DNA of 64,000 bases from Brevibacillus agri. GTDB lineage: Bacteria; Bacillota; Bacilli; Brevibacillales; Brevibacillaceae. The DNA lies in assembly GCF_004117055.1 (NCBI RefSeq), contig NZ_CP026363.1, positions 62,001 through 126,000 of the forward strand, in the 5' to 3' direction. This document shows positions 1 to 64,000 of the stretch, one piece after another. Position numbers and translations under genes: made by a program. The notes beneath the pieces were generated by a model. It had not been told where the DNA came from, did not search any database, and saw only the letters and a program-made list of their open reading frames with translations. Within the stretch, counting starts at the first letter, position 1, and every line of letters starts with the position of its first letter.

Positions 1-292
1 AAAACACGCCTTTTATCATCTTCAACCTCGAACCAGCAACCTGCCCAGACTCCCTTCATTTAACGCGTTTTCCCTCCACCCATACGAAGCAGACAGCCCC
101 AACTCCCTTACCGGAAGCCAAAGCACCTAAACCGTTTCCTCTTATTTTCTCCGTCCATCGCTACGACCACAATTAACCGTCAGCGCACGGTGTCTCGCTT
201 ACGAAAACTGCCGTCTTATCACCTCACCTGCACAAGCAAGCCCTGCCTGATCTGACCCGGCGTACAGCCTTGCCCCAACTCATTTCTGCAGC
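1..292. other. Intergenic, no feature recognised
   Basis: I see no convincing reading frame, RNA gene or repeat in these bases. The only ordered signal nearby is the terminator that starts at 293. Confidence 0.5.
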
Positions 293-325
293 AAAAAAAG
301 CCACCCGCGCCAACGGATAGCTTTT
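293..325 (-). terminator. Terminator of citA
   Basis: On the minus strand a 10-bp stem (298-307 with 314-323, including two G-U pairs) is followed by a run of seven U. It lies 30 bases past the citA stop codon. Confidence 0.75.
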
Positions 326-356
326 CTCCAAAACAAAAGACAAGACGCCTTCTCTA

Positions 357-1460
357 TTATTCCGGCATGGTGCCGATGTAATTCGATTGAGGACGGATGA
401 TCCGGTTTTTCGCGGCTTGCTCCAAAATGTGAGCGGTCCAGCCAACCACGCGGCTGACGGCGAACGTCGGCGTGAACAGGTTGTCGTCCAGCCCTACCGC
501 GCGCATCACTGCGGCGGCAAAGAACTCGACGTTTGTATTGAGCTTGCGGCCTGGCTTGTATTCTTCCAGCAGTTGCAGGCCGACCTTTTCTACGTGTGTC
601 GCGAGGTCAAACCACGGATCGTTGGCCGACAGCTCGGAAGCGACGACGCGCAAAGCGGTTGCCCGCGGGTCGACGGTTTTGTAGACGCGGTGTCCGAATC
701 CCATCAGGCGGCCGCCGTTTTCCAGCTTGTTGCGAATCCACGGCTCCGCGTTTTCCTTCGTGCCGATCGCTTCGATCATCTCGGTCACTTCGGACGGAGC
801 GCCACCGTGCAGAGGACCTTTCAAGGTGCCGATGGCCGCCGTAACCGCAGAAATCAGGTCAGACTCTGTAGAGCTGACGACGCGGCCTGCGAAGGTAGAG
901 GCATTCATGCCGTGCTCCTGCGTCAAAATCAGGTACGCATCCAGCGCCCGCACATGAGCCGGATTCGGCTTTTCCCCTTTTAACATGTACAGGTAGTTTG
1001 CCGTGTGATCCAGCTCCGGATTCGGGTCGAGCGGCTCGCGGCCTTCCAGACAGGCGAAGCGGTACGCGACAATCGTCGGCATTTTCGCTGCCAGCGCGAT
1101 GACCTCATCAATGGTTGGCGGGAAGCCGTGGGAGGAACTGCCCAGAGCGGAAACACCCGTGCGCAGCACGCTCATCATATCGACATCTGCCGGAATCAGC
1201 TTCAGGATTCCTTTGACATGTTCCGGCAGTTCGCGGTTTGCTTTGAGCTTGTTCTTCAATTCTGTAAGCTCCTGCTCGCTTGGCATATGTCCGAACCAGA
1301 GCAGGTGTGCGACTTCTTCAAATGTGTGATGAATAGCGAGATCGCGTGCCCAATGCCCGCGGTAAACAAGCAGTCCGTTAATTCCATCGACCAGGCTCAG
1401 GTCTGTTTCTGCTACGGCGATTCCATCCAGACCAATTGCCAAAGGATGTTGTTTTGTCAT
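357..1460 (-). CDS. citA: Citrate synthase, CitA type
   Basis: Condenses oxaloacetate and acetyl-CoA to citrate at the entry of the TCA cycle in the cytoplasm. The 367-residue protein has the expected family length and carries GPLHGG and GFGHRVYK, which hold the two catalytic histidines. The usual catalytic aspartate of the NVDF motif is glutamate (NVEF). I recall the same substitution in B. subtilis CitA, and overall the sequence reads as CitA rather than the major CitZ. The start is the ATG at 1460, 8 bases after AAAGGAG; a GTG 9 bases upstream lies too close to that site. A LysR-type gene lies just upstream on the same strand, which parallels the citR-citA pairing of Bacillus, although there the two genes are divergent. 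Confidence 0.93.
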   Translation of the reverse strand: MTKQHPLAIGLDGIAVAETDLSLVDGINGLLVYRGHWARDLAIHHTFEEVAHLLWFGHMPSEQELTELKNKLKANRELPEHVKGILKLIPADVDMMSVLRTGVSALGSSSHGFPPTIDEVIALAAKMPTIVAYRFACLEGREPLDPNPELDHTANYLYMLKGEKPNPAHVRALDAYLILTQEHGMNASTFAGRVVSSTESDLISAVTAAIGTLKGPLHGGAPSEVTEMIEAIGTKENAEPWIRNKLENGGRLMGFGHRVYKTVDPRATALRVVASELSANDPWFDLATHVEKVGLQLLEEYKPGRKLNTNVEFFAAAVMRAVGLDDNLFTPTFAVSRVVGWTAHILEQAAKNRIIRPQSNYIGTMPE

Positions 1461-1530
1461 GATCGCCACTCCTTTTTCATCTCTTTTCCCTCCAGTATAT
1501 CGATTATCAATATGAAAGGGAAATAGAATT

Positions 1531-1570
1531 AAAACCCGCTATTAATCACATTTCGTAATCATTCGGGTTT
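1531..1570 (-). terminator. Possible terminator after the LysR gene
   Basis: AAACCCG and CGGGTTTT can pair on the minus strand around a long AT-rich loop of about 25 bases, ending in TTTTAATT. It lies between the LysR gene and citA. The long loop makes it a weak candidate, and citA may be partly cotranscribed. Confidence 0.35.
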
Positions 1571-1583
1571 ACAGCAGCCCAAG

Positions 1584-2501
1584 CTATGCCTTGCTTCCTC
1601 CTTGCATGACCGGAGACATCGGCGGATACAGCGCCTGCAAAATCTCCATGAAGTGCTTCGCAGGCTCGCTGATCCCGGCTTTGGGCACGAGCAGGTAGGA
1701 GGCGACCTTTGGCAACACAAGTCCCGGCGTAGGCAGCTCGATAAAGCGATTTTCGAACAAATCCCGGCTCACGGCCGAACGTGGCAAAAAAGAGACGCCA
1801 AGCCCGTCTTCAATGAAGCGTTTGGTAATGTCCACCTGCGAGACAGCCATCGTGCGCAAGGCCAGCCCTCTCTGGCGCAAAAGCAGCAGCAGCTCGTCCC
1901 AGTAGCCCGGGTGATTGTGGGTCAGCAAACGGTTGGACTGCACCTCCTGCTCCCAATCGGGCAGCGGTGCGTCTATGTCCCCGCCGCTGTGCGGTACCGC
2001 AAATACAACCGGGTCCTCGTACAGCATGTACGTGTCCAACTGGAACTCTCCGGGCACCATCCGGGTCAGTCCCAGGTCTACTTGTCCACTCTGAACCAGC
2101 GGGCCGATCTCGACGGAGTCGGCAATTTTGATCGAGATGTCGACATCGGGATACTGCCTGGTAAAACGGTGAAGCAAATGGGAGAAGCGGGCACGGGCAA
2201 TGATCGGCGAGACTGCCACCTGGAGCTTTTCCCGATACCCTTGGCGCCACGCCTGCAAATCCTCCATGCTGTGGTGCCACTGTTCCAAAAGCCCTTTTGC
2301 ATGCGGCAGATAGCGCTTGCCTGCTGCCGTCAGCCGAACGCGCTTGCCGACGCGTTCAAACAGCTTGATCCCCAGCTCCTTTTCCAATTGCCGGATATGT
2401 TGGCTGACAGTGGGCTGAGCGATAAACAACGCCTCAGCCGTCTGATGAAAATTTTCGGTTGTAGCCGCCACCAGAAACGTTTGCAGCACGCGAAAGTCCA
2501 C
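1584..2501 (-). CDS. LysR-family regulator, probable CitR-like
   Basis: DNA-binding transcription regulator of 305 residues, the normal LysR length. Residues 1-60 form the winged helix-turn-helix (AEALFIAQPTVSQHIRQLE is the recognition region). The rest is a periplasmic-binding-like effector domain. The start is the GTG at 2501, preceded by AGGAGGAGATC; the frame is open 26 codons further upstream but without a ribosome site. In B. subtilis a LysR protein, CitR, controls citA, and the adjacent citrate synthase makes the same role likely here. The effector is not evident from sequence. Confidence 0.85.
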   Translation of the reverse strand: MDFRVLQTFLVAATTENFHQTAEALFIAQPTVSQHIRQLEKELGIKLFERVGKRVRLTAAGKRYLPHAKGLLEQWHHSMEDLQAWRQGYREKLQVAVSPIIARARFSHLLHRFTRQYPDVDISIKIADSVEIGPLVQSGQVDLGLTRMVPGEFQLDTYMLYEDPVVFAVPHSGGDIDAPLPDWEQEVQSNRLLTHNHPGYWDELLLLLRQRGLALRTMAVSQVDITKRFIEDGLGVSFLPRSAVSRDLFENRFIELPTPGLVLPKVASYLLVPKAGISEPAKHFMEILQALYPPMSPVMQGGSKA

Positions 2502-2788
2502 ACGATCTCCTCCTATCCATCTCTTGTCTCTATAGCCCCCAAAAACCTGCTTGTACCATCCATTTTCGTCGATTCCCACCGAAAACGAAAGAAAGGATCA
2601 GACAAAACGGTCCCAGGGTGAATTTGCATAACAGCCTGCCCTATTTTTGGGTCTTTCTTCCTCTTTTTTGAAATATTTTACTGGAAATCACTTTCATCCA
2701 TCCTCCTTATGGTACAATACAAAATCGAGTGCGAAAAACCATTTGCATTCGCACGCCAAAGAGAGATAGTCACAAAGGGGAGGAACTC

Positions 2789-4435
2789 ATGGAAACCACA
2801 ACAAACGTGAACCCGCCACGCAAAAGCTTGAAAAAGCCGCTGTTAATTGCCGGAGCGGCTGCTGTCGTAATTTTGGGCGGGCTTGGAACAGCCTACGCCA
2901 AATTCGACTTGTTCAAAAGCGCGAAAACGATCTACCTGCAATCCGAAGCTGAGAGCATGCTGAAGTTCTCATCTGACATGTCCAAGGCTTATGGGGAATA
3001 CGAAGACTACATGAAGCCATATCTGGAAAAACCTGTCCACTCCACTACGGAGCTGTCTGACATTACAGTAGATGCTGCCCTCCCGGACCCGCAAGCCCAG
3101 AAGGTACTCGAACTGTTGAAAAGTGCAAAAATTGTGATGCAAAGCAACATCGACGAGCAAAAAAACCAGCAGCAAGGCAACTTCGAAGTCCATCTCAAGG
3201 ACAAGAAGCTGGCTACTATTGAATATTTCCTGAACGACACCCAGTTCGGTTTCCGTCTGCCTGAGTTTTACTCCAAGTATGGCTATATGGATTTGAAAGA
3301 CCGCGATGCGCTCAACCAAAAGTTCGGCCAAGAGCTGCCGAAGCGCTTCCTCACTTATCGTGACCTGATGGAAGCTGTCCGCATCAGCCAGGATGAAGTG
3401 AAAAGCACGCTGACGCCTTACGCGATGCTGTACGCGGAATCGATCAAGGACAGCCAGGTGACCATCAACAAGGACGCTTCCTTCACGGAAGAAGGCTTCA
3501 AGGAAAGCGCGCGTGAAATCACCGTAACCTTTACCGAAGAAGAAGCGAAAGCCCTCGCAACGAAGCTCGCGGAGAAGGCAAAAGCGGACCAAAAGCTGTT
3601 TGACCTGATCTACACCCGCTACCACAATGTTTCGACATTGATGGCTGACAGCGGCTACGCCGTAGAGGAAATTTCTAAGGAAGAATTCAAGAAAAACTAC
3701 GACCAAGGCTTCGACGACTTGCTGAAAGACATCAACGACTCCACTACAGAAAGCAAGGAACAGCTCAAAATGGTCGTGCTCGTAGACGGCGATCACCAAA
3801 TTCTGTCCCGCAAGCTGATGTTTACCGGGAAAGACAACAAGGAAGAGCAACTGTTCTTCAGCGGCATCGCTTACCAAAAAGGCGCAGACAGATTCTATCG
3901 CTACGCCCTGCACAATCCGGAAGACCCGAAAAACGGCGAGCTGTCCTACACGTACAAAGCGACCGAGCAAAACGGCAAAACAAACGGCAAGCTGAGCGTG
4001 ATGGTCAAAGACAACGAGCAGCCTGCTCTGGATCTGGCTACCACGTTCGAATCCGTGAAGGAAGGCCAAAAAGTAACAGGCAAATACGACTTCGCTCTCG
4101 TCGTAGCGGATGAATACTCCGAGCCAGTCGCTTTGAACGGGAACATCACTGTATCCGAAACGACGACAGACAACGGCCGCGATTCCGATGGCAGCGTGAA
4201 AATCAACTTCGACAATCCGACTCCTGACATGCCAAAAGGATTCAGCCTGAAAGTGAAGTCCAAGCAAGAATTCGGAAAAGCGCTGGAGATTCCGGCGATG
4301 ACGGCTGATAATGCCATCAACCTCGCAAACCTTACCGACGAGCAAATGATGGAAATTCAGCAGGAAGCAGGAACCGCAGCGCAAAAATTCATGCAGGAAA
4401 ACGCCGAGCTGGTGCAGCAATTCATGATGCCGTAA
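2789..4435 (+). CDS. Membrane-anchored extracellular protein, function unknown
   Basis: 548 residues with a short Pro/Lys cytoplasmic head (MNPPRKSLKK-like), one transmembrane helix at about residues 19-40 (LLIAGAAAVVILGGLGTAYA), and a long hydrophilic Lys/Asp/Glu-rich outer part rich in helix and beta-strand. It resembles proteins of Paenibacillaceae known only as DUF families (DUF6583-like, from memory and unverified). The start is the ATG at 2789 after AAAGGGGAGGAACTC; an upstream in-frame start at 2729 lacks a ribosome site. A terminator follows closely, so the gene is monocistronic. I cannot assign a function. Confidence 0.75.
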   Translation: METTTNVNPPRKSLKKPLLIAGAAAVVILGGLGTAYAKFDLFKSAKTIYLQSEAESMLKFSSDMSKAYGEYEDYMKPYLEKPVHSTTELSDITVDAALPDPQAQKVLELLKSAKIVMQSNIDEQKNQQQGNFEVHLKDKKLATIEYFLNDTQFGFRLPEFYSKYGYMDLKDRDALNQKFGQELPKRFLTYRDLMEAVRISQDEVKSTLTPYAMLYAESIKDSQVTINKDASFTEEGFKESAREITVTFTEEEAKALATKLAEKAKADQKLFDLIYTRYHNVSTLMADSGYAVEEISKEEFKKNYDQGFDDLLKDINDSTTESKEQLKMVVLVDGDHQILSRKLMFTGKDNKEEQLFFSGIAYQKGADRFYRYALHNPEDPKNGELSYTYKATEQNGKTNGKLSVMVKDNEQPALDLATTFESVKEGQKVTGKYDFALVVADEYSEPVALNGNITVSETTTDNGRDSDGSVKINFDNPTPDMPKGFSLKVKSKQEFGKALEIPAMTADNAINLANLTDEQMMEIQQEAGTAAQKFMQENAELVQQFMMP

Positions 4436-4456
4436 GCCGCGCACCTGCGATAAGCA

Positions 4457-4490
4457 AAGAACCCTGTCCACAAGGCAGGGTTTTTTTTCT
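4457..4490. terminator. Bidirectional terminator
   Basis: Stem ACCCTG/CAGGGT (4461-4466 with 4476-4481) followed by eight T on the plus strand. It sits between two convergent genes and probably serves both. Confidence 0.8.
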
Positions 4491-4935
4491 ACCGATATCC
4501 CATGTAGATGATGAATCCGATCGCCGCGTAAAAGACGAGCCGGTCTACCGTGCGATAGAGCGTCTTCGACAGCCGCAGGCCGATCCACCCCGTCCGCAGC
4601 GGCCAAAAAAGCTGAATACGCCCCACCAGCATATCGCTGACCAGATGCGACAGCACCCCCCAGAGAGCAGCCCAGCCCGCTGGCGTATCGCCCCAAAAAA
4701 GGGCCGGCAGCAGCAGGATGACCCAGGAATGAGTGATCGTCCGGTGGCCCAGTCCTCTTTGCAGCATTTTCGAAAAAGGGCCGAAAAGATGCCCCAGCTT
4801 GCTTCGCGCCTGATCGATATCCGGCACCAGCGCCATCGTGGCTCCAATCACGCTGCCCTCCCAGGAGGGGTACGCCCAGTAGCCCGCGATTGCGCCCAGA
4901 AGCATGTGTGTCTTCCACGTCATTTGCTGTTTCAC
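4489..4935 (-). CDS. YdjM-family membrane-bound metal-dependent hydrolase
   Basis: 148-residue integral membrane protein with the family signature: an N-terminal His (KTHMLLG), a PDID motif near residue 39, a GHRTITHSW motif near 63-71, and HLVSDML near 97. These conserved His/Asp residues are thought to bind metal. The family is annotated as putative inner-membrane hydrolase (YdjM/YvsG-like, DUF457) and its substrate is unknown. The proposed start is the GTG at 4935; an ATG four codons downstream is an alternative, and neither has a strong ribosome site. It is followed by the shared terminator at 4457-4490. Confidence 0.8.
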   Translation of the reverse strand: MKQQMTWKTHMLLGAIAGYWAYPSWEGSVIGATMALVPDIDQARSKLGHLFGPFSKMLQRGLGHRTITHSWVILLLPALFWGDTPAGWAALWGVLSHLVSDMLVGRIQLFWPLRTGWIGLRLSKTLYRTVDRLVFYAAIGFIIYMGYR

Positions 4936-4986
4936 ACCGACTTTCCAAGATGTTCTCGTTCGCTTTTGCCCAGTTGGCGTGAAGAG

Positions 4987-5349
4987 CTATGCTTCCAAGA
5001 GCGGCATGAAACTTTGCGGATCGAGCCGCTCGCCTTCGATGACGATCGCCGTCATGCCGGACTCGGTTCCCGATTCGTGCCCTTCTCCCGTCTCCCAAAA
5101 AGCCGCCTGTCCCGCCTGAATCGGAATGCGCTGGTCATCCTCTCCCCGCACCCAGCCTTCTCCGCTGACCACGAGAAAAAGCTGCGGGCAAACAGCCGGA
5201 TGGTAGCCCACTACTCCGCCAGCCTGCAGATGAATGCAGCCGATGGACACTGGCTCGTCTGTGCGCACGATACGGGAAAACACAGCGCTGACAGAATCAA
5301 AACGTTCGATCTCCTTGCCTGCCTGTCTGTCGAACCGGAAACGCTTCAT
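4987..5349 (-). CDS. Cupin-domain protein
   Basis: 120 residues with one small beta-barrel. A glycine-rich core (LVVSGEGWVRGED, about residues 60-72) and a second strand pair (FWETGEGHES) correspond to the two cupin motifs. The usual HxH metal ligands are mostly replaced (residues around YHPAV keep one His), so metal binding is doubtful. The start is the ATG at 5349, a few bases after GGGGGAGAGG; eight upstream codons remain open. Substrate unknown. Confidence 0.75.
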   Translation of the reverse strand: MKRFRFDRQAGKEIERFDSVSAVFSRIVRTDEPVSIGCIHLQAGGVVGYHPAVCPQLFLVVSGEGWVRGEDDQRIPIQAGQAAFWETGEGHESGTESGMTAIVIEGERLDPQSFMPLLEA

Positions 5350-5437
5350 AGCCTCTCCCCCAGCTTTTGTCATTGAACCCCTATCTTAGCGCAATTGCCG
5401 CCTCGCGGACAGACTCGGATTTCCCTCAGCTTTATGT

Positions 5438-5482
5438 TATAATAGAAGCAGGAGGAACTAGCCAATACACCTCCTCTTTTTT
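5438..5482 (+). promoter_or_regulatory. Isolated -10 box followed by a terminator-like hairpin
   Basis: A perfect TATAAT (5438-5443) is followed by AGGAGG (5450-5455) pairing with CCTCCT (5470-5475) and six T. No plus-strand gene follows. Any transcript would be very short, so this may be a remnant or a decoy. Confidence 0.3.
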
Positions 5483-5506
5483 ATGCCCGCGCGCATGCGT
5501 GTTCCG

Positions 5507-7339
5507 TCAATCTGTACCGGCAGCATGCTCCTGTTTGAACCAGATGTCTTTGTAGTTGGCCTGTCCGAGCGCATTCAGCGAGACTCCGGCAAGCGCCGAG
5601 TTGTAGACCGAATGCTGCCGCGTATGGTACAGGTACAAGAGAGCCGATTGCTGTTCGAGCAACTGCTCGATATCGCGCAGCCTCCTTTGCTGGCACTCCC
5701 CGGACTGCTCCTCCATCAACTGCTCCAGCTCGCGGTCGATTTGCTCGCGCAAGGCCGGACTCCACAGTTGACGCACAAAGCTGATATCCGAACGGAAAAA
5801 CTCGACCATGCCCAAAATCCACTGTTCATCAAAAACTTCGCCCGCCAAAACGAGATCGGCTTGCCGCAACACGTCCGGCTTTTTCAACTCCTCGATCGGC
5901 ACGACAGTCACCTCTACATCCACGCCGCATTCCGCCAAATGCCGCTGTACCCACTCCGCGTTGTTTTCGTTTCCCGCTCCTTCGTATGTAAACAGCTTCA
6001 AGCACTCTCCGCGGTAGCCGCTTTGCATGACGGCAGTCCGTTTTTTCTCGCAGCTCTGCTCGGCTAACGCTGGCTCCACTCCGGCGACCTCGGGGAAAAA
6101 GCTGAAGGCACGCCCGTAACGATTTCCGCGCAGCTCCGCGATCATTTGCTTGCGCGAAAGGATGCGATCGAGCGCCTGGCGGAAAGCGGGAATTTGCTGC
6201 GGTCCTTGCCGATTCAGGTTAAAGGCGAGATAAGTCGCTCCCCGCTCTACCTGCTTCAGCTCCTGCCATCTGCCCAGCGGCTTCGGCATGCTCCACGCTG
6301 TCTGGAAGTGCACCTCTTTCGCTGTGGCGAAAAATTTTTCGCTGCGCTTGTCGAATGGCGGCACCACCCAGATTTCCACCCGATCCAAATGGGCCCTCCC
6401 GAGAAAATAAGTCGGAAATGCCTCCAGCACAAACATCTGCTCGTCGTTTTCCACCAGGCGAAAAGGCCCGCTCCCGACTGGCAGACGGCTGTACTCTTCC
6501 CCTTTTTGCTGCACCACGTCCCAAGGAACGATGGACAGCCGATCCGAGGCCAAATAGGCGGGCAGCAAACAGTTTGGGCGGCGCAGCTCGATTTGCAGTA
6601 CGGTGTCCCGCAGCGCAGTCATGCGCACGACATCCTGCAGCATCCACCAATACGGCGATTTCGTCTTTGGGTCAGCTACCCGCTCCAGCGTCCAGATCAC
6701 ATCATGAGCCGTAAGCTCGCGCCCGTGATGGAAAGACACGCCTTTTCGCAAATAAAACGTCCAGCTCGTCCCGTCCTCATTCGTCTCCCAGTAATGGGCC
6801 AGGTGCGGCTTGTACGTGTTTTGCTTCTCGTCGTACCGAATGAGCGTATCGAAAATTTGCCTGACCATGTGCGATTCGGTCCGTCGGTTGACAAACGCCG
6901 GGTCGAGAAAAGGAATTGTCCGGTAAAAGGCCATGCGCAGCGTGTCCAATGTGCGCGTTTCCACTGTTTGACTGCGAAAGCCAAACTGACCGGAGAGCCA
7001 GTCGAAAAAGCGTTCCCTGCCCCTTGCAGACAGCTCCGACTCATGGAGAAGCTGCATGGCCCGCTCCAGGTCGCCGTGCTGGATATGCGCCTTGGCGAGC
7101 GGGATGACGATCTGCTCCGCACTGCGCACGAAGACGAGCCGCGATCCTCGCCCGCGCCCCCGGCCCGGCATCCACTCAATCCAGCCTTGCTCCGAGAATT
7201 GCTTCAAAATGTTTTTGACATTGCGAACCGTACAGCAAAAAATCTCGGCCAACTCGCTCAACGTAATCTCCAGCGCCTCGCCCTCCGGCCTGTCGGCAAA
7301 ATGCTGGCGCAAGCGCAAGTAATGATAAACAATCTGCAT
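5507..7339 (-). CDS. SgrR-type regulator with solute-binding domain
   Basis: 610-residue fusion of an N-terminal winged helix-turn-helix (about residues 1-70) with a family-5 solute-binding domain (about 150-550), the architecture of SgrR. The HTH follows the pattern LSELAEIFCCTVRNVKNIL. The binding domain shows oligopeptide-binding signatures such as YKPHLAHYWETNEDGTSWTF. There is no signal peptide, so it is cytoplasmic and probably senses a small ligand. The start is the ATG at 7339. It is divergent from the MFS transporter gene at 7442 across about 100 bases, a common arrangement in which this regulator type controls the transporter. Ligand unknown. Confidence 0.88.
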   Translation of the reverse strand: MQIVYHYLRLRQHFADRPEGEALEITLSELAEIFCCTVRNVKNILKQFSEQGWIEWMPGRGRGRGSRLVFVRSAEQIVIPLAKAHIQHGDLERAMQLLHESELSARGRERFFDWLSGQFGFRSQTVETRTLDTLRMAFYRTIPFLDPAFVNRRTESHMVRQIFDTLIRYDEKQNTYKPHLAHYWETNEDGTSWTFYLRKGVSFHHGRELTAHDVIWTLERVADPKTKSPYWWMLQDVVRMTALRDTVLQIELRRPNCLLPAYLASDRLSIVPWDVVQQKGEEYSRLPVGSGPFRLVENDEQMFVLEAFPTYFLGRAHLDRVEIWVVPPFDKRSEKFFATAKEVHFQTAWSMPKPLGRWQELKQVERGATYLAFNLNRQGPQQIPAFRQALDRILSRKQMIAELRGNRYGRAFSFFPEVAGVEPALAEQSCEKKRTAVMQSGYRGECLKLFTYEGAGNENNAEWVQRHLAECGVDVEVTVVPIEELKKPDVLRQADLVLAGEVFDEQWILGMVEFFRSDISFVRQLWSPALREQIDRELEQLMEEQSGECQQRRLRDIEQLLEQQSALLYLYHTRQHSVYNSALAGVSLNALGQANYKDIWFKQEHAAGTD

Positions 7340-7441
7340 CGTCCGCTCACTCTTTTCGTTAAAAGGGGAACTTGTTCTCTTATTACTCTACCCTTTTTCT
7401 TCCCCTTTTTCCAACTACAATGGAGTACAAAGAGGGGGGTT

Positions 7442-8689
7442 ATGATGTCCATGCTGGTCAGCCAAACAAAACCGAAGGCCAATCCGCAATCGCCGCAGAG
7501 CGCCTCGCTCTGGCGCAACCGGCCGTTTCTCGTCCTGTTTTGCACCTCGACTTTGCTCGCTTGCGGCAGCAAAGTGTACGAACTCGCCTTGCCGCTTATT
7601 TTGTACGACATGACCCAGTCACCCGTAGCGATGACGACGATGAAAAGCATCGAGTTTTTGCCCAATTTGCTGCTCGCCATGTTCATTGGCGTATGGGTCG
7701 ACCGCTTTTCCAAAAAGCGCTGGTCGCAATGGATGGTGTTCGGGCAAATGGTGCTGCTGTTTTTGCTGTACGGCTTGTCAGCGGCGGGCCAGGCCCAGAT
7801 CATGCACTACTACGTGGCCGGATTTTTGCTGATGGCCCTGCACTACGGCTTTCAAAATGCCCGGGTCAGCATGCTCAAGCAGGTTGTCCCCACACCGCTG
7901 CTCACCTCGGCAAACGCCCGCTTTTCCTTCATGACTACGTTCATCGAGATCATGGGTCCGGCGCTCACGGGCTTTATCCTGCTGCTCGCCAGCCTGCACG
8001 CGGGTTTGTTGATTACAGGCTTCGCCTATTTGCTGGCTTTTGTCGCCATCTCGTTTCTGGAAAAGACCGATACGCCCCCGGCGCCAAAAACAGGCTTCTG
8101 GCAGGAGCTGAAGGCCGGCTGGATCGAGCTTTTGCGCAATCAGGCGCTGTGGCGCATCAGCCTGCTCGTCATTTTTCTCAACGCGACTTCCGGCATGTAC
8201 GACGCGATGATTATTTTCTTTGCCAAAGACCAGTTGCGGCTGGACACGTCTACGCTCGGGCTGGTTCTGTCCGCGGCCGGTCTCGGCGGCCTTGTTGGCA
8301 GCTCGGCGGTAGCCTCCCTGCGGCGGCGCTTTCCGATTGGGCAGTTGATGGGCACGACGATTTTGTTGCTCGGCTTCTCCTACCTGCTCATGGTTTTTGC
8401 CAGCAGTACGTGGTTGCTCTGTCTGTCGCTGTTTCTCACCGGGCTGATTTCTACCGTTGAAAATGTGTGCATCTGGACGTTTCGCCAGGAGACTACCCCG
8501 GCCCATTTGATCGGGCGGATCAGCGGCATTACCGGCTCCATCTTCAAGCTGGGCATCGTCTTTTCCATCTACGGCTCCGGCTTCATGACGGTATCGTTCG
8601 GCCCGTGGGCGGTATTTCTCGCCGCAGCCGTCGGCAATGGGCTGATTTTTTTGCTCTATCGCAAGCTCGCCCTGTGGCGGCTGGCATGA
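7442..8689 (+). CDS. MFS transporter, probable exporter
   Basis: 415-residue polytopic membrane protein with about 12 predicted transmembrane segments. The motif GVWVDRFSKKRW between segments 2 and 3 is the characteristic MFS motif A (GxxxDRxxRR). It resembles MFS_3-type exporters of macrolide or siderophore class. The start is the ATG at 7442 after AAGAGGGGGGT. The long upstream extension of the frame overlaps the divergent regulator gene and is not coding. Probably regulated by the divergent SgrR-type protein. Substrate unknown. Confidence 0.88.
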   Translation: MMSMLVSQTKPKANPQSPQSASLWRNRPFLVLFCTSTLLACGSKVYELALPLILYDMTQSPVAMTTMKSIEFLPNLLLAMFIGVWVDRFSKKRWSQWMVFGQMVLLFLLYGLSAAGQAQIMHYYVAGFLLMALHYGFQNARVSMLKQVVPTPLLTSANARFSFMTTFIEIMGPALTGFILLLASLHAGLLITGFAYLLAFVAISFLEKTDTPPAPKTGFWQELKAGWIELLRNQALWRISLLVIFLNATSGMYDAMIIFFAKDQLRLDTSTLGLVLSAAGLGGLVGSSAVASLRRRFPIGQLMGTTILLLGFSYLLMVFASSTWLLCLSLFLTGLISTVENVCIWTFRQETTPAHLIGRISGITGSIFKLGIVFSIYGSGFMTVSFGPWAVFLAAAVGNGLIFLLYRKLALWRLA

Positions 8690-8842
8690 TTGCGGGCAGC
8701 GAGGCTCAGGGGGGTGGGGGTGCTTTCCGGCTTTCTTGGCTGGCTCGGCCCTCTCCGCTGGCCCAACTCTATCAGCTTGCCCCGCCCCCTCAGCTTACCC
8801 GACTCTCTCCGCTGTCCCGGCTCCCTCGTCGTCTTGCCCGTC

Positions 8843-8886
8843 AAAAAAGCCACCCGCAGGTTGTTCACGCCTGCAAGTGGCTTTTC
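8843..8886. terminator. Bidirectional terminator
   Basis: AAGCCAC (8847-8853) pairs with GTGGCTT (8877-8883), extended by GCAGG/CCTGC. T runs follow in both directions, serving the MFS gene and the convergent chemoreceptor gene. Confidence 0.8.
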
Positions 8887-8910
8887 CGCTTTCCAGCTAC
8901 TCCCTTATCC

Positions 8911-10599
8911 TCACGCCTTGAAACGGCTGATTAACTTCTCCAAATCCTCTGCGAGATTGGCCAGCGAGGCCGCCGAAGAGTGGATTTCCTGCATGGAGGC
9001 CAACTGCTGTTCGGTGGCGGCGGACACATCCAGCGTCCGTGTCACGGCCGTTTGCGTGACGGAGGCGATCAGTTCCATCGACGACGCGACTTTTCCTGTG
9101 CTCTCGGTCAGGACGCGGGAAGCGGCCGAGACATTTTCCACGTCGTTTGCCACGCCGACAACGGCATCGCGAATATGCGAAAAGACTTCGCCTGCCTGCG
9201 CTACGCCCTCCATCCCGGCCGCCACTTCTTGCGAGCCTTTTTGCATGGACGAGACTGCTTCGAGCGTCTCTGCGCGTATGGCCGTAACCAGTTGCGTGAT
9301 CTCCTGAGCGGACGCGGAAGCCTGCTCGGCCAGCTTTCGCACTTCATCGGCGACAACCGCAAAGCCTCTGCCCTGCTCACCCGCCCGTGCCGCCTCGATC
9401 GCGGCATTGAGCGCCAGCAGGTTCGTCTGACCAGCGATTTGCGTGATGACCTCGACAATTTGCCCGATTTGCTCGGAACGGCTTCCCAGTCCGCTGACTG
9501 CATGCGCAAGCTGCTCCATAGTCTCGCCTACGCCATTCATCTGCTCCACCGCAAGCTGAACCGTCCGGGTTCCGCCAGTAGCCAGCTCTGAGGCGTTCAT
9601 CGCGGCAGCGGAAACGTTTTGGGCGCGGGCGGCAATACGCTCGATGCCCGCAGCCATTTCCTGCACTTCCTTGTCGCCCTCTTCTACTTGATGCGACTGT
9701 GTGTCCGCACCTGCTGCCATTTCCTGAATCGTTTCTGCGATCTGCTCGGTCGCTTTGCTCGTCTGCTCCGAGCTGGCCGTCAACTGCTCTGCCGCCGCCG
9801 CTACCTGCTGGGCGTGCCCGCGAATGAGCGAAACGAGCTGGCGCAGATTCGCCAGCATCCGATTGAACGACGCAGCTAACTGTCCGATCTCATCGTTGGA
9901 TGATACCGTAAGCTCATGGGTCAGGTCGCCTTCTCCGTCCGCTATGGCCGCAAGCTGGGCATTCACCCGGTTCAGCGGACGAATGATCGCCCGAACCAGC
10001 AGTCCCCCGATTACGAAAGCGATGAGAAAGCCCGCGACACTAAACGCAATCTGAATGTTCACAGACACAGCTTCCTGCGCTGCCAGCTCCTGCGTGTCCG
10101 CCTCTTTTTCCTGGCGCACGTCCTCCATCAGTCCGCTCACCGTCGAGTCGAGCGTCTTCCGCGATTGGCGCTCGATGCCGAAATGATGGCTCAGCGCCTC
10201 TTCCCGCTTGCCTTGGTCAAGCGCTTCTACCGCTTTGTTGCTCGCCGCCAAATATGCCTCGTATAGCTGCTGCGCTTTTTGCAGCGTCTCTTTTTGCTTG
10301 GCGGTAATGTCCTCATACTCGTTCATTTTTTGGAACAAGGCTTCCACTTTGCCCGCCTTTTCCTTCAGTTCCTCGCGAAATTCCTCGTCTCCGGTGAGCA
10401 AATACCCGCGCTCGTCATTGTTTCGGCCCGTGATCGTAAACTGCATCTCCCGCAAGTCGGTCAAAAGGTCCCCGTCATCGAGCATTTCTTCATAAGCAGC
10501 TTTCAATGTTTTCGTATGAATATACATATATGTACCTGAGCTAAACATGATGGCCAAAATCACGCCAAAAGCGAGAATAAATTTCGTTCTAATCTTCAT
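8911..10599 (-). CDS. Methyl-accepting chemotaxis protein
   Basis: 562-residue transmembrane chemoreceptor. Transmembrane helix 1 is at about residues 7-28. A helical periplasmic sensor of CHASE3/four-helix-bundle type ([12 protein letters not shown]) follows, then transmembrane helix 2 near 185-208, a HAMP domain, and the cytoplasmic coiled coil whose tip reads [20 protein letters not shown] and binds CheA/CheW. The start is the ATG at 10599 with GAGG 7 bases upstream. The open frame extends 57 codons further upstream but without signals. The gene is monocistronic, with no chemotaxis neighbours. Ligand unknown. Confidence 0.93.
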
Positions 10600-10721
10600 C
10601 AGAGCGCCTCTTTCTGTCGAAATAAACAAATTTATGTCGAAAATACTCGGCTGCCACCCTTTTTCTTTCCCCGTCGCCATCGGCCCTAAACTAGTCGGAA
10701 AATTCATGCACCATTGCTTGC

Positions 10722-10759
10722 CAAAAAGAAAAAGCACCCGCGGAGCAGTCCGTGGATGC
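10722..10759 (-). terminator. Terminator of clpP operon
   Basis: On the minus strand GCATCCACGG pairs imperfectly with CCGCGGGTGC, followed by TTTTTCTTTTT, just past the clpP stop codon. Confidence 0.75.
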
Positions 10760-10786
10760 GTTGCAAGCATATGATCTTTTTATCGG

Positions 10787-11368
10787 CTACAGCTTTTCGA
10801 TTACTTTATCAATCAAGCCGTATTCAAGCGCTTCGGCTGCCGACATGAAGTAGTCGCGGTCGGCATCTTTTTCGATTTTCTCGACTGGCTTGCCTGTACG
10901 CTCCGAGATAATCGAGTAGAGCATGCTGCGATGCTTGAGGATTCGCTCTGCGGCGATCTTGATGTCGCTCGCCTGCCCCTGGCTGCCGCCCCACGGCTGA
11001 TGAATCATGACTTCCGCGTTTGGCAGGGCGTAGCGTTTGCCCGGCGCTCCCGCTACCAGCAGCATCGCGCCCATGGAGGCCGCCATTCCCGTGCAAATTG
11101 TGGACACGTCCGGGGCGACGAACTGCATCGTGTCGATGATCGCCATTCCCGCTGTCACCGAGCCGCCAGGCGAGTTGATGTACAGATGGATGTCTTTTTT
11201 CGGGTCTTCCGCCGCAAGAAACAGCAGTTGGGCCACCACCGCATTCGCAACCTGGTCGTCAATGGCGCTGCCCAGAAAAATGATGCGGTCTTTCAGCAAA
11301 CGGGAGTAAATATCGTACGAACGCTCTCCATAACTCGTCTGCTCCACCACTACCGGAATCAGATTCAT
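10787..11368 (-). CDS. clpP: ATP-dependent Clp protease proteolytic subunit
   Basis: 193-residue serine protease that forms tetradecamers and degrades proteins delivered by Clp ATPases. The catalytic triad is visible: Ser98 in GMAASMG, His123 in MIHQPWGG and Asp172 in DADRDY. The ATG at 11368 follows GGAGGG. The gene lies 40 bases downstream of an 87-residue orf and an ArsR-type regulator, with no CtsR-like heptad repeat in the gap. It therefore looks like part of that operon rather than the classical stress-controlled clpP. Whether another clpP exists elsewhere cannot be seen here. Confidence 0.95.
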
Positions 11369-11408
11369 GCAAAACCCTCCTTTATTATTTGTTCACGGAT
11401 GGAATGGA

Positions 11409-11672
11409 TTACGCTGCCAGCCTCATGCTGTTGGCCTGTGGCGTCGCAACAGCCGCCTTGCTTTTGCCAAACCCGGAGGAGACTTGCGTGACGATAGCCG
11501 GGTTGTCGCTTGGCCCCACTGTCCACGCGGTCACAGCGGCTTCCCTGTCGACAGCGTCGCTGCCGCCGTCTCTCGCAGGCAGCGCAATGACATTGCCCCG
11601 CTTTGATTCGGTCCGACTTTCCCACACGACGACTGGCCTTGGTTGGCCTGCTGCTTTGGCTTCAGCCTTCAT
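11409..11672 (-). CDS. Hypothetical protein, 87 residues
   Basis: Small hydrophilic protein with no recognisable domain. Its ATG (11672) overlaps the TGA stop of the upstream regulator gene in an ATGA arrangement, which suggests translational coupling and is the main support that it is real. Part of the region is low-complexity Ala/Ser/Val. It sits between an ArsR-type regulator and clpP, and could be a Clp substrate or adaptor, but that is only a guess from position. Confidence 0.55.
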   Translation of the reverse strand: MKAEAKAAGQPRPVVVWESRTESKRGNVIALPARDGGSDAVDREAAVTAWTVGPSDNPAIVTQVSSGFGKSKAAVATPQANSMRLAA

Positions 11673-12262
11673 GACTGATCGCCTCCTTCTTTTGGATAAA
11701 CCGCGAGAATGACCTGATACGTCTCCTGCCCCTGCGCTGCTGTCTGATACTTTTTGACCAACTGATTCACCAACTGCACGTATTCCTCGACAAAAGCGCT
11801 CCGCTCCTCCGCGCTGGCGAGGCGAATGCTGGTATCGAGTGTGGCACTCGGAATTTCTTTTTCCTGATCCGAGCGCTCCAGCAAGAACAGGGCATCGCGC
11901 TTGATCCGCTCCGCCGTATGGATCAAATGCGACAAAGCCCCCTGGTCCTTCATCTGCTGCACCGTGTCGTTCGCCCAGTTCAGCCCTTCGGAGAGCACGT
12001 AAGTCCGGGCGATTGCCAAATACAGCACCTCGACCAGATTGCGGACTTGCCGACTTCCCACCCGTCTGACCAGCCCGACTTTTTCCAAAGCCTTCAGGTG
12101 ATAATTGACGCGCTGTGGAATCTCGTTGATTCCCCGCGCCACTTCTGCCGCTGAAGCAGGCTCCACCAGTCGGCTCAAAATCTCCGCCCTGAGCGGATTC
12201 AACAGCGCCATCGCCTGCTCCGGCGTCTCGACAACATACGTTTCAAGCTGTTCGTGCGCCAC
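11669..12262 (-). CDS. ArsR-type winged-helix regulator
   Basis: 197 residues. The N-terminal part (about 10-90) is a winged helix-turn-helix of the ArsR/HTH_20 type (LLNPLRAEILSRLVEPASAAEVARGINEIPQRVNYHLKALEKVGLV, described here only in part). No metal-binding Cys motif is visible. The C-terminal half is an alpha-helical domain resembling YceI/polyketide-type ligand-sensing regions, not clearly assignable. The GTG start at 12262 follows GAGGTG. It is the first gene of an operon with orf87 and clpP and probably regulates it. Confidence 0.82.
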   Translation of the reverse strand: MAHEQLETYVVETPEQAMALLNPLRAEILSRLVEPASAAEVARGINEIPQRVNYHLKALEKVGLVRRVGSRQVRNLVEVLYLAIARTYVLSEGLNWANDTVQQMKDQGALSHLIHTAERIKRDALFLLERSDQEKEIPSATLDTSIRLASAEERSAFVEEYVQLVNQLVKKYQTAAQGQETYQVILAVYPKEGGDQS

Positions 12263-12359
12263 AACAACACCTCATGACATTAATCATTTACGTAAAAACA
12301 GTTTATTACGTGAGATTCGATTTGTCAAATGCTGGACCAGCCCGAAAAATGACCGTACG

Positions 12360-12393
12360 AAAAAAAGCAGCTCCGCCCGTTCGCGAAGCTGCT
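12360..12393 (-). terminator. Terminator of the MBL-fold gene
   Basis: AGCAGCT (12366-12372) pairs with AGCTGCT (12387-12393). On the minus strand a run of seven U follows. Confidence 0.8.
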
Positions 12394-12418
12394 GTATCTG
12401 TCTTTTTCCGTCGGGATT

Positions 12419-13186
12419 TTACCGGGGAGCAGGGTAGGCGATTCTCTCTCCATCTGCGGGTATCCGCACGCGGTCCTGAAGCTTTCTTTTCGCCAAAAAC
12501 TTATGCAGCTCGGCGCGTGACAACAGGCAGTGATTCCACGTCTCCATGTGCGCAACGAACAGGTGGCTGTCCGGTGCGGCGGCCGCTACAAGAGCGATGT
12601 CCTCCCCCGTCATGGTGATCGGATCACCTGCCAAAAACTGGGCCGCTCCGGCAAACACGACAATCACGTCGGGAGCAAACCGCCCGATGGCCTCCTCCAC
12701 CTCGGCACACCAGACCGTATCCCCTGCCACGTACAGCGTCGGCACGCCAGGTGCCTGCAACACAAAGCCGGACACTGGCCCCATCTGTTTCCCGATCTCG
12801 CCTGTCCCGTGCCTTCCGCCTGTGCGGTAGAGGCGAATTCCTTGCCATTCCTGCTCGCTTTCGATCGCGTTTACATGGGAAAAGCCCTCCTGGTGCAGCA
12901 TGTCCGCATCCGGCGGCTGGCAAAAAACAGGCAGGTCGGCGGGCAGCAAGCGGAGTGCTTTTTCGTCCAGATGATCTCTGTGCGTATGCGTCACCAAAAC
13001 CGCCTCCACACCATCCAGCACTTCTTCCGTGGAAAAAGGCAGCTCCACCAGCGGATTCGCTCGCTGATTCGGCGTATTTGGCACAGCAGACAGCTCCCCC
13101 GCCGCGCTGAACATCGGGTCGATCAAAAACGTGCGGCCGCCGTAGGTCACTTTGAGCGTAGCATGTCGAACAAGTTGGATGTGCAT
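12419..13186 (-). CDS. MBL-fold metal-dependent hydrolase (UlaG-like)
   Basis: 255-residue cytoplasmic hydrolase of the metallo-beta-lactamase fold. It opens with the UlaG/UPF0173-type strand (IQLVRHATLKVTYGGRTFLIDPMF) and has THTHRDHLD near residue 70, with further metal ligands in GGRHGTG and YVAGDTVW. The chosen start is the ATG at 13186, 11 bases after GGAGG; an in-frame ATG at 13204 has no ribosome site. It is divergent from the Lrp-family gene at 13309. Substrate unknown. Confidence 0.85.
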   Translation of the reverse strand: MHIQLVRHATLKVTYGGRTFLIDPMFSAAGELSAVPNTPNQRANPLVELPFSTEEVLDGVEAVLVTHTHRDHLDEKALRLLPADLPVFCQPPDADMLHQEGFSHVNAIESEQEWQGIRLYRTGGRHGTGEIGKQMGPVSGFVLQAPGVPTLYVAGDTVWCAEVEEAIGRFAPDVIVVFAGAAQFLAGDPITMTGEDIALVAAAAPDSHLFVAHMETWNHCLLSRAELHKFLAKRKLQDRVRIPADGERIAYPAPR

Positions 13187-13308
13187 GTCTTCTCTTTCCT
13201 CCAATCGCAGGCGTATAATCGTGGTAACTTGCTTTTATTGTAAAAGACGCACGCAGGTAGCCGCGAAACAAATCCGGCGCCTCACTTTCACCGCGAAAGG
13301 AGATTTTC

Positions 13309-13722
13309 ATGCTCGACCAAACCGACCATGCCATTCTGGCTTTGCTGCGTCAAAACAGCCGTCTTTTATGGAAAGACATCGGCGAGCAGGTCCATCTGAG
13401 CGGGCAAGCCGTCGGCAACCGGATCAGAAGACTGGAGGAGCAAGGCGTCATTATCGGCTACACGACCATCGTCGACGAGGCCAAGCTGACTCCTTCGCTC
13501 ACCGCGATGGTCACGATGTTCATGAAGACGACCGACCATTCGAGCTTTGCCCGCTTCGTCGCAAGCCGCAGCGAAGTCATCGAAGCTCATCGCATTAGCG
13601 GGGACGGCTGCTACACGCTGAAAATCAACGTCGCGGACCACACCGCCTTAAACCGCTTTTTGGACGACCTCCTGCCCTTTGGCAACTACCGCGTCAACCT
13701 GTCTATCGGCCAACTCAAATAG
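13309..13722 (+). CDS. Lrp/AsnC-family transcriptional regulator
   Basis: 137 residues: an N-terminal helix-turn-helix (LDQTDHAILALLRQNSRLLWKDIGEQVHLSGQAV region, residues 1-50) and a C-terminal RAM-type alpha-beta domain that usually binds amino acids. The start is the ATG at 13309 after AAAGGAG. It is divergent from the MBL hydrolase gene across about 120 bases, which it may control. Effector unknown. Confidence 0.88.
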   Translation: MLDQTDHAILALLRQNSRLLWKDIGEQVHLSGQAVGNRIRRLEEQGVIIGYTTIVDEAKLTPSLTAMVTMFMKTTDHSSFARFVASRSEVIEAHRISGDGCYTLKINVADHTALNRFLDDLLPFGNYRVNLSIGQLK

Positions 13723-13764
13723 TGCAGCGATTCCGACCAGAAGCAATCTCCCTTCTTTTACGTA

Positions 13765-13793
13765 TTGCCTGATGATGTGAACAAGAGTAGAAT
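13765..13793 (+). promoter_or_regulatory. Sigma-A promoter of small-protein genes
   Basis: TTGCCT (13765-13770), 17-base spacer, TAGAAT (13788-13793), upstream of the gene at 13821. Confidence 0.6.
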
Positions 13794-13820
13794 GATGGGT
13801 ACGAAAGGAGGGGAATCGCC

Positions 13821-14108
13821 ATGGAAGATATGCTGTTGCTGCTTTCGCTGGAGGATTTCTTCGCCTTGCTCGCCCTTTTTGTGGGCTGCTTTACGTCTGC
13901 TTTTTGTCTCAGACGTTGTCATCGCCCGCAAATACAGGCGTTTCGTTGGAGTTCCAGTGACACCTATCGACCTTCCATCAATCCTTGCCTGGTTGAGACT
14001 TATCCGATGGCAGCAAGGCAACCGCTGCGCTTCCGCATGCTCCGGCGCGCGCGGCATGCGAATGGCGACAAGGATACATACCGCTCCCTTTTGGATCTGG
14101 CTGTTTGA
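13821..14108 (+). CDS. Small membrane protein, unknown
   Basis: 95 residues: an N-terminal hydrophobic helix (about residues 3-28, LLLLSLEDFFALLALFVG) followed by a strongly basic, Arg-rich tail. No family recognised. It is supported by a good ribosome site (AAAGGAGGGGAATCGCC) and an upstream promoter. Likely cotranscribed with the 44-residue orf 26 bases downstream. Confidence 0.6.
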   Translation: MEDMLLLLSLEDFFALLALFVGCFTSAFCLRRCHRPQIQAFRWSSSDTYRPSINPCLVETYPMAARQPLRFRMLRRARHANGDKDTYRSLLDLAV

Positions 14109-14134
14109 ACAAAATCCAAAAGGAGGTAGATCAT

Positions 14135-14269
14135 ATGATCGCCAAGTACATCGGAGAAGCTTTGTTGTTTGTGGTAGGTTTGCCGCTTTTCGCTTACCAG
14201 ACCGGAGAAAGCCTGCACGCTTTGGCAGACGCTTTCGCGCAAATGTCCGATTTCGTTAACTGGAAATAA
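14135..14269 (+). CDS. Small membrane peptide, 44 residues
   Basis: Reads MIAKYIGEALLFVVGLPLF and then a polar amphipathic segment ending in FVNWK. One hydrophobic helix spans about residues 7-22. An excellent ribosome site (AAAAGGAGGTAGATCAT) precedes the ATG. No family recognised. It is the last gene before the terminator that has been split by the IS3-family element. Confidence 0.65.
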   Translation: MIAKYIGEALLFVVGLPLFAYQTGESLHALADAFAQMSDFVNWK

Positions 14270-14357
14270 GCACGCCGTTTTTGGGCGGAAAAAAGTAATA
14301 AGCCTGGCTGTCTGTGGTCATAGCCCCGTCAAGTAGACACTAAAAAAAGACGCTATC

Positions 14358-15314
14358 TTAAGCGGCGATCGATTCCCGGTATTGGACTGGGGAGAGGTCG
14401 CCGAGTTTTTTCTGGAACCGTTCTGTATTGTAGAATTCGATGTATTCAGCGATCAGTTTGCGAGCGTGAGCTATATCTCTTGGTTTCTCCAGATACAACT
14501 TTTCCGTCTTCAGGTGTGAAAAAAACGATTCAACACAAGCGTTGTCGAAGCAGTTCCCCCGTCTGGAATGGCTTCCGGTTAGCCCTTGTTCTTGCAACAG
14601 ATTTGCGTATGTCTTGGTAGTGTACTGGAATCCTTGGTCGGAGTGCAGGATCGCATCTCCATTACCCAGTTGCTTCACCGTAGACAGCACAAGATCAAGA
14701 TCGTTTCTCTCCGACACTTCCCAAGCAACCGTTTCGTTATTATACAGATCCAGGACCACGGACAGATAAATGAAGTCATCGACGACTCGAATATAGGTAA
14801 TATCGGTTACATATTTCTTTCTAGCCTCGTCCGCAGCGAACTGGCGATTAAGGACATTGTTGAACACGATGGAGGGCTTGCGGCCGGCAAATGGACGCTT
14901 TTTGCGGATCACTGAGCGGATGCCCAATTCTCGCATCAGTCGGCGAACTTTCTTCGTATTTACTTGTAGTCCCTCTTTGCGTAGAGCCGTGCGCATTCGT
15001 TTATACCCAAAGTATGGGCGAATGCGGTGAATTGCCAGTATATGTTCCTTTAGGTCGGCATCCTGCTCCACACGTACCTTACGAACCTTCTCCGTCGCCT
15101 TCCACTTGTAGTAGCCCGCCCGGGAGACCTCCGCTATTTCGCATAGCATGACCACAGCGTACTTGCGACTCATTTCTTCGATCGTCCTAAACCGGGTTTG
15201 CTTATCCAACTTCCCTCCCCGTGTAGATTTGGATTGAGCTTTTTTAGGTATTCGACCTGCGCTTTCAAGTAGTTGTTCTCTTCCTCTAGACTGCTGAAAT
15301 ACTTCTTGATCCAT
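14358..15314 (-). CDS. IS3-family transposase OrfB
   Basis: Catalytic part of the transposase: an HTH_21-like region and then the DDE integrase core with D in VTDITYIRV, D in LHSDQGFQY and E in CVESFFSHLK. The frame overlaps orfA by 145 bases. The product is expected as an OrfAB fusion through -1 slippage at A-AAA-AAG (plus-strand 15239-15245), giving a junction YLKK/AQSKS. All catalytic residues are present, so it could be active. Confidence 0.92.
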   Translation of the reverse strand: MDQEVFQQSRGREQLLESAGRIPKKAQSKSTRGGKLDKQTRFRTIEEMSRKYAVVMLCEIAEVSRAGYYKWKATEKVRKVRVEQDADLKEHILAIHRIRPYFGYKRMRTALRKEGLQVNTKKVRRLMRELGIRSVIRKKRPFAGRKPSIVFNNVLNRQFAADEARKKYVTDITYIRVVDDFIYLSVVLDLYNNETVAWEVSERNDLDLVLSTVKQLGNGDAILHSDQGFQYTTKTYANLLQEQGLTGSHSRRGNCFDNACVESFFSHLKTEKLYLEKPRDIAHARKLIAEYIEFYNTERFQKKLGDLSPVQYRESIAA

Positions 15315-15508
15315 CGCCCTCTATAGTCTTCAAACGTTTCACCGTTTTGCCGTTTCTGTACCCACTCCCGAATCTGCGTCTTACTTTTAATGCCTAATTT
15401 CTCCATTATCATTGGGTAGCTCCAATGCTCCTCAACCCGCAAACGTACTGCTTCGCTCTTCGTTGCTTCGTCATATTGCTGCTGTTTTTGCCCTTTACGT
15501 GGCGGCAT
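15170..15508 (-). CDS. IS3-family transposase OrfA
   Basis: 112-residue helix-turn-helix protein (EAVRLRVEEHWSYPMIMEKLGIKSKTQIREW region) ending in a leucine-zipper-like coiled coil (SSLEEENNYLKAQVEYLKKL). It recognises the IS ends. The ATG at 15508 follows CGGAGGGGATTTTCTT; 23 upstream codons are open but unsupported. The slippery site lies near its 3' end. Confidence 0.9.
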   Translation of the reverse strand: MPPRKGQKQQQYDEATKSEAVRLRVEEHWSYPMIMEKLGIKSKTQIREWVQKRQNGETFEDYRGRWIKKYFSSLEEENNYLKAQVEYLKKLNPNLHGEGSWISKPGLGRSKK

Positions 15509-15747
15509 AAGAAAATCCCCTCCGGTCAACAGTGTTGATCTCATCATACCATGAGGTCTTTTTTCACTGTCTACCATGAGGGGATAATACCATCTGTTTC
15601 TGATGACAGTCAGGCTTTTTGTTTTGGCATAAAGGGGCGAAGAGCAGGTAGGCTGAGGCAGGAGAGGAGTCTTTTCCTTTTCATGCGCTCGCTAGTGCTT
15701 TTCCTGCCCTTTCCCCGCTCGCTGCTGCCTCGCCCTCGCCAAACCGG

Positions 15748-16092
15748 CTACTCCACCTGGATGCGATCTCCCCGCGTGGTCGGTTGCGAAATGACGAGAA
15801 ACTCCACGTCTTCGCCGCTCTCGTTTTTCATCTGATGCCGTGCTCCCGGCGGCACTTCTACTCCTTCCTGCGGGCCGATCTCGTGGCGAACGCCCTCCAC
15901 CTCCAGAACAGCCTGTCCAGAGAGCACAAAGAAAAATTGGCGGGAGCGCTCGTGGTAGTGGCGCACCTCAGCCGTTTCTCCCGGCATCCGCTCAAAAATG
16001 ACGCTCAGCTCCGTCCCCTTGACCAGATGCCAGCCGTCGCAGTGGTCGCCCCATATGTAGTGCTCCGCATTATGCTTGCTGATTTTCACCAT
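15748..16092 (-). CDS. Cupin-domain protein
   Basis: 114-residue single cupin barrel. Motif 1 reads EVRHYHERSRQFFFVLSG, with the HxHxxxxxE-type metal ligands. Motif 2 reads GVEVPPGARHQMKN, with the later His. Metal binding is therefore likely, unlike the cupin at 4987. The start is the ATG at 16092 after CAGGAGG. Possible roles are small-molecule dioxygenase, isomerase or binding protein; none is indicated by context. Confidence 0.85.
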   Translation of the reverse strand: MVKISKHNAEHYIWGDHCDGWHLVKGTELSVIFERMPGETAEVRHYHERSRQFFFVLSGQAVLEVEGVRHEIGPQEGVEVPPGARHQMKNESGEDVEFLVISQPTTRGDRIQVE

Positions 16093-16153
16093 CGCTCGCC
16101 TCCTGTTTTTGCTTCTCATCATGACATGCACACGACCAGCCCGCAAGCGTTTC

Positions 16154-16182
16154 TTTACTTTTTACGGGCGCTATGTTAAAAT
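16154..16182 (+). promoter_or_regulatory. Sigma-A promoter of the antiporter gene
   Basis: TTTACT (16154-16159), 17-base spacer ending in an extended TG motif, TAAAAT (16177-16182). The predicted start near 16189 gives a leader of about 140 bases. Confidence 0.7.
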
Positions 16183-16221
16183 GTCATCATAACGCAAATG
16201 AATATTCGCTTTGTTAATGGA

Positions 16222-16298
16222 GGAGCCTGTCATCATAGGGTTCTTTTTGTCTTTTTTCAGCCGACAAAAAGAAAACCCCGTGATTACGGGCTCTTTTT
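16222..16298 (+). promoter_or_regulatory. Structured leader with competing hairpins, possible riboregulator
   Basis: GGGTTCTTTTTGTC (16238-16251) pairs with GACAAAAAGAAAACCC (16263-16278). The overlapping CCCGT/ACGGG hairpin (16277-16290) and an outer GAGCC/GGCTC pairing (16223-16227 with 16289-16293) both end at the U run 16294-16298. These alternatives share bases, as in an attenuator. No known riboswitch class was recognised. Confidence 0.5.
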
Positions 16299-16331
16299 GC
16301 ATCTTACACACAGATTAAAGGGGGAAACCGC

Positions 16332-17498
16332 ATGCTTATTTTTCAACTGGCTGTCATCCTGATCGCCTCCAAAATCGCCGGAGACATCAGCGTGCGCCTC
16401 GGACAGCCGTCCGTTTTGGGGAAACTGCTGATCGGGATCGTGCTCGGCCCAACCGTGCTCGGGCTGGTGACCGACACGGAAATTTTGAAAGAAATCAGCC
16501 AGATCGGCGTCATCCTGCTCATGTTCATCGCCGGACTGGAAACCGATATCGACGAGTTCAAGCGCACCGCGAAGTCCTCCACCAGCGTTGGCGTGGCCGG
16601 CATCATCGCGCCTTTGGCACTCGGCTACGTCGCCGGGATTACGATGGGGCTTTCTTTGTTTGAGGCTCTCTTTTTGGGACTGTTGCTCTCGGCCACCAGC
16701 GTAAGCATCTCTGTACAGACGCTGAAAGAGTTGGGCAAGCTAAAATCGAGAGAGGGCGCAACTATCATGGGGGCTGCCGTCATTGACGACGTGCTCGTCA
16801 TTTTGGCGCTGGCGTTTTTGATGAGCTTCGCTGGCGGCGATGTGAACCTCGGCCTGGTCATTGCGAAAAAGCTCGCGTTTTTCGCAATCGTGATCTTGCT
16901 GTCCTGGAAAGTCGTCCCGTGGGTGTTGCGTAAATTCGCGCCGCTGCAAGTCAGCGAGTCCGTGATCTCCGCAGCCCTGATTATTTGCTTCCTGTTCGCT
17001 TACTTTGCCGAGTACACGGGCGTTGCCGCCATTATCGGCTCCTATATTGCGGGTGTCGCGATCAGCCTCACCGGCTACAAGCAAGAAATCACCCACAAGG
17101 TAGAAACGATCAGCTACGCCGTCTTTGTGCCCGTCTTCTTCACCTCGATCGGCGTCACCGCCCAATTTTCCGGGATCGTGGAAAATCTGTGGCTGATTGC
17201 GATGTTGAGCGTGATCGCCATTGTTTCCAAGCTGGTCGGCGGTGCCATCGGCGCAAAACTCACCGGCTTCCCTTGGAAAAATTCGCTCGCCATCGGCGCT
17301 GCCATGATATCGCGTGGCGAAGTGGCGCTGATTATCGCGGCGATTGGTTTGGAAAACAACCTGCTGTCTGACGACATGTTTGCCGTCCTGATTGTCGTGG
17401 TTCTGGTGACGACGATTGTCACCCCGCCGATGATGAAATGGCTGTTCGCGGACAAAAACACGCAGGAAGAGCAACTTTTGATGAAAAAGAACGCATAG
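16332..17498 (+). CDS. CPA2-family monovalent cation/proton antiporter
   Basis: 388-residue membrane protein with about 12 transmembrane segments of the Na+/H+ exchanger fold (KefB/GerN/NapA type). Typical signatures are QPSVLGKLLIGIVLGPTVLG near residue 30, FIAGLETD near 64 and the ion-binding core VIDDVLVI near 150. It lacks the C-terminal TrkA/RCK regulatory domain of KefB/C, matching the short GerN-like forms. The ATG at 16332 follows AAAGGGGGAAACCGC. It is preceded by a structured leader that could control it post-transcriptionally. The transported ion (Na+ or K+) cannot be told from sequence. Confidence 0.88.
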   Translation: MLIFQLAVILIASKIAGDISVRLGQPSVLGKLLIGIVLGPTVLGLVTDTEILKEISQIGVILLMFIAGLETDIDEFKRTAKSSTSVGVAGIIAPLALGYVAGITMGLSLFEALFLGLLLSATSVSISVQTLKELGKLKSREGATIMGAAVIDDVLVILALAFLMSFAGGDVNLGLVIAKKLAFFAIVILLSWKVVPWVLRKFAPLQVSESVISAALIICFLFAYFAEYTGVAAIIGSYIAGVAISLTGYKQEITHKVETISYAVFVPVFFTSIGVTAQFSGIVENLWLIAMLSVIAIVSKLVGGAIGAKLTGFPWKNSLAIGAAMISRGEVALIIAAIGLENNLLSDDMFAVLIVVVLVTTIVTPPMMKWLFADKNTQEEQLLMKKNA

Positions 17499-17507
17499 GC
17501 GACAAGC

Positions 17508-17547
17508 CGGGCTGTTCCACGTCAGATGACGTTGGAGCAGCCTTTTT
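17508..17547 (+). terminator. Terminator of the antiporter gene
   Basis: GGCTGTTCCACGTC (17510-17523) pairs with GACGTTGGAGCAGCC (17528-17542), followed by five T. Confidence 0.85.
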
Positions 17548-17674
17548 CATTTGGACATCCTTCGCAATCTGTGCCGTTTCGGTTTATGATGGAGAAAAAT
17601 GGTTCCCGAACACGCAGGAGCTTTTTTTCGCTGCTGTCGAAAAGGATCAGACCATGCAAAGGAGGGTGCCCGGC

Positions 17675-18814
17675 ATGAAAGTCGTCGTAGCGCCGGACTC
17701 TTTCAAAGGAAGCCTCACTGCCAAGCAAGTCAGCGAAGCGATTCGCGCAGGCATACGTCGCGCCGATCCGCACGCCGATATCGTCGCCAAACCGATGGCA
17801 GACGGCGGAGAAGGTACGCTGCAATGCCTTGTCGACGCGACTGATGGGAAAATCATGACGGCCACCGTCAAAGACCCGCTCGGCCGACCTGTTGCCGCCG
17901 AGTTCGGCATTCTCGGCGACGGCGTTACCTGCGTGATCGAGCTGGCTGCCTCTTCCGGCCTGTATCTCATCTCCAAAGCGGAGCGCAACCCGCTTCGCAC
18001 CACTACCTACGGCTTCGGGCAACTGATCGTAGCTGGCCTCGACCTGGGCTGCCGCCGCTTTATTCTCGGCCTCGGCGGCAGCGCTACGAACGATGGCGGC
18101 GCGGGCATGCTGCAAGCTTTGGGCTACAGGCTGCTCGACCAGGCCGATCAGCCCTTGCCCTTTGGCGGGGGAGAGCTTTCCCGCCTGAGCCGCATTGATT
18201 GCAGCCAAAAAGACAAGCGGCTCGCTGAATGTCAGTTTGTCATCGCCTGCGACGTCACCAACCCGTTTGTCGGTCCAAACGGCGCTTCCCACGTATTCGG
18301 CCCGCAAAAAGGGGCCACCCCGGAAATGGCGCTCGCGCTGGACGAGCATTTGCGCCATTTTGCAGACGTGATGGAGAAAAGCCGGGGAATCGCCATTCAC
18401 GATCTGCCGGGAACAGGCGCTGCGGGCGGTGTGGCAGGGGCGCTTCTCGCCTTTCTCGGCGGCGAGCTGCGGGCGGGGATTCAGATTGTCATGGAGACAA
18501 CCCGCCTCGCTTGCGCCATGCAGGGCGCCGATCTCGTCATCACCGGAGAAGGCCAGGTGGACGTGCAAACCGCCCAAGGAAAAACTCCGTGCGGCGTAGC
18601 CCAGCTCGCGCAGCAATTCGGCATCCCCGTCATCGTGCTGGCGGGTTCCATCGGCGAAGGGATCGAAGCGTTGTATGAAAAAGGCGTCACCGCCGTCGTC
18701 AGCATCGCCAATCGGCCGATGACGCTGGATGAGTCCATGCGGGACAGCGCGGCGCTTCTGGAGCAGGCGGCTGAGCAGGTTATGCGGATTTGGGCTAGTC
18801 GGAGCGGTTCATGA
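17675..18814 (+). CDS. glxK: Glycerate kinase
   Basis: 379 residues, the normal length of the GlxK/GarK family, which phosphorylates D-glycerate with ATP (to 2- or 3-phosphoglycerate). Family signatures are visible: VVVAPDSFKGSLTA at the N-terminus, KPMADGGEGT near residue 40, LGGSATNDGGAGM near 135 and ITGEGQVDVQT near 290. The ATG at 17675 follows AAAGGAGGG. The upstream in-frame extension overlaps the antiporter terminator and is not coding. It stands alone, with no glycolate or glyoxylate genes nearby. Confidence 0.93.
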   Translation: MKVVVAPDSFKGSLTAKQVSEAIRAGIRRADPHADIVAKPMADGGEGTLQCLVDATDGKIMTATVKDPLGRPVAAEFGILGDGVTCVIELAASSGLYLISKAERNPLRTTTYGFGQLIVAGLDLGCRRFILGLGGSATNDGGAGMLQALGYRLLDQADQPLPFGGGELSRLSRIDCSQKDKRLAECQFVIACDVTNPFVGPNGASHVFGPQKGATPEMALALDEHLRHFADVMEKSRGIAIHDLPGTGAAGGVAGALLAFLGGELRAGIQIVMETTRLACAMQGADLVITGEGQVDVQTAQGKTPCGVAQLAQQFGIPVIVLAGSIGEGIEALYEKGVTAVVSIANRPMTLDESMRDSAALLEQAAEQVMRIWASRSGS

Positions 18815-18950
18815 GGACTGGGGCGTGGGGGCAGGTGGTTGGTTGGCTTTCGGAGTTAGTTCGGTTGCGGCTGCACAGTCGGCTTGGTTGTGGCTCCACT
18901 GCCAACTCGACTGCCGTTCCATTGCCCCACTTGCCTGCCCTTCCCCGCCA

Positions 18951-18993
18951 AAAAAGCTCTCCCACAGCAACATGCTGCCAAGGGAGAGCTTTT
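18951..18993. terminator. Bidirectional terminator
   Basis: AAGCTCTCCC (18954-18963) pairs with GGGAGAGCTT (18982-18991), with T runs on both strands. It lies between glxK and the convergent rpmG. Confidence 0.85.
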
Positions 18994-18999
18994 CGTCGT

Positions 19000-19149
19000 C
19001 TACTTCGTTTCCCGATGCAATGTATGGCGCTTCAGGCGGGGCGAATACTTTTTCAGCTCCAGCCGCTCCGGATTGGTTCGCTTGTTTTTGGTCGTGATGT
19101 AGTTGCGATCTCCTGTTTCGGTGCATTGCAGCGTAATGTTGACGCGCAT
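19000..19149 (-). CDS. rpmG: 50S ribosomal protein L33, zinc-independent form
   Basis: 49 residues that begin [19 protein letters not shown] and continue [20 protein letters not shown], the L33 signature. Only one cysteine remains, so the two CxxC zinc knuckles of the zinc-binding form are absent. The ATG at 19149 follows AAAAGGAGG. It lies 21 bases downstream of the ZagA-like GTPase gene and shares its Zur-box-flanked promoter. In Bacillus the zinc-free L33 replaces the zinc form during starvation to release zinc, and this arrangement fits that role. Confidence 0.93.
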
Positions 19150-19170
19150 GTCGATTTCCTCCTTTTTGTC

Positions 19171-20379
19171 TTACACTTGCATCTCTACGACGGTGCTGGA
19201 AGTGGGTAGCGGGTCAGGCAGCTTGGCCCAGTCCGAACGGTACTCCTCATCCGTCAAGAGACAAGCATCCAACTGCTCTGTCACCGCTTCCCGGTCCAGG
19301 CCGATGCCGATGAACACAAGCTCTGTCATCCTGTCCCCGTGCTCCGGGTCCCAGGCGCGCTGCAAATCTGGTTCTTCCGCCAACAGCGCTTGCCTTTCCT
19401 CGGCAGGCAGCGCAGCCGCCCAAAAGCCTGCCGTACCGACCTCGATCGAAGGCCCTGCCTGGCTGAGCGTCATAGCCAGATCGTTGCGCGTCGCCAGCCA
19501 GAAAAAGCCTTTGGCCCGCACGACATCCTCCGGCCAGGCCGACAGCCACTCGCCAAACCGCTCGGGGTGAAACGGCCTGCGCGCACGATAGACGAAGGAA
19601 GAAATGCCGTACTCGTCCGTCTCTGGCGTATGCTCTTCTTTTTGCAGCTCGGCGATCCATCCTGCCGACTGGCTGGCCGTTTCAAAATCAAACAGTCCCG
19701 TATTCAAAATCTCATGCGGGTCCACCTGTCCACGCACCGCCCGAATAAAGCGGGCCTTTGGCTGCAATTTGCGCAGCACTGCCTCCAGTTGCTCCAGCTC
19801 TTCCGGGTCTACCCGGTCGCATTTATTCAAAATGAGGACGTCGCAAAACTCGATCTGATCGATCAACAGGTCGACCACTTCCCGAGTATCGTCCTCCCCC
19901 ACTGCCTGATCCCTGTCCAGAAGACTTTCTCCCGAGGAAAAGTCATGCCAGAAACGGTACACATCTACGACCGTCACCATCGTGTCCAGCCGGGTCAAGG
20001 CAGACAGGTTGATGCCGTTTTCCTCGTCGACATACGTAAAGGTCTGGGCGACAGGAACAGGCTCGCCGATCCCCGTCGATTCGATCAGTATGTAGTCATA
20101 CCGTCCTTCGCGCGCCAGCCGCTCCACTTCTGTCAGCAAATCCTCGCGCAGCGTACAGCAGATGCAGCCGTTCGACATTTCCACGACCTTCTCGTCTACG
20201 CGGGAAACGCCCCCTCCTTGCGCTACCAATGTGCCATCCACATTCACTTCGCTGAGGTCGTTGACGATGACGGCGACGCGCATGCCTTCCCGATTGTTCA
20301 AGACGTGATTGAGCAATGTTGTTTTTCCTGCCCCCAGATAGCCGCTCAGGACGGTTACCGGGATTCTTTTATCGGTCAT
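19171..20379 (-). CDS. zagA: CobW/COG0523-family GTPase, ZagA (YciC)-like zinc metallochaperone
   Basis: 402-residue cytoplasmic GTPase. The P-loop is GYLGAGKT (residues 12-19), the metal-binding CxCC is [12 protein letters not shown], and the guanine-specificity motif is NKCD near 193. The C-terminal CobW_C domain is complete. COG0523 GTPases deliver zinc to essential enzymes when zinc is scarce. The ATG at 20379 follows AAAGGAGATCAGCTT. Two palindromes matching the Zur consensus flank its promoter, and zinc-free L33 is cotranscribed, so this is almost certainly a zinc-starvation operon. Confidence 0.92.
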
Positions 20380-20401
20380 AAGCTGATCTCCTTTGCGCTA
20401 C

Positions 20402-20422
20402 AAAACGTAATTATTACGATTT
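20402..20422. promoter_or_regulatory. Zur box 1
   Basis: Palindrome CGTAAT-T-ATTACG (20406-20418) inside an AT-rich frame, matching the Bacillus Zur consensus. It overlaps the expected transcription start of zagA. Confidence 0.85.
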
Positions 20423-20429
20423 AATAAAC

Positions 20430-20459
20430 ATGCTAACGCAATGCTCTTTCGCTTGTCAA
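20430..20459 (-). promoter_or_regulatory. Promoter of zagA-rpmG
   Basis: On the minus strand TTGACA (20459-20454), 18-base spacer, TAGCAT (20435-20430). It lies between the two Zur boxes. Confidence 0.65.
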
Positions 20460-20462
20460 GAC

Positions 20463-20483
20463 AAATCGTAATCATTACGTTTA
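20463..20483. promoter_or_regulatory. Zur box 2
   Basis: Palindrome CGTAAT-C-ATTACG (20467-20479), centred 61 bases from box 1 and just upstream of the zagA -35 element. Confidence 0.85.
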
Positions 20484-20531
20484 AACACAGTAATGATGAA
20501 ATAACCCCACCCCCGCTCTTATTTCTTCGTT

Positions 20532-20540
20532 TGCTATAAT
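20532..20540 (+). promoter_or_regulatory. Extended -10 promoter of the DUF3800 gene
   Basis: TGCTATAAT, a perfect -10 with the extended TG motif. There is no clear -35. It lies 34 bases before the GTG start. Confidence 0.55.
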
Positions 20541-21050
20541 CAATTTATGTCGCAATGGAAAGTAGGAGCAGATGTGACTTTATACGGATTTTACACAGAT
20601 GAATCAGGAAACAACGGCTTCAATGATATGAGAAATCAACCCGTTCTCTGCTACGCGGGCATCCTGGTCCCCATCCATTACCAGGTGCATTTGCATCATG
20701 AGGTCCAGAAAATCAAAGACAATCTGGAAAAAGATATAAAGGCCACCATTCACGGCATACCCGCTGAGCAGTTTCCACATATCGACTTTTTTAAAAAGTT
20801 TGAAATCCACGGAAAGGCGTTTATTGACGGTGAAAATTTCTACTATAACTTATCGGATCGCCAACGCTTCAAAGTGGTGGAAGAGTTGTTGTCTTTAGTG
20901 AAGGCTTCAGAAGTAAAGGTAGTGGCTGCTCTAGTCAACAAACAGCTTTACCAGACCCAGACACGTGAAACCAACCATAACCGTATGCATATCGTAAGCG
21001 TCAAATAGCCCCCACCTTGTTGCCAAGATGAGGGCTGGTCTATGCTGGGG

Positions 21051-22628
21051 TCAAGAGTTGAACACGTTGCAAGTTAGCGGTAACCACGGCGACCAAGGCA
21101 GCAAACTATCCAGGGTTTCTGGATTTTTCAGATCGGGAAGCTGTGGGAGTTGTTCGAATAGGTACGTCAAGTACTTGAACGGGTTCAGTCCATTCTCCTT
21201 TGCTGTTTCGATGACACTGTAGATGATTGCGCTCGCCTTTGCACCGCGAGGCGTATTGGCGAACAGCCAATTCTTTCGTCCGATCACAAACGGCTTCATC
21301 GACCGCTCGCTGCGGTTGTTGTCAATCTCGAGCCGCCCATCCTGCAAAAACGCCGTCAGCTTGTCCCACTGATTCAGGCTGTAGGCAATCGCCTGCCCCA
21401 GCAGACTTTTGGGAAGCGTTCGGGGGCGTTGCTGACGCAACCATGCCAAATAAGCGTCCAAAATGGGCTTGCTTCGCTCCATTCGGACGGTATAGCGTTC
21501 CTCTGGTGTCACGTCCTTCAGTTCCCGTTCAATGGCAAAGAGCTGGTTGCAGAACTGAAGCCCTTGCTGAGCTGCTGTTTCGTTTTTGTCTTGGGAGGCG
21601 GGCAGCGCCTTCAACGCCTCGTCAAACTTGCGACGCGCATGTGCCCAGCATCCAACGAGGGTGACATCCTTCACCTTGTGGTAACCGGCATAGCCGTCCA
21701 CGTGAAGATAGCCGCCAAACCCCGTCAGAAAGTTCCGGGGATGCTCACCGCCGCGCGTTGTCCGGTAATCGTAGAGCACGATGGGCGGACCCATGCGGCC
21801 TGTCCGGTACAACCACAAATAGGACTGCGTCTCTGCGGATCGGCCAGGCTCGCGCAATACCTGCAGCGTCGTTTCGTCGGCGTGCAGAATATCCTGGTTC
21901 AGCAGATGCTCCCGCATGCGGTCTGTCAGCAGGGAGAGCCACTGCTCTGCCCCGTAGATCATCCAATTCGCCAGCGTCTGCCGCGAGATCGTCAGACCCA
22001 TGCGGGCAAACTGTTGCTCCTGTCTGTACAACGGTTGGCTGTCCACGTACTTCTGCGTCATGACATACGCCATACTCGAAGGAGAAGAGAGGCTTCCGGG
22101 GTAGACAGGCTCTGGCATCGGAGCCGTGACGATGGGTGTGCGAATTTCCTCTCGTTCACAGCGGCGGCAAGCATACACCTGGCGAACATGACGCACGACT
22201 TTCACTTCTGCCGGGATGACCGTGATTTCGTTACGGGTCTCGGTACTCATCTCGTGGAGAGGACCTCCGCAGCATGCGCAAACTTGCTCCGTTTTCGGCA
22301 GTTCATAGAGGACCGTTTCCACGGGGAACTGGTCCAGCTTGGATTTGCGGCCAGCAGACTTTTTACGGCTGTACGTAACCGTTTCTACATCCGGTTCCTG
22401 AGCGGCAGGAGTCGCCAGCATCTCGGCTTCGTTGAACAGGTTCAGCTCCAGTTGATCCGGATGCGTCTTCTCGCTGGAGGCACCGAAACGTTTTTGCTGG
22501 GCCAGTCGGAACTGCTCCTCGTACCATTTGAGTTTGGCCATGAGCTCGGCGTTTTGCTGCTCCAGTTCGAGGCAACGGTCCTGCAGATGTTCCATTGTAA
22601 TGTGGGGCGTTTCACTTGTTTTTTTCAT
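21051..22628 (-). CDS. tnpC: IS66-family transposase TnpC
   Basis: About 525 residues: an N-terminal leucine-zipper helix (LQDRCLELEQQNAELMAKL), a zinc-finger with CACCGG and CRRCE, and the IS66 DDE core. Catalytic residues fall in LHADETTLQV, YLHVDGYAGY and IDNNRSERSMKPF. The ATG at 22628 is chosen; a TTG six codons upstream (22646) is possible. No frameshift is visible, so it looks intact. Confidence 0.92.
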   Translation of the reverse strand: MKKTSETPHITMEHLQDRCLELEQQNAELMAKLKWYEEQFRLAQQKRFGASSEKTHPDQLELNLFNEAEMLATPAAQEPDVETVTYSRKKSAGRKSKLDQFPVETVLYELPKTEQVCACCGGPLHEMSTETRNEITVIPAEVKVVRHVRQVYACRRCEREEIRTPIVTAPMPEPVYPGSLSSPSSMAYVMTQKYVDSQPLYRQEQQFARMGLTISRQTLANWMIYGAEQWLSLLTDRMREHLLNQDILHADETTLQVLREPGRSAETQSYLWLYRTGRMGPPIVLYDYRTTRGGEHPRNFLTGFGGYLHVDGYAGYHKVKDVTLVGCWAHARRKFDEALKALPASQDKNETAAQQGLQFCNQLFAIERELKDVTPEERYTVRMERSKPILDAYLAWLRQQRPRTLPKSLLGQAIAYSLNQWDKLTAFLQDGRLEIDNNRSERSMKPFVIGRKNWLFANTPRGAKASAIIYSVIETAKENGLNPFKYLTYLFEQLPQLPDLKNPETLDSLLPWSPWLPLTCNVFNS

Positions 22629-22686
22629 ACTTGTTTGATTCGACAACTGAGCAGGAATATCCTGTGCCCTTGTTTGGAAAATAGGC

Positions 22687-23043
22687 TCAAATGACTGTGC
22701 GGGCCGTCACCTCCGGATGTTCTTGGTGTTGTTCAAGTGACAACCCATCGAGCAGCCAGCGCAGCTCACGTCGGGTCATTTTCATCGGCGCAGCGCTCGC
22801 ATCTGTCGGCCAGCGGAACTTGCCACGCTCCAACCGACGGTAGTAGAGCCAGAATCCGTTATGCTCCCAATAAAGGATTTTCAGTTTGTCTCGCTGTCTG
22901 TTGCAAAAGACAAACAGCGCAGATGAAAACGGATCGAGATGAAATCCCTCCTTGACCAGGACAGCGAGTCCGTCAATGGACTTGCGCATATCCGTGCTGC
23001 CGCAAGCGAGGTACACCCGATCTGCCTGAATCTCGCTTAACAT
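22687..23043 (-). CDS. tnpB: IS66-family accessory protein TnpB
   Basis: 118 residues with the IS66 Orf2 signature (VYLACGSTDMRKSIDGLAVLV at the start and ALFVFCNRQRDKLKILYWE in the middle). Required for IS66 transposition with an unclear role. The start overlaps the tnpA stop by 7 bases, indicating coupled translation. Unrelated to the RNA-guided nuclease also called TnpB. Confidence 0.92.
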   Translation of the reverse strand: MLSEIQADRVYLACGSTDMRKSIDGLAVLVKEGFHLDPFSSALFVFCNRQRDKLKILYWEHNGFWLYYRRLERGKFRWPTDASAAPMKMTRRELRWLLDGLSLEQHQEHPEVTARTVI

Positions 23044-23360
23044 AAGGTTTTCAACACCTTGACCACATCCGCAAGCAGGGATGGATCAAAGCCGGATCTG
23101 ATCTCAATGCTTGCCGAACCAACTTTCACAAGCAAGGGCGATGCTGTGTCGGATGTCGATTCTTTCACTTGAAGGGGAACCCACTGCGGTTTGTTGGTTG
23201 CTTGTTTTGGCTCATCTTCCCCTTTCAATTTCCGCATCCAATACCAAAGCTGGCGCGGCGTAACCTGATGACGTTCGCACCAGGTCGCGACGCGCTCTCC
23301 ACTAGCCCGGTAGTCATTGATTCGGGTGCTCCATACCTCTCGAAGCTCCGCTTGCGTCAT
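23037..23360 (-). CDS. tnpA: IS66-family accessory protein TnpA
   Basis: 107-residue helix-turn-helix protein. VWSTRINDYRASGERVATWCERHQVTPRQLWYW (in part) matches the IS66 Orf1 family. The ATG at 23360 follows GTGGGAGG. First gene of the tnpABC operon. Confidence 0.88.
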   Translation of the reverse strand: MTQAELREVWSTRINDYRASGERVATWCERHQVTPRQLWYWMRKLKGEDEPKQATNKPQWVPLQVKESTSDTASPLLVKVGSASIEIRSGFDPSLLADVVKVLKTLC

Positions 23361-23439
23361 AAAAAAACCTCCCACTATAAAGTAATGTTTTCTCCTGTTT
23401 TCTCGCTCATTCTCTGTTTTTTAACTTTGACATCTTAAA

Positions 23440-25190
23440 GCTCTTGTCGGAAGATTGAAGGAGATACAAATATTTCTGTAAGGGCTGTGGCGGGAATAGA
23501 GCCTGCAATCACCAGTTTCCAGACTGTGGATAAAAAGGTATGATCGCACAGTGGATCTCCACATCCGCCCTCGGGGTTTACCCTCCCATGTCACGCTGGG
23601 TCTATGCCCTTACATTCCTTCGTTCTACCTCTCAAGGGGTGGAGGCCGATTCTAGCTCCTCGACTGGGTCGTTGCCCTTATGGATTATAATTCTTCGGCT
23701 TCTCCGGTGCTTCCGTTGTCATGGTTGTACACATGTGAATAAGCGAGATGACAGGTTTGTTGATAAGCTTTATGCAGCACTTTGTTGTAGCTGGGCTTGT
23801 CGAATCGGCCCCAATACTTCGTTTGCGTTATACTCTTTCTGCTTTGTCCCCAGTGCATAGAGGACGCGAACCAGTTTTCCACATAAGGCGATAATCGATT
23901 GCTTCTTCTTGAGCGGATTTTGACTACGCGTTGTATAATACTCGTGGAGCGCTTTAAACTCTTTGTTTTTGGCTACCATCGGCAGCATGCAGCGGAACAA
24001 GATGCCTCTTAGGCGAGAGCGCCCCCGCTTGCTGATTCCGGTCTTTCCCTTACGTTTTCCAGAGCTGTTCTCCGTCAGATTCAGCCCAGCCAGACGGATG
24101 ATCTGCTGTCCATGGTCGTAGTTGTTCAGATCGCCAACCTCCGCCAAGAAGCCGGCGACGGTCAGAATGCCAATCCCTGGGATGCTCAGCATTTGCTTCG
24201 TTCCGGGGATCTTCTCCAGAATCTGCAGGACTTCCGTCATAATGCTTTCTTCTTGCTTGCAGTACAGATCGTACTGCTGCAGCAAGGCGGCAAGCTCGAT
24301 TCGGGCAGCTGTCAGCCCCTCGGTAAGCCCGATAGAGACCGTAGCGGCAGCATAGAGCTGCTCCGCTCTCTTGATGCCCACCCCACGCTTGATTTCCGTC
24401 TTCCAATGTGTGAGAACGCCTCTGGCGCCTATCGAGACAATCTCCTCTGGAGTGGGAAACTGGCGCATGGTCATCAGTGATGCCTTGCCTTCCCAGTCCT
24501 TAAACACTTGTGGATACTCCGGAAAGTAGCGGTCAAACCAGTTTGTAATCCGAGCTTTCACTTGATTCAAGCTCACCATGACCTTCTCCCGAAAATTCAT
24601 CAGAATGCGTAGCTCTGCATATTCCTTGGTCGGCAAATTGGGCTCTGAATATTTCCCGCTCCGAATCAGGTCGGCAATGACCTTCGCATCCTTGTAGTCG
24701 CTCTTGGTCTGCGAGTTGTCCTCAAGTTCTTTGCTCTTGTTCACATGGTGCGGATTCACGACGACGCCCCTGATGTCTTGCTCCTTCAAAAATGCCGCTA
24801 ACGGGAACCAGTAGTGTCCGGTAGGCTCGATGCCAAATACGATGTCGGTTTTCTCATGTATCCGGCCAAGCTCCTTCATCCACGCAGCCAGTTTCGTTAG
24901 CCCCTCCTGATCGTTGTGGAACACACATTCTTTCCCAAGCTCAATGCCTCGGAAATCCACGGCTCGAGCTACATGAATCTTTTTGGCGATGTCCGCACCA
25001 ACAACCAGTGTTTTTTCGGTAATTCGTGTAATCCGTTGATTCTGTTTCTGTTTCAGCTTATACTTCATGTAGAGCGTCCTCCTTTTCATTAGGGCAGTGT
25101 GAATGTGACCATTCCAAGACCCAGCATACAGGAGGCGCTTTTTTCTTTCAAAGCTCAAATTTCTTCATTACAGGAATGGCTCCTCGTATC
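23440..25190 (-). mobile_element. IS110-family element nested in the IS66 element (approximate ends)
   Basis: An IS110-type transposase gene with about 330 bases of non-coding DNA downstream (23440-23769) and about 120 upstream. IS110 elements lack inverted repeats and target duplications, so the ends cannot be fixed from one sequence; the stated limits are estimates within about 50 bases. It lies between tnpA and the right end of the IS66 element, so it arrived after the IS66 copy. Confidence 0.7.
23770..25068 (-). CDS. IS110-family DEDD transposase
   Basis: 432 residues. The N-terminal RuvC-like DEDD domain shows VVGADIAKKIHVAR, FGIEPTGHYWFPLA and TKSDYKDAKVIADLI. The C-terminal Transposase_20 domain holds LSIPGIGILTVAGFLAEVGD and the conserved serine region SGKRKGKTGISKRGRSRLR. 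The ATG at 25068 follows AAAGGAGGACGC. The frame is intact. IS110 recombinases use a bridge RNA encoded in their non-coding end; the 330 bases downstream of the gene are a candidate location. Confidence 0.9.
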   Translation of the reverse strand: MKYKLKQKQNQRITRITEKTLVVGADIAKKIHVARAVDFRGIELGKECVFHNDQEGLTKLAAWMKELGRIHEKTDIVFGIEPTGHYWFPLAAFLKEQDIRGVVVNPHHVNKSKELEDNSQTKSDYKDAKVIADLIRSGKYSEPNLPTKEYAELRILMNFREKVMVSLNQVKARITNWFDRYFPEYPQVFKDWEGKASLMTMRQFPTPEEIVSIGARGVLTHWKTEIKRGVGIKRAEQLYAAATVSIGLTEGLTAARIELAALLQQYDLYCKQEESIMTEVLQILEKIPGTKQMLSIPGIGILTVAGFLAEVGDLNNYDHGQQIIRLAGLNLTENSSGKRKGKTGISKRGRSRLRGILFRCMLPMVAKNKEFKALHEYYTTRSQNPLKKKQSIIALCGKLVRVLYALGTKQKEYNANEVLGPIRQAQLQQSAA

Positions 25191-25600
25191 GTTCTGAGGA
25201 AGATTATCTCACGGGACATTTCTGATTCGTAGGTGTGCTGGATTTGACGCTTACGCATATCCATGCGTATACGGAACTTGTTCGCTGCCTTTCCAACGAG
25301 CTGAGCCGTGCTGACTCGTATGCGTTTGTCATTTGTGACGACGGCAAGCCGAGCGAGCTCAACCATTTTCGTGACGCGCTGCGAAATCCGGTCAATCGCA
25401 GGGTGTATCCCGACCTTCAGGTAAAGCTGTCGCACGATCATAATGGAAACCTGATCCAACTGGCTGATATGATTAACTTCATCACCTCTGTTCATTTCCG
25501 GCATCGTTACGGCTTCCCTCCGCGAAAACGACACCAGGCCGCCATCCTCGATGTGTATGCGCGACATCTGGACTCCAAGCTCATCATCTGGGAATACAAA

Positions 25601-25640
25601 TAAAAAAGAGGAGGACGCACACAACGTGCGAACTCCTCTT
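25601..25640 (-). terminator. Terminator of the candidate RNA
   Basis: AAGAGGAG and CTCCTCTT enclose the CGCAC/GTGCG hairpin of the third repeat, followed by U6 on the minus strand. It abuts the stop codon of the DUF3800 gene. Confidence 0.75.
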
Positions 25641-25807
25641 GTCGGTCGTACACAACGTGCGACCTATTCCTACCCTATCCAAAATCACCGGACGATATGT
25701 CAGAATAAATTAAGACATTCTGTTCATAGGTCAATGCATGAGCTACGTACAGAATGCCTTAATTTTCATGTAGATTTAGTCGTACACAACGCGCGAGCAA
25801 ATCCACA
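25602..25807 (-). ncRNA. Candidate small structured RNA converging on the DUF3800 gene
   Basis: A minus-strand unit of about 205 bases with a consensus promoter at 25814-25842 and an intrinsic terminator ending at 25602. It contains three short hairpins with the same loop region, CGCACGTTGTGTACG or variants (plus-strand 25781-25796, 25647-25662 and 25616-25631). It also has a 17-bp stem (25749-25765 with 25707-25723) whose single non-Watson-Crick pair is a G-U on the minus strand but an A-C clash on the plus strand. No credible reading frame is present. Structured RNAs linked to DUF3800 genes have been described computationally. Membership in one of those classes is an inference. Confidence 0.6.
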
Positions 25808-25813
25808 TCTATA

Positions 25814-25842
25814 ATTGTACGTTTGCGAAAGGAAGTTGTCAA
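25814..25842 (-). promoter_or_regulatory. Sigma-A promoter of the candidate RNA
   Basis: Minus strand: TTGACA (25842-25837), 17-base spacer, TACAAT (25819-25814). Nothing protein-coding follows. Confidence 0.8.
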
Positions 25843-25855
25843 GCATAACGGAGAA

Positions 25856-25892
25856 AAAAAGGCTTCGCCCATCTTTTTAGCGAAGCCTTCGC
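25856..25892 (-). terminator. Terminator of the gene at 25915
   Basis: AGGCTTCGC pairs with GCGAAGCCT, followed by seven U on the minus strand. Confidence 0.85.
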
Positions 25893-25914
25893 TTCACTTG
25901 TGTCGATCCTTACG

Positions 25915-26871
25915 CTACTTCACCCGCTTCATCGCCACCGCTTCCCCATACGTGCCGATGACCGGCTGATACAGGTTGCGGTTGTTCAACTGGTCCTGGC
26001 TCACTACCGGGGTCGGACGATTCATTTTCCATGTAATCTGGCTGTACACATTGCCTGTGGCGGTCGGCATCGTGACCAAAATATCTTTGACCTGGTCGTT
26101 GTTGCTGTCAGTCACGTGCAGCTTCGGCAGCAAACCTTTGTCGCGCGTGCCCACCGAAATGAACGTCTGTTGGTTGTCTTTCCCTTCGCGAACCACAACG
26201 CGCAAATTCTCGGCCGTCTGGTTCATCGACATGCCCATCTTGTCGCCTACCAAAAAGATGTGGTCTTTGATACCGTCGCCTGTCACATCTGCGTATTTCG
26301 TATCCAGCACAAATGTACTGTCGCTTTTCATGCTGAACCCGCTATTGATCGAAACATCCGGCGAAGGCAAGTTGTCGACATCGGTTTTTTCCACTGTTAC
26401 CCCGAGCAACTGCGGCTTTTGGTCCACGATATTCCACACGCTGGTTGCCACGGCAATATGGTCCTGATTGTTTACTCCCCAAATATTTTGCTTGCCCATC
26501 CAGCGCAGATTGCCTTTGGCGTCGCGAAATGGCACCAGCTCCACGAGCTTTTGCACGTAGCCGTCCGTCGGCTTTTGCAGCTTGCCGTTGGCCTGATAAA
26601 TCCCTTGATTCAGGTACGTTGTTTTATTGGCAGATAAATCAAACGTGCTGACTGCTTTTGTGCGCAAATTCGTTACTTTCGCTTGAAACCCGTCGGTAAA
26701 CTGAACGGAAAACGGAATGTTGTGCTGCGGTTGCAGCAGGACAACTGGAGCATACGTTTGTGACTGTGACGGAAGGGCATTCGCATGAACCGGAGCGGCC
26801 CCCAGTCCTGCTGTCATGAGAATAGCGCCGCTACATACGATTGTTGCCATCGTTCTTTGCCAAAGTTTCAT
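25915..26871 (-). CDS. Secreted protein with FG-GAP-like calcium loops
   Basis: 318 residues with a classical signal peptide (cleavage probably after residue 30, VHANA). Two acidic loops, DVTGDGIKDHIFLVG near 195 and DSNNDQVKDILVTMP near 260, look like the calcium-binding loops of FG-GAP/integrin-type repeats. It is exported and probably extracellular. The ATG at 26871 follows TAGGAGGAG. The neighbouring divergent gene at 27095 encodes a lipoprotein with the same loop type. Function unknown. Confidence 0.75.
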   Translation of the reverse strand: MKLWQRTMATIVCSGAILMTAGLGAAPVHANALPSQSQTYAPVVLLQPQHNIPFSVQFTDGFQAKVTNLRTKAVSTFDLSANKTTYLNQGIYQANGKLQKPTDGYVQKLVELVPFRDAKGNLRWMGKQNIWGVNNQDHIAVATSVWNIVDQKPQLLGVTVEKTDVDNLPSPDVSINSGFSMKSDSTFVLDTKYADVTGDGIKDHIFLVGDKMGMSMNQTAENLRVVVREGKDNQQTFISVGTRDKGLLPKLHVTDSNNDQVKDILVTMPTATGNVYSQITWKMNRPTPVVSQDQLNNRNLYQPVIGTYGEAVAMKRVK

Positions 26872-27094
26872 GATATTCTCCTCCTATGTAATTGGGCATG
26901 CTATTTCTTGCCAGATTGTTACACCCGTGTCTTTCCTTCCCTCTCTTCTCTCTAAACGAGATGGACAGGTCAAATGTTGCTAGTAAATAATTCCTAAGTT
27001 TTCTCGCCATTTTTACCGATTTGCAACAACTTCGCCGAAAAGGCAGGCTACAATAGAGTCAAACGGAAGCTGCTGCAGAAAGGAACAATCACAA

Positions 27095-28456
27095 ATGAAA
27101 AAGGCTTGGCTTTTGTCTGCCGCGATCTGCGCTTCTCTCGTGAGCGGTTGCGGCCTGGCAGATACCCCTAACGAACTGATGCGCGCCCCCTCTGCTGACG
27201 GCGATCAAAAATCGATCAATCAGGCTGTCATGCAATTTTTGCCTGCGGGCTCACAGTTGGCTGTGCCGCTCCACCCCGCAGAGGCGAGCGCCGTCTCTCT
27301 TCAAGACCTGAACGGCGATGGAACCCCTGAGGTCGTCGCTTTTTACAAGTCGGAGAAAACGGATTACGAAATCGGCGTGCTGGTGCTTTCGCAAAAGCAA
27401 GGAAACTGGCAAAAGCTGACCTCCTTTACCGGGATTGGCAATGAGCTGGACTACGTCTCGTTTCACGATCTCAACGGCGACCAGATTCCCGAAATGCTGA
27501 TTGGCCTGGGCGGCGGCGACGGTCTGAACAGAGAGCTGTCCGTGTACTCGATTACCGACGACAAAACCGCGGAGCTGATGAAACAGCCCTACTCCGTCAT
27601 GGCGGTGGGCGACTTGACCGGGGACGAACAGACCGAACTGGCCCTGGTCCTGCACGACCACAGCAATTTCACCTCCAAAGCCGAGCTGTTTGGGGCCAAA
27701 GACGGCCAAATCGCCAAGCTGACCGAGATCGCGCTGGACGGCTATGTGAACGGATACGAGCAAGCGCTTATCGGAAAAGCGTCCCCTACGCAAAATGCCC
27801 TGTTCATCGAAGCCGGGGTAGGGGCGCACTCGGCCGCCACCGACATGCTCCTCTGGGAAAATGGCACCTTGCACAACCCGTTGGTCAAAGTCGAGGGCGA
27901 AATGGATTTGACCTTCAAGCCCTACCCTTTGTACAGTGAGGATATTAACGGGGACGGCATTATCGAGATCGGCACCAGAACACAGCCGCCCGGCACAGAA
28001 GAGCTGGCCATGGTCGAAATTCCCTGGATCTCCTCCTATTTTCAATGGGACGGCAAGACCGGGCTGAAGCATGTAGAGGATCATTACCAAAACTATGACC
28101 TGGGACTCGATCTGAGAATACCGGAAAAATGGAGCGGAAAATTCACGATTGCCGCCAGTCCCAACGCCAATTCGCACATCATCCGCTTTTTCTACTACGG
28201 GGAAAACGGGAAAAATAAAGCCGAGCTTTTGACGCTCCAAACCGTTCCGCAAACCGAATGGAACAAATTCGAGAACGGCCTCAAACAAAAGCAAGTGCCC
28301 TACGTTCTTTTGAAGGAAGAAGGAAAACAGGTCCTGATCGCGATCCTTCCGCAAACGACACCAAGCCTCGGCAAGTCTGCCATGCAGGAGTACCGCTCTA
28401 TGCAGCTCACAGCAGACGAGATACGCCAGCTTTACAAGCCTTTATCCATTTCGTGA
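27095..28456 (+). CDS. Lipoprotein with FG-GAP-like repeats
   Basis: 453 residues. The signal peptide ends in a lipobox (LVSGCG, lipidation at Cys19), so it is anchored to the outer face of the membrane. Several DLNGDG-type loops (DLNGDGTPEVV, DLNGDQIPEML, DINGDGIIEIG) suggest an FG-GAP beta-propeller binding calcium. The ATG at 27095 follows AAAGGAAC. A response regulator and a sensor kinase follow 78 bases downstream on the same strand, and the lipoprotein could be an accessory or target of that system. Confidence 0.78.
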   Translation: MKKAWLLSAAICASLVSGCGLADTPNELMRAPSADGDQKSINQAVMQFLPAGSQLAVPLHPAEASAVSLQDLNGDGTPEVVAFYKSEKTDYEIGVLVLSQKQGNWQKLTSFTGIGNELDYVSFHDLNGDQIPEMLIGLGGGDGLNRELSVYSITDDKTAELMKQPYSVMAVGDLTGDEQTELALVLHDHSNFTSKAELFGAKDGQIAKLTEIALDGYVNGYEQALIGKASPTQNALFIEAGVGAHSAATDMLLWENGTLHNPLVKVEGEMDLTFKPYPLYSEDINGDGIIEIGTRTQPPGTEELAMVEIPWISSYFQWDGKTGLKHVEDHYQNYDLGLDLRIPEKWSGKFTIAASPNANSHIIRFFYYGENGKNKAELLTLQTVPQTEWNKFENGLKQKQVPYVLLKEEGKQVLIAILPQTTPSLGKSAMQEYRSMQLTADEIRQLYKPLSIS

Positions 28457-28534
28457 TAAAGGCCAATGCTGTTTTCCTTGTACCGATCCGCCTGCGAGCG
28501 AAAAAAGTCGAAATCAGACCAAGGGGATTTGTTT

Positions 28535-29245
28535 ATGAAGGTTTTATTGCTTGAAGACGAAAAATCAATTCGCGATTTTGTGCGCATCAATCTGCGGCGC
28601 GAAGGCTGCGAGGTCATTGAGGCGGCGACAGGCGAAGAAGCGCTGGAAATCGCGCAAGCGCAAAGCGATATCGAAATCGCGATTCTCGATGTGATGCTGC
28701 CCGGCATCGACGGCTTTGAAGTGTGCGGACAACTGCGCAAAAAATACCCGCGCCTCGGGATCATCATGCTTACTGCCAAGAGCCAGGAGCTGGACAAAGT
28801 GATGGGGCTGGAGTTCGGGGCCGACGATTACGTGTCGAAGCCGTTCAGTCCGGCTGAGCTGTTGGCCCGCGTAAAGGCATTGCACCGCAGGCTGGCTCCC
28901 CTCCCCGCTCTTGTGGAGGACAAAAATACGATTGATATCGCTCCCTTCACCCTGCTGCTCGATGAGCGGAAGCTGACGAAAAAGGATCAGGAAATTGTCC
29001 TGACCCCGAAGGAGTTTGCCATTATCAAGCTGCTGGCCGAAAATGCCAACAAAGCGATCAGTCGCGACGAAATTTTGACGAACGTCTGGGGACAGTTTTT
29101 CGTCGGGGACTTGAAAATCGTGGATGTGAACATCCGCAGGATTCGCCAAAAAATCGAAGACGATCCTGCCCACCCGGCCTTCCTGGAAACGGTCTGGGGG
29201 TACGGATACCTTTGGCGGAAGGACGCTCCTGATGAAAGGAATTAG
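28535..29245 (+). CDS. OmpR/PhoB-family response regulator
   Basis: 236 residues: receiver domain (1-120) with acidic Asp8-Glu-Asp pocket, phospho-acceptor Asp52 in LDVMLPG and the conserved KPF lysine; then a winged-helix DNA-binding domain (LTPKEFAIIKLLAENANKAISRDEIL region). The ATG at 28535 follows AAGGGG. It overlaps the sensor kinase gene by 14 bases, so the two form one operon. Target genes unknown; the upstream lipoprotein is a candidate. Confidence 0.93.
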   Translation: MKVLLLEDEKSIRDFVRINLRREGCEVIEAATGEEALEIAQAQSDIEIAILDVMLPGIDGFEVCGQLRKKYPRLGIIMLTAKSQELDKVMGLEFGADDYVSKPFSPAELLARVKALHRRLAPLPALVEDKNTIDIAPFTLLLDERKLTKKDQEIVLTPKEFAIIKLLAENANKAISRDEILTNVWGQFFVGDLKIVDVNIRRIRQKIEDDPAHPAFLETVWGYGYLWRKDAPDERN

Positions 29246-30647
29246 AAGCAGGCTCGTCTTTTACTTCGGCATGATCTTGCTGTTGATCGTGCTTCTGTTG
29301 GAGGGACTGTTTTACTGGGCGGTCCATACGTACTACTTCGGAACTGCTACCGAAGCGTTGGAGACGCGCAGCACGACCTTCACCAATTTTATTAACAAGT
29401 ACGCAACCGGCTATCGCTTAAAAGACAAGGCCCGCTATATTTTGGAAAACGTATCGAGCCAGGAATACGCCAAAATCGAGGTGCTCGACCTAAACGGCAA
29501 GGTCATTCTCAACTCGTACGGCTTCCAGACGGGAGAGCTTGTCCAAACCTCGGACGTCATGGAAGCGATCAGGGGGCAAAAAGGACTGTTCGTAGGCCGA
29601 ACGCCCCAGTCGCGTGAGCGGGTCATTGCCGTGTCCAATCCCCTCACCTTCGGGTCTGAATACGTCGGCGTCCTCCGCTACACGATCTCGGCAGAGCCTC
29701 TTTATCAGGCGGTCAATCGCATCGCCTTGTACGGGCTGGGCGTCGGGGCTGGCGTCGTCCTGCTGGCTTTTGCCCTCAGTCTGCTCATGGCCAAACGGAT
29801 CGTCGACCCCATCGAGGACCTGACGAATGCCGCGAAGCAAATGGCAGAGGGCAACTTCACCGCCCGCGCTCCGAAGCGCTACGACGACGAGGTCGGGACG
29901 CTCGCCGATACGTTCAACTACATGGCAGCAGAGATCGGCAAAAACGAAAAGCTGAAAAACGACTTCATCTCCTCCGTCTCCCACGAACTGCGCACGCCGC
30001 TGACCTCGATCAAGGGTTGGGGAGAAACGCTCCTCTCCGGCGGCCTGGAGGAGCCGGAGGAAACAATGCTCGGGCTGGAAGTCATCTCCAAGGAAACCGA
30101 CCGCCTCATCGGCCTCGTGGAAGAGCTGCTCGACTTTTCGAAGTTCCAGTCCGGCGAAATGAAGCTGTCCCGCGAGCTGCTCGATTTGCGCGAAATTCTC
30201 GACGACATGCACGTCCAGTTCGCCATCCGCGCCCAGGAAAAGCAGATTGATTTTCAACTGGCGCTCCCGTCTGCTCCCCTGACCGTCATGGGCGACCGCA
30301 ACAGGCTGAAGCAAGTGTTCGTCAATCTGCTGGACAACGCCTTCAAATTCACGCCAAAGGGCGGTACGATTTCCGTGACAGCGACAGCCTCGGAGGGAAG
30401 GCTGACGGTCACCGTCGCGGACAGCGGAGAAGGGATTCACCCGAATGACTTGCCGCACGTCACGGAAAAATTTTTCAAAGGACGCTCCAAGCTGTCTGGC
30501 AGCGGACTCGGGCTCGCGATCTGCAAAGAGATCATTCAGTTGCACAAAGGAGGCTTTTTGGTCAATAGCAAGCAAGGACATGGCACTTCGATCATGGTAG
30601 AACTGCCTCTCGCCCTTGGCCCTGAGGAAAATTTTCCGGCAAGCTAG
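29232..30647 (+). CDS. Sensor histidine kinase
   Basis: 471-residue membrane kinase. Transmembrane helix 1 is at about residues 9-31 and helix 2 at 166-188, enclosing an extracellular sensor domain of about 130 residues. HAMP follows at 189-240. The H-box is SVSHELRTPLTS with His251, and the ATPase domain has NLLDNAFKFTP, DSGEGI and GSGLGLAIC. Translation is coupled to the response regulator by a 14-base overlap. Signal unknown. Confidence 0.93.
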   Translation: MKGIRSRLVFYFGMILLLIVLLLEGLFYWAVHTYYFGTATEALETRSTTFTNFINKYATGYRLKDKARYILENVSSQEYAKIEVLDLNGKVILNSYGFQTGELVQTSDVMEAIRGQKGLFVGRTPQSRERVIAVSNPLTFGSEYVGVLRYTISAEPLYQAVNRIALYGLGVGAGVVLLAFALSLLMAKRIVDPIEDLTNAAKQMAEGNFTARAPKRYDDEVGTLADTFNYMAAEIGKNEKLKNDFISSVSHELRTPLTSIKGWGETLLSGGLEEPEETMLGLEVISKETDRLIGLVEELLDFSKFQSGEMKLSRELLDLREILDDMHVQFAIRAQEKQIDFQLALPSAPLTVMGDRNRLKQVFVNLLDNAFKFTPKGGTISVTATASEGRLTVTVADSGEGIHPNDLPHVTEKFFKGRSKLSGSGLGLAICKEIIQLHKGGFLVNSKQGHGTSIMVELPLALGPEENFPAS

Positions 30648-30713
30648 CCGTGCTGTCGTAAATCGCCCTTGAAACGACAAACAAGCGCCCTGACTGATTT
30701 GTCGGCACACAGC

Positions 30714-30748
30714 AAAAAGGAAACCCTGACCAAGCGGGTTTCCTTTTT
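30714..30748. terminator. Bidirectional terminator
   Basis: AAAAAGGAAACCC and GGGTTTCCTTTTT are perfect complements, between the convergent kinase and nitroreductase genes. Confidence 0.9.
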
Positions 30749-30761
30749 CACGCGTTTACGA

Positions 30762-31394
30762 TTAAAATTTGTTCGTAATCACCAGCTCATCCAGTCCAAA
30801 GCGGGCTGTCGGATAAGCTTGAACGCTTGCTTTGCCGAGCGTCAGCATCAATGTCGGGATGTAGCGGGACGGGATGTTCAGCTCTTTGATGAGCGCATCG
30901 CGATCGTATCCGCCCATTGGGCATGTGTCGTAGCCTTTGGCTTTTGCCGCCAGCATCAGTTGCATCGCCGCGTAGGAAGAGTTGCGGATGGCTTCGTCGC
31001 GGGCGATCTCCGGATTGTTTTTGTAAGCTCCTTCGATTTGCGCGATCATGTTGTCACGCACTTGCTCGGTGACGTATCCTTTTTCGAGGGCAGCGTCATA
31101 AACCGGGCGCGCCGACTTGTACGCCTCCAAATCTCCGAGTATGATGATGGTGGCATACGCATCCACGACTTGCTGCTGACCGTAAGCGATCGGCAAAAGT
31201 TTTTCCTTGATCGCTGGATCCGTCACGACGAGAAAACGCCAATGTTGCAGATTCCAGGAAGACGGAGCGCTTGCCGCGAGACGCAAAATCTCGTTCAGCT
31301 CTCCTTGTGGAATCGTTACGTTCGGATCGTATTTGCGCACGCTGTGGCGTGCTTCCATCACTTGTTCAGCCGTCATTTTCAGTTCCGTAGTCAT
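30762..31394 (-). CDS. Nitroreductase-family NAD(P)H oxidoreductase
   Basis: 210-residue FMN flavoprotein of the nitroreductase fold. RHSVRKYDP near residue 15 and ASAPSSWNLQHWRFLVV near 45 bind FMN, and the C-terminal half has CPMGGYDRDAL and TLGKASVQAYP. It is similar to YdgI/YodC-type enzymes that reduce quinones or nitro compounds. The ATG at 31394 follows GGAGGGGAG; the open frame extends 42 codons upstream without support. The upstream DNA is AT-rich with imperfect dyads, so a redox regulator may bind there. Confidence 0.9.
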   Translation of the reverse strand: MTTELKMTAEQVMEARHSVRKYDPNVTIPQGELNEILRLAASAPSSWNLQHWRFLVVTDPAIKEKLLPIAYGQQQVVDAYATIIILGDLEAYKSARPVYDAALEKGYVTEQVRDNMIAQIEGAYKNNPEIARDEAIRNSSYAAMQLMLAAKAKGYDTCPMGGYDRDALIKELNIPSRYIPTLMLTLGKASVQAYPTARFGLDELVITNKF

Positions 31395-31555
31395 GAGTTT
31401 TCTCCCCTCCATGTGTCCATTGCCTGTTCCAAATATATAACTTACTTTAATATAGTTACAAACGTTATTCAATCCCTTTTTCTTCCCGATTGCAGTTTGA
31501 CGGGAGAAGGACAAGGGCACGCTGATACATACTTTATTGTTTGGAGGAGTTTTGC

Positions 31556-32311
31556 TTGAAATACACGGATAACATTGTCATCGTCACAGGCGGCGGGCAG
31601 GGCATCGGACTTGCCGTCGCCACCATGTACGCTGCGCACGGCGCTCACGTCGTCATCGCCGAGCGCAATTCCGAGGCTGGCGAAACTGCTGTCCAGAAAA
31701 TAAACGGAGCAGAAGCAATCGCAGGCTCGGCCGCTTTTGTCCAAACGGATGTGAGCGAGCCCGAGCAAATCGAGAATCTGATGCAGACCGTTGACGCCCG
31801 CTGGGGACGACTCGACGTGCTCATCAACAACGCCGGCTTATCGGTCTGGGAATCCCCCTACGACCTGACCGTCGAAGCGTGGGACCGGATTTTGAACACG
31901 AACCTGCGCAGCGTCTTCCTCGCTTCGCGGGAAGCGGCGAAGATCATGCGACGAAACGGCGGCGGCGCCATCGTCAACCTGGCCTCGACCAGAGCCCACA
32001 TGTCTGAACCGCACTCAGAGGCGTATGCAGCATCAAAAGGAGGCATTTTGGCGCTCACTCACGCTTTGGGCGTATCGCTTGGCCCCGACGGGATTCGCGT
32101 GAACGCCATCTCGCCAGGCTGGATTGAAAACGGCGATTACACGGCACTGCGCCCGCTCGATCATGCGCAGCATCCCGCAGGCCGCGTCGGCACGCCCGAC
32201 GACATCGCCCGCGCCTGCCTCTTTTTGACGCAAAAAGAAAACGACTTTATCACCGGAACCGAGCTGGTCGTGGACGGCGGGATGACCCGCAAAATGATTT
32301 ACGAGCCATAA
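31556..32311 (+). CDS. Short-chain dehydrogenase/reductase
   Basis: 251-residue classical SDR. The NAD(P)-binding motif TGGGQGIG is near residue 12, NNAG near 88, and the catalytic Ser-Tyr-Lys set has YAASKGG with Tyr and Lys near 150-154. The C-terminus VVDGGMT is typical. The TTG at 31556 is the best start, 6 bases after GGAGGAG. An acidic residue (Glu) ending strand 2 (VVIAERN) suggests NAD rather than NADP. Substrate unknown. Confidence 0.88.
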   Translation: MKYTDNIVIVTGGGQGIGLAVATMYAAHGAHVVIAERNSEAGETAVQKINGAEAIAGSAAFVQTDVSEPEQIENLMQTVDARWGRLDVLINNAGLSVWESPYDLTVEAWDRILNTNLRSVFLASREAAKIMRRNGGGAIVNLASTRAHMSEPHSEAYAASKGGILALTHALGVSLGPDGIRVNAISPGWIENGDYTALRPLDHAQHPAGRVGTPDDIARACLFLTQKENDFITGTELVVDGGMTRKMIYEP

Positions 32312-32374
32312 AGCTAAACCAATGCCTCTCCTCCTGAATACTTTGTGGGTAACGAGAGATAAAGGAGGAGTTCC

Positions 32375-32479
32375 ATGTCTTTTGAAGAGGAAGATCTCAG
32401 GTTGCTCGCTCTCTGGCTGCTGGCGATTGGCTATCTGATTCTCGCCTTCACCGAATTGGCCGCTCTTGGATACTGGTAA
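32375..32479 (+). CDS. Small membrane peptide, 34 residues
   Basis: MSFEEEDLRLLALWLLAIGY followed by LILAFTELAALGYW: an acidic head and a single transmembrane helix. A strong ribosome site (AAAGGAGGAGTTCC) supports it. It lies between the dehydrogenase gene and a terminator. No family recognised. Confidence 0.6.
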   Translation: MSFEEEDLRLLALWLLAIGYLILAFTELAALGYW

Positions 32480-32482
32480 TGC

Positions 32483-32530
32483 GAAAGAGCCACTCCCCCA
32501 TGCATGACAAATGGGCAGTGGCTCTTTCTT
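32483..32530. terminator. Bidirectional terminator
   Basis: GAAAGAGCCACT (32483-32494) pairs with AGTGGCTCTTTC (32517-32528). It ends the small-peptide gene and the cba oxidase operon. Confidence 0.88.
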
Positions 32531-32547
32531 TTCCTCGTTTGCTTATG

Positions 32548-34221
32548 TTACCAGGTTCGGAATGGAGGCGAGCCTGGCGCCTGATGCTGAATTTGCTCCA
32601 TGATCGGATAGCCGTAAGCCAAAATAATCAGGAAGGCGACCAGTCCGACCCATACAGGCCAACGCTCCAAAATGCGCGGAACTTCCTGGGTAGTCTCGGT
32701 TTCGGCAATCGGATACTCGGTGTTTCCTTTTGGTGCGTAGAATGTCAGGTACAGCAGGATGAGAATCAGCAGAACCGCCGATACAAACAGCAGCCCTCCG
32801 CCAAACGCCATGACGCGTTGGTAATCCATCCAGCCGAGCGCAGTCGGATGGTCCATGTACGTCGTATAGTCCGTGCGGCGCGGCGCCCCTTGCAGCCCCA
32901 TCGTATGCATGGCGAGCGACATCAGGAACATCCCTACTGCCCAGAAGACGGTTTGCACCATCCCCATGCGGTTTGCCGTCTTGGTCAGCTTGCGCCCTGT
33001 CAAGGCCGGCACCAGCCAGAAGCTGACCCCGAAGAAGGTGAGCGCAACTGCGGCGCCGACTGTAATGTGGAAGTGCCCTGTTACCCAAATCGTATTGTGC
33101 ACCACGGCGTTGAGCTGGTTACTTGCGTTGATGATTCCGCCCGCACCGCCCGGAATGAAGAACAGCATTCCCACAAACGGGGCGAAGAAGCGAACGTCTG
33201 TCCAAGGCAGTTTCTTGAACCAGCCGAACAGACCGCTGCCGCCTTTTTTGCGACCTGTCGTTTCAAAGACTGCAAACATCGAGAACGCCGTCATCAGCGA
33301 CGGAATGACCACGATCAGCGTCAGCGTGACGTGAATCATTTTCCATCCGGCGGAAATTCCCGGCTCCATCAACTGGTGGTGGAACCCGACCGGAATGGAG
33401 AACAGCAAGAGACAGATAAAAGCGAGGCGACTGAGCGAATCACTGAACACATGGCCGCCGATAATGCGCGGAACACATACGTACCAGGCCATGTAAGCGG
33501 GCATCAGCCAGAAATAAACGAGCGGGTGACCGAAAAACCAGAACAGCGTGCGGCTGAGCATGATGTTGATTGTCGGCACCAGTCCGAGCGACCACGGAAT
33601 GAGCTGGAACAGCACCTCGACCGCTACCGGAAGGGTCGCGATAATCCACATGATGTAAGTCGTGACCGCCATGAAGACGAACAGCGGAGAGTTTTTCCCC
33701 GGATTTTCCCGTCTCCATTTGCGGTAGCTGGCAAAAACCCCGAAGCCCGCCAGCCAACTGCCCACTACGAGCAAGGCCGAGCCGATGTAAAAATACGGCG
33801 ATGCTTTCAGCGGAGCGTAGAAGGTGTACAAGACCGAAGCTTCATTCATCAAAATCGTGACGACAGCCATCGAGGTGCCTGTCACCATGAGAATCCAGCC
33901 TGCCCAGCCGAATTTCAGCGCTGCTCCATGCAAGGAACCGCCTGTCGTGCGAGCTACCCCGGAGAAAATAAAGCCGACGATGAAAAACGTGGTAAAAATG
34001 AGTGCCATCAATACGCCGTGAGCTGTCAAGATTTGATAGTAGTTCGTCCAGCTTGGCAGTTCTATGATACCGCCGCGCACCATTCCCTGAAGCATACCTG
34101 CCAATGCAGCCAGCCCGAAGGCGATATACGCCACCCACACATACGACAGACTAAGTTTAGCCGCCGAACGCTGTATCGGAACGTGGGGAATCGAATCGTC
34201 TATTTTTCGTGCGATTACCAT
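32548..34221 (-). CDS. cbaA: ba3-type cytochrome c oxidase subunit I
   Basis: 557-residue heme-copper oxidase core with about 13 membrane helices that reduces O2 to water. Heme and CuB ligands are visible: ILTAHGVLM (low-spin heme), FGHPLVYFWLMP (CuB His and cross-linking Tyr), GFHHQL (two CuB His) and TGHFHITVG (heme a3 and low-spin heme His). The sequence is of the B-type (ba3) rather than the aa3 or cbb3 type. The ATG at 34221 follows AGGTG. Last gene of cbaD-cbaB-cbaA. B-type oxidases usually work at low oxygen, which fits the nearby NreBC-like pair. Confidence 0.93.
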   Translation of the reverse strand: MVIARKIDDSIPHVPIQRSAAKLSLSYVWVAYIAFGLAALAGMLQGMVRGGIIELPSWTNYYQILTAHGVLMALIFTTFFIVGFIFSGVARTTGGSLHGAALKFGWAGWILMVTGTSMAVVTILMNEASVLYTFYAPLKASPYFYIGSALLVVGSWLAGFGVFASYRKWRRENPGKNSPLFVFMAVTTYIMWIIATLPVAVEVLFQLIPWSLGLVPTINIMLSRTLFWFFGHPLVYFWLMPAYMAWYVCVPRIIGGHVFSDSLSRLAFICLLLFSIPVGFHHQLMEPGISAGWKMIHVTLTLIVVIPSLMTAFSMFAVFETTGRKKGGSGLFGWFKKLPWTDVRFFAPFVGMLFFIPGGAGGIINASNQLNAVVHNTIWVTGHFHITVGAAVALTFFGVSFWLVPALTGRKLTKTANRMGMVQTVFWAVGMFLMSLAMHTMGLQGAPRRTDYTTYMDHPTALGWMDYQRVMAFGGGLLFVSAVLLILILLYLTFYAPKGNTEYPIAETETTQEVPRILERWPVWVGLVAFLIILAYGYPIMEQIQHQAPGSPPFRTW

Positions 34222-34236
34222 AGGGTTCACCTACCT

Positions 34237-34704
34237 CTATTTCACAATAATCGTGGTCGCCATCACCTGATGGCCGGCGCCACAGTATTCGTTGCAAAGA
34301 ATCAAGTACTCGCCTGGCTTGTCAAACGTATAGCTGGCCGAGCTGATATGTCCCGGCAAAACCATGAAGTTGACGTTCGTTTCAGGAATCTGGAATCCGT
34401 GAATGACGTCCGGACTGGTGACGTGGAAGTTGATCGTCGAGCCTGCCGCGACCTCCATCTTCGTCGGCGAGAAGCCGAAGGCAAACGCCGTCATGTAAGC
34501 GTCGTACTCCTTGTCCCCTACCTGCTTCAGCCCCGGTTTGTCAAAAGGAGGGGTTTCCATCACCTGTTCGGGGTCGATCATTTCCATACTGCTTGGCGGG
34601 GCCATCCCCATCGCAAACGCATTGACGCACAGCAACAGGACAAACAGCGCCAGTCCGCCCGCACCAAGCATCAGCCATATTTTTTCATAACGGTGCAAAT
34701 GCAT
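34237..34704 (-). CDS. cbaB: ba3-type cytochrome c oxidase subunit II
   Basis: 155 residues: one N-terminal membrane helix (about 10-33) and an extracellular cupredoxin domain. The CuA site is complete: HGFQIPETNVN supplies a His, and CNEYCGAGHQVM supplies two Cys, a His and Met. It accepts electrons from cytochrome c. The ATG follows AAGGAGGATACTT. It is 15 bases upstream of cbaA and 24 downstream of cbaD. Confidence 0.93.
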   Translation of the reverse strand: MHLHRYEKIWLMLGAGGLALFVLLLCVNAFAMGMAPPSSMEMIDPEQVMETPPFDKPGLKQVGDKEYDAYMTAFAFGFSPTKMEVAAGSTINFHVTSPDVIHGFQIPETNVNFMVLPGHISSASYTFDKPGEYLILCNEYCGAGHQVMATTIIVK

Positions 34705-34728
34705 AAGTATCCTCCTTCTCTTCCTCTA

Positions 34729-34896
34729 TTACGCCCGGTCCAGGAAAAGCCCGAATACACCCAGCCAACCGACGAGAATGATGCCTCCCACAATTAACAC
34801 AGCGGCAAACGTTCCCTTCAGTTCCTCTTGCTCTGGCTGTGTCTTTTTTTCTTTTGATTTTTTGCCTTGTTTCAATTTGTCGATTTGCGTCTCCAT
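34729..34896 (-). CDS. cbaD: ba3 oxidase small subunit IIa
   Basis: 55 residues: a charged Lys/Glu-rich head and then KGTFAAVLIVGGIILVGWLG followed by VFGLFLDRA. The single helix with the WLGVF pattern resembles subunit IIa of the Thermus ba3 oxidase, whose helix ends similarly. The ATG at 34896 follows AAAGGAG. First gene of the oxidase operon. Confidence 0.8.
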   Translation of the reverse strand: METQIDKLKQGKKSKEKKTQPEQEELKGTFAAVLIVGGIILVGWLGVFGLFLDRA

Positions 34897-35050
34897 CGCA
34901 CTGTTCTCCTTTCTGTGTGCCGCGCAGGCGCATCATATCTTTCACGCCTTCATTCTACCCCTGGGACCAGTTGGAAGTAATTCGGGGAAATCCCCTAAAA
35001 TGATCAGGGAAACTCCTGATTCTGCCCGGTTTGTGTCACAGGTTCGACAA

Positions 35051-35085
35051 AAAAAGCCGATTTCTGCAAGAGCAGATCGGCTTTA
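35051..35085 (-). terminator. Terminator of the YcdB-like gene
   Basis: AAAGCCGAT (35053-35061) pairs with ATCGGCTTT (35075-35083), with seven U following on the minus strand. Confidence 0.85.
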
Positions 35086-35101
35086 ACGGTTTTGGAGAGG
35101 C

Positions 35102-36799
35102 TTACCGGTATTTGATTTCGATCAATTTTCCAGTAGTGGCGTCGACGAAGCGGTAGCTGTCCTCCCGTTTTCGCTGATAGACCAGTTTCGGCTCAGGTGC
35201 GCGCTGATCTTCGTACTGTTCCCAGTAATACACCAGCTCCAGCTCGACTTCCTTTTGATACGTTTCTTTGGCTTCCTGGGCGCTGACCAGCTTCGTGGCA
35301 GCAGGCAAGGCGATGTCAGGGTGGATCGGGTGGAAACTCAGCCCTGTAACCGCGCCTGTCACCTGATCGATGCCAACCCGGTAAAATTCATCCGACACGG
35401 GGATTCCGTTGCGTTTCCCCTGAAAATTGAAGTAATACTCACGCGGCTCGTTCCTTTTTTCCAGCTTGCTTTTGTCCACCCAGTCCGGGATTGCTTCATC
35501 ATGTCTGAACGTAAACAGCGTCAGCTCGGAAACAGCCGGATCGAGGTATGGCTGCAGCGCGGCAATCGCTTTTTTCCGCGCTTCGTCGACGCTGATTTTT
35601 TGCTTTTGCTCCTGTCTTTCCGGCAGGTACAGATGAAAGTCGATCAGGCGGTCGCTGGCAGCATCAGTCGTAAGCGTAATGGTTTCAAAAGCCTGATTGG
35701 CCTTTTCCGTGAAGTCCATCCAGTGGTACGACTCAATCGCCTGCAGTCCTTCCCGCAGATTGTCCTTGTGATCGTCGTATTCAAAAGTAGCGCCTGCAAC
35801 GTCAATGCCAAACTGCGACTTCAGCCATTGCTCGGCCTCTTTTTGCGAAGCGATTTTGATGGTCTTCCCTTCTCCTTTTACCTGAACGCTCTCCTTGGCC
35901 TGCTGGTCTGGCTCGTCCAGCACCTCTCCGGTGAGGGCGTCGATTCTGTACACACCGTATGGCTGATAAACAAGCATCGGCTTCTTCTCCTCTGCCCTGC
36001 CAGGCGCGGAGTAGGAAGTCGGCTGCTCGGCTACGTATTCCAGCTCCATTTTCAGCTTATCCTGATAAATTTGCTTTGCTTTTTCCAGGGAGATCGCTTT
36101 TTGCGGGTCGGGCCATTTTACCTCGTCAGGCCGGATTTGATTGTACGCGTCAAAGCGGATGACATGCCCGGCGTGGTCGATAGAAACCGAGAGCGCGTTG
36201 CCATCGAGCGCAATCTGATTGATTAGCGTCTGGTAGTAGACGGTAGAGTTTACCCATTCGATCATGGCGCCTTTGCCGTCGCCTATCCCTGCTTTTCCTC
36301 TGCTTAGCGCTTTTGACTGCTTGAATTGGCTGGCATCCTTGCCGAGCATGCTGGCGAGAAACGCATCGGCCTTTTCGCGCGCCAGCTTTTCGTCCGGGTA
36401 GTCAGCAGACGCCCAGGCCGGATTTTTCACATCCAGGTAAAGCAGTCGCCCCGTCTGGGCATCCAGCTCGATTCTGGCCGTTGCGTAGGCAAGGCGGCTT
36501 TTCTCTGCTCCTGTTTCCGGCCGATCCGTCAGCAGCACAGTCCAGACCTGATGTGGATAGTTCCGGAAGCTCGGCTTGCCTACGGACTTTCTTTCCAGGC
36601 GTAGCGCCTTTATTTCCGGAATGGCTTCCTTCAGCTTGTCCAGCGTGTTTTGCACTTCCTGGGAAAACTCCTTTTGTTGCGGCAGTTGCTCCTGCGCGCT
36701 GCCTGCTGCTTCTGCCTGCGGCGGCATTGTCCAGATCGGCGTGGCAGCCAGCAAGCAAGCCGCGACGGCCGTCATGACAGACTGGTTGATCCTCTTCAT
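35102..36799 (-). CDS. Secreted YcdB/YcdC-repeat protein with PepSY-like modules
   Basis: 565 residues with a signal peptide (about residues 1-31, ending AEAAG). The mature part contains repeated units in which a helix (ISLEKAKQIYQDKL, VSAQEAKETYQKEV) is followed by strands with YRIDALTGEVLDE or YRFVDATTGKLIE. This is the PepSY/YcdB (DUF4901) pattern. The start is the ATG at 36799 after AGGAGGATCGAG. Such proteins are thought to inhibit or chaperone proteases at the cell surface. Function here unknown. Confidence 0.8.
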   Translation of the reverse strand: MKRINQSVMTAVAACLLAATPIWTMPPQAEAAGSAQEQLPQQKEFSQEVQNTLDKLKEAIPEIKALRLERKSVGKPSFRNYPHQVWTVLLTDRPETGAEKSRLAYATARIELDAQTGRLLYLDVKNPAWASADYPDEKLAREKADAFLASMLGKDASQFKQSKALSRGKAGIGDGKGAMIEWVNSTVYYQTLINQIALDGNALSVSIDHAGHVIRFDAYNQIRPDEVKWPDPQKAISLEKAKQIYQDKLKMELEYVAEQPTSYSAPGRAEEKKPMLVYQPYGVYRIDALTGEVLDEPDQQAKESVQVKGEGKTIKIASQKEAEQWLKSQFGIDVAGATFEYDDHKDNLREGLQAIESYHWMDFTEKANQAFETITLTTDAASDRLIDFHLYLPERQEQKQKISVDEARKKAIAALQPYLDPAVSELTLFTFRHDEAIPDWVDKSKLEKRNEPREYYFNFQGKRNGIPVSDEFYRVGIDQVTGAVTGLSFHPIHPDIALPAATKLVSAQEAKETYQKEVELELVYYWEQYEDQRAPEPKLVYQRKREDSYRFVDATTGKLIEIKYR

Positions 36800-36902
36800 C
36801 TCGATCCTCCTGATAACCTGTTTTGGGTATTTTTTACACGTTCACCCAATAGACGGACAAACCAGCCGTCAGGTTACATAATCTTCCAATCTCTGCCGCA
36901 AT

Positions 36903-36939
36903 AAAAAAACACGCCCTGGCACAGCGGCAAGGGCGTGTT
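36903..36939 (-). terminator. Terminator of the nreBC operon
   Basis: AACACGCCC pairs with GGGCGTGTT, followed by seven U on the minus strand. Confidence 0.88.
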
Positions 36940-36959
36940 GAAGCGTGAGCATTGGACCT

Positions 36960-37616
36960 TTATTCAAAATCAAGCCAGCCTTTTTTGATGGCATACCGCA
37001 CCAGATCGGGACGCGTGCGCAAATGCAGCTTTTCCATGATGTGCGCCTTGTGCGACTCGACGGTCTTCACAGAAACGGTGAGCTGCTCCGCGATTTCCTT
37101 GTTGCTGAAGCCTTTGGCGATCAGCACGAGCACTTCTTTTTCACGATCAGTCAAAATCTCGTACTTGGCCTGCTCCTCGCCGTTTTTGACCATCTGCAAA
37201 AATTCCTCGATCAGCGATTTGGTCGCTGACGGATACAAATAGGCCATGCCGTTGTTCACCGAGCGGATCGCGGCGATCAGATCGAGATCGGGAGCGCTTT
37301 TCAAAATATATCCGGCAGCTCCGGCCTGCAGTACGCGGAACAAGTATTCTTCGTCGTCGTGCATGGTCAGGACGAGCACCTGAATGTCCGGCGCCGCTTC
37401 CTTCAGTCTTGCGGTCGCGGTCAGGCCGTTCTCCCCCGGCGGCATGCTCAAATCCATCAGCACCACGTCCGGGCGAATTTCCAGGGCTTTTTCGCAAGCT
37501 TCCTTGCCATCAGCCGCATAGCCGACGACCTCCATGTCCTCCTGGGCGTTGATTAGCATGCCCAGCCCGGACCGTACAATCGCATGATCGTCAGCGATCA
37601 AGACGCGAATCGTCAT
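36960..37616 (-). CDS. nreC: NarL/LuxR-family response regulator, NreC-like
   Basis: 218 residues: a receiver with Asp54 in LMDLSMPPGENGLTA and a LuxR helix-turn-helix (LTDREKEVLVLIAKGFSNKEIAEQL region). The MPPGENGL insertion after the phospho-Asp and KKGWLDFE at the end resemble staphylococcal NreC, the activator of anaerobic nitrate respiration. It overlaps the kinase gene by 26 bases. Likely targets are respiratory genes, possibly the adjacent oxidase operon. The symbol rests on similarity recalled from the family. Confidence 0.85.
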   Translation of the reverse strand: MTIRVLIADDHAIVRSGLGMLINAQEDMEVVGYAADGKEACEKALEIRPDVVLMDLSMPPGENGLTATARLKEAAPDIQVLVLTMHDDEEYLFRVLQAGAAGYILKSAPDLDLIAAIRSVNNGMAYLYPSATKSLIEEFLQMVKNGEEQAKYEILTDREKEVLVLIAKGFSNKEIAEQLTVSVKTVESHKAHIMEKLHLRTRPDLVRYAIKKGWLDFE

Positions 37617-38682
37617 CCAAAATCCCCTCCTCTGGCAACGGAATACGGACGATGACAGTCGTCCCCTCTTGGGGCGCCGAGCGAATATCGACCGTACCTC
37701 CGAGCAGTTGCGCCCGTTCCTTCATGCCGAACACGCCAAGCCCTTTGCCGAAATTCAACGTCTTCTCCACCTCAAAGCCGATACCGTCGTCCACTATCGT
37801 TACAACTACTTCTTTTTCGCGATTCTCGAACATGATCCCGAGCTGGCTCGCCTGCGCGTACTTCGCCGTATTGGTCATGGCCTCCTGAACGATCCGGTAC
37901 AGCGCGGTTTCCATCGGGGCCGAGTACCGTCGCTTCTCTCCCTGCACGTGCAGCTCGACCTGGATGTGAAACGTCTTTTCCACACGCTTCATCAACGAGC
38001 GCAAGGCGGGCAACAGACCGAGGTCATCGAGAGCGGACGGGCGCAGCTCCAGCGCCATGCGTTTGACTTCCTCCATCGCCCTGGATGTCATGTTCACCAG
38101 CTCTGTTACATGCTGCATGACCGCTTCGCCCGGATTGCCTTGCCTGACCACATTCAGTCCAACCAAAATACTGTAAAGCGCCTGCCCGATACCGTCGTGC
38201 AGCTCGCGGGCAATACGCTTGCGTTCCTCTTCCTGAGCCTGAATGGCAAAGTGGGTCAGCTTGTGCTGGTAACGCTCTTTTTCCGCACGCTGCTGAGCCG
38301 ACATGTCGCGCAAAATCATCACCAGCTTGCCGCCTGATTCTTCAGGCAAGCGGGCAGAGCTGGCCGCTACGGGATAATCACGCCCGTCTTTTGTACGGAG
38401 CTTCATTTCAAAGGACGGCATTTGTACGCGTTTGAAAAAACAGTCCGTACAGCTCGTCTCCTCCATACAGGTTGCCATCCCCAAGCAAAGCTCGCAAATA
38501 TGCTTTTCCCGGATCAGCTCGTCTTCGGTCCAACCCGTCATCTGCTCCAGCGCGGCGTTGGCCCTGACGATCCGGCCCTCATGGTCAATCACCAGGATGG
38601 CGTCACTGACGTTGGCAAAGATGGACTGCATCAGGGATATGGCTTCATTGGATGTCCCCAGATCTTCTCTCCACGTACTCAT
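37591..38682 (-). CDS. nreB: Oxygen-sensing histidine kinase, NreB-like
   Basis: 363-residue soluble kinase with no membrane helix. A PAS domain (about 15-125) contains cysteines 63, 66, 72, 78 and 81. Four of them form C-X2-C-X11-C-X2-C, the [4Fe-4S] motif by which NreB senses oxygen, and Cys72 is an extra. A HisKA_3 dimerisation domain carries His162 in RIARELHDGIGQAL, followed by the ATPase domain (IVQEAMTNTAKYAQ, DDGIGF, GLGVFGMKER). The ATG at 38682 follows AAAGGAGGAGCGC. Forms an operon with nreC. Confidence 0.9.
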   Translation of the reverse strand: MSTWREDLGTSNEAISLMQSIFANVSDAILVIDHEGRIVRANAALEQMTGWTEDELIREKHICELCLGMATCMEETSCTDCFFKRVQMPSFEMKLRTKDGRDYPVAASSARLPEESGGKLVMILRDMSAQQRAEKERYQHKLTHFAIQAQEEERKRIARELHDGIGQALYSILVGLNVVRQGNPGEAVMQHVTELVNMTSRAMEEVKRMALELRPSALDDLGLLPALRSLMKRVEKTFHIQVELHVQGEKRRYSAPMETALYRIVQEAMTNTAKYAQASQLGIMFENREKEVVVTIVDDGIGFEVEKTLNFGKGLGVFGMKERAQLLGGTVDIRSAPQEGTTVIVRIPLPEEGILDDDSRLDR

Positions 38683-38788
38683 GCGCTCCTCCTTTGAGAC
38701 AATCATCTAAATGCTATTGTAGAGTTTACATGGGCGGTTGTGTATCAGGGAATTCCCTTAACCTGCGCGGGCTGGCGCGCTGAGGGCA

Positions 38789-38836
38789 TTGACAATACTA
38801 TACATTAGATTATTATCTAATTAGACTATTATTTAA
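38789..38836 (+). promoter_or_regulatory. Promoter with tandem palindromic operators
   Basis: TTGACA (38789-38794) is followed by TTAGAT-TATT-ATCTAA (38805-38820, perfect) and directly by TTAGAC-TATT-ATTTAA (38821-38836, imperfect). Two abutting 16-base palindromes across the -10 region suggest a MarR/TetR-type repressor site for the gene at 38858. Confidence 0.65.
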
Positions 38837-38857
38837 TATGAATAAAGGAGCCTTCGT

Positions 38858-39373
38858 ATGCCACATTCTCCTGCTTTTGTCTCATGCAGCAAGCGGCTGC
38901 TTTTTTCGCCTGTCACTTCCGCAGATTTTGCCGAGTTGCTAGCCGTCTACAACTCCAATCCCGATTATATGGAGTGCGCCTTCGGGAAACGCGTCGTCAC
39001 CGTCCGGGAGGTGGAGGCCGATCATCTGGAAAACCTCGCCCTCGAGGACTCCTACAGCATGGCGCTGCGCGAATCTGCCAACGGCAACATCATCGGGATT
39101 GCACAGTTTATTCTCTGCAATCCGCGGGACAAACAACCTTGGCTCGGGCTTATCATGCTGCACAGCGACTGTCAAGGCAAAGGCTACGCCAAAGAGTTTC
39201 TCGACTGCCTGATCCAATGGTACCGGGAACATGGCTATACGTCCCTGCACCTCGCCGTCCTCGCCAAAAACAGCAAGGTCGTTCCGTTTTATGAAAAGTA
39301 CGGCTTCACGGCCTACGAGGAACGGGAGCATGCGACACTCGGCCGGGTCATTTGCATGGCGTACGCTTTTTGA
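38858..39373 (+). CDS. GNAT-family N-acetyltransferase
   Basis: 171-residue cytoplasmic acetyltransferase. The acetyl-CoA pyrophosphate loop is present as LHSDCQGKGYAKEF (Q-x-x-G-x-G/A) near residue 105, followed by NSKVVPFYEKYGFTA near 145. The ATG at 38858 follows AAAGGAG. The MFS exporter gene follows 88 bases downstream. The tandem operator upstream suggests an inducible unit, perhaps for detoxification. Substrate unknown. Confidence 0.88.
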   Translation: MPHSPAFVSCSKRLLFSPVTSADFAELLAVYNSNPDYMECAFGKRVVTVREVEADHLENLALEDSYSMALRESANGNIIGIAQFILCNPRDKQPWLGLIMLHSDCQGKGYAKEFLDCLIQWYREHGYTSLHLAVLAKNSKVVPFYEKYGFTAYEEREHATLGRVICMAYAF

Positions 39374-39461
39374 ACAAAACAAGGCACCAGCCCGCCGCTC
39401 CCCCATATATCTGAATAGAAGCATGCTGTTAGCTTGCAAAAAGTCGGGAGGAGCATCGGAA

Positions 39462-40643
39462 ATGCCCGGTAAATCTGCCCTTTTGCTTTTGACAGGCGCG
39501 GCGACCCTGTTCATTGTCGGCACAGATGTGTTTGTCGTCTCGCCCCTGCTTCCTTCCATTGCAGCAGAATTTGCCGTGACTCCGGCCGTAGCAGGCTGGC
39601 TGGTGACGGCGATGTCGATCATGTACGCTTGCGGCTCTCCGCTGATGGGCATGTTATTCGACCACCATCCTCGCAGCCGCCGAATGATTTTGTGGAGCGG
39701 CCTGATGCTTTTTTGCCTCGCCAATCTGTGGACAGGACTTGCCACGAGCTACGCCTCGCTGCTGGCGAGCCGCGCGCTGTCCGGCTTGGCGCTGGCGGCA
39801 ATCGCCCCGTGCGTCTACGCCTTCATAAGCGACCTGGCCCCGGCTTCCCGCCGCGCTGCCTGGCTGTCGATTGTCGTGTCCGGAAATTTGACTGGCTTGT
39901 GGGCAGGCACACCGCTTGGTACCTTGATCGCCGAACAGCACGGATGGCGTTTTACTTTTTGGCTGATTGCGGGCGCGAGCTTTCTGCTTTCCTGGGTGAA
40001 TCTCGCCATTTGGCCGCAGTTTTCCGGCACTTCCCAGCAGCCCGGCCGGAAGCCAGGCGCTCCTGTGACGCTCATGTTTCGCTCGGTGCTGGTCACTGTT
40101 TACTGGTCAGCAGCGATGTACGGCGTGTACACCTATCTCGGCACGGCGCTGGCCCAGGACAACCGCTTTTCCCCGCTGCAGATCGCTTCCGCCTTGATCG
40201 CCTACGGCGTAGGGGCCATGCTCGGAAGCCTGAACGGAGGACGGCTCGCAGACAAATGGGGGGCCAAGTCCATCTCCACCGCCAGTCTCTTTGGCATCGT
40301 TGTCATGCTGACGGCAATTGGCCTGCTTTACCAGGCTGAGGGCTGGCTGCTCCCGTTTTTATTTGGCTGGGCGTTCATCGGCTATGCGTTCGTCCCGTCC
40401 TACCAATCGCGGTTGTCCCAGGAATACCCGGCACGGCTCGGACGAATCATGGCCTGGAACATCACGGGCATGTACATCGGCATGACTGTCGGCTCCTACC
40501 TGGGCGGCCCCGTTTTCGAGGCGTGGGGCTTTTTCCCGCTCGCCTGCGTCTGCGCCGCGATTGCCCTGATTGCCGGGCTGTGCAGTCTGCGCCCTGCCCC
40601 GAAACAAAAAGAAGCGGTCGGGTCAGTGCCGTTCCGCTCTTGA
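39462..40643 (+). CDS. MFS transporter (AraJ/DHA1-like exporter)
   Basis: 393 residues with about 12 membrane helices. GMLFDHHPRSRRMILW near residue 60 is MFS motif A, and the second-half counterpart is GGRLADKWGAKS near 255. It resembles DHA1 drug or sugar exporters. The ATG at 39462 follows GGGAGGAG. It probably shares the operator-controlled promoter of the acetyltransferase gene. Substrate unknown. Confidence 0.87.
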   Translation: MPGKSALLLLTGAATLFIVGTDVFVVSPLLPSIAAEFAVTPAVAGWLVTAMSIMYACGSPLMGMLFDHHPRSRRMILWSGLMLFCLANLWTGLATSYASLLASRALSGLALAAIAPCVYAFISDLAPASRRAAWLSIVVSGNLTGLWAGTPLGTLIAEQHGWRFTFWLIAGASFLLSWVNLAIWPQFSGTSQQPGRKPGAPVTLMFRSVLVTVYWSAAMYGVYTYLGTALAQDNRFSPLQIASALIAYGVGAMLGSLNGGRLADKWGAKSISTASLFGIVVMLTAIGLLYQAEGWLLPFLFGWAFIGYAFVPSYQSRLSQEYPARLGRIMAWNITGMYIGMTVGSYLGGPVFEAWGFFPLACVCAAIALIAGLCSLRPAPKQKEAVGSVPFRS

Positions 40644-40745
40644 GTCTTTGCAAAAGCCGGGTGATTTTTCACAGAAAAACCGGGGCAGCAAGTGCCGTCC
40701 CGGTTCGTTTCTCTTCCCTCCTGGAAGAGACTTTTCGTATTATCA

Positions 40746-40777
40746 GGTCAGCCAGTACTTGCTGGTTGGCCTTTTTT
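40746..40777. terminator. Terminator of the MFS gene
   Basis: GGTCAGCCAG (40746-40755) pairs with CTGGTTGGCC (40762-40771) and is followed by six T. It overlaps the 3' end of the convergent gene at 40776. Confidence 0.8.
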
Positions 40778-41768
40778 ATTCGGCGATTTCCACGACGATT
40801 TTCTCCGCTACACCGATTGGCGGCAGGCTGCGCGTCAGTTTTGGCCCGTAGAACGCGAACACATTCATGTCAGCCTTCAGGTCTTGCGGCTTGATTGCTT
40901 TGTTGTCTTTGGCATTGACGATGACCGTTTTGTCGTTGATAATCAGCGCTACTTTTTCCGGAGAGGTCGCTGTCAGGCCGCGGCCCTCTACCAGCATTTT
41001 GTAGGTGCCTTGCTGGTCAGGCTCGATGCTGACTACTTTACCTGTTGTCCCCATTACTTCCGCAGATTCCAGGCTGTTTTTGACGACGATGCTGAGCGCA
41101 CCTGTTTGCGGCGGCATGCTCATCGCCATGTATTTTTGGTGTGTCGCCTCTACTTCCATGCCCAGCTTCAAGTCTTCCGGCTTCAGCTCTTTGCCCGCAG
41201 CATCCGTAATTTTGGTTTCCTCGCTGATGTGCAGGATGATTCCCGACAAATATCCGTCCAGCGCAATGGATACTTTTCCAGCTTCTGTTTTGTCGATCGT
41301 CGTGATCGTGCCAGTACGCACTGGCGCTTTTTCTGCCTCTTCGTCCACCACCGTCACCGCGCTGTCTGTCACATTGACTTCTGCTTGCAGAATTTCGTCC
41401 ACGAAGGCAACGGGAACGTAGGTGCTGCCATTCAGGAGGCGTGGCTCCGCTCCGAGCGTCTTGTACATTTTCGCGAACGGGTAGCGATCCTCTCCGGCTT
41501 TTGCGTAGCTTGCGATCGCGCCTTTTTGCACTTCGGCTGCTTTCAGTTCGTTGTTCCAGCTTACTTTGTACCCGAGGGATTCAGCCACAGGGCGCAGCGG
41601 AACCAAAACGGTTTGTTGCCCTTTATCAAAAATCGCTGCTTGCTCAATCGCGCTTCCATTTACATTGACCGACAGTTCTTTTACTGGTTTGGAGGTAGCC
41701 GATACGATATTCGTTCCCAACACGGCCAGCGCCGCCAATGTCATCATGCCTGTACGAATTGTTTTCAT
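40776..41768 (-). CDS. Secreted copper-amine-oxidase-like stalk-domain protein
   Basis: 330 residues with a signal peptide (residues 1-25, ending VSATS). The Cu_amine_oxidN1 stalk domain follows (about 40-130): LVPLRPVAESLGYKVSWNNE, NGSTYVPVAFV. Then two OB-like modules appear (TGTITTIDKTEAGKVSIALD and TGKVVSIEPDQQGTYKMLV). Such proteins sit in the cell envelope of Gram-positives. The ATG at 41768 follows TTTGGAGG. Function unknown. Confidence 0.82.
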   Translation of the reverse strand: MKTIRTGMMTLAALAVLGTNIVSATSKPVKELSVNVNGSAIEQAAIFDKGQQTVLVPLRPVAESLGYKVSWNNELKAAEVQKGAIASYAKAGEDRYPFAKMYKTLGAEPRLLNGSTYVPVAFVDEILQAEVNVTDSAVTVVDEEAEKAPVRTGTITTIDKTEAGKVSIALDGYLSGIILHISEETKITDAAGKELKPEDLKLGMEVEATHQKYMAMSMPPQTGALSIVVKNSLESAEVMGTTGKVVSIEPDQQGTYKMLVEGRGLTATSPEKVALIINDKTVIVNAKDNKAIKPQDLKADMNVFAFYGPKLTRSLPPIGVAEKIVVEIAE

Positions 41769-41839
41769 GTTGTATTCCTCCAAATGATTGTTTTTCACTT
41801 GTTTCGTGTTTCTATTCATTGGACGGAGGGGTTTTATAA

Positions 41840-42025
41840 ACGTTTCAACATTTTTTTGTGGTGGTAAAAAATCAATACCATTTTTAATTTATATGACAAA
41901 ATACGACCTAAATCCCAAAATACGTATTATATATTATTCTTGCAAAATTTTACCACAATCGAGGTGGTTTAATATGTTTCAGATTTAAAATTTCATCAGA
42001 TCACAAAAAGAAAAGGTGAGCTAAA
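41840..42025. other. AT-rich intergenic stretch
   Basis: Markedly AT-richer than the surroundings, with an ACCAC/GTGGT dyad at about 41952-41968. No gene seen. It marks the left edge of an AT-rich island reaching 42705. Confidence 0.5.
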
Positions 42026-42304
42026 ATTGCTTATTTAGGTGTTGTTTTCACACTTGCCGTTTCCGGTGCTCTTGCATGCGCAGAAGGAGCATCTGCTAAA
42101 AATTGTGACAATGATCCAACTTCAAGCTCGGGTTGCTCCCATAGTTATGGAGGAACTTGGTCATATCAAAGCAATCAATCAGGTAGCTACAATTCCGATC
42201 ATCGCCTTTCCCGATCTGGCGCAAGTACTAGTGATTGGTATACATGGAAATTTCCAATCCTTTCTTCAGGAAGAGCTACATTGGAGGTTTACTTAGGCAG
42301 TTAA
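42026..42304 (+). pseudogene. Secreted-peptide frame lacking a normal start codon
   Basis: An open frame of 92 codons reading AYLGVVFTLAVSGALACAEG and then a Ser/Gly/Tyr-rich mature part ending YTWKFPILSSGRATLEVYLG. It looks like a signal peptide plus exported domain. No ATG, GTG or TTG is in frame; a ribosome-like AAAAGGTGAG precedes ATT at 42026, so the original start is probably lost. The next orf continues in the same frame after one stop. Likely a decayed gene. Confidence 0.5.
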
Positions 42305-42310
42305 ACGGAA

Positions 42311-42703
42311 TTGGTTCCAGCCGTCATTGATTCAAAGTCCCTTCAAGAAAAAATGCTTAATGCGATCGACAACTATCAAAATGTTAGCGGCTCCTATCGG
42401 GCAATTCTCACTCCGATTGGTGTCGACGAAACCGTAGAGTTTGAGGTTCAACAAGGAAAGAATCCACGCAGTCATGTAAAAGTACTGAATAATACGAAAG
42501 CAGAACTCATCAAAGAAACTGCATTTGATGGAGAGTTTTATTGGAACGTCCAGCATAACCGAAAAACGTATAAAAAGACCAAGGCCAGTAAAGAAAATGG
42601 AACAACTGCGTTTAACAAAAATGAACCTCGAATATACTTCCAACATACTGCATCCCCATTTGAACAAGCTGAGTTTGACCAAACAAAAGAATCCGAAAAG
42701 TAA
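42311..42703 (+). pseudogene. Remnant of a LolA/RseB-like secreted protein (tentative)
   Basis: 130 codons from a TTG, no ribosome site, no signal peptide. The text SLQEKMLNAIDNYQNVSGSY and FDGEFYWNVQHNRKTYKK suggests the repeated-strand fold of lipoprotein-localisation proteins, but the match is from memory and weak. It is in frame with the upstream fragment, separated by TAA. It lies in an AT-rich island and is probably horizontally acquired and decaying. Confidence 0.4.
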
Positions 42704-42709
42704 CAATAG

Positions 42710-42733
42710 AAAAGGGCGGCCAAGTTGCCGCCC
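42710..42733 (-). terminator. Terminator of yunB
   Basis: GGGCGGC pairs with GCCGCCC (42714-42720 with 42727-42733), followed by UUUU on the minus strand. Confidence 0.75.
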
Positions 42734-42741
42734 CCAACACT

Positions 42742-43443
42742 TTATGGCTGGTTTATCATCTGCGCATTTTTCGGCATCGGTACGTCCGGCTTTCCGGACG
42801 GGTTGTTGTACAAGTAGCTCGGCACCTTGCCCACGATCAATGCCTCGCTGATCGGGATCTGCGTCGTGACGGTCTGCTGCTTGGTCGCAAACGGAATGAC
42901 TACGCGCAAATCGACCTCGACGTAAATGTAGACGGTGACGAGCACCATGTTGATGCCAGCCTGCTTCATCTCCGTCTCCAGGCGGGTCTTCACGGCGCCG
43001 ATCGGCACGAACGAGACGGGAATTTCCGGGCCGAAATGTTCCAGAAACACGTTTTTGGTAGCCAGGCCGAGCGGGATCGTCGTCTGGACGTTCTCCTGCT
43101 CCAACTCCTTCAGCCGATTTTGAATGCGGGCGGTCGTCTCCCCCACGATCCGCGAGTATTCGCGGAAGTTGAAATTGACCGCTTTGATGCTCCCTTCCTC
43201 GTCTTTTTCCATCATCACAATCTCGTTGAAATCCACGCCTTGCTGCGTCAGACGCTTCGTGACCGCATCCGTAATGGCGAGCTTTGCCACCTGATCGGCT
43301 TTGGCTTGGGCGATCAGCAGCAAGGTCGGCTCGATCCTTCTTTCCACGATGATGAACAGGATCACCAGGGATACGACAATAAACAAAAACGTTGCGAAGA
43401 TGCGTCTGCCGCGCCTTTTCCAGCCTCCTTTTCGAAAACGCAC
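42742..43443 (-). CDS. yunB: Sporulation protein YunB
   Basis: 233 residues: a basic head (RFRKGGWKRRGRR), one membrane helix at about 15-36, then a conserved outer domain (QAKADQVAKLAITDAV, NFREYSRIVGETTARIQNRL). This is the layout of YunB, which in B. subtilis is made in the mother cell under sigma-E. The GTG at 43443 follows GAGAGGAAG. Its presence indicates an endospore former. The biochemical role is unknown. Confidence 0.9.
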   Translation of the reverse strand: MRFRKGGWKRRGRRIFATFLFIVVSLVILFIIVERRIEPTLLLIAQAKADQVAKLAITDAVTKRLTQQGVDFNEIVMMEKDEEGSIKAVNFNFREYSRIVGETTARIQNRLKELEQENVQTTIPLGLATKNVFLEHFGPEIPVSFVPIGAVKTRLETEMKQAGINMVLVTVYIYVEVDLRVVIPFATKQQTVTTQIPISEALIVGKVPSYLYNNPSGKPDVPMPKNAQMINQP

Positions 43444-43489
43444 AATTTCTTCCTCTCCCTCGTTTCGCCGTACGAAACCAACTCAGTTC

Positions 43490-46294
43490 TCAATCAGGAC
43501 GTACTGTGCGCATGGAAGAACGCTTTTGCTTGCCTGCTCGTGGTCGGCCGCTGGCGAGCACGCCGCCGATCCCTGCCACGAACGTCGGGACACCGGATGT
43601 GACGAGAATCAGCGCCCAGTCGCGAATGGACAGATCGGTCGTTTTGAAAATCGGCTGGAGAGCGTCGATGTACACGACTCCGAGCACCAGCACCAGGGAC
43701 GAAATAACGGCCCAGACGAGGTATTTGTTTTCAAACACGTTGCGGTGAAACACGCTATACTGGCTGCGGCAATCAAACACGTGAATCAACTGGGCCATGA
43801 CCAACGTCACGAAGGCGACGGTCTGGGCGTGGACCAGATCGTTCGGATTCTCGCGCAGCGTCAGCCAGAAAGCGAGCAGCGTCATGGCTCCGATCAAAAA
43901 GCCGCGGCTGATGATCTTCCAGCCCAAGCCCCTGCCGAAAATGTTTTCCGCCTTGTTGCGCGGCCGCTGATACATCGTGTCGGCCTCAGCCTGATCGACC
44001 CCGAGAGCCATGGCGGGCAGGCCGTCTGTCACCAGGTTGACCCACAAAATCTGAATCGGAACGAGCGGCAACGGCAAGCCGAGCAGCATCGCAAAAAACA
44101 TGACGAGAATCTCGCCTACGTTGGACGCGAGCAAATAGCGGATAAATTTGCGGATATTGTCGTATATGTTGCGCCCTTCCTCGACGGCGGCGACAATCGT
44201 GGCGAAGTTGTCGTCGCGCAAAACCAGATCGGCCGCTTCCTTCGTCACGTCTGTCCCGGTGATCCCCATGGCGATGCCGATGTCCGACGTTTTGATCGCC
44301 GGAGCGTCATTGACGCCGTCGCCTGTCATGGCGACTACGTGCCCTTTGCTTTGCAGGGCGCGTACAATCCGCAGCTTATGCTCGGGGGATACGCGGGCGT
44401 ACACGGTTACCCGCTCGGCGTGGTCGGCGAGAGTCTCATCCGACATCCCGTCCAGCTCCCGGCCCTCCAGCACTTCGCCGTAGCCGCGCATCAGCCCGAT
44501 CTGGCGGGCGATCGCTTCGGCCGTCACCTTGTGGTCGCCTGTAATCATGATGGTCTTGATGCCCGCCTGATGGCACAGGTTGATCGCGGAACGAACTTCC
44601 TCGCGCGGCGGGTCAATCATCCCGGCCAGCCCGACGAAGACGAGATTGTTTTCCATCGTGCCGATCGGCTGCCCAGGGCGATAGCCTTGCAGCGTTTTGT
44701 AGGCGAAGCCGAGAACCCGCAGCGCTTTGCCCGCCATCAGCTCTGTCTGCTCCAGTACCCGATGGCGCAATGAAGCGGTCAACGGCTGCAGTTCGCCGCC
44801 CCAGAGAATGTGCGTGGATCGCGCCAGCACCGCCTCTGCCGCGCCCTTGGTCAACAGGGAGTGAACGCCGTCTGCGCCTTTCTCGACGACGGACATCATT
44901 TTGCGGTCTGAATCAAAAGGCAGCTCTTCGACGCGCACCGACTGCTGTTTCGGGTTGCCCCGCTCTCCGGCATTGCCCGTTGCTTTTGCGGCCAACACCT
45001 TCAGCGCTCCCTCTGTCGGATCGCCGACGATCTGCCAATGCCGCGTGGTTTTGCCCATGCCAAGCAAGTTGCGCGTGCCTTGTTCCTCGCAGATCAGGCG
45101 CGCATTGTTGCAGCGGTCCGCGATGCGAATGATTTGCGTCAGCGCTCCGTCGCGGGCAGGGGACACCATTTTTCCTTGGTAGTGAAAAGCTCCCTCCGGC
45201 GCGTAGCCGCTTCCGGTGACTTCATAGGTGGAATCGCTGTGCCAGACATGGGTCACCGTCATTTTGTTCTGGGTGAGCGTGCCTGTCTTGTCGGAGCAGA
45301 TGACCGATGCGCAGCCGAGCGTCTCTACCGACGGCAGCTTGCGCACGATCGCATTACGCCGGATCATCCGCTGTACGCCTAACGCCAGCGCGACGGTCAC
45401 AATCGCTGGCAAGCCTTCCGGGATCGCCGCTACCGCGAGGCTGACTCCTGCCAAAAACATCGTGAACAGCTCATGTCCGTGCCAAACCCCGGCGACGATC
45501 ACGACAATCGTCAACAGCAAAGCGACGACCACGAGAATTTTGCCCATTTGCTCCAGGCGCACTTGCAGCGGCGTCTCCGCTTCTTCCGCTGTATTCATCA
45601 GGTGGGCGATCTTCCCGATTTCCGTCTCCATCCCGGTCGCCACGACGATGCCGCTACCTGTTCCGCCCGTCACCATCGTGCCCATGAAGGCGAGGTTTTT
45701 CTGATCTCCCAGCGGAACCGTCGAGGCCTGGGCCGTGTCCAGTTTTTTGACGTTTTTTCCGACAGGGACAGACTCCCCCGTCAGCGCCGACTCTTCTACC
45801 TCCAGCCGATTGGCGGTCAAAAGCCGCATGTCTGCCGGAACCCGGTCCCCCGCTTCGAGCACCACCAGATCGCCCGGCACCAGGCGCGAAGCGGGAATCA
45901 TGGAGATGTGCCCCTCGCGAATAACCCGGGCCATCGGGGATGCCAGCTCTTTTAGCGCTTGCAGGGATCGTTCAGCTTTGGCCTCCTGAATGAACCCGAG
46001 TATGCCGTTAATGATGATGATCGCAATAATCGTAATCGCATCCAGATACTCTCCCAGGAAGTAGGAAATCAGCGTGGCGATAAACAGGATGAGCACCATA
46101 AAATCCTTGAACTGGTCAAGAAAGACCGAGTAGAGAGGCTTGCGTTTGTTCTCAGCCAACTGGTTGGCACCTTGCTTAACCAGTCTCCGCTCCGCCTCCT
46201 GCTGGGTCAATCCCTGCGCCGCATCGCTATGAAGGGCTTCGGTCACGTCGGCCGCTGCCAGCGTGTACCATTTTCGAATTGGCTGTGTATCCAC
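43490..46294 (-). CDS. Calcium-transporting P-type ATPase (YloB/PacL-like)
   Basis: 934 residues, the size of P2A Ca2+ pumps. The N-terminal cation_ATPase_N region, the phosphatase motif TGESVPV near residue 180, the helix-4 motif [12 protein letters not shown] with PEGL, the phosphorylation site [12 protein letters not shown] near 335, the hinge [12 protein letters not shown] near 650 and ten membrane helices are all present. The GTG start at 46294 follows GGAGGAGATGTAG. Similar to B. subtilis YloB, a sporulation-linked Ca2+ ATPase. A rearranged copy of its 5' region lies at 51547-51797. Confidence 0.92.
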
Positions 46295-46350
46295 CTACAT
46301 CTCCTCCATCCACTTCTCACTCATTGTCATGTGTATGCAGACGAGCCAGA

Positions 46351-46410
46351 AAATAAAACAGGGGCTGTCCAGAAAGTCAGTGTAAACTGACTGCTGGACG
46401 CCCCGTTTTT
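46351..46410. terminator. Long hairpin terminator of the fru operon
   Basis: GGGGCTGTCCAG (46361-46372) pairs with CTGGACGCCCC (46394-46404), with an inner AGTCAGT/ACTGACT stem. T-rich tails lie on both strands. Confidence 0.8.
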
Positions 46411-46466
46411 ATTGAATGGTAACGCGAGCTTTTCCCTGTCGTTCCCCGAAGGCGGCTTCCTGTCTG

Positions 46467-46727
46467 TTACTCGTGAACCGACTCAAGCAGCTTGCCCAGT
46501 TCCTCCATCGCTTCCTCTACTTGTTCTCCGGAGATTTCCAGCGTGATTTGATCTCCCTTGGCTGCTCCCAGCGTCATCAAGCCCATGATGCTCTTGCCGT
46601 TGATTTTCTTGCTGCCTTTGACGACGTTCACTTCGCACGGAAAGGAGGTCGCTTTCTCCACAAACAATCTGGCCGGACGGGCGTGGATGCCGCTTGGATT
46701 TTGAATGGTGAATGTTTTGGTCAACAT
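46467..46727 (-). CDS. ptsH: Phosphocarrier protein HPr
   Basis: 86 residues. His15 in PSGIHARPA receives phosphate from enzyme I, and Ser46 in GKSIMGLMTLGA is the regulatory HPr-kinase site. It passes phosphate to EIIA domains and, as Ser46-P, acts in catabolite repression with CcpA. The ATG at 46727 follows AAAGGAG. It is the last gene of the fructose operon, 16 bases after fruA. No ptsI follows, so enzyme I must be encoded elsewhere. Confidence 0.95.
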   Translation of the reverse strand: MLTKTFTIQNPSGIHARPARLFVEKATSFPCEVNVVKGSKKINGKSIMGLMTLGAAKGDQITLEISGEQVEEAMEELGKLLESVHE

Positions 46728-46743
46728 GATGCCCAACTCCTTT

Positions 46744-48660
46744 TTACTCTGCCATGTCTTTTTTCAGTACTTTTATCATCAGGGCCGTAACAATGACCCC
46801 CGCAACAATCGAAACGAGGTACAGCGGCCAGTTACCGACAACCGGCAGTACGAACAAACCGCCATGCGGAGCCGGCAATGTGCACCCGAACAGCATGGAC
46901 AATCCGCCGGCAACGGCAGAACCGGCCATAATGGAAGGAATGATGCGGGTAGGGTCAGCCGCCGCAAACGGGATCGCCCCTTCCGTGATGAAGGAAGCGC
47001 CCAGGACGTAAGCGGTTTTTCCCGCGTGCCGCTCTTCGGCCGTAAATTTCTTTTTGAACAGGGTAGTGGCCAAGGCAATGCCGAGCGGTGGAGTCATGCC
47101 GGCAGCCATAATCGCTGCATGCGGGGCGTAATTCCCCTCGGCAATCATCGCAATCCCGAACGTAAAAGCCGCTTTGTTGACGGGGCCCCCCATGTCAAAG
47201 GCCATCATCGCGCCCAAAATGACACCAAGGATAACAGCATTTCCCGTACCCATGTTTTTCAGCAAGTTGCCAAGCGCCGTGTTGGCTGCCGCGACGGGAT
47301 CGGAGACGATGTAGACCATGATAAAGCCGGTAATCAAAGTACCCAGCAGCGGGTACAATAGCATCGGCTTGATCCCTTCCAGCGATTGCGGCAGTCCAAC
47401 AAACAGCTTTTTCAGCCCAAGCACAATATACCCGGCCAAAAAGCCGGCAATGATTCCTCCGAGAAAGCCGGAGCCCGATGTAGTTGCCAGCAATCCGCCC
47501 ACCATACCGGGCGCAAAGCCTGGCCGATCGGCGATGCTGGAAGCGATAAACCCGGCCAGTACCGGAATCATCAGTTGAAATGCCGTTTTTCCGCCGATGT
47601 CCATCAATACTTTGGCCAGCGGATGGAAGGACGGATCGTTCGGGTCAGACGCGTTGATCCCGAACAAAAAGCTGATCGCGATGATAATCCCGCCGCCCAC
47701 GACAAACGGAAGCATATTGGACACGCCATTCATCAAGTGACGATAAAAGGCTGGCTGCTTGGACTTTTTCGCGTCCTTGCCTTCCTGAATCTTTTCCTGA
47801 TAATTGGTCGCGCTCCCGCGGTAGACGCTGCCCCTCTGATTGACGGCGCGCTGCAGCAGGTCTTCGGCATTGCGGATTCCTTCGGCTACCGGTACTTCGA
47901 TGAGAACCTTTCCGACGAAACGCTCCATCTCCACCTGCCGGTCAGCGGCCACGATGACAGCAGCGGCTTCTTCAATATCGCTCGACGTTAGCTTGTTTTT
48001 TACTCCTCCGGAACCGTTCGTCTCCACCTTGAGCGAGATCCCTAGCTCCGCCGCCTTTTTCTTCAGGGCATCGGCAGCCATGTAGGTGTGGGCGATGCCG
48101 GTCGGGCAAGCCGTTACTGCGACCACTTTGGCGGACACGTGCTGCTGATCGGCTGCCACGTCTTCTGTAACGCTTTCATCTTCGCTCTCAAGTTCCTTTT
48201 CCTTGTTCGTGATAATCTCAAGCACCCGTTCCTTCGTCTCTGCTTTCATCAGCTCCTGGCGAAACGACTCGTCCATGAGCATCTGGGAGAGCAGTGCAAG
48301 CGTCGCCAGATGAGCCTGGTTGGCGTCTTCGGTTGCGGCGATCATAAAGAAGAGATGCGCTTTTTGTTGATCCAGGGAATCAAATTCCACGCCCTCTTTG
48401 GAAAAACCGTAGGCGATGGCAGGTGTCTTGACCGCGGCTGTCTTGGCATGCGGGATGGCTATTCCCTCGCCAATTCCCGTAGAGCCTTGAGCCTCGCGGG
48501 CGAGAATGGCCTGCTTCATGCCATCCTTGTCGTTCAGTCGTCCCGCTTTGTCGAGTTGCTCGATCAACTCATCCAGCACAGCTTCTTTTGTGGTCGCCGA
48601 CAAATGAACGACAATCGTGTCTGAATTCAGCAAATCACCAATGCGAATCTTATTGTTCAT
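46744..48660 (-). CDS. fruA: Fructose PTS enzyme IIABC
   Basis: 638-residue membrane permease that takes up fructose as fructose 1-phosphate. The EIIA domain (1-150) has the phospho-His71 in GIAIPHAKT. The EIIB domain (about 178-275) has Cys185 in VTACPTGIAHTYMA. The EIIC domain (about 310-638) has about nine membrane helices and GGPVNKAAFTFG. Domain order A-B-C matches B. subtilis FruA. It lies 13 bases downstream of fruK. Confidence 0.95.
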   Translation of the reverse strand: MNNKIRIGDLLNSDTIVVHLSATTKEAVLDELIEQLDKAGRLNDKDGMKQAILAREAQGSTGIGEGIAIPHAKTAAVKTPAIAYGFSKEGVEFDSLDQQKAHLFFMIAATEDANQAHLATLALLSQMLMDESFRQELMKAETKERVLEIITNKEKELESEDESVTEDVAADQQHVSAKVVAVTACPTGIAHTYMAADALKKKAAELGISLKVETNGSGGVKNKLTSSDIEEAAAVIVAADRQVEMERFVGKVLIEVPVAEGIRNAEDLLQRAVNQRGSVYRGSATNYQEKIQEGKDAKKSKQPAFYRHLMNGVSNMLPFVVGGGIIIAISFLFGINASDPNDPSFHPLAKVLMDIGGKTAFQLMIPVLAGFIASSIADRPGFAPGMVGGLLATTSGSGFLGGIIAGFLAGYIVLGLKKLFVGLPQSLEGIKPMLLYPLLGTLITGFIMVYIVSDPVAAANTALGNLLKNMGTGNAVILGVILGAMMAFDMGGPVNKAAFTFGIAMIAEGNYAPHAAIMAAGMTPPLGIALATTLFKKKFTAEERHAGKTAYVLGASFITEGAIPFAAADPTRIIPSIMAGSAVAGGLSMLFGCTLPAPHGGLFVLPVVGNWPLYLVSIVAGVIVTALMIKVLKKDMAE

Positions 48661-48673
48661 GGGTAACCCCCCA

Positions 48674-49588
48674 TCACGAAATGAAGGTAATCGTAACGTC
48701 CTGAATGAATGCTTCTATTTTTTCACGCGTGCAAAAACCTTCCGACAGGGCGGTCGTACTCCCGGCCGCTACGGCAAAACGAAACGCCGCTTCGGTATCC
48801 ATCCCGCGTGTCAGACCGTAGAGAAATCCTGCTACCATCGAATCTCCGGCGCCGATCGAATTGACCGGTTTGCGCTGTGGAATCTGGGCAAGATAGGACT
48901 CATTCCGGTTGACAAAGACCGCTCCTTGTCCGGCCATCGAGACGATGACGTTTTGCGCGCCCATCTGGAGCGCTTTTCGTCCCCACTCGATCGCTTCGGC
49001 AGGAGTCGCAATCGTCACGCCGTACAATTCGCCCAGTTCATGGTGATTCGGTTTGATGAGGAACGGTTCTTCCGGCAAACCGTTTTTCAAGGCCTGCCCT
49101 TTGGCGTCAAGGAAAATGCGGACTCCCTTGCCGCGCAGCCGCTGCATAATCATCTGGTACATATCGGAGGGCAAGCTCTTGGGGACGCTTCCGGCGAGGA
49201 CGAGGTAATCGCCGCTTTGCAAACGGTCGATCTGCTCAAAAAGGCGCTCAAGCGCTTCTTCAGGAACGGGGGGAGAGACCCCGCTAATATCCGTCTCGTT
49301 CTCAGCCTTTATTTTTACGTTGATCCGCGAATCGTGATTAATCTGGATAAACTGATGAGCAATGCCGGCTTGCTCGATCTGCTGCTGTATAAATACTCCC
49401 GTAAACCCTCCGACAAACCCCAGAGCCGTACTGTCTTCACCGAGGGCGCGGAGAACTTTGGAGACATTGATCCCTTTTCCGCCTGCAACCTTCCACTCTT
49501 TTTTCGCCTCGTGAATCGCTCCTTGCGACAGGGCAGACAGCCAGATGTGGTAGTCAATCGACGGATTCAGGGTTACTGTGTAAATCAT
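48674..49588 (-). CDS. fruK: 1-phosphofructokinase
   Basis: 304-residue PfkB-family kinase that converts fructose 1-phosphate to fructose 1,6-bisphosphate. VTLNPSIDYHIWL at the start and VAGGKGINVSKVLRALG near 35 bind substrate. The catalytic base lies in SIGAGDSMVAGFLYG near 250. The start codon overlaps the fruR stop by 4 bases (ATGA), so it is translationally coupled. Confidence 0.95.
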   Translation of the reverse strand: MIYTVTLNPSIDYHIWLSALSQGAIHEAKKEWKVAGGKGINVSKVLRALGEDSTALGFVGGFTGVFIQQQIEQAGIAHQFIQINHDSRINVKIKAENETDISGVSPPVPEEALERLFEQIDRLQSGDYLVLAGSVPKSLPSDMYQMIMQRLRGKGVRIFLDAKGQALKNGLPEEPFLIKPNHHELGELYGVTIATPAEAIEWGRKALQMGAQNVIVSMAGQGAVFVNRNESYLAQIPQRKPVNSIGAGDSMVAGFLYGLTRGMDTEAAFRFAVAAGSTTALSEGFCTREKIEAFIQDVTITFIS

Positions 49589-50337
49589 GCTTTCACCACT
49601 TTAAGAGTTGTTATTCTGCTGTATACTTGTTGTTCCTCTTGGCTGATACCGCTATCCGTGATGAGCGTAATTCCGTGCAGGTCGCCCACTTTGGCAAACG
49701 TGACGCGCGAAAACTTGTCGGAGTCGCACAAGACAAAGCGTTCATCCGAAAACTGCAGCGCCAACTGCTTGACGTACGCTTCATCGGGATCCGGTGTAGT
49801 CAGACCGTGGCTTTGGTCGATCCCATTCATGCCGAGAAAACATTTATCAAAGCGATATTGGCTGAGCGACTTGATCGCGTCTCGCCCGACGAGCGACAAT
49901 GTAGCCGCTTTCAATTCACCTCCCAGAAGAATCGTTCGGATGTGGCGGTTAATCAGATGGAGGGCTATATCCACCCCATTCGTCACGACCATGATGTTCT
50001 CGGGCAAGTACGGGAGCATCTGATAAGTCGTGGTGCCCGCATCGATAAAAATCGAATCGCGGTCTTGTACCAGGCTGGCAGCGTATTTGGCGATCGCCGT
50101 CTTTTCCCGCTCGCGTTTGACCGACTTTTCCAGAATCGTCGGCTCCTCGATTTTGCTCTGCAGCACAGATGCTCCACCGTGGACGCGCTTGAGCAAGCGC
50201 TGTTCTTCCAATTCGCTCAAATCCCGCCGAATCGTCGACTCGGACGCTCCTGTAGCCTCGACAAGTTCATGGATTCGCACGAAGTCTTTTTCTTTTACGA
50301 GCGCAATAATCAACTGATGACGTTCCGGAGTTAGCAT
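49585..50337 (-). CDS. fruR: DeoR-family regulator of the fructose operon
   Basis: 250 residues. The N-terminal helix-turn-helix (VRIHELVEATGASESTIRRDLSELE region, about 15-50) and the C-terminal sugar-phosphate-binding domain (IFIDAGTTTYQMLPYLP) define the DeoR/FruR family. It probably represses the operon until fructose 1-phosphate accumulates. The ATG at 50337 follows GGGAGGG. First gene of fruR-fruK-fruA-ptsH. Confidence 0.93.
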   Translation of the reverse strand: MLTPERHQLIIALVKEKDFVRIHELVEATGASESTIRRDLSELEEQRLLKRVHGGASVLQSKIEEPTILEKSVKREREKTAIAKYAASLVQDRDSIFIDAGTTTYQMLPYLPENIMVVTNGVDIALHLINRHIRTILLGGELKAATLSLVGRDAIKSLSQYRFDKCFLGMNGIDQSHGLTTPDPDEAYVKQLALQFSDERFVLCDSDKFSRVTFAKVGDLHGITLITDSGISQEEQQVYSRITTLKVVKA

Positions 50338-50365
50338 CGTACCCTCCCTTCTGGCAGTGCCATCT

Positions 50366-50429
50366 GATTGATTTTGATTATACATGCACATTCAATCAAA
50401 AACAATCACAAATGCTCATAATCAATCAG
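50366..50429 (-). promoter_or_regulatory. Promoter of the fructose operon with repeated TGATTG
   Basis: Minus strand: TTGTTT (50405-50400), 17-base spacer, TATAAT (50382-50377). Copies of TGATTG surround it (three on the minus strand between 50429 and 50390 and an inverted copy, CAATCA, at about 50366-50371). These may be FruR operators. Confidence 0.6.
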
Positions 50430-50490
50430 TAATGCTGACGGAAAGTGTTCACGCCTCCGCCAAACAGCCGTTTGATTCAAATATGTCAGC

Positions 50491-50532
50491 AAAAAAACCA
50501 CGACCAACATGCTCCACCATGGTTGATCGCGG
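50491..50532 (-). terminator. Terminator of the gene at 50576
   Basis: An 11-bp stem with G-U pairs (minus strand GCGATCAAC with GTTGGTCGT) followed by seven U. Confidence 0.75.
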
Positions 50533-50575
50533 CTTCCTTTGTAATCCCGTATGATACTTGTGTTGTACGGCCCGC

Positions 50576-51445
50576 TTACAGCTCGAACCGCTCGGCAATC
50601 TGGTGAATCTTCACAGATGTCTCGTGGAGTCGTCTGGCTTGGTCGGATACCTGCTCGGTTGCGTTTAGCTGGGCCTCGCCGGCTGCTGCCGCTTCCTTCG
50701 CTGATACAGAAAAGCTTTGCGAGATGTACATGACCTTGTCGATATTTTGTTCGGCCGCGTCGACATCGCGCAGCACTTCGCCCATGACTTCCGCATTGCG
50801 CGCCGTATGAGTCGCAGAGAGGGCGCGCCGTGCAGTCTGCACTCTCGCTTTCAGCTTTCCTGAAGAAATGGCTTTCGTGACCCTCATCCAATCGCGCCAG
50901 TTGTGACGGAAATTGCGATGGGTCAACAGCCCGATACAAGCGGCGAGCATGAGAGCTATCGCTGCAACCGCTCCTTTTGTCCAGGGCGACTGAGCCAGCC
51001 ACAGACCAACTGTTGCGAAACAAACGGGCATGACGAAGGCCGCCACCAGCTTCCAGCCGTAGGACAAAGCGGGTACGACCACGCCTAAGCGCAGACTGTA
51101 AGCGTTTTCTCCTCTTACCTGAACAGGTACTGATGTGTCCAGCAAAAGCTCACCGGTGTTGCGGGGGTACATTTGTGCCAACGGTTCATTGGTTCGTGCG
51201 GCACGTAAACCGACTTCATCGTTGAACAACGTGCCTTCCCGCAACCGGTTAGTGTGAATGATCCCGAGTCCCTCCCGCGTGACGAGAACAAAATATTCGT
51301 CTCCTTCCAGCATGTCATCCAGCCTTTGTCTGATTTTCGCGCTATCGTCCTGGACCGTTCCTTCCTGCAAGAGCGCTTCGATTTCTTTTGCGGCTTGCTG
51401 CACCTTTCGCAATGACCTTTGCTTCAGCTTTTGACTCGCTTTCAC
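50576..51445 (-). CDS. Chemoreceptor-like membrane protein lacking the signalling tip
   Basis: About 289 residues. The N-terminal part has a Cache/PAS-like strand set (YFVLVTREGLGIIHTNRL, MYPRNTGELLLDTSVPV). Two membrane helices follow (about 130-150 and 156-174). The C-terminal helix (LRDVDAAEQNIDKVMYISQS, then SAKEAAAAGEAQLNATEQV) is chemoreceptor-like but ends before the conserved CheA-binding hairpin. It therefore looks like a half receptor. GTG starts at 51445 or 51457 are both possible. It could be truncated or a dedicated short form; no frameshift partner is visible downstream. Confidence 0.6.
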   Translation of the reverse strand: MKASQKLKQRSLRKVQQAAKEIEALLQEGTVQDDSAKIRQRLDDMLEGDEYFVLVTREGLGIIHTNRLREGTLFNDEVGLRAARTNEPLAQMYPRNTGELLLDTSVPVQVRGENAYSLRLGVVVPALSYGWKLVAAFVMPVCFATVGLWLAQSPWTKGAVAAIALMLAACIGLLTHRNFRHNWRDWMRVTKAISSGKLKARVQTARRALSATHTARNAEVMGEVLRDVDAAEQNIDKVMYISQSFSVSAKEAAAAGEAQLNATEQVSDQARRLHETSVKIHQIAERFEL

Positions 51446-51546
51446 AAAAACCCCCACCCCATTAAGCAGAATAATACCGTATTGTTATATTTCCCCAAGT
51501 ACGATCGCTCTCCTGTCTACCGCTTTGCATTTGCCCGCAAAAAATG

Positions 51547-51797
51547 CCATCGTGCCCATGAAGGCGAGGTTTTTCTGATCGCCCAACAGAACCGTCGAGG
51601 CTTGGGCCGTGTCCAATTTTTTGACGTTTTTGCCGAGGAACAGACTCCCCCGTCAGCGCCGACTCTTCTACCTCCAGCCGATTGGCGGTCAAAAGCCGCA
51701 TCGCTATGAAGGGCTTCGGTCACGTCGGCCGCTGCCAGCGTGTACCATTTTCGAATTGGCTGTGTATCCACCTACATCTCCTCCATCCACTTCTCAC
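51547..51797 (-). pseudogene. Rearranged remnant of the Ca2+ ATPase gene
   Basis: Bases 51702-51797 are identical, as far as I can compare, to the start region of the ATPase gene (46224-46319, including its ribosome site). Bases 51547-51701 match 45674-45829 with scattered differences. The 394 bases between (45830-46223) are missing, and the two deletion endpoints share GCCGCAT. The frame is broken, so no pump is made. Confidence 0.85.
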
Positions 51798-51822
51798 ACT
51801 GGGGGTTTTCGTTAGAGAACGA

Positions 51823-51853
51823 ATAAAACAACCCGTCCTTTTTCCAGGACGGG
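51823..51853 (-). terminator. Terminator of ytaF
   Basis: ACCCGTCCT pairs with AGGACGGGT, followed by a U-rich tail on the minus strand. Confidence 0.82.
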
Positions 51854-51873
51854 TCCGAATTTTTGAATGGAAG

Positions 51874-52614
51874 TTATTTCAAACTTTTGGCCAACCCGAT
51901 GCAAATGAGCAGAATCGGCGGCAGCCAGGTCAGGCGGGCAAGCCACCTCGTTTTTCCCGCACGCCGTCCGATCGCCAGCCCGACCGCAAGCAGCAGCGCG
52001 CTCATTATCGCGATGCACAACGCGACGACGAGTGGCGAGTAGCCCAAAAATGTGAGGCTGATTCCCGCGCCAAAAGCGTCCAAAGAGAGCGCCAGCCCCA
52101 GCATAACCGCCTCCCAGCCCATGATATGACCCGAACGGTCCGCATCGGCTTTGGAGGGGTCTTTCAAAATTTGAATCATGACACCGAAAATGCGAAATTG
52201 CGTTAATACTGTGCGATCCAGCTCTACCTGCGTTTCTCTGGCTGACACTGCCGCCTCGCCATTCGCGGGAGTCAGCGCGCCTGCTTGACCCGCCGGCATA
52301 CCGGACTGTGCGGGCAGCAAATCCGGCTCCGTTCCCCTGCCCTGACGCGAAGAAAAAAGCCGCCAGAGAGTAAACAAGCCCATCAAAATCAAGACGGCTG
52401 CGCCGATATGCTTGCCAATCTCAGGCGTCAGCCAATCCGTCAGCGAAGCACCTACGAGCATGACACCATACACAACGGCAAAAGAACATCCCGATACGAC
52501 GACCAGCGACAAAAACGGCATTTTCATGTTGCGCAAACCATACGTCAATCCTACGCTGACACTGTCCATGCTGATGGCCAGGGAAACGAGCAGGAGTGCG
52601 AGCCATCCGCTCAT
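51874..52614 (-). CDS. ytaF: Sporulation membrane protein YtaF (MntP-like)
   Basis: 246 residues with six membrane helices in two repeats: LLVSLAISMDSVSVGLTYGL at the start and LGLALSLDAFGAGISLTFLG near 170. The SxDxxxxG repeats are shared with MntP manganese exporters, but the long variable central loop (about 85-145) and length match YtaF of spore formers. The ATG at 52614 follows GAGGTG. Transport activity is inferred, not known. Confidence 0.85.
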   Translation of the reverse strand: MSGWLALLLVSLAISMDSVSVGLTYGLRNMKMPFLSLVVVSGCSFAVVYGVMLVGASLTDWLTPEIGKHIGAAVLILMGLFTLWRLFSSRQGRGTEPDLLPAQSGMPAGQAGALTPANGEAAVSARETQVELDRTVLTQFRIFGVMIQILKDPSKADADRSGHIMGWEAVMLGLALSLDAFGAGISLTFLGYSPLVVALCIAIMSALLLAVGLAIGRRAGKTRWLARLTWLPPILLICIGLAKSLK

Positions 52615-52780
52615 ATGTGGTCACCTCTTTCCCATTGCCTATTAGATATACGCGAGAAGGGCTTTTCATGTGCAAACAAACAAGGGATCGGCTCATCACC
52701 GAAGCGCTCGGCGCTCCACGAAAAGTCCGTGAGTGGGCGTGCCGATGAGATCACGCCCGTTTTCGCTGCATTCCTACACA

Positions 52781-52828
52781 AACAAAAGCCATCGCCTGCC
52801 GTCATCCAGCAAGCAATGGCTTTCTTTC
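52781..52828 (-). terminator. Terminator of spo0M
   Basis: AAAGCCAT (52785-52792) pairs with ATGGCTTT (52816-52823). On the minus strand GGCUUUUGUUUG follows. Confidence 0.7.
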
Positions 52829-52852
52829 CTGTATGTGTATGCGAAATGCCTT

Positions 52853-53812
52853 TTACAGTTCCTCGTCAAATCCGCCAAAGTCAAAATCCATCTCTTCGCC
52901 CTCGCCGCCATCCTCTGAGGCCATTTCCTCATCCGGCGACATCAGCTCGCTAAGCAGCATGCCGCCCAAGAACCCGGCTGCCATGCCCCCGATCATGCCG
53001 CCCATGCCGCTGCCGCGATGTCCGTGGTGGCCGTGTCCGTAATGCCCCTGTTGGTAGGAAGCGAGCGACACGTACGGAATCGCTTGCGGATTGTTCGCGT
53101 ATTCGCGAATTTTTTCGATCAGATAACGGGACAGCTCTTCCTCTTGTCCGTCTGCGAGCAATTGCTGCGGAACCACGATTTCGGCCTTGTACTCCTTCTC
53201 GCGGCGCAAAAAGCCTGTAGCCAGGTCCAGCTCTACCAGCATGCGCAGCTCGTCTGGCGCGGTGAAAAAGACCACTTCCAGCTCATTGAGCGGAATGCCC
53301 AGGTTGGCAGCCGGGAAAAAGGAGAACTCTTGCCCGTACGGCGTCAGCTTGCCGGAGTCTGGCTTTTGGCGCAAGTTCAGGCGGTCAAACGCACAGAGTA
53401 CGCGCTCCACTGGCTCGGGCGGCAAAATCTCGACGCGGTCAAAATCGGTCGGGTCGAGGGCCATTTCCACATCGAGCTTGGTTTGCAGCGCGTACTGGAT
53501 CGCTGGCGTCGACACAGCCAGTCCATGCGGCATCTCAAACGAAAACGGAATCTCCTGCACGAACGGCTTTGGCTGTACCGTAAAGTTGCGGCTGATCGGG
53601 TACACCTGCACCTGCTTGGTCACTTCCTGCCCGCGCAAATTCACTCTCATCAGCAGGACTGCGCTCAGCTCGGAAATGCGCTGCTCCACGTTGCCGCCCT
53701 CGATTCGCACGACACCGGTCATCGTCTCTCCCAGTCGGTAGCCAGGGGCGTCCAGCTTGAGATCAACCGTTGCCGCTCCTACACCGAATTTTGCCATCAG
53801 CTTTTTGAACAT
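52853..53812 (-). CDS. spo0M: Sporulation-control protein Spo0M
   Basis: 319 residues. The arrestin-like Spo0M domain (about 1-245) starts MFKKLMAKFGVGAATVDLKL and includes VQEIPFSFEMP. B. subtilis Spo0M is about 258 residues. The extra tail here is a Gly/His-rich stretch (GHYGHGHHGHRGSGMGGMIG), a hydrophobic Gly/Met segment and a very acidic end. The tail could bind metal. The ATG at 53812 follows TATGGAGGAGAAG. A 20-base palindrome lies just upstream. Confidence 0.88.
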   Translation of the reverse strand: MFKKLMAKFGVGAATVDLKLDAPGYRLGETMTGVVRIEGGNVEQRISELSAVLLMRVNLRGQEVTKQVQVYPISRNFTVQPKPFVQEIPFSFEMPHGLAVSTPAIQYALQTKLDVEMALDPTDFDRVEILPPEPVERVLCAFDRLNLRQKPDSGKLTPYGQEFSFFPAANLGIPLNELEVVFFTAPDELRMLVELDLATGFLRREKEYKAEIVVPQQLLADGQEEELSRYLIEKIREYANNPQAIPYVSLASYQQGHYGHGHHGHRGSGMGGMIGGMAAGFLGGMLLSELMSPDEEMASEDGGEGEEMDFDFGGFDEEL

Positions 53813-53828
53813 CGGCTTCTCCTCCATA

Positions 53829-53848
53829 TATAAGCAATTACTTATATT
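53829..53848. promoter_or_regulatory. Palindrome upstream of spo0M
   Basis: ATATAAG-CAATTA-CTTATAT, a perfect 7-base dyad directly before the spo0M ribosome site and overlapping the stop codon region of the preceding gene. Possible operator or -10 region. Confidence 0.4.
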
Positions 53849-54741
53849 TATAGTGTAGCAGAAAAAGAGCCTTTAACGCGAGTGGCTAATGCGCGAGCGA
53901 GCAATTGCACCAGTCTGGCGGCCTGCTCCCCGGTCGTATCCCGCAGCGCGGAAAACTCCGTCACTTCCATGGCGACGACACGCTCGTCACCGAGCGCTGC
54001 GGCGAGCAAGGCTTCCGCTTCCTGCAAAGACAGCCCCGTCTCGCTTGGCGCATAGGCGGCTGCCATCGCTTCCTTGTGCATGACATCCACATCAAAATGA
54101 ACGAGAATCCGGGCATCGGACGGAATCGCCTGCAAGATGCGGGCGATGGAACCAACCACGCCGTCCTTTTGCAGTTGCTCCAACGTCGTCACGTCGATCC
54201 CGTATGCTTCGGCAGGCTGCTGCTGACAGCCCACGAGCCGGATTCGCTCTGCCTCCCAGCCGCTGCGCTCGATCCACTGTCCCTGATCCTGGAGCAAAAA
54301 CCACAAGCCCATCCCTGCCGCGCCAATGCACCGCGAAGCCGAGGGAACTACGGCGTCGAGATGGCCGTCGATGACCAGCAAAAACGCCTTTTCTTTATGT
54401 CGCGCCTGGTGAGCCAAAGCCGTGCCCACAATCAGGCCGCAGTCTCCGCCCAGCATCAGCACAAACTCGTCAGACGCAAACCAGTTCTGCGCCTCTTTGC
54501 CCAGCAAGTCCCACAGCATGCGCGGAGCTGGCCAGTTGCGAACTGGCGGAATATTGTGACGGGGCAAGTAATCAGGGAGCCGCACATTCCCGATGTCCTC
54601 GACGCCAAGACCTGCTTGCTGCAATTGCCCGATGAGTCCTGCTTTGCGTAGCGCATCCGGGGAAAGCTCCGTGCCGGAGACGTACGCTCCCGTGAAATGC
54701 GGAATACCAGCCACTTTTACGTTAATAGACAGTCCCTCCAT
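53848..54741 (-). CDS. Arginase-fold (ureohydrolase) protein with altered metal site
   Basis: 297 residues of the arginase/agmatinase/formiminoglutamase fold. Recognisable motifs are LGGDCGL (98-103), IDGHLD (124-129), HFDVDV (215-220) and EVTEF (259-263). In typical enzymes the first reads GGDHS, so the first manganese-binding His is Cys101 here. The start is the ATG at 54741; an ATG at 54762 overlaps the upstream gene's stop. It lies 10 bases downstream of an unknown gene and may be at the end of the kdp transcript. Enzyme activity is uncertain. Confidence 0.8.
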   Translation of the reverse strand: MEGLSINVKVAGIPHFTGAYVSGTELSPDALRKAGLIGQLQQAGLGVEDIGNVRLPDYLPRHNIPPVRNWPAPRMLWDLLGKEAQNWFASDEFVLMLGGDCGLIVGTALAHQARHKEKAFLLVIDGHLDAVVPSASRCIGAAGMGLWFLLQDQGQWIERSGWEAERIRLVGCQQQPAEAYGIDVTTLEQLQKDGVVGSIARILQAIPSDARILVHFDVDVMHKEAMAAAYAPSETGLSLQEAEALLAAALGDERVVAMEVTEFSALRDTTGEQAARLVQLLARALATRVKGSFSATL

Positions 54742-54751
54742 TGCTTTTGAA

Positions 54752-55531
54752 CTAGGAATCATCACCAGTATAGCACAGCCTGGACTGAATATATTGCACA
54801 AGCTCGCTGACGGAAGGCGCAAGCCAGCCGTCCGGCATGAGGGCGCGCTCGCCTCGCAGCAGGTGGCAGGCAAACGCATTCGGATGGACGCCCGGACTCA
54901 AAAAATACACTTGCTGAAACGGAGCCGGAATCGCGTCCATCGCTGCCACGCATTTGCTGACATACGTTTGCAGCGCCTCCTGATAGCGCGGAGCGGTCAG
55001 CGCCGTCCCGCAGCGGACTTCGATTCCGGTCAATTCCTTGGCGTGCGCGGCATCCAGGCTTTTGGCGAGCGAGCAGACCACAAACAGCAGCTTGTCGGGC
55101 GAAAGCTTGTAACGTTTCTGATACTGCTTGGCAAAACGAGCCAGGGTAGCGTTCCAGGAAGGAGTGTCGTAGCTGCCCAGATCGGGAATGCACTTGAGCG
55201 CCGCGACCAACTGGTCCTTGCTCCAAAGAAACAGCAGACCGTCCATCACCTGAAAAGACAATCCGGCAAGTCGCCCCGCCAAAAACTCCCCGACCCGCTC
55301 ATGCATGACGCGCGAGATGCGCTGGGACGACTTGCGCTTGAGCTTTTGCCGAACGCGTATTTCCTCTTCCTCCACATAAATCCGCACCAGCGCCAAAAAC
55401 AGCAAGGCTTCCGCACTCGGCTGGCGCTCGTCTTCCTGCCCCTGCCGGGCGCACTCGTCGGTCAGGCACTCCAAACGGCTGTAGGCGTCCCGGAGGCTTT
55501 TCGCCCAGCGTCCTGCTTTTTCTGTGCCCAT
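54752..55531 (-). CDS. Hypothetical protein, 259 residues
   Basis: Cytoplasmic, mostly helical, basic in the middle (RVRQKLKRKSSQRISR), with cysteines at 22, 28, 114, 149, 174 and 190 but no clear metal motif. No family recognised. A strong ribosome site (GAGGAGGAG) precedes the ATG at 55531. It starts 12 bases after the KdpD-like gene and almost touches the arginase-fold gene, so it probably belongs to the distal kdp transcript. Confidence 0.6.
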   Translation of the reverse strand: MGTEKAGRWAKSLRDAYSRLECLTDECARQGQEDERQPSAEALLFLALVRIYVEEEEIRVRQKLKRKSSQRISRVMHERVGEFLAGRLAGLSFQVMDGLLFLWSKDQLVAALKCIPDLGSYDTPSWNATLARFAKQYQKRYKLSPDKLLFVVCSLAKSLDAAHAKELTGIEVRCGTALTAPRYQEALQTYVSKCVAAMDAIPAPFQQVYFLSPGVHPNAFACHLLRGERALMPDGWLAPSVSELVQYIQSRLCYTGDDS

Positions 55532-55543
55532 GCTACTCCTCCT

Positions 55544-57871
55544 CTAGCTCTTGTCAGATGCCTGATCGGCTACGACCAACACATCCATGTGCCGCGCCTC
55601 CCGCAGCAACCGCTGAACGACCGAGCCTTCGCAGATTTCCTTCCACCTCGTCCGCGCCGATTGCCCGATGATGACCTGTGTCGCGCCTTTTTCGTTCATG
55701 TGGAAGATGAGCTGGGTAAAAACTTTGCGCCGCCCCGCTGCCTTGTATTGCTCGAAGCGTCCTCCCAGCCGCTCGGTCAGGCCGCGCAGCTTGGCCAGTT
55801 GCCCCGCTTCCTCTTCCGTCAGCGGCTCGTGATCTTGGACATACGCCACATGCCAGACAGCCTTCAGCCGATAGGCGATACGGAAGCCTCGGCGAATCAA
55901 CCGCTCGCTGTCCGCCCGCAGATTGACGCAGACAAAAATGACTTCCCGTTGCCGCCAGGGACCGCGCAGCGTTCGCCGCTCCCACGCTTCGAGCCGTTCG
56001 TCGACATCGTCCGCCACCTCGCGCAAGGCCAGCTCCCGCAAGGCAATCAGGTTTCCCGTCCGAAAAAAATTCGCCAGCGCCTGCTCTACCTTTTCCAGCG
56101 CGTAAATGTTGCCCTCGCGCATCCGCTGCCGCAGCGCCTTGGGAGAAATGTCGATCAGCTCTACTTCGTCCGCCTGATGCAAAATATGGTCGGGAACCGT
56201 CTCCCGCACGCGGATGCCCGTGATTTGCTCCACGCTGTCATTCAAGCTCTCCAGGTGTTGAATGTTCATCGTGGCAATCACCGAGATGCCTGCCGCAAGA
56301 AGCCTTTCCACATCCTGGTACCTTTTTTCGCGCTCGCTGCCTGGTGCGTTGGTATGAGCCAGCTCATCCACCAGCACGACCTCCGGATGGCGCCGGATAA
56401 TCTCGTCCGTGTCCATCTCTTCCAGCGTCACGTTTTTGTAGGGGATGCGTTTGCGCGGAATCAGGGGAAGGGCGCCGATCTGCTCGCTGGTTTCTTTTCG
56501 CCCGTGGGTTTCCAACAGCCCGATCACCACATCAATGCCGCTTTTGGCCAACTCGTTTCCTTCGCGCAGCATCGTGTACGTCTTGCCGACGCCAGGAGCT
56601 GCTCCGACGTACACCTTCAAAGTGCCGCGCCTGATTTTTCCGATCTGTTGCTCCAGCTCTGCCTGCGACAGACGGCGGTACGGGTTGGCGGCTTCCGCAG
56701 CTTTTCGCCTGGCTGGCAAAACCCGCTCCCCGTTGCGCTCCGAGCGGTCGGCCACGATCAAAATATCAATGTTTTTGGTCTGCCTGAGAATTTTATGGAC
56801 AATCGAGCCGCGCCAGATTTCTTCCCAGCGCGTTCGTTTGGACTGCCCCATGACGATGCGGGTCACATTGCGGGCCATCGCGTAGGCGACCAGCTCGCTC
56901 GCCACGTCCTTTTCCCGCTGCAACGGCGCTTCCGCAAACGTCCCGCCCACTTTTTCGACGAGCTTGGCAATCGCTCTGCGAAAAGTCGCTTCCTCCTTGG
57001 TCAGCTTTTTGTTCAGCGGCCGAAAGCAGACGACCAAGAGCTCTCCGCCGAGCCGTTTGGCAACCTGTTGACCGCGCCTGACCAAAATCGAGCCGTTCCA
57101 ATGATACTGGGCAGAGACGAGAATTCGCTCCGTCGCCCCAGAAGCGCCCACCATGCCGTGCTTCTCGCGGTAGTCCTCCAAATCTTCATTCACGCCTGTG
57201 GCGACGAAGCGCAAAGCCAGCTCCCGCAGCACGTGCAAATTGTCCCTGCGAAACAGCGGATGGTTGCTGCGGGTGGCCGCTCCGTCCTCCTGAAGCCGTT
57301 TCAGAATCGCTTCCGGGGTCACGTCCAACAGCTTCACCTCGTCCGCGAGAGCGAGCGTATCTTCCGGCACGCACTGGTCGATCTGCACCTGCGTCCGGGT
57401 CAACCGCTCCGCCAGCTCCTTCATGCCCGCCAGCTCGTAAATATTGACGGTCGCCATCACGCTGATCTGATGGTCGAGCAAATAGCGGACGTCATCGAGG
57501 CGCGTCGGACGCGGCGCATCGGGACGATTGCGATGGGCCAGCCCGTCGACCAGCACGACCTCGGGATCGCGCTCCAAAATACGCGGCACATCGAGATCGT
57601 GCCGCGTCTCGCCCTGCGAAAACCAGACGAGAGGGGGAATTTGCTCCAGCCCTTCCCGCATCTGGGCGAGCTTTGGCGAGGCGTCCCCTCCGGTAGCGGC
57701 GATCACGACATCAATCCCTTTTTTCCGCAGGCTCTGCCCTTCCATCAGCAAATGGTACGTCTTGCCCGAACCGCTCACGGCCCCCAAAATGATTTTGAGC
57801 CTGCCCCGGTGCATGTTGGAGATGGACTGCAAAATTTCCTCCGGGGACTTTCGGCGAAACTGCTCGACCAT
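55544..57871 (-). CDS. Kinase-less KdpD made of two tandem sensor modules
   Basis: 775 residues. Residues 1-378 and 401-775 are each a KdpD N-terminal unit: a P-loop domain then a Usp domain. P-loops are GAVSGSGKT (30-38) and GAAPGVGKT (423-431). The first Walker B-like site is VVLVDGLAHRN and the second VVLVDELAHTN, so the first copy has lost the acidic residue. There are no membrane helices, no H-box and no kinase ATPase domain. KdpD N-terminal/Usp domains can bind ATP and, in staphylococci, c-di-AMP. The ATG at 57871 follows AGGAGGG. It overlaps nothing and lies 16 bases after kdpC. No kdpE is nearby. Confidence 0.9.
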   Translation of the reverse strand: MVEQFRRKSPEEILQSISNMHRGRLKIILGAVSGSGKTYHLLMEGQSLRKKGIDVVIAATGGDASPKLAQMREGLEQIPPLVWFSQGETRHDLDVPRILERDPEVVLVDGLAHRNRPDAPRPTRLDDVRYLLDHQISVMATVNIYELAGMKELAERLTRTQVQIDQCVPEDTLALADEVKLLDVTPEAILKRLQEDGAATRSNHPLFRRDNLHVLRELALRFVATGVNEDLEDYREKHGMVGASGATERILVSAQYHWNGSILVRRGQQVAKRLGGELLVVCFRPLNKKLTKEEATFRRAIAKLVEKVGGTFAEAPLQREKDVASELVAYAMARNVTRIVMGQSKRTRWEEIWRGSIVHKILRQTKNIDILIVADRSERNGERVLPARRKAAEAANPYRRLSQAELEQQIGKIRRGTLKVYVGAAPGVGKTYTMLREGNELAKSGIDVVIGLLETHGRKETSEQIGALPLIPRKRIPYKNVTLEEMDTDEIIRRHPEVVLVDELAHTNAPGSEREKRYQDVERLLAAGISVIATMNIQHLESLNDSVEQITGIRVRETVPDHILHQADEVELIDISPKALRQRMREGNIYALEKVEQALANFFRTGNLIALRELALREVADDVDERLEAWERRTLRGPWRQREVIFVCVNLRADSERLIRRGFRIAYRLKAVWHVAYVQDHEPLTEEEAGQLAKLRGLTERLGGRFEQYKAAGRRKVFTQLIFHMNEKGATQVIIGQSARTRWKEICEGSVVQRLLREARHMDVLVVADQASDKS

Positions 57872-57887
57872 CTTGCAGCCCTCCTGT

Positions 57888-58448
57888 CTACTTCCATTGG
57901 TCCAGAGCCACATTCAGCTTCAGCACGTTCACCCGCGGCTCTCCGAACACGCCCATGCTTCTTCCCTCCGTATGCTCCGCAACCAACGCCTGCACCTTCG
58001 CCGGGTCGAGATTGCGCGCTTTCGCGACGCGCTGCACCTGAATCGCGGCGGCCTGCGGCGAGATATGCGGGTCAAGACCGGAACCGGAGTTGGTCAGCAG
58101 GTCGGCCGGGATGTCTTCCTGCCTGACGCCGGGATTGGCTGCCAGAAAAGCGGCGATGTCTTTTTGCACGCGCTCGATCAAGGCTGGATGGGACGGCGCA
58201 TAGTTGTTCGAGCCGGAGCCTGCCGCATTGTTGTCGATGGAAGAAATGCGGCCCCAGAAGTATTTCGGATCGGTGAAAGTTTGCCCGATCAGCTCGGAGC
58301 CGATCACGCTTCCGTTCGCATCGGCAATCAGGCTGCCGCTCGCCTTGGCTGGCATGACGACCTGAGCGATTCCCGTCATCGCCAGCGGGTAGGCCAGACC
58401 GCAAACAAAGAGTAAAACGAGAGACAAGCGGAGATTTTTCCAGACCAT
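57888..58448 (-). CDS. kdpC: Potassium-transporting ATPase subunit KdpC
   Basis: 186 residues with one N-terminal membrane helix (about 8-30, LSLVLLFVCGLAYPLAMTG). Conserved stretches are GSELIGQTFTDPKYFWGR, NSGSGLDPHISP and VNVLKLN. It stabilises KdpA-KdpB and raises ATP affinity. The ATG follows AAAGGTG, 34 bases after kdpB. Confidence 0.95.
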   Translation of the reverse strand: MVWKNLRLSLVLLFVCGLAYPLAMTGIAQVVMPAKASGSLIADANGSVIGSELIGQTFTDPKYFWGRISSIDNNAAGSGSNNYAPSHPALIERVQKDIAAFLAANPGVRQEDIPADLLTNSGSGLDPHISPQAAAIQVQRVAKARNLDPAKVQALVAEHTEGRSMGVFGEPRVNVLKLNVALDQWK

Positions 58449-58482
58449 ACAGGTTCACCTTTGCTTTCTTTTTTCAATGTGT

Positions 58483-60522
58483 TTATACAAGGTTCAATCC
58501 GACGAGCAGCAGGTCGATCAGCTTGATGCCCGCAAACGGGACGAGGATGCCGCCTCCCCCGTAGATCACGAGATTGCGGCTGAGCAGCCTGGACGCACTC
58601 ATCGGCGTGTACTTCACGCCTTTCATCGCCAGCGGAATCAGGAGCGGGATGATGAGCGCATTGAAGATCAGCGCGGACAAAATGGCGCTTTGCGGCGTTG
58701 CCAGCCCCATGATGTTGAGAGCGTTCATCTGCGGGATCGCCAGCATGAACATCGCCGGAATGATCGCAAAGTATTTCGCCACGTCGTTTGCGATACTGAA
58801 CGTCGTCAAGGCGCCGCGCGTCATCAAAAGCTGCTTGCCGATCGCCACGACTTCGATAATTTTCGTCGGGTCGGAGTCGAGATCGACCATGTTCGCCGCT
58901 TCCTTCGCCGCGGCGGTTCCGCTGTTCATCGCCAGTCCGACATCCGCCTGGGCGAGCGCAGGCGCGTCATTCGTTCCGTCGCCTGTCATGGCGACCAGTT
59001 TACCTTCTGCCTGTTCTTTGCGGATCAGTGCGATCTTGTCCTCCGGCTTCGCTTCCGCCACAAAGTCGTCGACGCCTGCTTCGCGGGCAATCGTCGCTGC
59101 CGTCAGCGGGTTATCGCCCGTGCACATCACGGTGCGAATCCCCATCCGTCTCAACTCTTCAAAACGTTCGCGCATACCCGGCTTCACCGTATCCTTCAAG
59201 TAAATCAACCCGAGAATCACGTTGCCCTCCGCCACTGCCAGCGGCGTTCCGCCTGCGGTTGCGATCCGGCTTGTCTTTTCGTCCAGATCGGCAGGGATCT
59301 CCCCGCCCTGCTCCCTCACGTATGCTTTGATCGCATCGACAGCGCCTTTGCGGATGAGCACGCCGTTTGCCAGATTGGTGCCGCTCATGCGCGTCTCCGC
59401 CCGGAATTCCACGCCCAGAGACCCCGGCAGCTCCAGCTCGCTTGCTGACAGCCCCTGCTTTTTCGCCAGCTCCACGATCGAGCGGCCTTCCGGTGTTTCA
59501 TCGTGTACCGAGCTTTGCGCTGCCGCCCGGTTCAGCTCCGCGGCCGTACCTGCACCTACCGGGACAAACTCTGCTGCCATGCGGTTTCCGTACGTAATCG
59601 TGCCGGTTTTGTCCAAGATGATCGTATTGATGTCGCCTGACGCCTCGACCGCTTTTCCGGACATCGCAATGACGTTGAACTGCGTGACCCGGTCCATGCC
59701 GGCAATCCCGATGGCCGACAGCAGGCCGCCTATTGTGGTCGGAATCAGGCACACCAGCAAAGCGACCAGGGTAGCGACGGGAAGCGCCGCATTCACGTAG
59801 CTGGCAATCGGCTGCAACGTCGTGCAGACGATCAGGAAAATCAGCGTCAGGCTGACCAGCAACGTATGCAGCGCCATTTCGTTGGGTGTCTTCTGCCGTT
59901 TTGCCCCTTCGACCAGCGAAATCATCCGATCGAGGAACGACTCGCCGGGATCAGCCGTCACCCGAACGCGAATGCTATCACTCACAACACGCGTCCCGCC
60001 TGTAACCGAGCTGAAGTCGCCGCCCGCCTCCTTCATCACGGGAGCCGATTCACCCGTAATCGCTGATTCATCGACGGAAGCGATGCCCGCCACGATTTCG
60101 CCGTCAGCAGGAATCAACTCGCCTGCCTCCACCAACACCAGATCGCCCTTCCGCAGCTCTGTGGCGCTGACAATCTGAATGGTGCCATCTTTGGCAAGCC
60201 TTCTCGCTTTTGTGTCCTGCTTCGTTTTTTTCAGGCTCTCGGCCTGTGCTTTGCCGCGCCCTTCCGCCAATGCTTCCGCGAAGTTGGCAAACAGGATGGT
60301 CACGAACAAAATCAGGCTGACGACGCCGTTGTAGAGCCGATCCGATGCCCCGCCGAACAGGTCGGGAAAAATCGTCAACAGCAGCGTCAGGAAAAATCCG
60401 ACTTCGACGACAAACATGACCGGATTTTTCAGCATGACCCGCGGGTCCAGCTTTTTCACGGACTCGACAAAGGCCCGCTGGTACAAATCTTTGGGAAGCG
60501 CAGTCGTGCGCGTTTTGCTCAT
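58483..60522 (-). CDS. kdpB: Potassium-transporting ATPase ATP-binding subunit KdpB
   Basis: 679-residue P1A-type ATPase that powers K+ uptake. It has the actuator motif ITGESAPV near 155, the phosphorylation site [11 protein letters not shown] near 305 and the hinge [11 protein letters not shown] near 515, with seven membrane helices. The serine in TGES that is inhibited by phosphorylation in E. coli is present. The ATG at 60522 follows AAGGAG. Confidence 0.96.
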
Positions 60523-60549
60523 GGGAATATCTCCTTCGTCTTCTCTGTA

Positions 60550-62223
60550 TTAGCGGATGGTCAGCCACTCGGCAACCGGACCGAGAGCGAGCACGGGCAA
60601 AAACGTCAACGCCCCCACGATCACAACCGTCGCCAGCAACATCAGCAGAAAGACGCTGTTGTCCGTGCGCAACGTTCCCATCGTCTCGGGCACAGGCGTT
60701 TTCGCGAGCAGGGAACCCGCTACCGCCAGCATCACAATGATGGTGACGTAGCGGCCAACCAGCATGACCAGGGCAGTAGAGAGGTTCCAGAATGGAGTGT
60801 TGTCGCCCAATCCCTCTAAGCCCGAGCCGTTGTTGGCTGCCGAAGAGGCAAACTCGTACAGCACCTGAGATACGCCGTGGAAGCCGGGATTGGAGATGCC
60901 TGCTGTGCCCATGTCTGTCGCGAGCGCAACTGCCGTCGGCGCCAAAACAATCAACGGATGAACGAGAATCGCAATCGCGATCAGCTTCATCTCTTGGCCT
61001 TCGATTTTTCGCCCGAGAAATTCCGGTGTGCGGCCGACCATCAAGCCTGCGATAAACACAGCCAAAATCGCGTACATCAAGATGTTGACCGTCCCGACGC
61101 CATCTCCGCCGAACACGCAGTTCAGCATCATTTCCCCAAGCGGCACGAGGCCGCCCAGCGGAGTCAATGTATCGTGCATGTTGTTGACCGCCCCTGTCGT
61201 GGCTGCCGTCGTCACCGCTGTATACAGGGCGCTTTGTGCGATGCCGAAGCGCACTTCTTTTCCTTCCATGCTGCCCATCGCCTGCGACAAGCCAGCCCGC
61301 TCCAGCGCCGGGTTGCCGTTGGCCTCGCTTGTGTAGGCGAGCGTCAAAAATGCCAGAAACATCAGGCCCATTGCCCCGAAGATCATCCAGCCCTGCTTGC
61401 GGTTTTTCGTCAGGAAGCCAAACGTAAACGGCAAGGCCGCCGGAATCAGGAACATCGCGAGAATTTCCATCACGTTTGTCAACGGCGTCGGATTTTCAAA
61501 CGGATGCGCGGAGTTGACCCCGAAGAACCCGCCGCCGTTCGTGCCCAGATGCTTGATCGCTACCAACGAAGCGACCGGGCCGCGCGCGATTTGCTGCTCG
61601 GCGCCGCTCAGTGTCGTCGCTGTCGCCGTCGGTTCCAGCGTCTGCGGCACGCCTTGCGCCACCAGGAGCAGCGTCACCACCACCGCCAGCGGAAGCAACA
61701 GCCGCGTATGCGCCCGCACGAGGTCCACGTAAAAGTTGCCGATGCTGCGCTGCCCGGTCAGCCCGCGCATGAACGCCATGACGACGGCAATCCCCGTGGC
61801 TGGAGTCGTAAACATCAGGTACATAATCACCGTCATCTGCGACAGGTAGGACAGACCGCTTTCCCCGCTGTAGTGCTGCAGATTGGTATTGGTCAAAAAG
61901 CTGACAGCCGTATTGAACGAAAGCAACGGGTCCATAGCCGCTACCCCGCCCGGATTGCCCGGCAGCACCCCTTGCAGCCGCAAAAGCACATAGGCAATGG
62001 CACCCATCGCGAGATTGCTGACCAAAACCGCTCCCGCGTACTGTTTCCAGGTCATGTCTGCGGCGCGAATCCCCGACAGCCTGTAAATCCCTTTTTCCAC
62101 CCCGCCAAACAGACGGTCCAATCGAGTCTCTTCCAGCGAAAAGGCTCGCGCCAGATAGCGCCCCGTCGGAACAGCCAGTACGAGCAGCACCGCCAAAACG
62201 AGCGAGATTTGTATAAAGTCCAC
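60550..62223 (-). CDS. kdpA: Potassium-transporting ATPase channel subunit KdpA
   Basis: 557-residue channel-like subunit with about ten membrane helices and four pore loops. Visible filters include FLTNTNLQHYSGE, GTNGGGFFGVNSAHPFENPT, AVTTAATTGAVNNMHD and NNGSGLEG. The GTG at 62223 follows GGAGG at 8 bases; a TTG two codons upstream lies too close to the site. Co-transcribed with kdpF upstream. Confidence 0.95.
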   Translation of the reverse strand: MDFIQISLVLAVLLVLAVPTGRYLARAFSLEETRLDRLFGGVEKGIYRLSGIRAADMTWKQYAGAVLVSNLAMGAIAYVLLRLQGVLPGNPGGVAAMDPLLSFNTAVSFLTNTNLQHYSGESGLSYLSQMTVIMYLMFTTPATGIAVVMAFMRGLTGQRSIGNFYVDLVRAHTRLLLPLAVVVTLLLVAQGVPQTLEPTATATTLSGAEQQIARGPVASLVAIKHLGTNGGGFFGVNSAHPFENPTPLTNVMEILAMFLIPAALPFTFGFLTKNRKQGWMIFGAMGLMFLAFLTLAYTSEANGNPALERAGLSQAMGSMEGKEVRFGIAQSALYTAVTTAATTGAVNNMHDTLTPLGGLVPLGEMMLNCVFGGDGVGTVNILMYAILAVFIAGLMVGRTPEFLGRKIEGQEMKLIAIAILVHPLIVLAPTAVALATDMGTAGISNPGFHGVSQVLYEFASSAANNGSGLEGLGDNTPFWNLSTALVMLVGRYVTIIVMLAVAGSLLAKTPVPETMGTLRTDNSVFLLMLLATVVIVGALTFLPVLALGPVAEWLTIR

Positions 62224-62273
62224 GGACAATTCCTCCTACTTCCTCTATGAAATGAATCGTTCGACCTTTTCGC

Positions 62274-62351
62274 CTAATACTTTTCCGGGTAGAGCAATGC
62301 GTGACCCAAATAGAGGGAGAGTCCAGCCACAATCAGCAGCAACACGATCAT
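62274..62351 (-). CDS. kdpF: Kdp small subunit KdpF
   Basis: 25 residues: one transmembrane helix, MIVLLLIVAGLSLYLGHALL, then a short YPEKY tail, the classic KdpF end (LxxPExF). It stabilises the Kdp complex. The ATG at 62351 follows AAGGGGAA and overlaps the stop of the upstream 35-residue orf (ATGA), so translation is coupled. Confidence 0.9.
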   Translation of the reverse strand: MIVLLLIVAGLSLYLGHALLYPEKY

Positions 62352-62455
62352 TTCCCCTTCCCTCCCTGCTCTCTCACCACGGCGTCACAAAACTGGATGA
62401 GTGCAAAAAACGCACTGAATGCAAGCCCCAAGAGCAATATCGAAACCAAGTCCAT
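62348..62455 (-). CDS. Small membrane peptide upstream of kdpF, 35 residues
   Basis: Starts MDLVSILLLGLAFSAFFALI and ends in a charged REQGGKGK tail. A strong ribosome site (AAGGAGGGGCTTCG) and 4-base overlap with kdpF make it convincing. One membrane helix. It may be an additional Kdp subunit or a regulatory peptide. I do not recognise a named family. Confidence 0.7.
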   Translation of the reverse strand: MDLVSILLLGLAFSAFFALIQFCDAVVREQGGKGK

Positions 62456-62620
62456 TCGAAGCCCCTCCTTTTTTCATCTGCTGCCTGTCGTTTCTTTCGC
62501 GCCATCCTCTTTTTCTGGCCCCTGCCTCCGCCTGCCCACGAACAAAATCGAACCGGATCGCCTCTTTCGCTCCCCCTTTTGGAACAAGCTTTCTCATCTG
62601 AAAAAACCTGCCAATCGGGT

Positions 62621-62771
62621 AAAAAAATAGACCAATGCTTACCCATTCCCCGACACGCAGATCGTCACGACAGGCCGGCAGAGATGGACAGACGGGCAAA
62701 CCCCGCCCGCATCCAGCGGCATGAAAATGAAAAACGATCGCTACTTCGGAGAAAAAGTACTCATTGGTCTA
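62621..62771 (-). ncRNA. Second structured, terminator-like element in the kdp leader
   Basis: On the minus strand TAGACCAATG (62771-62762) can pair perfectly with CATTGGTCTA (62637-62628), which is followed immediately by U7. About 124 bases are enclosed and can form further stems: TACTT/AAGTA, GATCG/CGATC flanked by GC pairs, GCCG/CGGC, and CGGGC/GCCCG. A competing GGGTAA/TTACCC pair spans the 3' arm and U run. The layout is that of a structured RNA whose closing stem is a terminator. No known class recognised. Confidence 0.5.
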
Positions 62772-62920
62772 CCTAACGCCCAGCCGACTTGATTTGCCTT
62801 CTTTGCGTTTTGTCTCCCGTTTCCTTTTTCAAAAAAACAGCGTATGCTTTTTTTGGGCAAAACGAAAAGACCTGCGGATTACGTTTCGAGCAAGTCCTTC
62901 TCGCCGTCCCGACGGACAAC

Positions 62921-62953
62921 AAAAAAGGCCTCCTCAAACAGGCGGTCTTTTGA
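62921..62953 (-). terminator. Terminator of the c-di-AMP riboswitch
   Basis: Minus strand: CCGCCT pairs with AGGAGG (one mismatch) followed by CC and U6, directly downstream of the aptamer. Confidence 0.65.
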
Positions 62954-62966
62954 CCTCCCTCGCTTT

Positions 62967-63090
62967 AGCCGACGAAGTTAGCTGACGGGTAGGATGGCGA
63001 AAGAGTCTCTCATCCCTTCCACGAAACCGTGGAATTAACCCCAGAAGATTGGGTCCTCCGTTCCCGAGTGCCTCGGGATTAGGCCGGATT
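62967..63090 (-). promoter_or_regulatory. c-di-AMP (ydaO-yuaA) riboswitch aptamer
   Basis: The minus strand carries the conserved blocks of the ydaO class in order: GGCCTAATCCCGAG, ACGGAGGACCCAATC, TGGGGTTAATTCC, a GGGATGAGAGACTC-type hairpin, and CCCGTCAGCTAACTTCGTC. CCGGC and GTCGG close the P1 stem. It lies between the kdp promoter and the kdp genes. In Bacillota, c-di-AMP binding to this class turns off K+ uptake genes, so high c-di-AMP should terminate kdp transcription. Confidence 0.92.
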
Positions 63091-63113
63091 TGCAATTGTT
63101 GGTTACGAGTCTC

Positions 63114-63142
63114 ATTATACGTCTGGCATAATCGGTTGTTAA
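63114..63142 (-). promoter_or_regulatory. Sigma-A promoter of the kdp operon
   Basis: Minus strand: TTAACA (63142-63137), 17-base spacer, TATAAT (63119-63114). Transcription should start near 63107, just before the aptamer. Confidence 0.85.
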
Positions 63143-63372
63143 TGTCTTGTTTTTCGCTTTTTGGCACGCTTTGCGCATTCTTTATCGATGTAAGCGCTTT
63201 AGCTGCATCAAGCCTCAGCCGCGCGCTATATTTCATCCGTTCTCTCCTATTTTCGCGAAAAATCATCCGGCTCGCTCTCCGCCTTGTCGATCCAAAGTTT
63301 TGCTTTGTTGACAGGCTTCCGTCCGTCTCAGTAAGATTAAGCTCAACGAAGCAATCTTGGGAGGAATCTCGT

Positions 63373-63744
63373 TTGGCCATCTCGATCAAAAAGAAGCTGG
63401 AGGCCGAAATCAGCGAAGCCTTTATCAAATTTCAACGCGACCTGATCGGACGGGGGCCGCAGGAGGCCAAGACATATATCGTCTCTGACATGGTGATCGC
63501 TCGCTTCAAAGGCGTCCTCACCGTCGAGGAAAAGCATCTGTCCAGCCACGAAAAAGGCAGGCGGATCGTCAAGGAAATGCGCGAGATTTTGCGCGAAATG
63601 TACAGCGAGGAATCGGAACAAATCGTCGAGAAGCTGACCGGGTGCAAAGTGCTGTCCAGCCACAGCGACATCAGCACGAAGATGGGCGAGCGGATCGAGG
63701 TTTACGTCCTGGATAAAGATTTGGAAAAACAGCTTGGCTCGTAA
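63373..63744 (+). CDS. DUF2294-family protein
   Basis: 123-residue cytoplasmic protein. SEAFIKFQRDLIGRGPQEAK, YIVSDMVIARFKGVLTVEE and GRRIVKEMREILRE match the DUF2294 family common in Bacillota. The start is the TTG at 63373, preceded by GGGAGGAATCTCG; no ATG fits. The gene is divergent from the kdp operon, with a terminator behind it. Function unknown. Confidence 0.82.
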   Translation: MAISIKKKLEAEISEAFIKFQRDLIGRGPQEAKTYIVSDMVIARFKGVLTVEEKHLSSHEKGRRIVKEMREILREMYSEESEQIVEKLTGCKVLSSHSDISTKMGERIEVYVLDKDLEKQLGS

Positions 63745-63759
63745 CCGGATAAGCAAGCA

Positions 63760-63801
63760 GAAGGCTTCGCCTGCGCGTGCAGTGCGAAGCCTCGCTTTTT
63801 T
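63760..63801 (+). terminator. Terminator of the DUF2294 gene
   Basis: AGGCTTCGC (63762-63770) pairs with GCGAAGCCT (63784-63792), followed by seven T. Confidence 0.85.
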
Positions 63802-64000
63802 ACAAGCACACCTCAACCTGCACCGGCTCGTCATACGCAAAACGCTCGCTGATATCGGTGACGACCTCCCATTCTTCCTCCCCGACGCGGATCGAATAAA
63901 TCAGCTCGCGCCCCTGAAACTGAACGTGAACGACCTTCCCGACAATCCCGTCCGCGCCTGGCTGCCAGGCGGAGAGCTTGAGCTGGTCTGGGCGCACAGG
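63800..64000 (-). CDS. ABC-transporter ATPase, C-terminal TOBE part (incomplete)
   Basis: Only the last 66 codons lie in the window and the gene continues past 64000. VRPDQLKLSAW, then IVGKVVHVQFQGRELIYSI and ending DEPVQVEVCL, has the pattern of the TOBE domain that closes ATPases of iron, sulfate, polyamine or sugar ABC importers. The ATPase motifs are outside the window, so substrate and family cannot be given. Confidence 0.6.
   Translation of the reverse strand, partial: PVRPDQLKLSAWQPGADGIVGKVVHVQFQGRELIYSIRVGEEEWEVVTDISERFAYDEPVQVEVCL

What the first reader, a model, noticed from the sequence alone, without database searches (positions are those of the whole stretch)
25602..25842. Compact candidate small RNA converging on a DUF3800 gene
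The minus strand has a near-consensus promoter (TTGACA-17-TACAAT), about 205 bases without a reading frame, and an intrinsic terminator that abuts the DUF3800 stop codon. Inside are three hairpins sharing the loop region ACGTTGTGT, and a 17-bp stem whose one odd pair is G-U only on the minus strand. Repeated identical loops suggest a multivalent binder of a protein or RNA. Computationally defined RNA motifs associated with DUF3800 genes are known, but their function is not. This locus could be such an RNA-protein pair, with the protein partner now disrupted by transposons.
Basis: partly seen in the sequence, partly recalled or inferred. Interest (0 to 1): 0.78.

Follow-up and report, generated by a model that had tools for sequence, protein, structure and literature searches.

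The report
DUF3800 partner RNA with repeated hairpins
Beside a transposon-broken bacterial nuclease-like gene lies the probable gene for a small RNA that shows the same hairpin several times; relatives keep the RNA and the gene together, and a few phage sequences carry copies of the hairpin, which hints at a host-phage contest fought with RNA.

Summary
The RNA is very probably real. The minus strand of 25602-25842 has a near-consensus promoter and ~205 nt that fold into four main hairpins (H1-H4). The window's DUF3800 gene is split by IS66 and IS110 elements. I found eight other genomes with an intact DUF3800 of this subfamily; 8 of 8 have the same RNA, converging on the gene and abutting its stop codon, with a TTGAC[A/T]-17-NANNAT promoter. 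Compensatory changes support the structure (13 of 56 pairs in six sequences; shuffles average 3.3, 0 of 500 reach 13). A covariance model from one clade finds 5 of 5 full RNAs of a clade whose proteins are 34-35% identical (E 4e-23 to 6e-13). No Rfam family matches, the DUF3800 models included. The core UCGCAC-GUUGU-GUACGA recurs while outer stems drift, as expected of a repeated protein-binding hairpin. DUF3800 is predicted to fold like RNase H2/H3. Unexpectedly, phage contigs without such a DUF3800 carry the hairpin: one shares 32 nt with a Bacillus copy, 34 nt before a skipping-rope RNA (RF02924); in two near-identical others the core sits in an arm of that RNA. Best reading: an RNA-nuclease module, perhaps antitoxin-like, that some phages mimic. 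Function and transcription are untested.

The parts
25814..25842 (-). promoter TTGACA-17-TACAAT
   Evidence: a promoter of the same spacing at the same place in the 8 genomes with intact DUF3800 (the pattern prescribed 17, that allowed 16-18)
25602..25807 (-). predicted DUF3800-partner small RNA (start estimated ~7 nt after the -10)
25768..25808 (-). hairpin H1 with apical core CGCGCGUUGUGUACG (CGCACGUUGUGUACG in relatives)
25708..25764 (-). hairpin H2, 16-bp stem with a degenerate core at its tip (intact core in Bacillus sp. FJAT-47783)
   Evidence: 8 of its 24 pairs have a double change
25644..25664 (-). hairpin H3 with core UCGCACGUUGUGUACGA
   Evidence: invariant in clade 1, so no covariation evidence
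25606..25640 (-). hairpin H4, core CGCACGUUGUGUGCG in the probable terminator stem
   Evidence: 4 of 13 pairs have a double change
20547..21008 (+). 5' part of the broken DUF3800 gene
   Evidence: PF12686 E 4.5e-5; matches query residues 1-159
25235..25603 (+). 3' part of the broken DUF3800 gene
   Evidence: matches query residues 147-262; no Pfam match on its own
21051..23375 (-). IS66-family element genes between the two DUF3800 parts
   Evidence: PF03050 and PF05717 in two ORFs; the third ORF had no Pfam match
23770..25158 (-). IS110-family transposase between the two DUF3800 parts
   Evidence: PF01548, PF02371

Best explanation
The locus is one half-broken copy of a two-part module: a DUF3800 protein with an RNase H-like fold and a separately promoted, structured small RNA on the opposite strand. 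Shown here: the RNA is conserved in structure, shares several copies of one hairpin core, and accompanies each of the 8 intact DUF3800 genes of this subfamily that were found. Inferred: each hairpin core binds a DUF3800 molecule, and the RNA holds the nuclease in check, working like a type III RNA antitoxin without belonging to that family. Also inferred: phages that carry the same hairpin, alone or in a skipping-rope RNA, use it as a decoy for DUF3800 or are sensed through it.
For: Linkage: 8 of 8 genomes with an intact DUF3800 of the subfamily have the full RNA next to it (five G handles were equated with named records by equal contig lengths, and not counted twice). In the genus, full RNA and near-full or split DUF3800 occur in the same 3 of 26 genomes. 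Structure: 24 of 59 pairs with a compensatory change in 7 sequences; 13 of 56 in 6 sequences, 0 of 500 shuffles. Homology between clades: model R1, trained on clade 1 only, finds 5 of 5 full clade-2 RNAs given to it, E 3.7e-23 to 6.1e-13, and nothing significant in 27 other DUF3800 loci (best E 0.35) (E-values rough). Core constant, outer stems drifting. Nuclease fold: RNase H2 chain Z 9.6, 3.2 A over 164 residues, RNase HII Z 9.5; D18, E19, D175, D218 invariant in 6 of 6. Order of loss: where DUF3800 is broken the RNA persists (window, G525, G474; truncated in G497), never the reverse among the 8. Phage hairpins.
Against: No toxicity, binding or expression data. The order of loss is weak evidence: the gene is about 3.6 times longer than the RNA, so four gene-first breaks have a chance near 0.38 (my arithmetic). 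A T-rich terminator tail is seen in clade 1 only, and is weak in P. agaridevorans; clade 2 has none. The genetic layout differs from type III toxin-antitoxins. A fragment of DUF3800 in G005 has no RNA beside it. The structure counted was derived from the same alignment. An activating role of the RNA fits most of the same facts.
Confidence: 0.45

Rival explanations
1. The RNA is an activating cofactor or scaffold: DUF3800 needs it to act as a ribonuclease (defence effector), and phage hairpins are decoys or triggers.
For: Same linkage and fold evidence; DUF3800 proteins are reported in some CRISPR loci (passages).
Against: The RNA persists after DUF3800 is broken, which a pure cofactor has less reason to do; by eye no guide-like variable segment stands out in the alignments.
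Confidence: 0.3
2. The hairpin core is a site for some other RNA-binding protein of host and phage, and DUF3800 is only a neighbour.
For: The core occurs in phage contigs, and no DUF3800 of this subfamily was found in the viral collection.
Against: 8 of 8 intact DUF3800 genes have the RNA at the same place, in several different genomic settings.
Confidence: 0.12
3. The repeats are DNA sites (operators or cruciforms), not RNA.
For: The plus strand folds about as well and its consensus also covaries.
Against: Minus-strand promoter conserved in the 8 genomes; non-Watson-Crick cells lean to the minus strand in clade 1 (G-U to A-C 23 to 2 with the minus-strand consensus, 16 to 9 with the plus-strand one), but only modestly, and each consensus favours its own strand.
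Confidence: 0.07
4. The RNA is a base-pairing regulator of DUF3800 mRNA or other mRNAs.
For: Identical exposed loops.
Against: Pairing with the DUF3800 start region did not beat the best of 60 shuffles in any of 6 loci, though in B. gelatini (L066) it came close (-69.1 against a best of -71.0). Other mRNAs were not tested.
Confidence: 0.06

Closest known systems
Rfam DUF3800 RNA motifs (DUF3800-I RF02969, DUF3800-VIII RF03075 and others)
   Same: Small structured RNAs next to DUF3800 genes; type 'Gene; sRNA' in Rfam.
   Different: No Rfam match; several copies of one hairpin core; convergent and abutting the stop in all 8. In the 27 other loci scanned, DUF3800-I lay downstream on the same strand (4 loci) and DUF3800-VIII in three different arrangements (3 loci).
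Type III toxin-antitoxin systems (ToxIN, CptIN, TenpIN)
   Same: Small module of a nuclease-fold protein and a repetitive RNA.
   Different: RNase H-like DUF3800 instead of a ToxN-type toxin; RNA convergent with its own promoter, not upstream in one operon; separate hairpins, not tandem repeats (definition from passages of PMC5086642).
Skipping-rope RNA (RF02924)
   Same: In phage contigs L019 and L020 its third hairpin arm carries the same 15-nt core.
   Different: The window RNA does not match RF02924; 13 other loci found with a skipping-rope pattern lack the core in that arm.
CreTA / CrePA / CreR CRISPR-linked regulators
   Same: In three clade-2 loci a degenerate type I-C-like repeat with a guide-like stretch that matches its own promoter lies just upstream of DUF3800.
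   Different: Seen in P. pini, SZ31 and the closely related G505; decayed in G506 and G474; not seen in the clade-1 upstream stretches read or the window; toxicity untested.

Membership tests
Rfam DUF3800 motif families | covariance-model match at the family's gathering score | tested here: not met
   Searches (window, up to E 10 over 25400-26000; six relatives, up to E 1): no DUF3800 family listed
Rfam DUF3800 motif families | location next to a DUF3800 gene | tested here: met
Type III toxin-antitoxin | RNA precedes the toxin in one operon, separated by a terminator | tested here: not met
   RNA is convergent, with its own promoter; definition
Type III toxin-antitoxin | toxin of the ToxN/CptN/TenpN endoribonuclease families | tested here: not met
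   the only Pfam match is DUF3800; predicted RNase H-like fold
Type III toxin-antitoxin | antitoxin RNA made of tandem repeats | tested here: inconclusive
   3-5 copies of a hairpin core, not head-to-tail repeats
Type III toxin-antitoxin | RNA neutralises the protein's toxicity | not testable with these tools
   needs an expression experiment
RNase H2/H3-like fold (DUF3800 protein) | same fold in structure comparison | tested here: met
   predicted model, pLDDT 77.6; RNase H2 Z 9.6, 3.2 A over 164 residues; Foldseek's best E was only 4.6e-3
RNase H2/H3-like fold (DUF3800 protein) | nuclease activity | not testable with these tools
   four acidic residues invariant in 6 of 6; their equivalence to RNase HII catalytic residues is recalled, not aligned here
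Skipping-rope RNA RF02924 | covariance-model match of the window RNA | tested here: not met
CrePA/CreTA (clade 2 only) | crRNA-like guide partly matching a promoter of the toxin gene | tested here: inconclusive
   guide-like stretch matches the promoter of its own element, upstream of DUF3800, with TTC before the match; whether that promoter drives DUF3800 is unknown

The most novel reading that the evidence does not exclude
DUF3800 plus its multi-hairpin RNA is an anti-phage RNA-nuclease module, and some phages answer with RNA mimicry: they carry the host hairpin either alone beside a skipping-rope RNA or grafted onto an arm of it. Skipping-rope RNA, whose function is not known to me, would then be in part a phage scaffold for displaying decoy hairpins.
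Probability: 0.28. Interest if true: 0.92.

Novelty: new variant of a known kind. Interest (0 to 1): 0.74.

Why it matters
Rfam holds several RNA families beside DUF3800 genes; I know of no function for them and found none in the passages seen. This class has a readable logic: one hairpin core displayed several times beside a predicted RNase H-like nuclease, and copied in phage sequence next to or inside another orphan RNA (skipping-rope). That links two RNA families of unknown function by shared sequence and makes both testable: does DUF3800 bind the hairpin, is it toxic, and does the host RNA or the phage hairpin change that?

Tried and rejected
Rfam at loose thresholds gave only chance-like matches far below gathering: for the window RNA microRNA and snoRNA models and one Xanthomonas sRNA, for six relatives two sRNA or leader models and three microRNA models. 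BLAST of the RNA region (plasmids) and tblastn of the clade-1 protein (plasmids, named phages) found nothing; clade-2 queries found one Paenibacillus megaplasmid record, whose length and coordinates equal those of G474. No DUF3800 of this subfamily was confirmed in viral contigs. Scans of viral contigs for longer exact hairpins gave 0, 1 and 0 hits; the one, L171, lies in GC-rich DNA and looks coding. A 37-nt query in named phages gave one poor match, E 6; two phage stretches gave none there. Two weak model hits in Brevibacillus G019/G020 (30 and 27 bits) look by eye like an unrelated leader RNA. Model hits L163, L164, L165 (G599, G432, G285) look like unrelated terminator hairpins. The Paenibacillaceae model search scored only 6 candidates per genome and missed the known RNA of G293, so its misses mean little. 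A crude search for repeated apical 7-mers round 30 DUF3800 loci was too noisy on its own; a stricter repeat test reported, downstream of DUF3800, only this family's three loci, L090 and, at threshold, L089.

Energy of folding does not choose the strand. The gene-first order of loss was considered as proof of an antitoxin and rejected as such (length bias). Model scores on phage loci (L023 E 4.6e-9, L036 8.4e-7, L041 6e-4, L020 0.02) are biased, as those loci had been chosen by the core itself; I do not count them as evidence.

In the first alignment of a relative I took a wrong stretch of L003; one search replaced it. In A5 the third and fourth hairpins of clade 2 are misaligned, so its covariation count for those is too low. 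The tblastn for cobW returned nothing; the empty sites were read by eye. In one search the fold of L159 failed because the contig ends there.

Full report
WHAT IS THERE. The window lies in a 5.37-Mb single-contig genome. Two genomes of its genus share the RNA locus, G013 and G017 (RNA 97% and 87% identical); by equal contig lengths they are Brevibacillus gelatini and B. parabrevis. On the minus strand a promoter (TTGACA-17-TACAAT) is followed by ~205 nt that fold at -82.7 kcal/mol (z -7.1) into H1 (25808-25768), H2 (25764-25708), H3 (25664-25644) and H4 (25640-25606), plus a weaker hairpin between H2 and H3. H4 is followed by T6 and touches the DUF3800 stop codon (25601-25603). The DUF3800 gene is in two parts, 20547-21008 and 25235-25603, with IS66 and IS110 genes between.

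CONSERVATION. In the genus, 3 of 26 genomes have the RNA; the model search gives the same 3 at full length plus two weak hits in G019 and G020 that look unrelated. The same 3 have DUF3800 of this kind, split in the window and intact in the other two; a fourth genome, G005, has an 82-codon piece with three stops and no RNA. A collection scan with the protein alignment returned six loci: B. parabrevis, B. gelatini, Paenibacillus agaridevorans (75% identity), Bacillus sp. FJAT-47783 (63%), P. pini and Paenibacillus sp. SZ31 (34-35%). Six of six have the RNA directly after the stop codon, converging. A search of 394 Paenibacillaceae genomes added G505 (very close to SZ31) and G506, both with the RNA. 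That makes 8 genomes with intact DUF3800 and 8 of 8 with the RNA and with a TTGAC[A/T]-17-NANNAT promoter. In 398 genomes of the class, the clade-1 protein found no further relative than these groups (5 genomes with a match), while DUF3800 at large (PF12686) occurs in 46 of 398.

STRUCTURE BY EVOLUTION. On seven RNAs RNAalifold predicts 59 pairs, 24 with at least one compensatory change. On six clade-1 RNAs 97.9% of cells pair, 13 of 56 pairs have a double change (shuffle mean 3.3; 0 of 500 reach it) and sliding the partner by 1-3 columns leaves 1-4. The structure came from the same alignment, which favours it; H3 never varies there and gives no covariation evidence. The model R1 built from clade 1 alone finds the five full clade-2 RNAs along its whole length, E 3.7e-23 to 6.1e-13 (rough E-values), and the G497 remnant at 1e-6, but nothing significant in 27 other DUF3800 loci of the class (best E 0.35). 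These are loci L071-L100 less the three that belong to this family.

THE REPEATED CORE. The core UCGCAC-GUUGU-GUACGA (clade 1) or UCGCAC-AUUG-GUUCGA (clade 2) recurs with small changes in H1, H3 and, fully paired, H4; in Bacillus FJAT-47783 there are five copies, with H1 doubled and an intact core at the tip of H2. In the window, B. gelatini and B. parabrevis the tip of H2 is degenerate. Copies outside H4 mostly keep a C-A, C-U or U-C mismatch two pairs below the loop (by eye). Outer stems differ between copies and species. A fixed core on a drifting stem is what a repeated protein-binding hairpin shows (inference).

STRAND. Non-Watson-Crick cells favour the minus strand in clade 1: G-U 23 against A-C 2 with the minus-strand consensus, and 16 against 9 with the plus-strand consensus; each consensus favours its own strand, so the excess is modest. 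The promoter is the better argument.

THE PROTEIN. Six intact proteins share 72 invariant columns, among them D18, E19, D175 and D218. The AlphaFold2 model (pLDDT 77.6, pTM 0.80) resembles RNase H2/H3: Foldseek's best match is RNase HIII at E 4.6e-3; VIA-align gives human RNase H2 Z 9.6 (3.2 A, 164 residues) and RNase HII (1eke) Z 9.5, above Prp8 and Piwi-type rows (up to about 6) and RNase HI rows (about 4 to 5.4). That DUF3800 has an RNase H fold is already in print: passages of PMC10910872 and PMC12669027 say so and report it in some Cas12a2 (V-A2) and VI-F loci.

THE MODULE. In at least 12 of the 20 Brevibacillus loci without the module, the same neighbour gene is followed directly by cobW; in the three with it, DUF3800 and the RNA sit between (read by eye). 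In P. agaridevorans and Bacillus the module has other neighbours. In clade 2 it sits before cas3 of a type I-C-like operon in P. pini and G506, and before a gene with the same start in SZ31; a CRISPR array lies on the other side in P. pini, SZ31 and G505. Cas names were read from sequence, not from a family search, and the cas side of G505 and G474 was not read. In Brevibacillus, then, two parts and no third gene were gained or lost together.

ORDER OF LOSS. Four genomes have a broken DUF3800 with RNA still beside it: window, G525 (full RNA, promoter intact), G474 (four hairpins, TAGACT at the -35 place, a gap in the linker), G497 (H3 and H4 only). Three more have only remnants of the last hairpins and no recognisable DUF3800: G698, G574, and G707 at a contig end. 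No intact DUF3800 of the 8 lacks the RNA. This fits an antitoxin, but the gene is a target 3.6 times longer.

CLADE-2 CRISPR LINK. Just upstream of DUF3800 in SZ31, G505 and P. pini lies one degenerate I-C-like repeat. The spacer-like stretch after it matches the promoter of this same element, preceded by TTC: 10 of 10 seed positions, and 15 of 15 (SZ31, G505) or 14 of 15 (P. pini) of the first 18 positions once each sixth is ignored. In SZ31 and G505 the mismatches fall at positions 6, 12 and 18; P. pini has one more at 17. Position 3 changes in spacer and target together between the species. It is the only 10-of-10 site listed in the 19-kb stretches of G505 and P. pini. That TTC is the I-C PAM and that each sixth base is flipped out is recalled. 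In G506 and G474 the element is decayed. It looks like a self-repressing guide of the CreA/CreR kind (review passages of PMC12737573). If its promoter also drives DUF3800, DUF3800 would be a CRISPR-repressed effector, which would agree with it being harmful; that is a guess.

PHAGE COPIES. An exact scan of viral contigs with CGCACGTTGTGTRCG gave 45 loci. Four (L019, L020, L023, L036) have it in AT-rich DNA without an open frame of more than 57 codons, inside an extended hairpin; a fifth, L041, has the longest outer stem and a T-rich tail, but a 141-codon open frame runs through it. The other 40 lie in open frames of 80 codons or more, and all but L011 have at most four outer pairs: chance, as far as can be seen. 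L036 shares 32 nt and L023 29 nt with hairpin H1a of Bacillus FJAT-47783. L023 has a second, similar hairpin after it. L036 has terminase and head genes, L023 tape-measure genes, L020 a terminase gene. Rfam finds a skipping-rope RNA (RF02924) in the four, not in L041, and in 0 of 12 of the other 40 (28 not scanned). In L036 the hairpin ends 34 nt before the skipping-rope RNA on the same strand; in L023 the two are 4 kb apart; in L019 and L020, near-identical to each other, the core is the tip of the third arm. Of 13 other loci found with a skipping-rope pattern, none has the core in that arm, and one (L179) is probably not a skipping-rope RNA, so this is no general feature of that family. The 29-32-nt identity is far beyond chance; the 15-nt core in L019/L020 could be chance, though its place in an arm tip speaks against it. 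RNA mimicry by a phage against a type III antitoxin is in print: phage PhiTE and ToxIN (title and start of the abstract of PMC3475682 in the listing).

HOW IT MOST LIKELY WORKS. DUF3800 binds the hairpin cores; the RNA, with 3-5 cores, holds several molecules; phage hairpins compete for them. Whether the RNA restrains or equips the nuclease is open; I lean to restraint because the RNA outlives the gene. Shown: a conserved structure, its linkage to DUF3800, the fold prediction, the phage copies. Inferred: transcription, binding, restraint, mimicry.

NOVELTY. No Rfam family matches. Text searches of the held library found no description: 'DUF3800' with 'RNA motif' 1 paper; 'DUF3800' 11 papers, 10 listed, passages read in four; 'skipping-rope' 15 papers, 10 listed, none of these about RNA; mimic terms 12 papers, 6 listed (listing only). 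The 2017 paper that, as I recall, named the DUF3800 and skipping-rope motifs is not held. I file the RNA as a new class within the known kind of DUF3800-linked RNAs.

Noticed in passing
L069, L070, L133 (just upstream of DUF3800): Degenerate type I-C-like CRISPR repeat whose spacer-like stretch matches its own promoter after TTC, with mismatches only at every sixth position in SZ31 and G505; resembles CreA/CreR self-repression.
   Followed up: partly
L019, L020, L023, L036: Phage contigs carrying the DUF3800-RNA hairpin core in non-coding DNA; all four also have a skipping-rope RNA.
   Followed up: partly
L041:808-866: Terminator-like hairpin in a viral contig with the same loop as H4 (UCGCACGUUGUGUGCGA) and a T-rich tail, though an open frame of 141 codons runs through it.
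   Followed up: no
L090, downstream of DUF3800: Two identical 45-nt stretches 97 nt apart downstream of another DUF3800 gene; L089 has a weaker 22-nt repeat. Perhaps other DUF3800 RNAs are repetitive too.
   Followed up: no
L181, skipping-rope RNA near 1548: The third arm of this skipping-rope RNA is much longer than in the others, suggesting that this arm tolerates insertions.
   Followed up: no
G000:C1:237333-237980 (L088): A second, intact DUF3800 gene in the window's genome, without a match to the RNA model nearby.
   Followed up: no
L068 (Bacillus sp. FJAT-47783): The module lies between an HTH/IrrE-like gene plus a DUF5986 gene and a gene that looks like rlmH (by eye), a setting that may mark an integrated element.
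   Followed up: no
window 62952-63095 (-): c-di-AMP riboswitch (RF00379, 78.5 bits).
   Followed up: no
L152, L153 (G019, G020): Leader-like RNA with promoter and strong terminator upstream of a gene starting MNKQP, similar in both genomes; unrelated to the finding.
   Followed up: no
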